DNA of 36,828 nt from Candidatus Puniceispirillum sp. (lineage in GTDB: Bacteria > Electryoneota > RPQS01 > DYHQ01): positions 1 through 36,828 of the forward strand of contig DYHQ01000008.1 of NCBI GenBank assembly GCA_020724065.1, written 5' to 3'. Below, one piece after another: positions 1 to 36,828 of the stretch. The position numbers and the translations under genes were made by a program. The notes under the pieces are model-generated. The model searched no databases. It had not been told where the DNA came from and saw only the letters and a list, made by a program, of their open reading frames with translations. Each line of letters starts with the position of its first letter. Position 1 is the first letter of the stretch.

Positions 1-7
1 ATCCACA

Positions 8-82
8 ATGGAAACCTACTATGTCTATATTTTGCCTTCGCCAAAGGGGGAAACCTTCTATATCAGAGTGACCAACGAGTAG
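8..82 (+). pseudogene. Remnant of a GIY-YIG (UPF0213/YhbQ-like) nuclease
   Basis: A 24-codon reading frame starts at ATG 8 and stops at TAG 80-82. Its product begins METYYVYILPSP and continues ETFYIRVTNE. This matches the N-terminus of the small single-domain GIY-YIG proteins (YYVYIL, then TLYIGVTND). The hallmark YIG is here YIR, and the frame stops just where the conserved basic helix should begin. Whole members of the family are about 80-100 residues, so this is a decayed 5' fragment, and nothing downstream continues it. The call rests on one short motif match. Confidence 0.5.
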
Positions 83-492
83 AAAAGTGTATGAAAATAA
101 GAATTAGAAAGGGAATCGCTGATAGAGGGATTCATGTTATGACTGGGTAGAGAGTGGATTCCCGCTTTCGCGGGAATGACAACCATGAGCCGCGGGAATG
201 ACAACAACATTGGTGGGAATGACACCATCAATGATGGGAATGACAGGTGTCCGTCTCATCGACGAGAAGATGCCACTTGCTCCCCTTTTCCTCTCGGTCC
301 AAAAAACAAATGATATCATTAAGATACGAAAAACTGTTCCTCCCTGCCAAGTGCTATTTCAAGATATGCTCAGAAGAGGGGCAAATGAGCCAAGCATCTG
401 CAGTTCGGCAGATTCTACACTCCGAGGGCTTCGTGAACAAAACTGGGGGGAGTTGGATTATAAAGTCAGAAAGCTTAACTTGGAGGGCAATA
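83..492. other. Gene-free stretch with palindromic tandem repeat
   Basis: About 410 bases lie between the nuclease remnant and the lipoprotein gene. The left half holds the GGGAATGACA repeat cluster described separately. From about 250 to 480 I see no convincing gene. The frame of the downstream lipoprotein stays open into this region, but the sequence upstream of position 493 has no signal-peptide or domain character. A ribosome binding site (GGAGGG, 482-487) sits just before position 493. No good promoter was recognised. Confidence 0.5.
154..246 (+). repeat. Palindromic GGGAATGACA minisatellite (dRS3/REP-like)
   Basis: A perfect hairpin with arms ATTCCCGC (158-165) and GCGGGAAT (170-177) is followed by further copies of GGGAATGACA. 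Copies start at 172, 194, 215 and 236, a period of 21-22 bases. The intervening bases are degenerate. The ATTCCC...GGGAAT core resembles the dispersed small repeats seen in many bacterial genomes, such as the Neisseria dRS3 element. The later copies look like tandem amplification of the right arm. Confidence 0.7.
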
Positions 493-1767
493 ATGAAGAG
501 CTTATTCCCCTTGTGCCATGTTGCGGCCTTGACGGCCATGTTCGCATTTTGTGGTTGCGAATCGCGAGCGCGCGAAGTCACACGCCCCGAACGCATTCGC
601 AGCATGCGCGAGGTCTATTATGACCAGGAGACCTATGCGAAACTCGCCACACAGTGGAAGGCCTACTACGATGCGTATCCGTCCGAAGACGCTTACGCCA
701 ACTGGATGTACGCCACTCGCTATGCTCAAGACGAGAACTACTCGAAGCTGCTCGACAAGGGACTGAAGAAGTATCCCGCGAATCCGATTCTCCTCTACCT
801 GAAAGCGCTCGAAAGACACGGCGCACATGACGACACTGAATCGCGCAGCTATCTCGAGCGTGCGGTCGCATTGGAGCCGGGTTATGTGGACCCGTGGTTT
901 CCGCTTGTGACGCATTACATGGACGCGGGAGACGAAGAGCGGCTGGACATCGCGCTGCGCCATCTTCTCGAAAGTGGGATCATCCGCGATGATGTGATGG
1001 ATTACAATTACAACATGCTGATGAGTCTCGAAGCGCAGGCGATTCTCATCACAAACGGTGATAACGACACCTATCCGGGCTGGATTCTCACGCGCATCGC
1101 CAAGGTCAGGCCCGATGTCTCCATCGTCAACCGAAGTCTCCTCAATACCGATTGGTACCCGCTCTATGTCATTGAACATGGCGCGCCTCGCTTCATCGGC
1201 AAGGGCGAACTGGACGGTCTGCGCGAATCCGTTTTAGAGAGTGCGGCAAAGAAACCTCCCAACTCTTCTGCGGGGCTGTACGGCGATACGCTCATCGCCC
1301 GGATTATCGAGGCGGCAGAGCGAGCCGGGCGGCCGGTGTATTTCTCCAAGACTCTGAACATCACTGATCCGCTGAAGCGCTTTACGGAAAATGGTCGGGA
1401 TCTGGGATTGGTCATTTTGGTCACACCCACGCTGAAAACCTACGGCGCGCAGCTCCGAACTGTGTTGAGTACTTGGGTTTCCTCGTTTCGCACAGGCGGA
1501 TTGGACAGTTGGCGGCTTCGATATTCTCCTGCCAACGATGCCGCTCGGATGATGATGGTAAATTACGCTCATGGACTCGCAAATCTATTACCCGCCATTG
1601 ACGAGCACTGCGTAGACCTCAAGCCCGAACTGCTGCGTTGGTATGATGTGCACGCGTCGCCCATCCTGAAACCCGGGGCGGCGGACAAACTGAATGAGTA
1701 CTGGTGTCAATCGAAGCCTGTACCCGAGCTAAATGAGTGGTGTACCCGAAAGGGACTTATGAAGTGA
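493..1767 (+). CDS. Exported lipoprotein with TPR-like region and DUF2723-type C-terminal motif
   Basis: The product is 424 residues. The N-terminus (MKSLFPLCHV, then a hydrophobic stretch ending FCGC) is a signal peptide with a plausible lipobox, probably acylated at Cys22. Residues about 45-160 look like helical TPR-type repeats (YPSEDAYANWMYATRY, LEPGYVDPW). The stretch ILITNGDNDTYPGW (about 185-197), followed by RPDVSIVNRSLLNTDWY, closely matches the conserved block at the C-terminal side of DUF2723 membrane proteins, but the membrane domain is absent. I chose ATG 493 because GGAGGG precedes it and the signal peptide begins there. A longer frame upstream is unlikely. The stop overlaps the likely GTG start of the sigma factor, implying translational coupling. 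The function is unknown; an envelope or periplasmic role is inferred. Confidence 0.75.
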   Translation: MKSLFPLCHVAALTAMFAFCGCESRAREVTRPERIRSMREVYYDQETYAKLATQWKAYYDAYPSEDAYANWMYATRYAQDENYSKLLDKGLKKYPANPILLYLKALERHGAHDDTESRSYLERAVALEPGYVDPWFPLVTHYMDAGDEERLDIALRHLLESGIIRDDVMDYNYNMLMSLEAQAILITNGDNDTYPGWILTRIAKVRPDVSIVNRSLLNTDWYPLYVIEHGAPRFIGKGELDGLRESVLESAAKKPPNSSAGLYGDTLIARIIEAAERAGRPVYFSKTLNITDPLKRFTENGRDLGLVILVTPTLKTYGAQLRTVLSTWVSSFRTGGLDSWRLRYSPANDAARMMMVNYAHGLANLLPAIDEHCVDLKPELLRWYDVHASPILKPGAADKLNEYWCQSKPVPELNEWCTRKGLMK

Positions 1768-2309
1768 GCGACGACTGGCGGGATCTGGACCAGGCTCGAC
1801 ATGGTGACGAAGCGGCGTGGCGGCGACTGATGGAGCGGCATCTGTCGCGTCTCGTCGCTCTCGCGCTGATGATGACGGGCTCGCCTGAATTCGCTCAGGA
1901 CGCCGCACAGGAAGCTTTCGTCCGCCTGCTGAAGGCTAATCCTGCTCCGGAGCAAGGCACACTGCGTGGTTATCTGACCACGATTGTGTATCACCTCGCT
2001 CTCAAAGAAAATCGCCGTTCAGCGCGGCAACAGAATGTCGAGAATTCTTCGTTAGAAGACGACTCGCCGTCTGCTTTGGAAAGCATGGTGCGCAGCGAGC
2101 GGGAGTGGCTGGTGGTCGGGGCGATTCGCGCGCTTGATGATGCGCAACGCACGGCGCTTGTCCTGCGATTTTATGGCGAACACACATACGAGGAAATTGC
2201 CGCCCTGACAGGCGTGCCATTGGGGACGGTCAAATCGCGCTTATTTTATGCGGTGAAACAGTGCCGCGAATGGCTCAAAGAGAAGGGAGTGTTCAAAGAA
2301 TGCATGTAA
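1764..2309 (+). CDS. ECF-family RNA polymerase sigma factor
   Basis: This 181-residue protein has the two-domain layout of sigma-70 family ECF factors. Region 2 lies near the N-terminus (helical HLSRLVALALMM, then DAAQEAFVRLLKA). Region 4 is a C-terminal helix-turn-helix (LVLRFYGEHTYEEIAALTG, then VPLGTVKSRLFYA). I prefer GTG 1764, because its GTGA overlaps the previous stop and AAAGGGA lies 8-9 bases upstream. An in-frame GTG at 1737 is the alternative. It is followed and overlapped by an anti-sigma gene, the usual arrangement for envelope-stress ECF factors. The preceding lipoprotein gene may belong to the same regulatory unit. Confidence 0.9.
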   Translation: MSDDWRDLDQARHGDEAAWRRLMERHLSRLVALALMMTGSPEFAQDAAQEAFVRLLKANPAPEQGTLRGYLTTIVYHLALKENRRSARQQNVENSSLEDDSPSALESMVRSEREWLVVGAIRALDDAQRTALVLRFYGEHTYEEIAALTGVPLGTVKSRLFYAVKQCREWLKEKGVFKECM

Positions 2310-2701
2310 CGGAAGACGACTTGCTCAAGTTCGCGCTGGAGACTTGCGATGATGCGGAGGCGCAGGCCATTGGTGAGCATGTGGCCGCGTGTGATGAATG
2401 CCGCGAGAGATTGGCGCTTTTGCGCCGAGACATTGCGATCATCGCCGGTGTGCAGCCGGAAGCGGAGCGCATCCCTCTGCCTTTCCGCTCTTATCGTCCC
2501 TCAGTATGGAGAGCGGCGATGCGTATGGCCGCAGTGCTGCTTGTTGGATTCGTCGGCGGATTGGCCGTCTCGCGATGGGTATGCCGATGTCCGGTAACCG
2601 TTGTCCCTCAATACGGCGCCTCTGCCGCCCGCGCGATAGCCGCATCCCCCCAAGCCGTCACACCCGCACCGCCTGTGGATTTGGCGGCCACGAGCCAGTG
2701 A
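2300..2701 (+). CDS. Zinc-finger (zf-HC2) membrane anti-sigma factor
   Basis: The product is 133 residues. The N-terminal domain carries the HxxxCxxC signature (His27, Cys31, Cys34 in EHVAACDECRERL) of ZAS/zf-HC2 anti-sigma domains. One transmembrane helix follows at about 73-91, then a short Pro/Ala-rich tail with two Cys just after the membrane (RWVCRCP). ATG 2300 overlaps the sigma-factor gene by 10 bases and has AAGGGAG upstream. By analogy with this family it would hold the ECF factor at the inner membrane and release it on an envelope signal. The extracytoplasmic part is short (about 40 residues), so sensing may depend on another protein, possibly the upstream lipoprotein (inference). 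Confidence 0.85.
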   Translation: MHVTEDDLLKFALETCDDAEAQAIGEHVAACDECRERLALLRRDIAIIAGVQPEAERIPLPFRSYRPSVWRAAMRMAAVLLVGFVGGLAVSRWVCRCPVTVVPQYGASAARAIAASPQAVTPAPPVDLAATSQ

Positions 2702-2723
2702 TGAGGGGTGACATGCGAAATGC

Positions 2724-2858
2724 GTAGCGCCCAGCTTGCTGGGCCATGAAATCGTACGATAATGTCTCCCAATTCGCGCGGTGTTGACTTCCTAAACTGC
2801 AATGACGTATCTGCGTCCGAAGCTCCTGCACCATTGGGCCCAGCAAGCTGGGCGCTAC
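2724..2858. repeat. REPIN-like inverted pair of palindromic elements
   Basis: The 22-base sequence at 2724-2745 (GTAGCGCCCAGCTTGCTGGG plus CC) recurs exactly as its reverse complement at 2837-2858. The two are separated by 91 bases. Each copy contains its own palindrome, CCCAGC-TT-GCTGGG, so the element can fold locally or across the whole interval. This doublet arrangement is typical of REPINs or small MITEs. No open reading frame lies between the arms. Confidence 0.75.
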
Positions 2859-2923
2859 GACTTCAAGCCGACCATTGGACGCATTGTTCGGAGGTGACTG
2901 TTCTCGCGGCCGAGCCGTGAAAG

Positions 2924-2952
2924 TTGACTCTTGGCGCGGAATTTGGTATTTT
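2924..2952 (+). promoter_or_regulatory. Sigma-70-type promoter for cdaA-nth
   Basis: TTGACT (2924-2929) and TATTTT (2947-2952) are separated by 17 bases, close to the sigma-70 consensus. The site lies about 70 bases upstream of the cyclase ATG. Confidence 0.5.
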
Positions 2953-3019
2953 ACACTAAGCAAGAGAGGGTCTTCTTAGCCGCTTTCACGCTTACCAGCT
3001 TTTTTGCAGCGCTTGATTC

Positions 3020-3868
3020 ATGGAACTTTTTCGGATCGTATTCATTCCGGTTACGTTGATTGATGTGCTCGATATTCTGGTGGTGACTTTCGTTTTCTGG
3101 AAGCTCTACCAGATTATGCGAGGGACGCGGGCGACACAGATGTTTGCGGGCCTGCTGATTCTGTTTCTCTTCGCCATTGCGGCGCAGGCGCTGAATATGA
3201 GCGGCACAAGCTGGCTGGTTCAGAGCATAACGACCGTTTGGGTCATTGCCTTTGTCATTCTTTTCCAGCCGGAGCTGCGCCGATTCCTCATGCAGCTTGG
3301 CCAGAGCCGACTTGTGCGTGTTCTCTTCAGGGCGGAAGGTGCGCGGATGCTGGATGCGGTGGCCCACGCCGCGGCGGAACTGTCGAACCGTCATCTTGGC
3401 GGGCTGATGGTCATTCAGCGCAACTCCAATATCCGTTCCATCGCGGAAAGCGGCGTTCGCATTCAAGGGGAAGTGAGTCACGAACTTCTGTTGTCTATCT
3501 TTCATCCGCGGACTCCGCTCCATGATGGCGCCGTGGTGATTACCGGAACGACTCTCGAAGCGGCCCGCTGTCTCCTTCCGCTGACCGAGAACCAGCACCT
3601 TGATTCGGAACTGGGCACGCGCCATCGAGCCGCGTTAGGGGTTACCGAAGAGCTCGATTGTGTTGCCGTCGTGATTTCGGAAGAGACGGGGAAGATTTCG
3701 ATCGCGTATGAGGGGAAATTCATCGCGCGGGGCGTGAATGAAACGGCGCTTCGGGACGCTCTGCATCGGCTGTGCGAAGGAAGCAAATTTGCCAGGAAAA
3801 AAGAGCAAAAAGAGCGCGCCGGCAAACAAAAAGGGGCACGCGTGGAAGATATGGCAGCGTCTAACTGA
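3020..3868 (+). CDS. cdaA: Diadenylate cyclase, CdaA type (c-di-AMP synthase)
   Basis: The 282-residue protein makes cyclic di-AMP from two ATP molecules. Three hydrophobic segments occupy about residues 7-82, followed by the DAC domain. The catalytic motifs are intact: DGA at 169-171 (TPLHDGAVVI) and RHR at 201-203 (GTRHRAALGVTE). Membrane anchor plus DAC domain is the CdaA/DacA layout, as opposed to soluble DisA. The usual partner genes cdaR and glmM do not follow it. Instead nth overlaps its 3' end. The last 30 residues are a Lys/Arg-rich tail encoded in that overlap. No strong ribosome binding site precedes ATG 3020, but the transmembrane start fits the family. Confidence 0.92.
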   Translation: MELFRIVFIPVTLIDVLDILVVTFVFWKLYQIMRGTRATQMFAGLLILFLFAIAAQALNMSGTSWLVQSITTVWVIAFVILFQPELRRFLMQLGQSRLVRVLFRAEGARMLDAVAHAAAELSNRHLGGLMVIQRNSNIRSIAESGVRIQGEVSHELLLSIFHPRTPLHDGAVVITGTTLEAARCLLPLTENQHLDSELGTRHRAALGVTEELDCVAVVISEETGKISIAYEGKFIARGVNETALRDALHRLCEGSKFARKKEQKERAGKQKGARVEDMAASN

Positions 3869-4466
3869 CGCCTATCCGCGTGCGACCACGGCGCTAAGTC
3901 ACATATCCCCGTTTGAACTTCTCGTTGCGACCATTCTCTCGGCTCAGTGCACGGACGAGCGAGTGAACGAGGTAACGAAGACTCTCTTTAGAAAATACCT
4001 CAAGCCCGAAGACTATCTGGCGGTGCCTGTCGAGGAATTGGAGGAGGATATCCGCCCAACCGGATTTTTTCACAATAAGGCGAAATCTCTGCGCGGACTC
4101 TGTCAGGCTCTTATCAAGACTCACAACGGCCAAGTGCCGCAGACGATGGAAGACATGGTGAAGCTGCCGGGTGTCGGACGAAAAACGGCCAATGTGGTTC
4201 TGGGTACCGCCTTTGGCTTGGCGACGGGCGTCGTGGTGGATACGCATGTGCGGCGGCTGGCCTTCCGCATGGGGCTAACATGCGAAGACGACCCCGAAAA
4301 AATTGAACAGGACTTAATGAAAATATTGCCGAGCGGAGTCTGGATAGATTTCGGTCATGTGATGATCTGGCATGGGCGCCAAGTTTGCGTCGCGCGCAAA
4401 CCGAAATGCTCGGTGTGCCCGGTGACGGACCTTTGCCCGAAAGAGGGCATAACGAGCAGCGCTTGA
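3789..4466 (+). CDS. nth: Endonuclease III (DNA glycosylase/AP lyase)
   Basis: This base-excision repair enzyme removes oxidised pyrimidines and cleaves at the abasic site. The helix-hairpin-helix LPGVGRKTANVVLG carries the catalytic Lys (Lys132), and Asp151 in VVVDTHVRR is the second catalytic residue. The C-terminal [4Fe-4S] loop is complete with C-x6-C-x2-C-x5-C spacing (Cys200, 207, 210, 216). With TTG 3789 as start the protein is 225 residues, near the family's 210-220. AAGGAAG lies 5 bases before this TTG. An upstream ATG at 3738 is possible but would add a poorly conserved 17-residue leader. The gene overlaps cdaA by 80 bases and is probably co-transcribed with it. Confidence 0.92.
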   Translation: MPGKKSKKSAPANKKGHAWKIWQRLTDAYPRATTALSHISPFELLVATILSAQCTDERVNEVTKTLFRKYLKPEDYLAVPVEELEEDIRPTGFFHNKAKSLRGLCQALIKTHNGQVPQTMEDMVKLPGVGRKTANVVLGTAFGLATGVVVDTHVRRLAFRMGLTCEDDPEKIEQDLMKILPSGVWIDFGHVMIWHGRQVCVARKPKCSVCPVTDLCPKEGITSSA

Positions 4467-4473
4467 ACATGCG

Positions 4474-4492
4474 GGCAGGTGAGACACCTGCC
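4474..4492 (+). repeat. GGCAGGTG palindrome (dispersed intergenic repeat)
   Basis: A perfect 8-base stem (GGCAGGTG / CACCTGCC) with a 3-base loop lies just after the nth stop. A closely related palindrome (GGCAGGTC / GACCTGCC) follows another gene at 20514-20533, so this is a dispersed family placed at gene ends. Confidence 0.65.
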
Positions 4493-4508
4493 GCCGAAAC
4501 GCAAATGA

Positions 4509-4535
4509 AAAAGCCGGACAGACGCCCGGCCTTTC
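4509..4535. terminator. Bidirectional terminator between nth and the RND pump
   Basis: The stem GCCGG (4513-4517) / CCGGC (4526-4530) is flanked by AAAAA on the left and CTTTCTT on the right. It therefore has a poly-U tail in both directions. It lies between two convergent genes. Confidence 0.65.
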
Positions 4536-4554
4536 TTGTTAGCGCTCTTTGAAT

Positions 4555-7500
4555 CTACTCTTCAGCCTCCGCTGTCATTGGCCGTCCCGCTGCGCGATAG
4601 AGAACCGGAAGCACAATGAGCGTCAGCAAGGTGGAGGTGATGATGCCGCCGATGACCACAGTAGCCAGAGGCCGCTGGACTTCCGCTCCCACGCCCTGCG
4701 AGATTGCCATCGGGACAAATCCCAGTGCCGCGACCAGAGCGGTCATGATCACGGGTCTCATGCGCAGCGAACCGCTGGTGCGAATCGCTTCGTGGAACGA
4801 CACTCCTTCCCGCTGCAAATGTCGAATGGAAGAGACCAGCACGAGCCCGTTGAGGACAGCTATCCCCGACAGTGCGATGAAGCCGACGCCCGCCGAAATC
4901 GTGAACGGCATCCCTCGCACTGCGATGGCTAACACTCCCCCCACCGCGGCCAGGGGAACTCCACTGAAGATGAGAAGAGCATCGCGAGCAGATTTGTAGG
5001 TCAAGTAGAGAACACCGAAGATCAGCAGCAGAGCGAGCGGCACCACAATCATCAGGCGTGTTCGCGCTCGTTCCAGGTTCTCGAACTGTCCTCCATAACG
5101 AATGTAGTAGCCCGGGTCGAGGGGTACTTCATTGCTGATTCGCTCGCGCAGCTCGTTGACGAAAGAACCCACATCGCGCCCACGCACATTGCACTGCACC
5201 ACAATCCGCCGTTTTCCCCACTCGCGCGAGATGGTCGAAGGACCTTCCGTCTGATTGAGACGCGTTACCTGAGAGAGGGGTACCAGTTCTCCTGCAGGCG
5301 CCGGAAGAAGAATCTGGTCTATAGCTTCCGGAGTCTTGGTCTGAGATGGATCCATCTTCACCACCAGATCAAATCGCCGCTGCCCTTCGCGGACATCCCC
5401 CACGACGGTGCCGCCAATGGTGTGCACGACATCCAGCACGTCACCCACCGAGAGAGAATAGCGTGACAGTTTGAAACGATCCACTTCGACGCGCAAGATC
5501 GGCTGACCGGTAATCTGTTCCACATTCACATCAGCCGCTCCCCGCATATTCTTCACGATCTCCTCAATCTGCTCTGCTTTCTCCACAAGTACGTTGAGGT
5601 CGTCCCCGAATATCTTGATGCCGAGGTCCGCGCGAATGCCGGCGACCATCTCGTTAAATCTCATCTCGATGGGTTGGGTGAATACCAGATTCATTCCCGG
5701 CAGATCCGACAGCTCTTCGTCCATCCGCATCACGAGCTCCTGCTGATTTTGAGCCTTTTTCCATTCTCGTCGCGGTTTCAGGCTCATGAACACATCGGAA
5801 AGCTCGGGCCCCATGGGATCTGTAGCTACTTCGGGAGTTCCGGTACGAGTCCATATTTCCGCGATTTCATCGGGGAATTTCTCTTTCAGAATCTTCTCCA
5901 AACGCTCGCCGTTTTCCGTGGACTGTTCTAGTGAAATCCCCGCCAAGCGGATCATATTGATAACGATGCTGCCCTCGGAGAGTCTGGGAATGAACTCGGA
6001 ACCGAGCCGGGTGAAAAGCACGAAGGCTCCGACCACCAACACTGCCGCCGTGATCAGAACGGATCGTGTGTGTCGCAAAGCCCAGTTGAGACACGGCTGA
6101 TAAACTCGCCGCAACCAGCCCACCAGTCGCGGCTCGTGCTCATGGATGCGTAACGGGAGAACGGCCGCACACAGGGCAGGAATCACCGTCAAGGAAAGTA
6201 GAAGTGATCCGGTAAGAACGAACATCACCGTCAGCGCCATGGGCCGAAACATCTTGCCCTCCCAGCCTTGCAGAGTCAGGAGCGGGATATATACCAGCAT
6301 GATGATCAGCTCGCCAAAGAGTGCCGGTTTAAGCACTTCAATAATGGCATCACGGATAACCTGAAAGCGGCCTCGCCCAGGGCCCGCTTCGCCCATGCGG
6401 CGGGAGACGTTCTCGACTTGGATGACGGCATTGTCCACAGCCAAACCGAAGTCAATTGCGCCAAGACTCATCAGGCTGCCTACGATTCCGACTTGCAGCA
6501 TCAGATTGAAAGCGAATAACATCGAGAGTGGGATGGCCAGAGCCACGATGAAACTCGCCCATAGGTTTCCCAAGAGCAGAAACAGAACCACAACCACAAG
6601 AGACGCCCCAAAAAGCAAATTGTGCTGGACCGTCTCCAGCACCTGATCCACTAAGTGAGTACGGTCGTAAACCTCATGGGCATCTATTCCCTCCGGCAGA
6701 GTCTCCTTCACGGCTTCGAGTTGCTTCGACAGATCCTTCGCCACGCGATGAGAGTTTTCGCCCGTGAGCATGAATCCAAGTCCGAGAACTGCCTCGCCTT
6801 GCCCATTGTAAGTGGCTGTGGCAACGCGCAATTCGTGCCCGGTCGCCACCTCGCCGATATCGCGTACAAGAATAGGAGTGCCATTGCGGGTATCAATGAC
6901 GATCTGTTCGATGTCTTCGCGCTTGGTGAGCGCACCCACCCCCTGTACGACGAATCGCTCTCCGGCGCGATTCGTGATTCCACCACCCACATTCTGCTGC
7001 CCTCTCCGAAGTGCATCTGAAACCTCGGCCACTGTGAGATCAAGAGCAGTAAGCCTCTGCGGGTCGAGCAGCACTTGGAATTGCTTCTCGAATCCTCCCC
7101 AACTATTGACCTCCACAACTCCCGGTACAGACTGGAGCCGCGGCTTGATTATCCAATCTTGCACTTCGCGCGCGAATGTCGGTTTGCTCCGTAGCGTATC
7201 CACTACGATGTAGTGGAAGATCTCACCCAAACCAGTCGAAATGGGTCCTAACTCCGGTCTCTCTGTCCCTTCCGGGAGTTCAACCGCCGTCAACCGTTCC
7301 GCGACTTGTTGTCTCGCCCGATAGATATCCATTCCTTCCACAAAGACACAGATCACTTGTGAGAGTCCAGACTTCGAGATCGAGCGAATCTCTTCGAGGC
7401 CTGACAAACCTGTCAGTTCGCGCTCGATGGCGGCTGTGATTTGGCTCTCGATATCCTCCGCCGCATAGCCGGGAAGCGATGTGTTGACAAATACCAGGAC

Positions 7501-7632
7501 CGGCGTCGTGTCTGGGAATGCATCAAACGGTAGATTCAAGAGCGAAATGAGCCCGCCGACCGCAAGCAACACCGCCAGTGACAGCACCAACCAGCGCCGG
7601 TCAATCGCCCATCCAATAAGCCGTATCAGCAT
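4555..7632 (-). CDS. Heavy-metal efflux RND pump (CzcA/CusA family)
   Basis: The 1025-residue inner-membrane transporter has the full RND layout: TM1 (about 12-32), a first large periplasmic loop, TM2-6 (about 338-500), TM7, a second loop and TM8-12. The TM4 signature AIDFGLAVDNAVIQVENV (Asp394, Asp400) is the heavy-metal (HME) form rather than the drug-pump form. It uses the proton gradient to expel metal cations from the periplasm or cytoplasm. The substrate (Cu/Ag versus Zn/Co/Ni/Cd) cannot be settled by eye, but the Cys-rich neighbours favour a soft metal such as copper or silver. It is the last gene of its operon, starting 4 bases after the adaptor stop. No outer-membrane channel gene is present in the cluster. 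Confidence 0.93.
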   Translation of the reverse strand: MLIRLIGWAIDRRWLVLSLAVLLAVGGLISLLNLPFDAFPDTTPVLVFVNTSLPGYAAEDIESQITAAIERELTGLSGLEEIRSISKSGLSQVICVFVEGMDIYRARQQVAERLTAVELPEGTERPELGPISTGLGEIFHYIVVDTLRSKPTFAREVQDWIIKPRLQSVPGVVEVNSWGGFEKQFQVLLDPQRLTALDLTVAEVSDALRRGQQNVGGGITNRAGERFVVQGVGALTKREDIEQIVIDTRNGTPILVRDIGEVATGHELRVATATYNGQGEAVLGLGFMLTGENSHRVAKDLSKQLEAVKETLPEGIDAHEVYDRTHLVDQVLETVQHNLLFGASLVVVVLFLLLGNLWASFIVALAIPLSMLFAFNLMLQVGIVGSLMSLGAIDFGLAVDNAVIQVENVSRRMGEAGPGRGRFQVIRDAIIEVLKPALFGELIIMLVYIPLLTLQGWEGKMFRPMALTVMFVLTGSLLLSLTVIPALCAAVLPLRIHEHEPRLVGWLRRVYQPCLNWALRHTRSVLITAAVLVVGAFVLFTRLGSEFIPRLSEGSIVINMIRLAGISLEQSTENGERLEKILKEKFPDEIAEIWTRTGTPEVATDPMGPELSDVFMSLKPRREWKKAQNQQELVMRMDEELSDLPGMNLVFTQPIEMRFNEMVAGIRADLGIKIFGDDLNVLVEKAEQIEEIVKNMRGAADVNVEQITGQPILRVEVDRFKLSRYSLSVGDVLDVVHTIGGTVVGDVREGQRRFDLVVKMDPSQTKTPEAIDQILLPAPAGELVPLSQVTRLNQTEGPSTISREWGKRRIVVQCNVRGRDVGSFVNELRERISNEVPLDPGYYIRYGGQFENLERARTRLMIVVPLALLLIFGVLYLTYKSARDALLIFSGVPLAAVGGVLAIAVRGMPFTISAGVGFIALSGIAVLNGLVLVSSIRHLQREGVSFHEAIRTSGSLRMRPVIMTALVAALGFVPMAISQGVGAEVQRPLATVVIGGIITSTLLTLIVLPVLYRAAGRPMTAEAEE

Positions 7633-7636
7633 GGAC

Positions 7637-9301
7637 TCATGCTCCCTCGCCGGCGCACCCCGCCCCGAGACTGCCCTTCATGAGCTCCGTCTTGAGTAAA
7701 TAGCTTCCGCGCGTGACGACTCGCTCACCGGCATTCAGCCCGGAAACCGCATAGTGCTTGCCATCGGAGAACTCCACTTGAACTTTCCGTGGGCGGAAGC
7801 GGTCTCGTGTTTCCGAAACAAACACGACATTGCAGCAGCCTTCCCACTGAACCGCGTCGAGTGGAACCATCACGGCATTCGAGAGAGTATCGGTCGCGAT
7901 TTGCACTCGCACAAACTGATGGGCGCGCAGCGAGCTACCGTTGGGCTCCGCCTCGATACGCACCAGCCCCATGCGAGTGCTCGGATCTACACCATCAGCC
8001 ACCCAGGTCACAATTCCCCGGCAGCGGCCGAGAGCATCACCGTCACTTGACAGGGTCACCATCTGTCCCACGCGCACGCGGGGCAGTTCTCTCTCTCGCA
8101 CACGCGCTTCAACCCACAGCCGACCGGTTTCGGAGATGAGGCCGATGGATTCTCCACTTTGAATGATTGCGCCCAATTCCACGCGCTGTTCTACGAGCGT
8201 ACCGGTGTGGCGCGCGCGGATGGGAAGCGAAACGGCATCATCATCGCTAAGCCTGTCGAGGTCGTTTTCCGAGTATCCCAGGGCTTTCAGTGCACTGGCC
8301 GCTTTCCGATAGTCCGCTTCTGCTCGAAGGTGCTCGGTCTGTGCCTGCTGCAGTTCGCGCGAACTGACGAGGTTCTTTTGTCCGAGCTCTTGGGTGCGCT
8401 CATATTCCTTTTTGGCGAGTGCCAGAACCGCCGCCGCGTGTTCGCACTCGGCCTTGAGCGCGGCTCCCTCGATGGATTCGAGATAGGCCAAGATCTGCCC
8501 TTGCCGAACATGCTCCCCCGGAGACACCAGCCAGCGCGTCAGCGTTCCACTCACCAGACTCGTCACGGCGTAGGAAGCGGTCGCATCAAACTCGACCTCG
8601 GCTGGGGCTTCAATCACTTCGGTCAGCGGAATCTCGTCCACAGCCAAAATCATGAGGCCAGCTCGCTCGGCGGTTTCAACGCTGGCCAATTGAATAATGG
8701 CATCGTCTGTCGTGCAGTGAGGGGCGTTGGAACGGAATAGGGATGTGCGAGGCTTGGCGGACTCCTCTTTCTTCTCCTTCTTCTGCGTTTCCAACTCTTG
8801 TTGGTACTGCTGCTCCTGCGGGAACTTGAGGTCCGGGTTGCATAGATAGCAGTGGGATTCAGGCACGCCGTGCCCGCCACACCAATCTCCCTTCTCTTTG
8901 AATTTGGCAACCAACTCGGGATGACACTTAGTGCACTCCGACTCGGGCACTCGATGCTCCGCGCACCAATCAATCATCAGGTTCGTTTCCGACTCCGACT
9001 GAAGATTGTGGTCATGAGTGTCCTTCATCCCAGAGGCTTTTTGGAGCTCGGGATGGCAAAGATAGCATTGGGATTCAGGCAATTTGTGTTCGCTGCACCA
9101 GTCTCCTCGCTCTTTGAAAAGGGGAATCAGAGCAGGATGGCAGCGAGTGCACAGGCTGTCGGCGATGCCATGCTCTGCACAGGGTTTTCCTGAGTACTTC
9201 GTGGCGACATCGCTTTTCTCTGGCGCTTGTGACAGCACCAGAGTCGTTGCGCCCAGCGCCCCAAGGAGGGCGGCGGTCAGAATCAAGGCGCGGATTTTCA
9301 T
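7637..9301 (-). CDS. RND periplasmic adaptor with four Cys/His metal-binding modules
   Basis: The 554-residue protein starts with a signal peptide (MKIRALILTAALLGALG). Residues 41-155 contain four copies of CxxH-x6-CxxC(H/N)P: Cys41/His44/Cys51/Cys54, Cys69/His72/Cys79/Cys82, Cys113/His116/Cys123/Cys126 and Cys141/His144/Cys151/Cys154. A Lys/Glu-rich linker (about 165-185) leads to a CusB/HlyD-type membrane fusion protein, with a barrel-sandwich (VSGTLTRWLVSPGEHVRQGQ), a coiled-coil hairpin (about 280-340), and beta-barrel and membrane-proximal domains. It would bridge the RND pump to an outer-membrane exit. The modules probably capture or sense the metal. Three carry a CxxCH string that software may call haem c. 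The constant extra Cys and His ligands make metal sites more likely. The gene is preceded by GGAG. Confidence 0.9.
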   Translation of the reverse strand: MKIRALILTAALLGALGATTLVLSQAPEKSDVATKYSGKPCAEHGIADSLCTRCHPALIPLFKERGDWCSEHKLPESQCYLCHPELQKASGMKDTHDHNLQSESETNLMIDWCAEHRVPESECTKCHPELVAKFKEKGDWCGGHGVPESHCYLCNPDLKFPQEQQYQQELETQKKEKKEESAKPRTSLFRSNAPHCTTDDAIIQLASVETAERAGLMILAVDEIPLTEVIEAPAEVEFDATASYAVTSLVSGTLTRWLVSPGEHVRQGQILAYLESIEGAALKAECEHAAAVLALAKKEYERTQELGQKNLVSSRELQQAQTEHLRAEADYRKAASALKALGYSENDLDRLSDDDAVSLPIRARHTGTLVEQRVELGAIIQSGESIGLISETGRLWVEARVRERELPRVRVGQMVTLSSDGDALGRCRGIVTWVADGVDPSTRMGLVRIEAEPNGSSLRAHQFVRVQIATDTLSNAVMVPLDAVQWEGCCNVVFVSETRDRFRPRKVQVEFSDGKHYAVSGLNAGERVVTRGSYLLKTELMKGSLGAGCAGEGA

Positions 9302-9348
9302 GGAAATCTCCTCTATTATTTGAGATCAAATTTTGCACGCAAACGAAA

Positions 9349-9373
9349 GGAGCCGCCGCGAAACGGCGGCTCC
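9349..9373 (-). terminator. Strong stem-loop between YHS gene and adaptor gene
   Basis: A perfect 10-base GC-rich stem (GGAGCCGCCG / CGGCGGCTCC) closes a 5-base loop. On the minus strand it follows the YHS stop codon by 12 bases and is followed by TTTCGTTTG. The tail is only partly U-rich, so it may be an attenuator or an RNA-stability element that sets the level of the downstream pump genes. Confidence 0.6.
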
Positions 9374-9385
9374 ATAGAACCGGTT

Positions 9386-9865
9386 TCACTCGCGAAAAAT
9401 TGCCGGTGGATTCTTTTGGAAACGCTTCATCGTCTTCTTGGAGGCGAAATAGTAGCGCTTGCCGTCGAGGTCAAAGAAGGCGGTTTTAGATTTCACGAGG
9501 CCTTTCGTGAAATCCACAGGGTCCACAAAATGTTTGCCTGCGTCATCCATCGTGACGATGTTTCCCGGCACGGCAAATCCTTTCAGCCATTTCGCCGGGT
9601 TGGAACGAAATGGCTCCTGGCAGCCGCCGCAGCAATGGTAGTAGCGCACGCCTTCTACATCCGAAAATGCAGGGGCTTCTTCGACAAGTCCCTCCCCGCC
9701 CATCACCGGGCAGGTAAAGTATTCTTTTCCGTCGCTCGTTGTCCAGACATTGCCTTCTGAGAGTTGCTCTGTGGCAGCGGGTTCGGCGGCGTGCCCGAAT
9801 CCGATATACGCCACAACTCCGAAGAGGGCGACGAGAATGACGCGTAGAGTTCGTCGTTGATTCAT
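9386..9865 (-). CDS. Exported protein with two YHS-type domains, the second degenerate
   Basis: This is a 159-residue protein with a signal peptide (MNQRRTLRVILVALFGVVAY). Domain 1 (about 48-93) has the metal-ligand pattern of YHS/TRASH domains: Cys52 in YFTCPVMGG and the YYHCCGGCQEPF cluster (Cys78, Cys79, Cys82). Domain 2 (about 112-158) repeats the fold (DPVDFTKGLVKSKTAFFDLD, then RYYFASKKTMKRF). Every Cys and the His are replaced (Asp115, Phe140, Ala141, Ser142, Thr145). It lies between the receptor and adaptor genes, so it is probably a periplasmic metallochaperone or sensor for the efflux system. The start has GGAGGA upstream. Confidence 0.85.
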   Translation of the reverse strand: MNQRRTLRVILVALFGVVAYIGFGHAAEPAATEQLSEGNVWTTSDGKEYFTCPVMGGEGLVEEAPAFSDVEGVRYYHCCGGCQEPFRSNPAKWLKGFAVPGNIVTMDDAGKHFVDPVDFTKGLVKSKTAFFDLDGKRYYFASKKTMKRFQKNPPAIFRE

Positions 9866-9959
9866 TGTTCTAATCCTCCTGTTTGGCTATTTGCTAATGA
9901 ACTGAACAAAGTCAAATTGTCGCTGGAATCCTTGTGCTGAGATTGCTTGAGATAATGTG

Positions 9960-12174
9960 CTACGGCGAGCGTTGCGCATCCTTTCCGCCGAGCGAAAAAG
10001 TAAGACTGGCTACGAAAATTCTCCCGAGACGCGGGCCGTACATCAAGGCACTATCCAAGAGAGGCTGACCCGTTGTAGGGCTATACTGAAAGGGGCTATC
10101 AGGCTGCGTCCAATTGGTCAGATTCTTGATTGTTCCAGCCAAAGTCAGTGCGCCCCAGGACTTGCTTATCCTCGCATCCAACAAGACATAAGCGGGAGAT
10201 ACTGACCGTTCTCGACCTTCGGGTAGCTTTTGTGGCCCGTATAGCGCAGCTGACAATTCAGAAGAAAGGCCCGCAGCAATCCAAACTTTTTCCAGTGCTC
10301 CATTGACCGCGTAACGATACTGCAAGTTGGTTTCGTGCCATCCCGTTTGATCTTCATATTGCACATTCGTTCTTGTTCCGCCCAAGCGGAGGTTCCAACC
10401 GGAAGTATTTCTCACTGTGAATTGGAGCTCGACTCCGCGGCTGTAGGCGTTCCTTGCGTTGGAATACACAATCGCACCGACCTCACGACCGTAGGCCAAC
10501 ACGACCATACTGCTAGAGTCCGTGTAGAACGCGCTGATGTCCATCATGGCCGAATAGGTCTTCTCAACCCATCGGCGGTTGATGGCGAGGGAGCCAGATA
10601 CACTTCTTTCCGGCTTCAAGCTCTCCGAAGGAAGCACATGGTCGAAACCGGCACCAACTGCTTCGTCGAGACTGAAAATCGTGACAGGTCGAAATCCACC
10701 GCCACCTGACAAGCGAATTCCCCAAGGGTCGGTAGGCCGCCAAAGAAGTGAGCCTCGCGGGGTAGACACCCAACCGAAATCGTTGATATGTTCAAGCCGA
10801 TTTCCGGCTTGAAGTGTCCAGCCGGGATTGATATTCCATGTATACTGTGCGACGAGGCCGGGAATGCGATACAAGCGGTCGGTTGGAGAGGACAAAGCCA
10901 AATTATCGGTGTAATCCTCGAGGCGAAAGATTCCTTGAAGCAATGCGCTGTGGCCACCGTTCCACACCCGCTCCAACGATCCTTTTGCCAAGAGAATCTG
11001 CTGCAAGGCGTTGAAGGATGTCGTTCCGTACCACGATTCCTGTTTGTGCCTAACGAGGGCGCCCTCGAAAGACCATTCCCACCGTGCCGATGATTCATTC
11101 GCATAGACGAGAGAGAATTCATCGCGACTGGTCGTGATGTCGCGGCCATAGACTTCCGGGCTTCCCTTATCTTTCTCCGTCCATTTCGGTTCCCCCGCGA
11201 ATCGGTGTTCCCGATACAACCTGCCTCCGACCCTGAGGTCTCCCCACGCCATGGTCCTCGATAGGGATGTGGTGAAGTTTATCCGTTGGTATGTTGGCGT
11301 GTCTGTTACGCCATCCCCGTTGCGGTCGATTTTCTCGGGCTCTGCGCCATAGGTTCCGGACAAGCGAAAAGGTGTGTCAGCAAGTTGCTCCGAAGCACTC
11401 ACAGCCAGAGCGTGTTGCCGTGTATCGCTGCCGGAGATGTTGACCTCAAGAGACCGACTGTCAGATGGTTTCGTGGAGATACGGTTGACACCTCCCGCAA
11501 TCGCTCCGCTTCCAAAGAGATTGGAACCGCTTCCTTTGACGATTTCGACCTCCGTAACATCCGTTGCAGAGAGTCCATAGAGGCCGTACAGCGTCCCCAG
11601 ACCGGAGAAAACCGGCAAGCCGTCCATGTTGACTTCTGTATAGGACGGATCGAGGCCTTGCATTCCGATAGCGCACGATCCGCATATCGAACAAGGACGA
11701 ACTTTGAGTCCCGTTTTGTCCGAGAGAGCGGTGAGCACGCCGCCGTCGGTTGTGGATTCTCGCAGGTCTTCTGCAATGATGATTTCCTTGCGAACCGGCT
11801 CGCGCTCATCAATCCGTGAGACCTCTCGCTCCGCTTGAATCGTCACCTCTCGCATAGGCACGGGGCTTTGTTCAAGCTGGAAATTGGCGATGGTCTCACC
11901 TTCCTCGATGATCGCAATCCTTTGCTCCTGGGTCCCGTAGCCAACCAAGGAAATGCGCAGAGTGTAGTCTCCAACGGATATGTCGGAGATTCGATACTCG
12001 CCGTTCGCATCGGTAGACGCGCCTTTCTGAGTTTCTACGATAAGGATATTGGCGCCGACGAGCGGCCCCCCTACCTTGTTTTGAATATGTCCTCGCAAAA
12101 CCGCCTTGCATATCTGCAACGGAGACAAGGATTTGGAATGCGAGGATAAGCGAGAGAAGAATGTGTTTTCGCAT
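9960..12174 (-). CDS. TonB-dependent receptor, likely metal-related; frameshifted after the signal peptide
   Basis: An outer-membrane beta-barrel receptor of about 735 residues. The parts in order are: signal peptide (MRKHILLSLILAFQILVSV, from ATG 12174 with AAGGAG upstream), carboxypeptidase-regulatory-like domain (LRGHIQNKVGGPLVGANI to about ANFQLEQ), plug (MDGLPVFSGLGTLYGL, then VEIVKGSGSNLFGSGAIAGG), and barrel ending in IFVASLTFSLGG. The plug has a CSICGSC cluster, seen in receptors linked to copper and other soft metals. The signal peptide and mature part are in different frames. Removing one base from the A4 run at 12097-12100 joins them (MQGGLRGHIQNK). Without this, translation could only start at a TTG (12128) and would lack an export signal. 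It belongs to the metal operon. Confidence 0.88.
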
Positions 12175-12284
12175 CGCTGCTCCTTGGAGACATCAAGATC
12201 CTATTGACCCAAAAGGGCCAATCGAGGCCAAAGACAGAGTTCCTCTCTTGCCGATAAGTCGGAAGAGAGCTGTCCTGTTAAATC

Positions 12285-12632
12285 TTAGGCAGTGAGGGTC
12301 GGGGGATGGTCAATGGAAAATGAAGGGGCTGGGAGGGGTATCACAGAGGGCGAGGTGATTTGCCCGAATAGGCAAAGTGGATTTGTGAAGGAAAAAGAAG
12401 CGAGAATGCCTGCAGCCAAGAATGAACAATGAGTCGAGCAAGTACATGGAGCGTCGCGATTTTCGTCCGCGGCATTGCAACAGTTGTTGCTGCAGCAAGG
12501 GCACGCGCTATCGCCCTCGAGTGCATCGAGGACGAAATCCCAGGCGGCCTGACCCACAGGAAGTCCGATTGCCAGCACCCAAGCAAAGAGCAGAAGATGG
12601 GATAGAATTTGTTTGGCCTTACTGTTCATCAT
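12285..12632 (-). CDS. Small exported Cys-rich protein, first gene of metal operon
   Basis: The product is about 114-115 residues (ATG 12632 or 12629). It begins with a basic N-terminus and signal peptide (MNSKAKQILSHLLLFAWVLA). A cluster of eight Cys follows (CPCCSNNCC, then CTCSTHC, about residues 43-68), then a second hydrophobic stretch and a Pro-rich tail ending DHPPTLTA. The size, Cys pairs and PP tail recall the short proteins (HYC_CC_PP or DUF2946 types) often encoded next to metal-linked TonB receptors. I cannot assign it to either with certainty. A periplasmic metal-binding or sensing role is inferred from its Cys content and its place upstream of the receptor. Confidence 0.65.
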   Translation of the reverse strand: MMNSKAKQILSHLLLFAWVLAIGLPVGQAAWDFVLDALEGDSACPCCSNNCCNAADENRDAPCTCSTHCSFLAAGILASFSFTNPLCLFGQITSPSVIPLPAPSFSIDHPPTLTA

Positions 12633-12751
12633 ATTCAAACGAGTGCGCCCGCCCCACAACGATACATATCTTCCTTCTTGTGCTCTCTTATACGGCGCGA
12701 GTGTCCCTCAGGTTCCGGCAATTGCTCGGCGGGCGACTTTAACAACGAAAA

Positions 12752-12826
12752 ACCTGTCCAAAACCTCTCGACAGCCATTACATTGATGTAGTTACGGGAT
12801 CGCTGCCGAGAGGTTCGCTAACAGGT
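12752..12826. repeat. Long imperfect inverted repeat upstream of the metal operon
   Basis: ACCTGT (12752-12757) and AACCTCTCG with CAGC (12762-12774) pair with GCTGCCGAGAGGTT (12802-12814) and ACAGGT (12821-12826). They form a nested hairpin of about 75 bases with a 28-base apical loop. It lies between the end of gdhA and the start of the metal operon, both on the minus strand. It could be a terminator-like or regulatory structure; there is no U-tract. Confidence 0.4.
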
Positions 12827-12854
12827 AAATTAGGTTGCAGTGGATTAAGAGCCC

Positions 12855-14291
<1,437 letters not shown>

Positions 14292-14306
14292 TTACTCTTC
14301 TACTCA

Positions 14307-14320
14307 AGACCCGAAGGTCT
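14307..14320 (-). promoter_or_regulatory. UUCG-tetraloop hairpin in the gdhA leader region
   Basis: On the minus strand the sequence AGACCTTCGGGTCT folds into a five-pair stem capped by the ultrastable C(UUCG)G tetraloop. It lies about 90 bases before the gdhA start. It has no U-tract, so it may stabilise the mRNA 5' end rather than terminate transcription. Confidence 0.4.
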
Positions 14321-14499
14321 GGCGCAGTAATGGTTCAATATGTCTAATTTTAACATAGGGATACGCGAGGGGCATGCAAGGGACGCCCGACAGCACCGAG
14401 TGGGTCGAAGGTGAATGTGAAATGATGCACATGACAAATTTCAACCATAGAATATGCTAATTTCTCTTCAATTTGTCAAGCGAATCCCGCAACGACACT

Positions 14500-16914
14500 T
14501 CACGAAGGCTCTCCTTTCACCATGCCGACTACTGCGATCGGCAAGAGCGCATACATGATTGCGGCAAGAACGAGAGTCGCTGAAATTCCGTAACCAATGG
14601 ACAGCATCACCGATAGTCCCGACGAAATGACTCCAAAAATGCCGTTGATACCCCACAGCCAGGGCGTCGCTTCAGGGATAACGCGCTCGGCGAGTTTCAT
14701 GCCCGTGGGAAAAGCAAATCCCAAAGGAAGACATATCACGATGACGAAGAGTCCGCTCAGTACCGCTTTCACAAAGATCGTTTGCGATTCAATCATGTTG
14801 CTCAAACTGGGTAGAAGAACGCAAGCCAAAAGAATAGCCACGACGATGGATACGGGAAAAAGAAAGCACCCGGGCTTGCGGTTCAGCGGGAGTTTTCCTG
14901 AAAGCAGGCTACCCATTCCGGTGCTGAGTATCAAAGCGGGCAAGACCACACCCAGCGCAATGGGAGGATTGCCCAGTATCACCGAAAGCCGCTGCAGAAG
15001 AGCCATCTCAGCCAACATAAAGCCTAAGCCAATCAGCGCAAAATAAGCCATGCCCCACCCCAGGGGCGCTCGGAGGCGGATTTTTTCGCCACGCTGCCGA
15101 AGAGGAATGAAAATTGTCGCAATGGCGAAAAGACTCGTAATGATGATGAGAAGAATCAGCGTTCCTGTAGCGACTAAGTTCCCCTCAATGACCCCTTCGT
15201 GTTTCTGCTCCAAGTACCGACTCATATAATCGAGGAATCCCAAAATTCCCGAGGGAGTTATATGGAGCATATTGAAAAAGAAAGGACGGTTGTCCGTCGG
15301 TGGGCGAAAATCCAGAAGACTATTCGGCTGCGTCACTTCCCTGAGCTCGCTTTCCGATTTCGCTGAGAGGATTGCCGAGATACGGGGCTCAAAGACTTCG
15401 CACTCCGGCAGAATCAGAATGTCATATCCTCGCAGGTGACAGACTTCTTCAACGAGTCGGATTTCATCCGTGGTGAACGGCTCTCGTTTCAGAAGCAAGG
15501 TTGCCAGAGAGCCTCGCCCGACCAGAATAATCGAAGCTCGCGGCTCGCGAGCACCCTCATCTAACAGACTCTGGACAGAAAGCGCAATCAGTCGTCCGGT
15601 CTCCTCAATTTCTTCCGTGCTATACCATCGAGTGACGGTCAGAATGCCATTCGGTGCAAGCTGCCGTAAGAGAATCCTCCATGCCTCACGCGTGAAGACT
15701 CCATTGGGAGTCAGGCTATAGGCACCGACGCCTGTTGCTGCCCAAGTGTCGAGCAACGAGACTTGAAGCACATCGCACTTTTGCGGATGACTGGCTAAGT
15801 ATGCTCGCCCATCCGCAGTGACCATCTTGACATCGCGACGGTCAGCCAATCCTGAGAAGCCTCGCAATTTGCCTCGATGCAATCGTTCCACCGCAGGATT
15901 GATCTCGATTCCTGTTACATGGGAATGGCCGAAAGTCAGTGCTGTCAGAACATCTCGCCCTCCTCCCATGCCAATCACCACCGCCGTGCCTTTCGGGCGC
16001 AGGTAATAGGCCAACGAAGTGACATCATAGCGCAAGTAGTCGAATTCTTCAGGACTTCTGTAGTGTGCCACCGGCGAACCGCCCGACCCGTCCACCCACA
16101 TGAACATCTCTTCAAGAACTGGTGCAGGCGCATCCTGAGCGGGAGCCCAAAGGTGGGCGGGCTTCATCACCGGCTTGCTCACGGTCAGCGTTCCAAAGCA
16201 ATTCCAGCTCTCCTCAAAGATTTGATCAGCCGACAGTGCTCGTCCTTTGAAAAACCAAGGCCGAAGCCCCGCATAGCCACTCTGATTCAGCAGTGCACCA
16301 ATCACCAGAATCCAGAGACTCCATTGAGCGATTCGCGACAGTGTCGAGGCGTGTCCTTGTTTGGCGCAGAGCCAGGCAACGAACGCACAAAGCGCCGCCG
16401 ATAAGAACAGTGCCCCGACCACTTCAAACGGCCCCAGAATGAGAACGGCGAACAGCGCTCCGACAGCGGCTCCCGCGAGGTCGCTGGCATACACTTTGGC
16501 GATGTCGAGTTTGGAACGCGTAAGCGAAGCTGAAACAAAGATGCCAAGAAAGAAGAAAGGCAACGACGCGCTGCCAATATGGACAAGCATGATGAAAACA
16601 AGGGTCCCCGAGACATCAAGCGTGAATGGCACGACGCAGAGAACCACAGCCAGGGCAAAGATCGAAACCGCAGCGGCGATGGCAGCACGCGCCAGCGACA
16701 AGAAATAGCGCTCGCGCGCGAAAGCGTCCGGTTTGAGATAGACATAGATTGCACCGGCTGTTCCCCCTAACATCGCCAGCGAAATCGCGAGGAACGCCAG
16801 AAAATACCAACTGATGAAGCTCAAGAAGCGCGTCAGCAGGATTTCATAGGACAACATGGCGGCGGCGGCCAAACCGACACCCCAAAACACCGTTCGCTGA
16901 TAGATTCTGTCCAA
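14500..16914 (-). CDS. Polytopic membrane protein with central spermidine-synthase-like (SAM-type) domain
   Basis: The 804-residue protein has about seven N-terminal transmembrane helices (residues 10-210), a soluble central domain and about seven C-terminal helices (from about 580). The central domain (about 290-480) has the Rossmann glycine motif VVIGMGGGRDVL (about 312-323), an acidic ribose-binding residue in VTGIEINPAV (Glu337), and QVSLLDTWAATGVGAYSLT. These resemble the spermidine synthase/class I methyltransferase fold. The start is TTG 16914 with GAGAGG upstream. Such fused SpeE-like transporters are widespread, but substrate and reaction are unknown. No polyamine genes are nearby. 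It is divergent from gcvT. Confidence 0.8.
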   Translation of the reverse strand: MDRIYQRTVFWGVGLAAAAMLSYEILLTRFLSFISWYFLAFLAISLAMLGGTAGAIYVYLKPDAFARERYFLSLARAAIAAAVSIFALAVVLCVVPFTLDVSGTLVFIMLVHIGSASLPFFFLGIFVSASLTRSKLDIAKVYASDLAGAAVGALFAVLILGPFEVVGALFLSAALCAFVAWLCAKQGHASTLSRIAQWSLWILVIGALLNQSGYAGLRPWFFKGRALSADQIFEESWNCFGTLTVSKPVMKPAHLWAPAQDAPAPVLEEMFMWVDGSGGSPVAHYRSPEEFDYLRYDVTSLAYYLRPKGTAVVIGMGGGRDVLTALTFGHSHVTGIEINPAVERLHRGKLRGFSGLADRRDVKMVTADGRAYLASHPQKCDVLQVSLLDTWAATGVGAYSLTPNGVFTREAWRILLRQLAPNGILTVTRWYSTEEIEETGRLIALSVQSLLDEGAREPRASIILVGRGSLATLLLKREPFTTDEIRLVEEVCHLRGYDILILPECEVFEPRISAILSAKSESELREVTQPNSLLDFRPPTDNRPFFFNMLHITPSGILGFLDYMSRYLEQKHEGVIEGNLVATGTLILLIIITSLFAIATIFIPLRQRGEKIRLRAPLGWGMAYFALIGLGFMLAEMALLQRLSVILGNPPIALGVVLPALILSTGMGSLLSGKLPLNRKPGCFLFPVSIVVAILLACVLLPSLSNMIESQTIFVKAVLSGLFVIVICLPLGFAFPTGMKLAERVIPEATPWLWGINGIFGVISSGLSVMLSIGYGISATLVLAAIMYALLPIAVVGMVKGEPS

Positions 16915-17025
16915 AGATTTGGCCTCTCGATTCTGTCGTCCGTGAGGATTGGCAATGTCGAGATAATCTAACGAAAATGTCGCACGGAATCAAGTTCGTG
17001 GTTGTCGCTTTGTTCCTTTCTTTAC

Positions 17026-17054
17026 TTGATGAAGACAAACACAGTTCGTATATT
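17026..17054 (+). promoter_or_regulatory. Promoter for gcvT
   Basis: TTGATG (17026-17031) and TATATT (17049-17054) have a 17-base spacer, 38 bases before the gcvT start. No glycine riboswitch was recognised in this short leader. Confidence 0.5.
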
Positions 17055-17091
17055 GAGAACGCAACACGATTTTAGGAGATACTCAAGAATC

Positions 17092-18180
17092 ATGGCAGCA
17101 AGACCTACCGCACTAACACCCATCCACGAAAAACTTGGGGCGAAAATGGTGGATTTCGGCGGCTTCTACATGCCCCTGCAATATACTTCCATTCGAGCCG
17201 AACACCGCCGCGTCCGAACGACGGTCGGCGTTTTTGATGTCTCGCACATGGGCGAGTTTGTCTTTCGCGGGCCCGACGCGGAGGCATTTCTCGATTGGGT
17301 CACGGTGAACAATGTGCGCAAGCTGCAGATGCATCAGGTGCAATATAGCTGCGCGTGTTATCCGGATGCCGGAATTGTGGATGATTTGCTCGTCTATCGC
17401 TTGCCCGACCATTTTTTGATGGTGGTCAATGCTGCGAATCTTGAGAAGGACTGGGCGTGGTTCGTCGAGCAGAAACGCGGGAACTGTGAGTTTGAAAATA
17501 CCTCCGACCGAACCTCACTTCTGGCAGTTCAAGGGCGAAACGCGGAAGCGTTGGTTCAGAAACTGACAAAGACGAATCTATCCACAATTCAGTACTATTG
17601 GTGTGTGGAAGGTGAGGTCGCCACTGTAAAGACACTCATTTCGCGCACGGGTTACACCGGCGAAGATGGCTTTGAACTCATGGTGAAAAATGAAGACGCG
17701 CAAAAACTTTGGGGAGCGCTCTTCGATGCAGGCAAGGAATTTGATATTGAGCCGGTCGGTCTCGGTGCGCGCGACAGCCTGCGGCTCGAAATGAAATATT
17801 GTCTCTATGGCAACGACATTGACAAGACCACGAATCCTCTCGAAGCGGGCTTGGGCTGGATCACGAAACTTCAGAAAGGCGATTTTCTTGGGCGCGAGCC
17901 GCTTTTGCGCGTGAAAGAGGAAGGCCTCAAGCGCAAGCTCATCGGATTTGAAATCGAAGGCACAGGCTTCCCCCGCCCGCACTATCCGATTCTTTCCAAC
18001 GGCAAACAGGTCGGTCAAGTCACTTCCGGCACCGTCTCGCCCATGCTTGAAAGAGGTATCGGCATGGGCTATGTTCCCGCGGAGCTTGCTGAAATCGGTA
18101 CTCCTCTCGAGATTGACGCCCGCGGCCACCTGCTCCCCGCCCGCATCGTTGAAACTCCCTTCTACCAGCGGCCGTATTAG
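17092..18180 (+). CDS. gcvT: Aminomethyltransferase (glycine cleavage system T protein)
   Basis: The 362-residue T protein takes the aminomethyl group from lipoyl-GcvH, releases ammonia and forms methylene-tetrahydrofolate. It is full length. The N-terminus (LTPIHEKLGAKMVDFGGFYM), GVFDVSHMGE, the catalytic-Asp region DAGIVDDLLVYR (Asp97), RTGYTGEDGFEL, GLGARDSLRLEMKY and the C-terminal barrel (ERGIGMGYVP) all fit the family. ATG 17092 is chosen because it starts the conserved region and has AGGAGAT 11 bases upstream. gcvH, gcvP and lipoate genes are not in this window, so the complex must be completed elsewhere. Confidence 0.95.
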   Translation: MAARPTALTPIHEKLGAKMVDFGGFYMPLQYTSIRAEHRRVRTTVGVFDVSHMGEFVFRGPDAEAFLDWVTVNNVRKLQMHQVQYSCACYPDAGIVDDLLVYRLPDHFLMVVNAANLEKDWAWFVEQKRGNCEFENTSDRTSLLAVQGRNAEALVQKLTKTNLSTIQYYWCVEGEVATVKTLISRTGYTGEDGFELMVKNEDAQKLWGALFDAGKEFDIEPVGLGARDSLRLEMKYCLYGNDIDKTTNPLEAGLGWITKLQKGDFLGREPLLRVKEEGLKRKLIGFEIEGTGFPRPHYPILSNGKQVGQVTSGTVSPMLERGIGMGYVPAELAEIGTPLEIDARGHLLPARIVETPFYQRPY

Positions 18181-18269
18181 ATCCGGCCAGCCAGTCGCGC
18201 CGCGGTGGGTCTGCAATATTCTTCAACATAGCGAACTCATCGGCAACATCAAATTTCCTTAAATAATCC

Positions 18270-18298
18270 TTGACATCGGGGAGGATCATGGTTATATT
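18270..18298 (+). promoter_or_regulatory. Near-consensus promoter for the secreted protein
   Basis: A perfect TTGACA (18270-18275), a 17-base spacer and TATATT (18293-18298) lie about 100 bases upstream of the start. This is one of the best sigma-70 matches in the window and suggests strong expression. Confidence 0.65.
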
Positions 18299-18400
18299 GG
18301 AAATGCAAAGTCCAAGATTGAGACGCTATAATTGGCTGTTTTCAAATAGAAAAGGCTATTTTGAGGACGGCCAGTCATGCAAACCAAGGGAGGAAAAGGA

Positions 18401-19855
18401 ATGAAAAGGTCTTTGGGTATTTTGCTCTTGCTGGCCTGCCTCGGCGCCGCAATGGCTGCCAATATCACTTTCCAGGTCAATATGGCCGTCCAACAGCGGC
18501 TGGGAAATTTCAATCCCGCCGTGGACACCGTCCTCGTACGGGGAACTTTCAACGGATGGGGCGGCTATACCGACATTCTGACAACCGTGCCACCTGACAG
18601 TGTCTATCGAATCACCAAGTCGCTGTCGCCAGGCCCCATTGAATACAGATTCGTCATGGCCAACCGAGCCGCAGGCGGTGACCGATGGGAAAACATACCG
18701 TACAACCGAACTCATACTGTGACGGGAAATGCAACGCTCCCTGTTGTCTATTTCAACGACCAAAGCTCATCGGCCATCTATGACCTCGAGATTTTGTTTT
18801 GTGTGAACATGGGGGTGCAAATCCTCATGGGCAATTTCAACCCAGATGTGGATCTGATTCAGGTTCGAGGAAATACACCTCCACTGCAGTGGGGTGGTGC
18901 AGCCAATGTGCTTCCCGAAGTCCCTGGGTTTCCGGGTCTCTATGCTGACTGGATTCAATTCGACAATCTGCCCTATCCCGGCCTCATTCAATATAAGTTT
19001 GTGATTTTGCAAAATGGTGACCCATACAGCCCAATCTGGGAACAGATTCCCGGCGGGGGAAATCGCCATGTGGAATACACAGGAACAGAGCCGGATGACT
19101 TGCCTCCCCCAAGTGGCAATGGATATCAGGAGATCTTGCTGGATACGGCTTTCTACTCTGATATTACCTTCGAGGATGTCACAGAGAACCCAGTGGATGT
19201 CGTTTTTGCTTGCGATGTTCGCCCAGCTTACTACAAAATCGATGATATCGGCTATATCGTGGATGTTCAGACAGGGGAATATATCTATGCGATCGAAAGC
19301 GTGGGCATCTGTGGCCTTTTTGACCAGTGGTCCTGGGGATACATCCCTGAGGATCGACAGATGCATGACAATGGCATCGCGCCGGATGAGGTGCCTGGCG
19401 ATAGTATTTGGACGCTCGCCGTGCACTTTGACCCAGGAGATCCGCGCATTCATTCTTATAAGTACGCCATCAATGGCTATGATGTCGAGGCGGGCTTTGC
19501 GCAGAACCACGAGCTTGAAATCAACGACACCCAGCCAGTAATGATGCTTCCTATGGACTGCTTCGGGATAATCGGCAACCTCTACGATGATTACATCTGG
19601 GTTTGCGAGTTGATACCGACTGAAAATATTGGGTATGTGACCCTGATCTCCCTCGGACCACCCAATTGGGGCTATTGGCTGCATTGGGTCAGCGGGAGGA
19701 TCTCTCATCTCGTATTCACGAATTTCTGTAGCGGCACTGTGGGCTCGGTGAGCGGAGCGGCGGCAGCGGCAGGATGGACGGCGACGAACTACGCCGATTC
19801 CATCGTTTTCACGACCACCACGCCTCTCACTTCCGGTTCTATAGCGACCTTCTAG
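18401..19855 (+). CDS. Secreted multidomain protein, N-terminal part up to in-frame amber codon
   Basis: This 484-residue segment starts at ATG 18401 with GGGAGG seven bases upstream and a clear signal peptide (MKRSLGILLLLACLGAAMAA). Two similar beta-sandwich repeats follow, each with the pattern VNMxVQ..xGNFNP.VD.(V/I)xVRG (about 24-60 and 138-170). They resemble starch-binding/glycogen-binding type modules (GTFNGWGG). A third, larger domain follows (about 265-400, FDQWSWGYIPEDRQMHDNG, then YKYAINGYDVEAGF). The frame stops at TAG 19853-19855, but the same frame continues for another 217 codons with fitting domains. The gene was therefore one unit of about 701 residues. The function is unknown; carbohydrate or surface binding is inferred from the modules. 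Confidence 0.8.
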   Translation: MKRSLGILLLLACLGAAMAANITFQVNMAVQQRLGNFNPAVDTVLVRGTFNGWGGYTDILTTVPPDSVYRITKSLSPGPIEYRFVMANRAAGGDRWENIPYNRTHTVTGNATLPVVYFNDQSSSAIYDLEILFCVNMGVQILMGNFNPDVDLIQVRGNTPPLQWGGAANVLPEVPGFPGLYADWIQFDNLPYPGLIQYKFVILQNGDPYSPIWEQIPGGGNRHVEYTGTEPDDLPPPSGNGYQEILLDTAFYSDITFEDVTENPVDVVFACDVRPAYYKIDDIGYIVDVQTGEYIYAIESVGICGLFDQWSWGYIPEDRQMHDNGIAPDEVPGDSIWTLAVHFDPGDPRIHSYKYAINGYDVEAGFAQNHELEINDTQPVMMLPMDCFGIIGNLYDDYIWVCELIPTENIGYVTLISLGPPNWGYWLHWVSGRISHLVFTNFCSGTVGSVSGAAAAAGWTATNYADSIVFTTTTPLTSGSIATF

Positions 19856-20506
19856 CTCTCGCATCCGACTTGCAGCGATTATGTGAATTGGCAAGTGGGC
19901 GACAGTTCCGGCACGATTGAAGGGCCGCTGCCGGTCGAGCTCGCGACTTTCGAAGCTATTGCTGGTGACGGGCAAGTGACATTGCACTGGCGGACGGAAA
20001 GCGAATTGGATAATAGCCATTTTGTTCTCTGTAAGCGCAAAACTGGCGAAGAAGAGTTCAACCGGCTTGTCCAGATTCCCGGTCACGGAACGACGACCGA
20101 GCCGCATGACTATGAATTTGTGGATCGCTGGGTGCGGAACGGCGTGACTTATGAATATCAGATTTCCGATGTGGACATTGCGGCTCGCGAGACGATTCAT
20201 GAGCAGATTGTCTCAACCACACCCGGCGCGGCCCCGGTCCCTATGGAATTCGCGCTTCATACTCCCTATCCGAACCCCTTCAATCCAACGACCATGATTC
20301 GCTATGATGTGAAAGAGGCGGGGCTTGTCTCTTTGAAGGTTTTTGATCTCTTAGGGCGGGAGGTGGCAACGCTTGTCTATGGCACCGTTCCCGCGGGGTC
20401 GCATTCGATTGAGTGGGATGCGGGGGATTTGCCCTCGGGTGTCTATCTCTGCCGGATGGAAGCACAGGATTTCATACAGACGCGGAAGGTTGTGCTGCTG
20501 AAGTAG
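19856..20506 (+). pseudogene. C-terminal part of the secreted protein, with type A sorting domain
   Basis: In the same frame as the preceding segment, immediately after TAG 19853-19855, the sequence reads LSHPTCSDYVNWQVGDSSGT and then EGPLPVELATFEA, which is continuous with it. A fibronectin-III-like domain (about 19935-20220) is followed by the C-terminal block YPNPFNPTTMIRYDV, LKVFDLLGREVATLV and SGVYLCRMEA. This is the FlgD-like or Por-secretion type A sorting domain of FCB-group exported proteins. Separate initiation is unlikely, because an ATG at 19883 has no good ribosome binding site and would give a protein without a signal peptide. If the amber is not read through, the secreted product loses its sorting signal. 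Confidence 0.75.
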
Positions 20507-20513
20507 AATTCCG

Positions 20514-20684
20514 GGCAGGTCAGGGGACCTGCCTCGGCGGATTGCGGCCGTGGCATGCGTCTCGCGTGCCCGAATCTTGGTGGGCACGGCACGCCATGCC
20601 CCTACGCCGACATCGGTGAATTCGCGGCCGCAACCGAACCTGGCTCGGCGATTGAAATGTAGGGGCGGACCCGTGTGTCCGCCC
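20514..20684. repeat. Cluster of three different palindromic intergenic repeats
   Basis: Three GC-rich palindromes lie in this 198-base gap. They are GGCAGGTC/GACCTGCC (20514-20533), an imperfect arm pair GGCATGCG...CGTGCCC / GGGCACGG...CATGCC (20552-20571 and 20582-20600), and GGGCGGAC/GTCCGCCC (20663-20684). The first is kin to the palindrome at 4474-4492. Their position between convergent genes suggests a role as 3' ends or insertion hot spot. Confidence 0.65.
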
Positions 20685-20704
20685 GCTCTATTTTGCACGG
20701 GTGA

Positions 20705-21364
20705 CTATGCTGACTTGGGCAGGTGACGGGCGCTGTGAAGATAGGCGAAAATGTAAAGAAGTTCGCCGACAATCAGAAGCGCATACAAATAGGGCTGCGG
20801 CATTTGAAAATGGAGTGTGGCGGAGAGGTCGTGCATGAAAGAATAGAGGAGAACCGCTGTCGCAGCAATTGCGAGAATCCACGCCAAACGCGACGGGTGA
20901 AAATCGAAACCTTTATGCTGAATGTGAATTATGGAAAGCCCGATAGCAATCATGACCAAGGCAATCGAGCAGGGTGCAATCACAGGGCCAATCCACGGCA
21001 GCGGCAAGAGAAAAAGAATATCCCAATCCACGAGAGATGACGGCCAATTCAAAAAGACCTTGAGCCAGATGTAATAGGTGATGTCCCAGACGCCCAAGGC
21101 GAAGATGAAATAAGCGAATCGCTCCCATAAGCGGCGGCCAGCCAAATGACCGACCATGAGAAGCATCACGACGGTCGCCGCCTCGCGCCCCAGTTCGATA
21201 GCGAAAGTCGCCATATCAATGGGCTTGAGTGGAAATCCAAAACCTTCGGGATAATAGAGCCTGCGCAAATAGACAACAACGGCCGCTTCGGCAACCGCCA
21301 TTGCCACGGCATACAAAAAGACCCAGCCAATGGGTCTTCGTTTGAAATTCGCGGCTATGGACAT
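20705..21364 (-). CDS. Hypothetical polytopic membrane protein
   Basis: The 219-residue product has about six hydrophobic helices (near 12-32, 52-72, 82-102, 112-140, 155-175, 188-208) and a short basic N-terminus. I do not recognise the family. Conserved-looking polar residues in the helices include Glu26, Glu58, Asp94 and His172. The ATG follows directly on the cutA stop (TAGATG on the minus strand), so the two are translationally coupled. A link to metal or redox homeostasis is only suggested by its operon mates. Confidence 0.7.
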   Translation of the reverse strand: MSIAANFKRRPIGWVFLYAVAMAVAEAAVVVYLRRLYYPEGFGFPLKPIDMATFAIELGREAATVVMLLMVGHLAGRRLWERFAYFIFALGVWDITYYIWLKVFLNWPSSLVDWDILFLLPLPWIGPVIAPCSIALVMIAIGLSIIHIQHKGFDFHPSRLAWILAIAATAVLLYSFMHDLSATLHFQMPQPYLYALLIVGELLYIFAYLHSARHLPKSA

Positions 21365-21703
21365 CTATTCCGGCACTGGCTTGAGTTCTTGGTGCATCCA
21401 GTTGCGATAGGGAAGCGATATCTGCTCGGCGGCGAAGGTGAGCATTTCTGGAACTTCGTAGGGGTGAAGGGAGGCAAATCGGGTTTCGATGGCGGGCAGG
21501 TGGCCGCGCCATGTCTTGAGCAAGACGACGGTCTCTTCATCCCGGCAAAGATCGCGCTGCCAATAGTACTGTGAAATGGCACCCGGGAGCGCCGTGCCGC
21601 AGGCGACAAGGCGCTCTTCCACCAATGCCCTCACCAACGCCAGCGCGGCGTCAAGGCTTGGCAGCGTCGTCATGAGAACAATTTCATCGTGACACTTTTC
21701 CAC
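21365..21703 (-). CDS. cutA: CutA-type divalent-ion tolerance protein
   Basis: The 112-residue protein matches the trimeric CutA1 family over its length: [20 protein letters not shown], the [16 protein letters not shown] strand pair, the LLKT strand and [13 protein letters not shown]. CutA is linked to copper tolerance in E. coli, but its biochemical role remains unclear. The GTG start at 21703 is supported by AGAGAAAGG upstream and overlaps the rubrerythrin-like gene by 20 bases. The Cys in VACG is retained. Confidence 0.93.
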
Positions 21704-22130
21704 GGCCTTTCTCTCTTTCAGGCGGGCCAGCGGATGACTCCAGCTTCATCAGTTGCCTGAGAAAGCGTTCTTCGTGAGCCTTCGCGGCTTTGGCGACGGT
21801 CTCGAATATTTCGGCAATTTCCGGAAAGCCCTCTTCGTTGGCGGTCTTGGCAAAATCGGGATACATCTGCGACCACTCGTATCGTTCGCTCGCCACAGCG
21901 GCCTTCAGGCTATCCGTCAGGCTTCCCACACCTCCCAGAATTTCCAGCCATTTTGTCCCGTGTTCCCTCTCGCTCTGGGCAATTTCGCGAAAGAGACCCG
22001 CACTTTCCGCCTCGCTTTGATTCTGCGCCACATGGGAAAAGCAGTGATACTTCAGATAGGCCAGCGCCTCACCCGTAAAGGCGGCCATGAGGTTGCGTTC
22101 GGTCTTGGTTCCTCGAAGCTTCTCCGTCAT
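21684..22130 (-). CDS. Rubrerythrin-like diiron protein without rubredoxin domain
   Basis: The 148-residue four-helix protein aligns with the erythrin domain of rubrerythrin ([55 protein letters not shown]). Six of the seven ligands of Desulfovibrio rubrerythrin are present: Glu21, Glu54, His57, Glu82, Glu85, His119. The Glu that should be three residues before the last His is Ala116. The C-terminal rubredoxin domain is absent. The C-terminus is a charged tail encoded in the overlap with cutA. Peroxide reduction or iron handling is the family role. Activity here is uncertain because of the missing ligand. Confidence 0.85.
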
Positions 22131-22158
22131 AGCAGCTCTCCTTGTCTATTGCGAGATG

Positions 22159-22197
22159 AAGCAGCCGGAGCAAAGAAGGCTGTTACCCCGGCCGCTT
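22159..22197 (-). terminator. Possible stem-loop between HU and rubrerythrin-like gene
   Basis: AAGCAGCCGG (22159-22168) pairs with CCGGCCGCTT (22188-22197) across a 19-base loop, with one mismatch or wobble. It lies downstream of the HU stop. There is no clear U-tract, so termination is uncertain. Confidence 0.35.
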
Positions 22198-22226
22198 TGA
22201 ACACTGAGAGATATGCCGAAAAGGTC

Positions 22227-22499
22227 TCAGGCCACAATTTCCTTAAAGTCCTTGCCGGGAATAAACCGAGGCACTTTCTTGGCGGGGATATTGATCGCCT
22301 TGCCCGTGCGGGGATTTCGCCCTCGCCGCGCTGACCGCTGCATCATGGCAAATGTCCCAAAGCCGACGAGTGTTACCTTGTCTCCATCCGAGACTGTATC
22401 CTTGATCGTGTCCAGAATGGCGTCCAACATCTCCTCGGAAGTATGCTTGGTCTGCCCGGTTTTCGCCGCTACAGCATTAACCAGTTCCAATTTGTTCAT
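22227..22499 (-). CDS. hup: HU-family DNA-binding protein
   Basis: The 90-residue nucleoid protein is full length. MNKLELVNAVAAKTG begins the helical dimerisation part, VTLVGFGTF (about 42-50) starts the saddle, and the DNA-binding arms carry GRNPRTG (60-66) with the intercalating Pro63. The ending VPRFIPGKDFKEIV is typical. The start has GAGGAGAAGTACC upstream. A strong promoter lies about 180 bases upstream, so the mRNA has a long leader. Confidence 0.96.
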   Translation of the reverse strand: MNKLELVNAVAAKTGQTKHTSEEMLDAILDTIKDTVSDGDKVTLVGFGTFAMMQRSARRGRNPRTGKAINIPAKKVPRFIPGKDFKEIVA

Positions 22500-22678
22500 G
22501 GTACTTCTCCTCTGTTGCTTCAGAGTCTATTTCGTGTGTCTTTGTTCGAGAAGCCGCTTGTTCTCATGAAAGAGTCGAAGGTCAGAAAAAAGTAAGGACA
22601 TCCCCTTCGGCCAGGCGGTGAAAGCTCATGGCCCAGCCGGAAGCGACCTAATATGCTACATTTTCTGAGGTTGCAAAC

Positions 22679-22707
22679 ACTATATGAAATTTCCAGCTAA
22701 ATGTCAA
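22679..22707 (-). promoter_or_regulatory. Near-consensus promoter for hup
   Basis: On the minus strand TTGACA (22707-22702), a 17-base spacer and TATAGT (22684-22679) form a strong sigma-70-type promoter directed toward hup. Confidence 0.7.
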
Positions 22708-22781
22708 GAGAAATCTCCACTATTTTGGGCACTTGATTTGCACACTGACGCGACTTCAAGGCTGAAAACGGATGGAAGAGC

Positions 22782-22809
22782 TTGATTTCTTTACAATTTT
22801 TTATATATT
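22782..22809 (+). promoter_or_regulatory. Probable promoter for tsaE-tsaB
   Basis: TTGATT (22782-22787), a 16-base A/T-rich spacer and TATATT (22804-22809) lie about 160 bases upstream of tsaE. The match is moderate. Confidence 0.4.
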
Positions 22810-22969
22810 GATAGCGCGACTGAGAGAATTAGAAAGAGTGCTTAGTTCCTCGAAGAGGCCAAGGAAGGCCAAGCGTGCCCCACGGGGCAGACGCGGCACC
22901 GCATCTTCCAGCGGTTCTTTGCACGACATCCATGAAATATGGCAATCTGCTTGAAATATCGGAAAAACA

Positions 22970-23449
22970 ATGAGTGAGGGAATCGTCTATCCCGGACCAA
23001 AACCGCTGGTCGAGGAGCGCCGAATCACTCGATGCAGTCAGGAGACCGTAGATCTTGGGAAGGAATTCGGTTCGCGGCTTCGTTCAGGCGCTGTCGTGGC
23101 GCTGGTCGGGCCATTAGGTGCAGGAAAAACTACTCTTGTGCAGGGGATTGGCGCGGGACTTGGCGTGAATGAGGCGATTACGAGTCCGGCCTTTAACTAT
23201 CTTCTGGAATACGCTGGACAACTGCCCTTCTGCCATGCTGATCTGTATCGAATTGAGGATGCCCGGCAATTCTTTGCACTTGGGCTTGAAGAATATTTCG
23301 ACCGTGATGGCGTCCTCGCAATTGAATGGGCCGAGCGGATTGCCGACATTCTGCCGCCAAGAACCATCTCCCTCTATTTGAACCCTCTTGCCAAGCAAGA
23401 TGAGCGAGAAATCATCGTCTGTCTTGGGCCGCCTCATGCCACCAAGTGA
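22970..23449 (+). CDS. tsaE: tRNA threonylcarbamoyladenosine biosynthesis ATPase TsaE
   Basis: The 159-residue P-loop protein works with TsaB and TsaD to install t6A37 on ANN-decoding tRNAs. Walker A is GPLGAGKTT (47-55). ITSPAFNYLLEY occupies the family's SPTF block (here SPAF). HADLYRI and IEWAERI are the conserved downstream motifs. The length is normal (about 150). tsaB overlaps its end. tsaD is not in this window. Confidence 0.95.
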   Translation: MSEGIVYPGPKPLVEERRITRCSQETVDLGKEFGSRLRSGAVVALVGPLGAGKTTLVQGIGAGLGVNEAITSPAFNYLLEYAGQLPFCHADLYRIEDARQFFALGLEEYFDRDGVLAIEWAERIADILPPRTISLYLNPLAKQDEREIIVCLGPPHATK

Positions 23450-24113
23450 ACCAACAAATATTCTTACGCTGGACACTTCCAGCGTTTACACGGTCTCGGG
23501 TTTCACGCATGGCGACTCGCTTCTCGCAGAAGTGCGCTTTCAGGCGCCGCTTGAGATGCGCGACCAGCTTCCGCTCTTGCTCGAGCGGTTCCTGAGTGAG
23601 AATGAGAGCGTCTACGGCCCGATTGGTGCGATTGCGATTTCAATCGGCCCGGGGTCTTTTACTGGCCTTCGAGTCAGCTTGGCTCTGGCAAAGGGCATCG
23701 CTTTTGCGCGGGCAATTCTCATTTGGCCAGTGTCCTCTTTGAGAGTGCTGGCGGCGAACGCACGGGACTTCGCGCACACTATCGCATCGGTCATCCCAGC
23801 GCGAAAAAGGGAATGTTACATCGGCCTTTTTGAAGGCGCGGAGCTGCAGCCTCTTCTGGATCCGATTTGCATTGCCCATTCAGAACTCGAAAGCCATGTG
23901 CCTCCAGAGGCGGTTCTTCTCGGGCCGGCTGTGGATGAATTGCAGCCTGAGATTCGTCAGAGACTGTCCAAGCAGCTTTCCTGTACGCGACCGCATTTCC
24001 ATTCGCCTTCAGCCCTTTGTCTTGCCAGGCTGGCGCAGGCGCAATGGCACGGTAAAACATCTCCTGAGATTGATTCGCTCACGCCCTTCTATCTGAAGCA
24101 GTTCCCTGCATAG
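23436..24113 (+). CDS. tsaB: tRNA threonylcarbamoyladenosine biosynthesis protein TsaB
   Basis: The 225-residue inactive ASKHA-fold partner of TsaD is recognised from ILTLDTSS (9-16) and ISIGPGSFTGLRVSLALAKG (69-87), the hallmark of TsaB. I chose ATG 23436, which overlaps the tsaE stop by 14 bases. The longer frame upstream lies wholly within tsaE and adds no conserved sequence. Two genes of the t6A pathway are therefore coupled here. A strong terminator follows. Confidence 0.93.
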   Translation: MPPSEPTNILTLDTSSVYTVSGFTHGDSLLAEVRFQAPLEMRDQLPLLLERFLSENESVYGPIGAIAISIGPGSFTGLRVSLALAKGIAFARAILIWPVSSLRVLAANARDFAHTIASVIPARKRECYIGLFEGAELQPLLDPICIAHSELESHVPPEAVLLGPAVDELQPEIRQRLSKQLSCTRPHFHSPSALCLARLAQAQWHGKTSPEIDSLTPFYLKQFPA

Positions 24114-24170
24114 ACAAACTCGGTCTGAGGGATGTTGATAGAAACATTAGTGATCTCCCTGGTTTAGATG

Positions 24171-24202
24171 AAGGCCGGCCTCGAAAGAGGTCGGCCTTTT
24201 TT
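24171..24202 (+). terminator. Rho-independent terminator after tsaB
   Basis: The 12-base stem AAGGCCGGCCTC / GAGGTCGGCCTT has one mismatch, a GAAA tetraloop and a following T-run (TTTTTT including the stem end). It is placed between the convergent tsaB and znuB genes and may serve both. Confidence 0.9.
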
Positions 24203-24260
24203 GCAGAGGTGAAATGAAGACTCAGGCTTGCACTCACGAAGACGGGTGCGAGTGTGTCTG

Positions 24261-25127
24261 TTAGCTTATCTCCCCATTTCTGCCGGAAAATTTGTGGGCG
24301 CCTGCATATCGCATGACAGTCAAAACAACAGCTGAAAGTACCAAGCAACCCGCCATGGCCATGATGATTGACGGACTGATGGGAAGATCAAACTTCAGAG
24401 ACAGGAGTACGCCGAGCAAGGAGGAAACGAAACCCACCGCCCAGCCGAGTATCAATCGGTTTCGCCGTCGTTGTGTGAAGAGAACCGCCACGACCGGAGG
24501 AATGACCAACAGCGCGAATACCAAGAGCACCCCTGCGATTTCCACGGAAGAAGTGACGACAATTCCGAAACTTCCATAGAAGAGGAAGTCCCAGAACCCC
24601 ACCCGCCAACCCTTCTGCACTGCCGCTCTCGGGTTCTCGGAGATGGTGAAGAACCTTTCTCTAAATAGCCAATGAAGCGTTCCCACGGCGGAGTAGAGAA
24701 GAACGATTTTGAGCAATTGGTTCGGGCGAACGGTCAGGAGTGAACCGGATAGCATGTGATTGAGTTCTGCCGCACCCTCGGCGCGATGCGATAGCAACAA
24801 GATGGTCCCAGCCGTGAGAGTCCCGTAGAGGACGCCGATGAAGGCTTCCTTGGGAACGCGTTCATCCTTCGTGCGTGCCAGTGAAACAAAGACAGCCCCT
24901 ATGAGAGTAAACAATAGGGAAGCGAAGTAGCGGTAGGCTGACGCTTCCTCGAATCCAAGAGAGAGCGCCACGATGGAACCGAGGGCGGCCGCTTGTGCCA
25001 GACTGAGGTCAACGAAGATTACTCCTCGGCTGACGATATGAAATCCCAAGTAAGCATGAATGCCGGCAAGCACAAATGCACCCAGCAAAGCCCACTGAAT
25101 GAAGGGAAGAGACATGAGGTTCCACAT
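24261..25127 (-). CDS. ABC transporter permease, zinc/manganese (ZnuB, ABC-3 family)
   Basis: The 288-residue inner-membrane protein has about eight or nine transmembrane helices. Family features include GAFVLAGIHAYLGFHIVSRG and VDLSLAQAAALGS at the N-terminus, NHMLSGSLL, and SVEIAGVLLVFALLVIPPVVA near the middle of the C-terminal half. It forms the channel for a metal delivered by the adjacent binding protein, starting 2 bases after that gene's stop. No ATP-binding subunit gene is found in the operon. Zinc or manganese is the likely substrate, and zinc is favoured by the His-rich outer-membrane neighbour. Confidence 0.92.
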   Translation of the reverse strand: MWNLMSLPFIQWALLGAFVLAGIHAYLGFHIVSRGVIFVDLSLAQAAALGSIVALSLGFEEASAYRYFASLLFTLIGAVFVSLARTKDERVPKEAFIGVLYGTLTAGTILLLSHRAEGAAELNHMLSGSLLTVRPNQLLKIVLLYSAVGTLHWLFRERFFTISENPRAAVQKGWRVGFWDFLFYGSFGIVVTSSVEIAGVLLVFALLVIPPVVAVLFTQRRRNRLILGWAVGFVSSLLGVLLSLKFDLPISPSIIMAMAGCLVLSAVVLTVMRYAGAHKFSGRNGEIS

Positions 25128-25129
25128 CG

Positions 25130-26017
25130 CTACTTCGCCTCGAGAATTTGAAGAGCTTCAATCAGGTGGTCAAACAAATCAAAATAACTCGCAATTCCCG
25201 CCGCACCGCCGACCGAGGGAGGAAGCACGACTACTTTCGCCCCTGTGGCGGCGGCGATGATTCCCGGGATCTTGCCGGAGAAATAGGGCTCCCTCGCGAT
25301 GACCGAGATCGTCCGGGCCTTTATTAGTTCGATCAGTTCCGCTGTATGGGAGGGCGTCGGTTCAATGCCCGGCTTGGGTTCGACAAATCCTGCGATTTTC
25401 ACACCAAATGCCCGGGCAAAATAGGGCCAGGAATTGTGGAATGTCACAATTTCTTTGCCCTTTAGGGTTTGGGCTGCACCGTTCCATTCAGCGATTTTGG
25501 AACTCAATTCAGTCTGAAAGCGACGGAACCCTTCTTGATAGGTCTCTCCGTTGGAAGGATCCACCTGAATGAGTCCGCCCAAAATATTCTTCGCAATCAC
25601 AAGGCCGTTGTTCGGATCGAGCCAGTAATGAGGATTGCCTTGAGGATGAATATCCCCCATCGAGGCATTCACTTTCTCGGTGGGGATTTCCAGCGGAACG
25701 ATTCCTTGGGAGCAATCGACGACAACTAATTTGGCATTTCGGGAGCCATCAATAATGAGCTCTGCCCAGAAATCCAATTCCAAGCCCACTTTTAAATAGA
25801 GGTCAGCTCGCGCGACCTTGACCATGTAACTGGGCAACACCTCCACCGAATGCGGATCCGCCGTGCTTCGACAAATGTTGTCCACTTCGGCAAGCGGTCC
25901 GGCAATTTCCTTTGCAACGGATGCAAGATCAGCCGTCGAAGCGACGATGCGGACCTTGGCAAAGGCCAAGGTGGAGAGGATGGGGATAACCAGAAGATAT
26001 GCAAAGAGTCTTTTCAT
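25130..26017 (-). CDS. Periplasmic metal-binding protein (ZnuA-like, cluster A-I)
   Basis: The 295-residue solute-binding protein starts with a signal peptide (MKRLFAYLLVIPILSTLAFA). The metal ligands of the family are visible: His56 (TADPHSVEVLPSY), His130 (QGNPHYWLDPN), His194 (VTFHNSWPYFARAFG) and an acidic fourth site, probably Glu243 (AREPYFSG). The His-rich loop of many zinc-specific ZnuA proteins is missing between His56 and His130, so metal preference is not certain. ATG 26017 is preceded by GAGGAGACAGAC and lies 10 bases after the outer-membrane protein stop. An upstream in-frame extension is not part of the protein. Confidence 0.93.
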   Translation of the reverse strand: MKRLFAYLLVIPILSTLAFAKVRIVASTADLASVAKEIAGPLAEVDNICRSTADPHSVEVLPSYMVKVARADLYLKVGLELDFWAELIIDGSRNAKLVVVDCSQGIVPLEIPTEKVNASMGDIHPQGNPHYWLDPNNGLVIAKNILGGLIQVDPSNGETYQEGFRRFQTELSSKIAEWNGAAQTLKGKEIVTFHNSWPYFARAFGVKIAGFVEPKPGIEPTPSHTAELIELIKARTISVIAREPYFSGKIPGIIAAATGAKVVVLPPSVGGAAGIASYFDLFDHLIEALQILEAK

Positions 26018-26027
26018 GTCTGTCTCC

Positions 26028-27152
26028 TCAGAAGGAATGAGGTTTGTGTGGACCCAACGACCAGAGGAATTGGAGAGTCGCCGAATAGAATGGGTCGGCC
26101 ATGGCCGAACTCTCATGTCTTCGCACCAGGAGCCCAAAGCGACTCGTTTCCTCCGCTAAGGCAAAGCCGGCAAAGACTCCATAACCCGTTTGATAGGTTT
26201 CCTCAGTCTTGGCGCCCTGAGTGTAGTCATAGAACGCACCGGCGTTCCAGCGTCGCCGGAATTGATAGTCCACTGCGGTGAATGCTCCGAAGGAACGCAC
26301 ATCCGAGGTTTCGTCCTGCAGGGATGTCGTATCCTCTGAACTCCCTTCGGTGCACACTGTCCGAGAATTCCCGAGAAATTCTGCCACGAAGCTTAGCGAC
26401 CGATAGATGTCCGGTCGCCATTTCAGTTTGAAATCCAGATTCGCTAAAGTGGCATAGCGGTTCTCCGCCGGCTCATGTTCGCCTCGCAGCCATGAGGCTC
26501 CGGTTTCCAGAAAGGTTGTCTCGCCAAGGGGAACGAACGCCGAAACTCGGCTCAAAACGGCAATGTCAGAGCGAACGGTTTCGGCTTCATTCTCGTCGCC
26601 GTCCTCCTCGTGATGGTGATGATGAATTGGCAAGCCGCCGGTTTTCAGCGCGTGCGCCGAAATCGTCCATGCACTGGTTCCAATCGGGACAAGATAGGAA
26701 AGGTTGACTCCCACATCTTTCAATCCATCATCTCCAAATGCTTCTCTCAACATCAGCGGCCGTTCCATCCATGACCATTGATGTGAATGTTGTGTGTTGA
26801 GTTTGCCAAAATCGGCAAGGTATTGGCCGACTTTCATCTGAAGCCCCAGCGGAAGGCCTCGCAGCAGTGTCATATACGCCTCTTCGATTTCCATGGGTCC
26901 CTCGACGCTGTGTATGCCCAAAAAAATATCCGCGCGGGCGAAGGGGTTCAGATAGCCTGTCGCTCCAATTTCCAACTCGTGAAACTCGAGTATCGGTTTC
27001 TCCGCCTCGTCTGAGGCGGATGTGTCGTTGTGAATCGAGAGTCGAACATCGCCGATGAAGCTGATGTCCGGATTGACCATCGTCTGACCGCGGGCAAATT
27101 GCGGAACGGAAGCCAACACAAATCCCATACCGATATAGAGAATTATTTTCAT
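26028..27152 (-). CDS. Outer-membrane porin-like protein with His-rich loop
   Basis: The 374-residue exported protein (signal peptide MKIILYIGMGFVLASVPQFARG) has alternating amphipathic strands and an aromatic C-terminus ending in Phe, as in outer-membrane beta-barrels. It lacks the TonB-receptor plug. A loop near 176-195 contains HHHHHEEDGDENE, a strong candidate metal trap, and HSHQW lies at 122-126. It is the gene just before ZnuA/ZnuB, so it probably lets zinc or manganese through the outer membrane. GGAGGAGG precedes ATG 27152. The exact family is not recognised. It resembles the uncharacterised porins found next to zinc uptake genes. Confidence 0.75.
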   Translation of the reverse strand: MKIILYIGMGFVLASVPQFARGQTMVNPDISFIGDVRLSIHNDTSASDEAEKPILEFHELEIGATGYLNPFARADIFLGIHSVEGPMEIEEAYMTLLRGLPLGLQMKVGQYLADFGKLNTQHSHQWSWMERPLMLREAFGDDGLKDVGVNLSYLVPIGTSAWTISAHALKTGGLPIHHHHHEEDGDENEAETVRSDIAVLSRVSAFVPLGETTFLETGASWLRGEHEPAENRYATLANLDFKLKWRPDIYRSLSFVAEFLGNSRTVCTEGSSEDTTSLQDETSDVRSFGAFTAVDYQFRRRWNAGAFYDYTQGAKTEETYQTGYGVFAGFALAEETSRFGLLVRRHESSAMADPFYSATLQFLWSLGPHKPHSF

Positions 27153-27275
27153 CGTCAAAGCCTCCTCCTTGGAGAAAAAGAGCGTTGAATTGAATGCGAA
27201 CACAAAAGAGAGCGCCATCACACCCTCGCTGCAATCGCAACGGAAATGTGAATAGGAAGTCCGGAGAATGATCAG

Positions 27276-27566
27276 CTACGGAAGGGGAGGAGCTCGCTGG
27301 AGGAGAGGAGTGTGAGTGGACTTGTGCGGAAAGGCGAGCCAAGCAACCGGATGAAGAGTGACGGGCGGAATGAAATCGCAGGGAAGGTCAGGGAGAATGG
27401 CGACATCGGCCACGAACGAAACCGCATAGACACACGCCGTGCAGTCGTCCGCATGGGCGCCCACCCCATGATCATGCTGGAGCGGAACGAGGATCGGCAT
27501 CAGAAGAAAGCAGGCAACAATCATTGCCAACTCTCTTTGGAATCGGGATTTCAAATGCCCGATCAC
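27276..27566 (-). CDS. Small exported His/Cys protein, first gene of metal uptake operon
   Basis: The product is about 96 residues from GTG 27566 (GGAAGAG upstream), or 82 residues from ATG 27524. A basic N-terminus (GHLKSRFQRELA) leads into a hydrophobic signal or anchor (MIVACFLLMPILV). The segment HDHGVGAHADDCTAC (31-45) then offers His31, His33, His38, Cys42 and Cys45. The C-terminus is Pro-rich and ends QRAPPLP. This is the layout of DUF2946-like short proteins found beside metal transport genes. Its role is probably periplasmic metal binding or sensing, but that is inferred from context. Confidence 0.6.
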   Translation of the reverse strand: MIGHLKSRFQRELAMIVACFLLMPILVPLQHDHGVGAHADDCTACVYAVSFVADVAILPDLPCDFIPPVTLHPVAWLAFPHKSTHTPLLQRAPPLP

Positions 27567-27581
27567 GGTTTGGACTCTTCC

Positions 27582-27601
27582 ATAATCGTATCGCCGCTTA
27601 T
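27582..27601 (-). promoter_or_regulatory. Partial palindrome at the start of the metal uptake operon
   Basis: ATAATCGTATCGCCGCTTAT has outer symmetry ATAA-n-CG ... CG-n-TTAT. It overlaps a TATAAG element on the minus strand just upstream of the GTG 27566 start. A metal-responsive repressor such as Zur or MntR could bind here, but it does not match the usual Zur consensus. Confidence 0.3.
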
Positions 27602-27681
27602 ACAATTTCCTTGTGTCCAATGCCGAAGGCAAATATATCGAGACGATGGCAGAAAGGCAAGCGCCGATTCCTTTCAACAAA

Positions 27682-27712
27682 ATGGCCCCGGAGAAGCCGT
27701 CTCCGAGGCCAT
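27682..27712 (-). terminator. Stem-loop after the C25 protease gene
   Basis: A 13-base stem (ATGGCCTCGGAGA / TCTCCGGGGCCAT on the minus strand, one mismatch) with a 5-base loop, followed by TTTGTT, lies 25 bases past the protease stop. It is also upstream of the metal operon and would insulate it. Confidence 0.75.
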
Positions 27713-27736
27713 CTGTCTTCAGTTTCGTGGTGCGCT

Positions 27737-30700
27737 TCAGTTCTTCACAGAAGTCACCCGATAGAATCGTTTCTCAAGAGTGGCGGCATGACCGACGAAA
27801 GTGTAGGGAGGAGCGGTTACGATGACCGGCATTCCGACAAAATTCTCCGGATCATCGGAGTCATAGATATAATATTCGTCTGCATCCGTCGGCATCCATC
27901 TCAAGATTACATCGTCGCCTGAGCGCCACGCGGTCAAATCGGTGACCGGATCCGGCTGGTCATCCCAAACCACTTGCGCCGGATTCGACAGGGCTGATTC
28001 ACCGTCGGAGTATTGCGCGGACACTTGATAAGTATAGGTGCCGTACGGCAGACCCGACATGGCATCTTCATAGTGCAGCGCCTGGACGAGGGAATCAATT
28101 TTCGCGGTGTTGCGGTAGATGTTGTAGCCCAGAAGCGTGGCCAATACACCGGACGAGGGCGATTCCCAAGTGAGGGAAGTCGTGGCGCCTTCAAGCTCGG
28201 CCTGAAGATTTTGCGGCGCATTGTTTCCCACGACAAGCATGACTCGCACATCGTCAACATACCAGCCCTCCAGAGCACCACCATTATCGCTCCCGAAGCG
28301 GAAACGAATCTGGACATCGCCGCTGTAGCTGCCAAGATCACAGACAACTTCAGTCCAATCAATGCTGCCACTAAAGCAAGGCGTCCTGCATGCAAAAGGC
28401 CCTGTGTAGGGGTTGCCACCTCCCGCCGTGCAGCGTGTCACTTTGTTATAGCCGCCCACCGGAATAAGCTGCGTCCATGGCCCGCCACCGGCTGAAATTT
28501 CGATGATGCCAGCATCGTAGGCTGAATCGGGGTAGTAGCTCGAGACCTCGCCTTCCATCCAATGCCAGAAGCGAAGTTCCGCGTGGCCTGTCAAATTGAT
28601 CGTCGGCGTCATCAGCACCGCATCCATGTGATTGGCGTAGGTGCCGGTTCCCGTATCGCCGCATTTCCAAGCATGCGTGGGAGAATGCGATTTTTCCGTG
28701 GAGATATGCCACTGGTCATTCCAGCCGCTTTGATTGGCGGCGTGGGTCCAGCCACCTTCTCCATTCTCAATCGTATCATAGAACCCGCCGATGGGCAGTT
28801 CAACAAGCACATATTCCGTGCGGTTGCCTGCCATGTCCACTTCGAGATAGAAGAAGGCGCGATCCATCGGGGGTGCCGTCGGCAAAACCTGAATGGTGAA
28901 CGCCGTCAGATTTCCGGACTGACCCGAGTTGAGCTGAGCCAGCGTACCCGAACTTTGAGTAATATTCAGGTCGTCATGATCGGTTGTCAATGTGCCCACC
29001 AGAGACACAGCACCGGCGGACCCGCTGTTGTAAAGTGTTAGCGTCAATCCGACCGTTTCGTTGGCATCCATGACGCCATTGCCGTTGCCTGTGGCATCAT
29101 CCACGAGCGCGGAAGTGATGCTGAGTGCAGGAGCGTGCGCGATGATGTTAAATGAATCATACCACTCGTCTCGCGCTCCCTCAGTCGCCGTTACCGTGAC
29201 ATGGCAGACATGCCCATCGGGAACATCGGGATTCACATCGGCTTCAAATCCTTCGGGAATGCTCGACTGTTGCTGAGCTTGAATTGTGCCATAATACTCG
29301 GAGCCATCGGTGATCGTCAGATAGTCATCTGTGGTCGCGATGGTCACGGTGACATTCAGCGCATCTTCGTTTCCGAGGTTCTCTTCGGTCAGCGTAATAT
29401 CCAAAGTCTCGCCGAAGTCCGCCAATCCGTCGCCATCGCCACCCGGCACATCATCAATCGTTTCGCTTGCCGTGATGACATAGGGTCCGCTCTGTACCAT
29501 AATCGGAATGGTGGCGTGATAGGGCTCACAATCGTGAGCGGTAACGACGATGTGAAGCGTGCCCGGTGTCGTGGCGCCTGAGCCAAGATCCATGGTTGCG
29601 GTTCCATCGCTGAAGAGGTACTGCGTGGAATAGACTTCATTGTTCTCATCATGAACGCACACCAGAGCCCAATCCGATAGGCCCGACACGGTGACATCGA
29701 AACTGGTCAGCCCGATGAAAAGAGCGGCATCATGGCTGACAGTCATCTCCACGGGAATCGCCGTCCATACATCAACGGACGCATCCCCCATGAGATTGTA
29801 CATCTCGAAATAGCGACGCGTCGTCGGGTTGCTGCCGAAGTAGGCATAGTAGCGAAGTTTGCCGTAGTTCATCATGCCGGCCATCCAGGTCTGATTCTCT
29901 TCACCCGGATTGACATTGGCACAAAATCCCTCAAAGACTCGCTTCTCGAGGATGTCGTCTTCCGTCCAATACGAAGTCACGGTGGAGCCCATCGCTCCAA
30001 CCGCAGAATGGTCATCGCGGATCCAGGTCTCCATGAAACATTCGCTGCTATAAGTAAAATTGCCGGTGAGGCACGAGTAACTCTGCACATAGGGATAGAC
30101 GGTATTCGTGAGAGCGTTCACATCGCTCTGGTAGAAGACTGGTCCGTCAGCCCAGTAGGTCTCGGCTCCATGTCCTGAATAAATCGAGAGCGAGCGACCC
30201 GCATTATGAGCGTCGCGAACCTGCGCTGATGTCGCACCATAGGTATGGCAATAGAGCTTGTCGCAGGTGTAGCCGTCCGGCTGCAAATAGGTGCTGATCA
30301 CGAAGTTGTGCGTTCCCTCAGAGACAGTATAGTTGTCTTCCGACGCCATGAAGACACCTTTCTTCTGCCAATTGTAAACTCCGCCGGCGAGGGTATTCAG
30401 CTCGTAGGTCTGCGTCTTCGTGATGATATTGGTAATATCGGTCACATCGGCGACGGACCATCGCCCAAGATCCACATCCGGCCAGTAATCGGAGCCTTCG
30501 AGCATCGAGTAATTCAAATCGGTCTTCGGAGTTCCTCCGCCAACTCCCGTCCAAGCCGGAATTGGGCCTGAATCGCCGATGAGCAGAACGAAGGTAGGAG
30601 GAATCGGCCAGGTGTCATAGGCTTCCTGAATGTAGGCCTTGATGAGAACCGCTGTGCTGCCGGTCTGAGTTGTTGTCACGAAAACCGGGCGGAAGCCCTT

Positions 30701-31549
30701 GTCAAACTTCCATTCCACGAAGTCCAGAAGGTCCGTGTTGCTCTCCCAAGCCGGCTCAGTGATAATCAGAAGCAGAGGTGGCTCCGGCATGCCGTTCAAA
30801 TCCCGAATACCTTGATCAAGCGAGGTTTTCATCAGAAGGCGGTCAGTCAGAATCTCGAACGGCAAGCTGCGATAGCGTGCTTGCTTTGCGCGAGTCAATT
30901 CCATGTCCGATCCTGTCAGCGTGAGACGCAAAGTGGCTGAATTTAGAGCCTTCACTTGACTCGTGGCTGGATTGACATCGAGTGGGTAAATAACCAGCTC
31001 GACAAACCGATGACCACGAATGATTCCGACTTCGCCCAATTCGACCATCGCCGAAAGCTGGAACGCATCGGTGGCGTAAACCGACGCATCATAGTTGAAA
31101 GGTGCATTTTCCCATGCCCCAGGAATCTTCTCGATAGGGGCTTGAACAGGGTAGACAGGTGCATCAATCCCTAATTCATCAAATGACATCGTCGCCACAT
31201 CCATGCTCTGGATTTCGAGCGATGGCTCGGCGCCATAGGGAATGCTGATGAACTTGCGAATGGCTGGCAATTCAGGGTGTCCGATTTGTCCCCAGACGCC
31301 GCCATCGTCAACGGCAAGGCGGGTGAAATCGCCGCCCCGTGTTGTGACCGGAGCTCGCAAGAATCCGGCAAGCTGGAAATCCATGTCAATACCGGTCGGG
31401 CTGGCTGTCCGAATTTCTACAATCGGTGGCGCATAGCGCGACACGCCGTTCAAGGCGATCCAGCCGTCGGATGTGCTGGCATAGGTCGCTGCGCATGCCA
31501 AGCACACGACTGCCAGAAGAAACACAGCAAGTTTCAAGCAATTCTGCAT
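27737..31549 (-). CDS. Secreted gingipain-type cysteine protease (peptidase C25)
   Basis: The 1270-residue protein starts at ATG 31549 (AGGAGG upstream) with a signal peptide (MQNCLKLAVFLLAVVCLACA). A gingipain propeptide-like region fills about 30-240. The C25 domain covers about 255-640, with the catalytic His460 in SIYSGHGAETYW and Cys493 in VQSYSCLTGNF. A beta-rich C-terminal half follows: an Ig-like domain, two CARDB-like domains rich in NGNGVMDANETVGL-type motifs, a MAM/jelly-roll-like domain (WHWMEGEVSSYYPDSAYDAG, then RFRFGSDNGGALEGWYVDDV), and a final FN3 domain. No FlgD-type sorting domain is seen at the end (RFYRVTSVKN). It probably degrades extracellular protein. It is divergent from the GH57 gene. 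Confidence 0.93.
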   Translation of the reverse strand: MQNCLKLAVFLLAVVCLACAATYASTSDGWIALNGVSRYAPPIVEIRTASPTGIDMDFQLAGFLRAPVTTRGGDFTRLAVDDGGVWGQIGHPELPAIRKFISIPYGAEPSLEIQSMDVATMSFDELGIDAPVYPVQAPIEKIPGAWENAPFNYDASVYATDAFQLSAMVELGEVGIIRGHRFVELVIYPLDVNPATSQVKALNSATLRLTLTGSDMELTRAKQARYRSLPFEILTDRLLMKTSLDQGIRDLNGMPEPPLLLIITEPAWESNTDLLDFVEWKFDKGFRPVFVTTTQTGSTAVLIKAYIQEAYDTWPIPPTFVLLIGDSGPIPAWTGVGGGTPKTDLNYSMLEGSDYWPDVDLGRWSVADVTDITNIITKTQTYELNTLAGGVYNWQKKGVFMASEDNYTVSEGTHNFVISTYLQPDGYTCDKLYCHTYGATSAQVRDAHNAGRSLSIYSGHGAETYWADGPVFYQSDVNALTNTVYPYVQSYSCLTGNFTYSSECFMETWIRDDHSAVGAMGSTVTSYWTEDDILEKRVFEGFCANVNPGEENQTWMAGMMNYGKLRYYAYFGSNPTTRRYFEMYNLMGDASVDVWTAIPVEMTVSHDAALFIGLTSFDVTVSGLSDWALVCVHDENNEVYSTQYLFSDGTATMDLGSGATTPGTLHIVVTAHDCEPYHATIPIMVQSGPYVITASETIDDVPGGDGDGLADFGETLDITLTEENLGNEDALNVTVTIATTDDYLTITDGSEYYGTIQAQQQSSIPEGFEADVNPDVPDGHVCHVTVTATEGARDEWYDSFNIIAHAPALSITSALVDDATGNGNGVMDANETVGLTLTLYNSGSAGAVSLVGTLTTDHDDLNITQSSGTLAQLNSGQSGNLTAFTIQVLPTAPPMDRAFFYLEVDMAGNRTEYVLVELPIGGFYDTIENGEGGWTHAANQSGWNDQWHISTEKSHSPTHAWKCGDTGTGTYANHMDAVLMTPTINLTGHAELRFWHWMEGEVSSYYPDSAYDAGIIEISAGGGPWTQLIPVGGYNKVTRCTAGGGNPYTGPFACRTPCFSGSIDWTEVVCDLGSYSGDVQIRFRFGSDNGGALEGWYVDDVRVMLVVGNNAPQNLQAELEGATTSLTWESPSSGVLATLLGYNIYRNTAKIDSLVQALHYEDAMSGLPYGTYTYQVSAQYSDGESALSNPAQVVWDDQPDPVTDLTAWRSGDDVILRWMPTDADEYYIYDSDDPENFVGMPVIVTAPPYTFVGHAATLEKRFYRVTSVKN

Positions 31550-31946
31550 TGGGATTCCTCCTAAGAATCGCAAACTTCTCTTTTCACCGTGAAAAAGTAA
31601 ATCCAAAATTTTCATATACCTGCCCCCATGAAGCGCTCCAACTCTCTCAATCAAATTATATTACTCAAAAAAAGCCTCATTTGCAAGCAAAAAATGCTCT
31701 CCCTTGCCTGCTTTCTTGTCTGTTTTTTTCTTCTCCGCAGACAACGAAAAGGCTTCCGATGCACCTGACCCACTCAGGCCTTGCCAATCCAAAATCTGTT
31801 TGTCAGCGTCACTTCCGTCGTCTATAATATACAGAACTACTTTGACATCGCCGAGGAATTTCATATATTTGAGGTGTCATGCGCATCAGGAAACGCGGCG
31901 TTTCTCTGGTATTTTGTCGAGAGTCAAAGATCACGGAGAGACTCAT
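31550..31946. other. Divergent regulatory region between protease and GH57 genes
   Basis: This 397-base region separates two divergent genes. It contains a near-consensus promoter for the GH57 gene (31800-31828) and a TATAAT on the minus strand (31660-31655) facing the protease gene. The latter has only a weak -35 (TTGCAA, 20-base spacer). No additional gene is recognised. The open frame upstream of GH57 is not protein-like. Confidence 0.5.
31800..31828 (+). promoter_or_regulatory. Near-consensus promoter for the GH57 gene
   Basis: TTGTCA (31800-31805) and a perfect TATAAT (31823-31828) are separated by 17 bases. Transcription would start near 31835, leaving a leader of about 110 bases before the TTG start. 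It also excludes the upstream ATG at 31704 as the start. Confidence 0.7.
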
Positions 31947-34049
31947 TTGAAGAAAATCTACTTCGCCTTCGGGATTCATAATCATCAGCCGGTTGGGAAT
32001 TTTGACCATGTGTTCGAGGAAGCCTATGAGCGTGCATATCGTCCGTTCCTCGAAGTCATGGCGCGGCATCCGAGCATAAGATTCTCGCTGCACACCTCGG
32101 GTTGTCTTTTCGAGTGGCTCGAGAAACATAAGCGCGGGTATTTTGATCTCATTAGCAAGCTTATCGGGCGGGGGCAGGTGGAGCTGCTCGGTGGGGGCTT
32201 CTATGAGCCGATTCTGTGCATTCTTCCTGAAGAAGACGCGCTGACTCAAATCGAAATCATGCGTGACTACCTGAAGAAGCGATTCGGCGCGCAGATCCGC
32301 GGGGCGTGGCTGACGGAACGGGTTTGGGAGCCGCATCTTGCAAACATCTTGTCGAAGGGCGGAATCCGATATTTGCCTCTGGATGATTATCATTTCCTGT
32401 CCGGTGGACTTCGCCTCGAGGAATTGGCCGGCTATTATCTTACGGAAAGTCAAAGCGCGCCGGTGGGCCTTTTCCCGATTCACCAGCGTCTTCGCTATAC
32501 GATTCCCTTCAAAGAACCTTCGGAAACGCTTTCGTATTTGCGGCAATTCGAGGGTAAGGGATCACAGCCGCTCTTAGTCATGGCGGATGATGGCGAAAAA
32601 TTCGGGCTGTGGCCCAAGACCTACGAGTGGGTCTATGAAAAGGAATGGCTGGAGCGATTCTGCACAGCCCTCGAAGAAAACAGCGATTGGGTCGAGGTGA
32701 TGTCGCTGGGCGAAGCATTTGACAGAGTCGCGCCGCTGGGACGCACCTATCTGCCGACTTGCTCCTATTTCGAGATGGGCGAGTGGGTGTTGCCCGCGGG
32801 AACCGGCGCGCAGTTTGAGAAGTATGTCCATGAATTTGAGAAGCGCGACGACTTTGAATTGCTGCGGCCGTTTTTGAAGGGGGGCTTCTGGCGCAATTTC
32901 TTGGCGAAATATGACGAAGCGAACCTGCTGCACAAGAAAATGGTGCATGTCAGTCGCAAGTTTGCACGGCTTTCGCCGAAGAAGCGAACGGAGGAACAGC
33001 AGCGGCCTCTTTTGCGCGGTCAATGCAATTGTCCCTATTGGCATGGCATTTTCGGCGGGCTCTATTTGCCTCATCTGCGTCATGCCGTCTGGAAGGAATT
33101 GCTGACAGCCGAGAGACTTGTTGATGAAGCAGCACATCGAACCAAACATTGGATTCAAATTGCACAACAAGATTTCGATGCTGACGGAAGAGACGAGATT
33201 CTCATGGAGAGTCCATCGCTCAGCGCCTATCTTGCCCCTGCACGCGGCGGGATGCTCTTTGAATTGGATGCGCGTGAAAGGGCTTATGCCTTTTTAAACA
33301 CACTGACGCGCCACGCGGAAAGCTATCATGGTCAGCTTTCCAGAGCGACGGCAGAGGCGACCGAGGGGTCTTCGATCCATGACCAGATTCTATCGAAAGA
33401 GGAGAATATCGCCGCGTATTTGCATCTCGATTTCTATCCGCGCCGCGCTCTCTTGGACCATTTTCTCCCGTGGGACCTTTCAATTGAAGATTTCCGCGAT
33501 GGAAATTTCATCGAGCTCGGCAGCTTTCTGCAAGCAAACTACGATGTCACGGAAATGGGAACGGACTCGGTGACTCTCAACTGTCGAGGGCGCGTGATGG
33601 ACAACGAGGTCGAGTTTGTCAAGCGCATTAGCCTGATGGAACAAGAGAAGAAATTGCAGCTCGCTTACCACATAAGAAATCTTTCGGCTTTCTCTCTGCG
33701 GATTCCATTTGGTATCGAGTGGAATTTGGCTTTTCTCGCAGGCAACTCAAAACAGCATCACTTCACGATTCCGGGCAGTTCGATAAAAAAGCGACCTTTG
33801 GCGGAAGTCGTTCGGCATCCTGATATCCTGCAAATTGTCCTGCAAGACGAAAGCGAGAACGCGGCCATTTCATTCATGTTCGCGAAGCCCGTCGAAATCT
33901 GGCGCTGCCCGATTGAGAGCGTATCGCTTTCGGAAGGAGGATTCGAGCGAGTGTTCCAGAGTATCGCTCTCCTCTTCCGATGGGAACTTGCCATAGACGC
34001 CCAGAGTTCATGGGAGCAATCTTTCGAGTGTCGGCTCGCCAAATCATAG
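31947..34049 (+). CDS. GH57 4-alpha-glucanotransferase/alpha-amylase
   Basis: The 700-residue cytoplasmic enzyme acts on alpha-1,4-glucans (glycogen or maltodextrin). The GH57 barrel begins at KKIYFAFGIHNHQPVGNFDH. The nucleophile Glu124 is in GAWLTERVWEPH and the acid Asp214 is in VMADDGEKFG. Both lie at nearly the positions known in the Thermococcus litoralis enzyme (Glu123, Asp214). The DUF1925/1926 C-terminal beta domains follow (GQCNCPYWHGIFGGLYLPHL). I chose TTG 31947 because GGAGAG precedes it and the conserved N-terminus starts there. The upstream ATG frame includes the promoter. lptD follows closely, 8 bases downstream. Confidence 0.93.
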   Translation: MKKIYFAFGIHNHQPVGNFDHVFEEAYERAYRPFLEVMARHPSIRFSLHTSGCLFEWLEKHKRGYFDLISKLIGRGQVELLGGGFYEPILCILPEEDALTQIEIMRDYLKKRFGAQIRGAWLTERVWEPHLANILSKGGIRYLPLDDYHFLSGGLRLEELAGYYLTESQSAPVGLFPIHQRLRYTIPFKEPSETLSYLRQFEGKGSQPLLVMADDGEKFGLWPKTYEWVYEKEWLERFCTALEENSDWVEVMSLGEAFDRVAPLGRTYLPTCSYFEMGEWVLPAGTGAQFEKYVHEFEKRDDFELLRPFLKGGFWRNFLAKYDEANLLHKKMVHVSRKFARLSPKKRTEEQQRPLLRGQCNCPYWHGIFGGLYLPHLRHAVWKELLTAERLVDEAAHRTKHWIQIAQQDFDADGRDEILMESPSLSAYLAPARGGMLFELDARERAYAFLNTLTRHAESYHGQLSRATAEATEGSSIHDQILSKEENIAAYLHLDFYPRRALLDHFLPWDLSIEDFRDGNFIELGSFLQANYDVTEMGTDSVTLNCRGRVMDNEVEFVKRISLMEQEKKLQLAYHIRNLSAFSLRIPFGIEWNLAFLAGNSKQHHFTIPGSSIKKRPLAEVVRHPDILQIVLQDESENAAISFMFAKPVEIWRCPIESVSLSEGGFERVFQSIALLFRWELAIDAQSSWEQSFECRLAKS

Positions 34050-34057
34050 GGGAACCC

Positions 34058-36814
34058 ATGAAGGTGTCGCCCAATATGGGAACCCCCCCTTACCCCCCCG
34101 CGAGCAGGGGGGGAATAGAAGTCTCCCCCCGTTCACGGGGGGACGGAAGGGGGGTCAGCTCACTCATCCTGAGTCTTGTCATCTGCACATCGTGTTTTGC
34201 TCAGGAGACGGCTCTCCCAGCGGCTGCAGCGGATACATTGCCGCCTGATACCCTCATGACTCTGCTGCCGGATACGGTTCGAGCCGACACGCTTGCCCTG
34301 ACTCCCGCGAAAGACGAAGTGGACACACTCGTTTTCTATTCAGCGGATTCGATTGATTTTGATGTGACAAATCGAGTGACGGTCTTGCTCGGAAACGCGA
34401 CGGTTCGCTATAAGGATATGGAGATTCGGGCGGCTGTCATCACGGCGGATTGGAATCAGCAGCTACTCACCGCGGGTCCTTTCCTGGATACGCTGTGGGC
34501 CGATTCAACCGCGACTGTGATGGACACGATTGTGCGGGTTGGGGTGCCGATGTTTCGGCAATTGGATGACCAATTCACCGGCGATTCCATCGTCTATAAC
34601 ATGAAATCGCGCCGAGGCCGTGTGGAACATGGCCAGACGCATTATTTGGACGGCTATTATTATGGAGAACGCTTCAAACGAATGTCGTCCGAAGAGGTCA
34701 CGGTGGGAAGCGGCGAATTCACCACGTGCGACCATCATCCCGCGCACTATCATTTTGCCTCTAACCGGATGAAGGTGCTCGTGGGAGACAAAGTTGTGGC
34801 GCGGCCCGTTTATCTCTATTTTGAAGATGTGCCGACGCTGGCGATTCCCTATGGTGTCTTCCCTCATCGTAGGGGGCGGCAATCCGGATTGATTATCCCG
34901 AAATTCGGCGAAAGTTGGAATCAGGGTCGCTTTCTGCAGGATGTCGGCTATTATTGGGCTCCGTCGGACTACATGGATCTCATCGGTTCATTCGATTACT
35001 ACGAGCGTTTCGGTTTCTTGGGCAGGGCCGACTATCGTTATGCTCTCCGCTACATTCTGAATGGCAATGTCAATTTCTCATTCGACATGCAGCGCCAGGA
35101 GACCACGCGAAATCGCCGCTGGGCTCTATCGTTGAAACACAATCACACTCTCGATCCCTATACCCAACTCACGGTATCGGGCAACTTCGCCTCGGACGGC
35201 TCCTACAACGAACGGTATGCGACCACCGAACAGCGGCTGCGTCAATCGCTGAATTCGAATGCGACATTGACGCGTCGCTGGCCGGACTCCCCCTGGAGCG
35301 TGTCCGTAAACCTGCATCATGAACAGAATCTGGCAGACAATACATGGAGCGCATCGCTGCCGAATCTTGCGGTGCGTCATGGCAGCGGCAAGCTTTTTCC
35401 CGGGCCCAAGCCGCGCCGAGGGGAACGGCGCACCACGACGCGCACTGTCGGAGAGGACCCGTGGTATCGCGCGATTACCTATGACTATTCCGCATCCTTT
35501 GCAAACGCGCTCGCTTATCGCAAGGAGAGCCGGATAGAAGGCTATCGTGTCGCGCCACGCCGCATCTACACCGGTGTCTCGTCACGCGAGACCATCTACG
35601 GTGATGAGAAAACAGTCACCAGGCAACGCGACGGAATCCAGCATCGCTTAGGTTTCAGCGGAACGGCGCGGCTGCTGCGTTATTTCAATCTGAATCCCCG
35701 TCTCGACATCACCGAAGAATGGTCACATCGCGCAGTGGAATTCGTGCCGCGCGGGCGCATCTTCGATATGGAAGAACAGTCAGGATTTTTCGCGCGACAC
35801 ACCTTTAACTTGAGCACTTCGTTCAAGACGAAGCTTTATGGAACCTTCTTGCGACCTTTCGGCATCGGCGCTGATTTTCGCCATGTGCTTGATCCCTCCA
35901 TTTCCTTCAGCTATCGCCCCGATTTTTCAGACAAGGCGTGGGGCTACTATAAAACGGCGCGCCTTGCTTCAGGTACCGAGTATGAATACGATCGCTTCAG
36001 CAGTTTCATGTATGGAGCGACATCTCGCGGGCGGTCGGAAAGGTTGAGCTTCTCACTGGGCAATCTATTCCAAATGCGGAGAGGGCACGACGAAAATATC
36101 GTGAAAAGCGATCTCTTCACGCTGAATTCTTCAACCGCCGTGGACCTTGCGAAAGATTCCTTGCGCTGGAGTGACCTTGCCACCTCATTCCGCACCGGCA
36201 CCGGCGGGGCGCTTTTCGGTCCCATTCAAGCCGTTTCGCTCGACATCTCAACTTCGCACTCGTTCTATCAGAAACGCGCGACGCAGCGCATCAATCAATT
36301 CTTCTGGAACAGACCCGGTGCGACCTTTTGGAGTCCGCTGGAGTTGAAATCACTTTCGGTATCCATCACATTTGGGCTGAAGGATGATCGCCTCGGTCGG
36401 ACTTTTGGTGTTTCTGAGCGTGGCGTGGGTGCGTTGGACACGACGGGCGCGGCTCCCTCGAGACCGAAGACAGCGATACTTTTCGATATGCCTTACAGCA
36501 CCGACTTCGCGTTCTATCATACCTGGGATTTCGACAATGACGAGAAAACAACTTGGATGAATGCTGACGCCGGGTTGGAGCTCACGCGGAATTGGCAAAT
36601 CAGCTACAATACGCGCGTGGATCTCGAGACGATGGATGTCGTTTCGGCGGGCGTGCAAATTCATCGGGATATGCACTGCTGGGAAGGAACGCTTTCCTGG
36701 AATCCCATCGGCATCGGCCAAGGCTACTATGTCCGCATCGCGCTGAAATCCTCGCAACTGCGCGATGTGAAAATCGAACGAACGCGAGGGCGGGGGACAT
36801 TTCGGGGATTCTGA
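34058..36814 (+). CDS. lptD: LptD-like LPS-assembly outer-membrane protein
   Basis: The 918-residue protein is the outer-membrane translocon for lipopolysaccharide. An N-terminal OstA-like beta-jellyroll (about 85-210, VTVLLGNATVRYKDMEIRAA, then TGDSIVYNMKSRRGRVEHG) precedes the barrel (PVYLYFEDVPTLAIPYGVFP, RQSGLIIPKFGES, LPNLAVRHGSGKLFPG) and ends near the right edge. The disulfide cysteines of the E. coli protein are largely absent. ATG 34058 has AGGGGA upstream. Between it and the hydrophobic signal core (SSLILSLVICTSCFAQ) lies a C/G-run repeat that codes for PPYPPASRGGIEVSPRSRGD-like sequence, so the signal peptide is abnormally long. It is probably co-transcribed with the GH57 gene. Confidence 0.9.
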   Translation: MKVSPNMGTPPYPPASRGGIEVSPRSRGDGRGVSSLILSLVICTSCFAQETALPAAAADTLPPDTLMTLLPDTVRADTLALTPAKDEVDTLVFYSADSIDFDVTNRVTVLLGNATVRYKDMEIRAAVITADWNQQLLTAGPFLDTLWADSTATVMDTIVRVGVPMFRQLDDQFTGDSIVYNMKSRRGRVEHGQTHYLDGYYYGERFKRMSSEEVTVGSGEFTTCDHHPAHYHFASNRMKVLVGDKVVARPVYLYFEDVPTLAIPYGVFPHRRGRQSGLIIPKFGESWNQGRFLQDVGYYWAPSDYMDLIGSFDYYERFGFLGRADYRYALRYILNGNVNFSFDMQRQETTRNRRWALSLKHNHTLDPYTQLTVSGNFASDGSYNERYATTEQRLRQSLNSNATLTRRWPDSPWSVSVNLHHEQNLADNTWSASLPNLAVRHGSGKLFPGPKPRRGERRTTTRTVGEDPWYRAITYDYSASFANALAYRKESRIEGYRVAPRRIYTGVSSRETIYGDEKTVTRQRDGIQHRLGFSGTARLLRYFNLNPRLDITEEWSHRAVEFVPRGRIFDMEEQSGFFARHTFNLSTSFKTKLYGTFLRPFGIGADFRHVLDPSISFSYRPDFSDKAWGYYKTARLASGTEYEYDRFSSFMYGATSRGRSERLSFSLGNLFQMRRGHDENIVKSDLFTLNSSTAVDLAKDSLRWSDLATSFRTGTGGALFGPIQAVSLDISTSHSFYQKRATQRINQFFWNRPGATFWSPLELKSLSVSITFGLKDDRLGRTFGVSERGVGALDTTGAAPSRPKTAILFDMPYSTDFAFYHTWDFDNDEKTTWMNADAGLELTRNWQISYNTRVDLETMDVVSAGVQIHRDMHCWEGTLSWNPIGIGQGYYVRIALKSSQLRDVKIERTRGRGTFRGF
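34083..34154 (+). repeat. C/G-run palindromic repeat inside the lptD 5' coding region
   Basis: Three pairs of C-runs and G-runs form nested hairpins: C7 (34083-34089) with G6 (34149-34154), C7 (34093-34099) with G7 (34107-34113), and C6 (34125-34130) with G6 (34137-34142). The 72 bases equal 24 codons and keep the reading frame. The pattern resembles the dispersed intergenic 'CCCCCTTA...GGGGGG' repeats of many bacteria. Confidence 0.75.
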
Positions 36815-36828
36815 CCGTTGGGGAATCC

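Follow-up and report, generated by a model that had tools for sequence, protein, structure and literature searches.

A recurrent paired Cys/His domain on an HME-RND adaptor as a candidate metal-capture arm

What does a region rich in cysteine and histidine do on a periplasmic adaptor that is encoded just before an HME-RND pump? An earlier note on the window (the whole stretch of 36,828 nucleotides analysed here) had proposed that this region captures metal for the pump, and had recommended a profile search and a structure prediction. We favor, with a probability of roughly 0.6, the reading that the arm consists of two copies of an undescribed metal-binding domain, which would capture toxic metal for the pump.

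Four Cys/His modules on an RND adaptor

The protein in question is a periplasmic adaptor of the CzcB/HlyD type, 554 amino acids long (7637..9301, minus strand). Its identity as an RND adaptor, claimed before, is confirmed by matches to HlyD_D23 (9.4e-28, 97.4 bits against a cut-off of 30) and RND_mfp (142.8 bits, above the cut-off of 94.9), and by fold matches to ZneB, CusB, MexA and AcrA. The NCBIfam CzcB/NccB model TIGR00999 was matched at 1.4e-45 with 155.5 bits, below its curated cut-off of 319.3, and the adaptor is a relative of that subfamily without belonging to it. The adaptor body spans approximately residues 220-540, and ZneB (3lnn) is its best match in the PDB both by sequence (E 3.2e-22, residues 227-537) and by fold (E 7e-24). 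In its body the window adaptor resembles the ZneB/CzcB adaptors in sequence and fold, but ZneB aligns to the body only and lacks anything equivalent to the Cys/His arm; its zinc site lies between the barrel and membrane-proximal domains (PMC4446572).

Ahead of this body, four modules in the translation fit C-x2-H-x6-C-x2-C exactly; their first residues are 41, 69, 113 and 141. Read on the minus strand, these are Cys41-His44-Cys51-Cys54 (module 1, 9140..9181), Cys69-His72-Cys79-Cys82 (module 2, 9056..9097), Cys113-His116-Cys123-Cys126 (module 3, 8924..8965) and Cys141-His144-Cys151-Cys154 followed by Asn155 (module 4, 8840..8881). The anatomy described in the earlier note holds in full: the ligand spacing is identical in all four, the distances are 28 residues between modules 1 and 2, 28 between 3 and 4, and 72 between 1 and 3, odd modules read CTRC or CTKC and even modules CYLC, and the residue after the final Cys is H, H, H and N in modules 1-4. 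Residues 41-155 were also located correctly and correspond to about 9181 to 8837, but the end given in nucleotides (8872) was too short and left out the CxxC of module 4, which extends to 8840. When residues 25-200 were shuffled 200,000 times no shuffle gave more than one module match, and the pattern is therefore not due to chance.

The spacing of the modules recurs across phyla, and in 73 of 97 intervals one module follows the next at a distance of exactly 28 residues. In an alignment of 71 pairs every Cys and the first His are fully conserved, and the second His almost fully. The Cys count should be interpreted with some caution since the pairs were picked by pattern, which makes it partly a matter of construction; this does not apply to the strongly conserved non-ligand residues, namely a D-W that precedes the first Cys, a P-E-S that precedes the second pair of ligands, and F. 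In the module count the sole variant at the His position is a Cys (L018), which is another metal ligand. The ligands of the module family are conserved as in a metal site. Some relatives have lost ligands in one module (a C to D change in L004, and the second module in L058, L059 and L061), and consequently not all sites are essential.

Three of the four modules in the window read CxxCH, and a multi-haem c-type cytochrome with haem attached to modules 1-3 therefore had to be weighed. Of 174 modules in 76 proteins, 131 have Asn directly after CxxC and just 27 have His; CxxCH is missing from all detected modules in 25 of 45 adaptors, and five of the 45 have it in every one. Since the His that would serve as haem ligand is generally absent, haem attachment cannot be the shared function. 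The Cytochrome_C7 profile did pick up the window adaptor at E = 0.39, yet with a score below its cut-off, so that the match to a described multi-haem c family that the earlier note had set against its own proposal did not appear. We regard haem binding by these modules as barely credible.

Among other candidate identities, membership of zf-CHY was rejected (15.1 bits against a cut-off of 31.3), as was membership of the B-boxes, for which zf-B_box_Trim66 gave weak matches in relatives (best 1.1e-5) and left the window pair unmatched. B-boxes and other CxxH/CxxC zinc fingers share the local C-x2-H ... C-x2-C pattern with the modules; in the B-boxes, intracellular domains of eukaryotes, additional ligands follow downstream. 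No family in Pfam or NCBIfam covers the module domain, and no description of a CxxH/CxxC adaptor domain was found in the open-licence literature.

The module pair as a predicted folding unit and its history

The structure prediction gave a confident fold for a pair of modules. Pair domain 2 (modules 3-4; 8801..8986, minus strand) was modelled by AlphaFold2 at pLDDT 94.6 and pTM 0.79, from an alignment of 71 homologous pairs and as a model that holds no metal. In a full-length model built on 41 sequences (mean pLDDT 84.0) both pairs are ordered; in pair domain 1 (modules 1-2; 9026..9193, minus strand) residues 41-90 reach a pLDDT of about 86-95. The linker between the pairs (residues 94-108; 8978..9022, minus strand) stays below 50 and is predicted to be flexible, and the N-terminus and the C-terminal tail are disordered as well. 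Since order extends to both pairs but not to the linker, the pair is the likely folding unit in these models. Despite the confident prediction the pair contains little secondary structure, as would be expected for a knuckle stabilised by metal or by disulfides.

A Foldseek search of the PDB with the pair model returned no match, and neither did a PDB search with the pair sequence. Metal is bound and passed on by the N-terminal 61 residues of CusB, and in SilB a metal-chaperone domain that also exists in stand-alone versions is fused to the adaptor (PMC4446572). The window adaptor resembles CusB in having an N-terminal extension on an HME adaptor, but CusB uses Met ligands for Cu(I)/Ag(I) and has no Cys3His knuckles. 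It resembles SilB in that a domain fused to the adaptor also stands alone, whereas the SilB chaperone is a C-terminal beta-barrel and the pairs of the window are N-terminal knuckles without a Foldseek match in the PDB. An extension of the CusB/SilB type was accordingly rejected on structure, with Cys3His knuckles in place of a Met-rich segment or a CusF-like barrel and with no match by PDB sequence or fold.

The earlier note had further proposed that the arm was built by duplication of a two-module unit. The unit itself is sustained by our comparisons: across the family mean identity is 0.59 between odd modules and 0.57 between even modules, compared with 0.48 between odd and even, and the two are distinct types. 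Within the window the most similar modules are 2 and 3 (0.58). A recent duplication in this gene, on the other hand, finds no support in the pair tree, in which each window pair has its own counterpart in relatives. Pair 1 falls together with the first pair of L015 and the only pair of L055, and pair 2 joins the second and third pairs of L015; both lie inside a Calditrichota-Zixibacteria group (support 99), in a tree that rests on 59 columns only and has modest support at its forks. Because the two pairs are not sisters, the two-pair state predates the lineage of the window. Recent duplication within a protein may have occurred elsewhere (L019, L025 and L062).

Proteins of the family carry one to three pairs, and three-module versions occur in Krumholzibacteriota and others. 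These numbers bear on the possibility that the knuckles hold structural zinc and are small docking domains for protein contacts, with a stand-alone lipoprotein, the outer-membrane factor or each other as partners, in which case the bound metal would not be cargo. Cys3His knuckles are often structural in general, the conserved D-W, P-E-S and F residues suggest a recognition surface, and the Pfam families that relatives weakly resemble are structural zinc fingers. However, one to three pairs suit a capacity for metal more than a docking surface, and outside the adaptors of heavy-metal pumps and the proteins next to them the domain is hardly ever seen. We consider a purely structural role rather unlikely.

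Pump type, distribution and gene neighbourhood

The pump gene (4555..7632, minus strand; 1025 aa) starts 4 bases downstream of the adaptor stop. Its product matches the CusA/CzcA model TIGR00914 with 1167 bits, well over the cut-off of 701, and the HME context assumed in the earlier note is thus correct. The closest solved relative is ZneA (4k0e, 698 bits, against 597 bits for CusA). The pump is of the DFG type and not of the AIAxGxxxDAA type, and it lacks the Met triad, so that membership of the HME4 Cu/Ag group (CusA) was rejected; at what we take to be the triad positions of CusA, the alignment places N, L and E. Its TMH4 motif, DFGLAVDNAVIQVEN, also differs from the DFGX3DGAX3VEN signature of HME1/HME2 (CzcA, CnrA) (PMC3637150), and membership of those groups was likewise rejected.

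All 37 pumps beside modules read DFGxxVD[SN][SA] in TMH4; these were selected by DFGx3D[SN], and a looser pattern gave the same picture. Sampled pumps without modules nearly all have DGA or AxG at this place; L128, one of the AxG-type pumps without modules, has DSS as well. Invariant Met residues adjoin invariant acids in the module-linked pumps. As a metal-site signature for the modules, however, the positions D605, M607, D613, M657 and E661 were rejected, since they are also found in DGA pumps without modules, and consequently only the D[SN][SA] variant of TMH4 tracks the modules.

The recommended profile search, run with the pair on one genome per species, found 54 loci with the module, nearly always on an HME adaptor just before the pump. 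An adaptor homologous to that of the window is present at 48 of the 54 and a pump at 46, and most of the remaining loci end at a contig edge. The loci, most of them in metagenome bins, belong to Calditrichota, Zixibacteria, Myxococcota, Planctomycetota, Krumholzibacteriota, Gemmatimonadota and Pseudomonadota, and two planctomycete plasmids carry the domain. At least seven bacterial phyla therefore have the domain on this kind of pump; it is not unique to this genome, and is widespread and undescribed. The module region occurs once in the window genome, in six of 61 sampled genomes near that of the window (its own included) and in five of 39 genomes of its phylum. Within the 61 genomes every adaptor at least 42% identical to that of the window (42-65%) has modules, and none of the best-matching adaptors at 33% identity or less does.

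At about 20 Myxococcota loci one pair also stands alone, in the short lipoprotein-like product of the ORF immediately before the adaptor, which is where a chaperone or carrier would be expected. In L054 (Myxococcus sp., 5809-6507) a module region with one intact module is fused to a thioredoxin domain (Thioredoxin, 3.5e-7); no HME pump was found near this gene. A protein of the thioredoxin fold also adjoins the pump in L022. Both are points in favor of a metal or redox sensor, in which metal binding or disulfide formation in the arm would alter the conformation of the adaptor and so gate the pump without handing over the ion, and precedents exist in that CusB activates CusA and ZneB changes conformation upon Zn binding (PMC4446572). 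Against this, the invariant His at +3 favors metal over pure disulfide chemistry, and the stand-alone lipoprotein is easier to explain as a carrier. We judge a sensor to be quite improbable.

Further genes upstream of the adaptor on the minus strand encode a likely metal-binding protein with two stretches of the YHS/TRASH type (9386..9865; YHS 5.7e-10), a TonB-dependent outer-membrane receptor with CSICGSC in its plug (9960..12128; TonB_dep_Rec 6.2e-24, Plug 6.2e-9), and a small, probably secreted Cys-rich protein (CPCCSNNCC...; 12285..12659) without a Pfam or NCBIfam match. The receptor, part of a putative operon, may serve import or sensing of the same metal. ORFs of this small, Cys-rich kind also lie upstream of the adaptor in L138 (8216-8524, minus strand), L139 (6181-6471), L014 (5377-5691), L016 (5376-5702) and L049 (5263-5673); none has a Pfam match, nor an NCBIfam match among those tried, and they might represent a further metal protein of the periplasm. 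An outer-membrane factor was not found next to these genes of the window; OEP-family proteins are encoded on other contigs of the genome.

Related loci have genes for a P1B-ATPase, a CDF protein and an ArsR-family regulator as neighbours, and on a planctomycete plasmid cadA and czcD lie near the module locus; together these neighbours point to divalent metals. Elsewhere in the window (24261-26137, minus strand) a ZnuA-type metal-binding protein (7.4e-57) and an ABC-3 metal permease (3e-34) are encoded, a probable Zn/Mn importer. In L139, a related genome, a rhodanese with an apparent ArsR-like N-terminus (5292-5846) and a sulfide-dehydrogenase-like flavoprotein (3194-4432), both on the minus strand, are located upstream of the adaptor locus and hint at a link to sulfur.

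A proposed metal-capture arm

Five lines of evidence make a metal-capture arm the best explanation: the invariant ligands, the confident fold of the pair, the fixed linkage to an HME pump, the stand-alone lipoprotein, and the exclusion of a cytochrome c. According to our proposal each copy of the domain would form a compact unit of two C-x2-H-x6-C-x2-C knuckles, with a single metal ion probably bound by the Cys3His ligands of each, which would allow for as many as four ions per adaptor; we infer this stoichiometry, since the predicted models contain no metal. Tethered by flexible linkers in front of the adaptor body, within the periplasm, the pairs would collect toxic metal and pass it to the neighbouring HME-RND pump; Zn, Cd, Co or another divalent ion of soft or borderline character is the likeliest cargo. 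The N-terminus of CusB and the chaperone domain of SilB serve as precedents for such a role, although their folds are unrelated to that of the pair. The ligand pattern, its conservation and the genetic link to the pump are observed and the pair fold is predicted, whereas metal binding, the identity of the metal and its transfer are, like the stoichiometry, inferred; the Cys residues could be oxidised in the periplasm.

The C-terminal tail of the adaptor (residues 544-554; 7640..7672, minus strand) is disordered in the full-length model and contains a GAGC motif. In the GAGC[C] tail Cys549 is present in all 41 aligned module-bearing adaptors, and the following residue is Cys in 39 of them and Ala in the window, which makes the tail a possible second thiol site. 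As a marker of the modules the motif was rejected, since the module-less adaptors L092 and L094 have GAGC too. A Cys-Cys pair at 489-490 occurs in 20 of the 41. More tentatively, metal might move in a relay from the knuckle-pair lipoprotein and the adaptor arm to the GAGCC tail, and from there to the mixed Asp/Met/Glu site of a pump with the unusual DFGx3D[SN][SA] signature. Such a cysteine relay would parallel the Met-based CusF-CusB-CusA route, with an unrelated domain and ligand set and probably another metal.

In conclusion, HME adaptors with an additional domain for metal binding are already known in principle; the novelty appears to lie in this domain itself, in the ligands it uses and in its association with one type of pump. 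It gives the adaptor and lipoprotein families a domain that can be named, for which neither Pfam nor NCBIfam has an entry, and it marks a set of HME pumps that is apparently unclassified. Periplasmic metal uptake by HME pumps has been worked out mainly for the Met-based Cu/Ag system, and a recurrent Cys3His domain offers a clean system in which to ask whether divalent-metal pumps use dedicated capture domains too.
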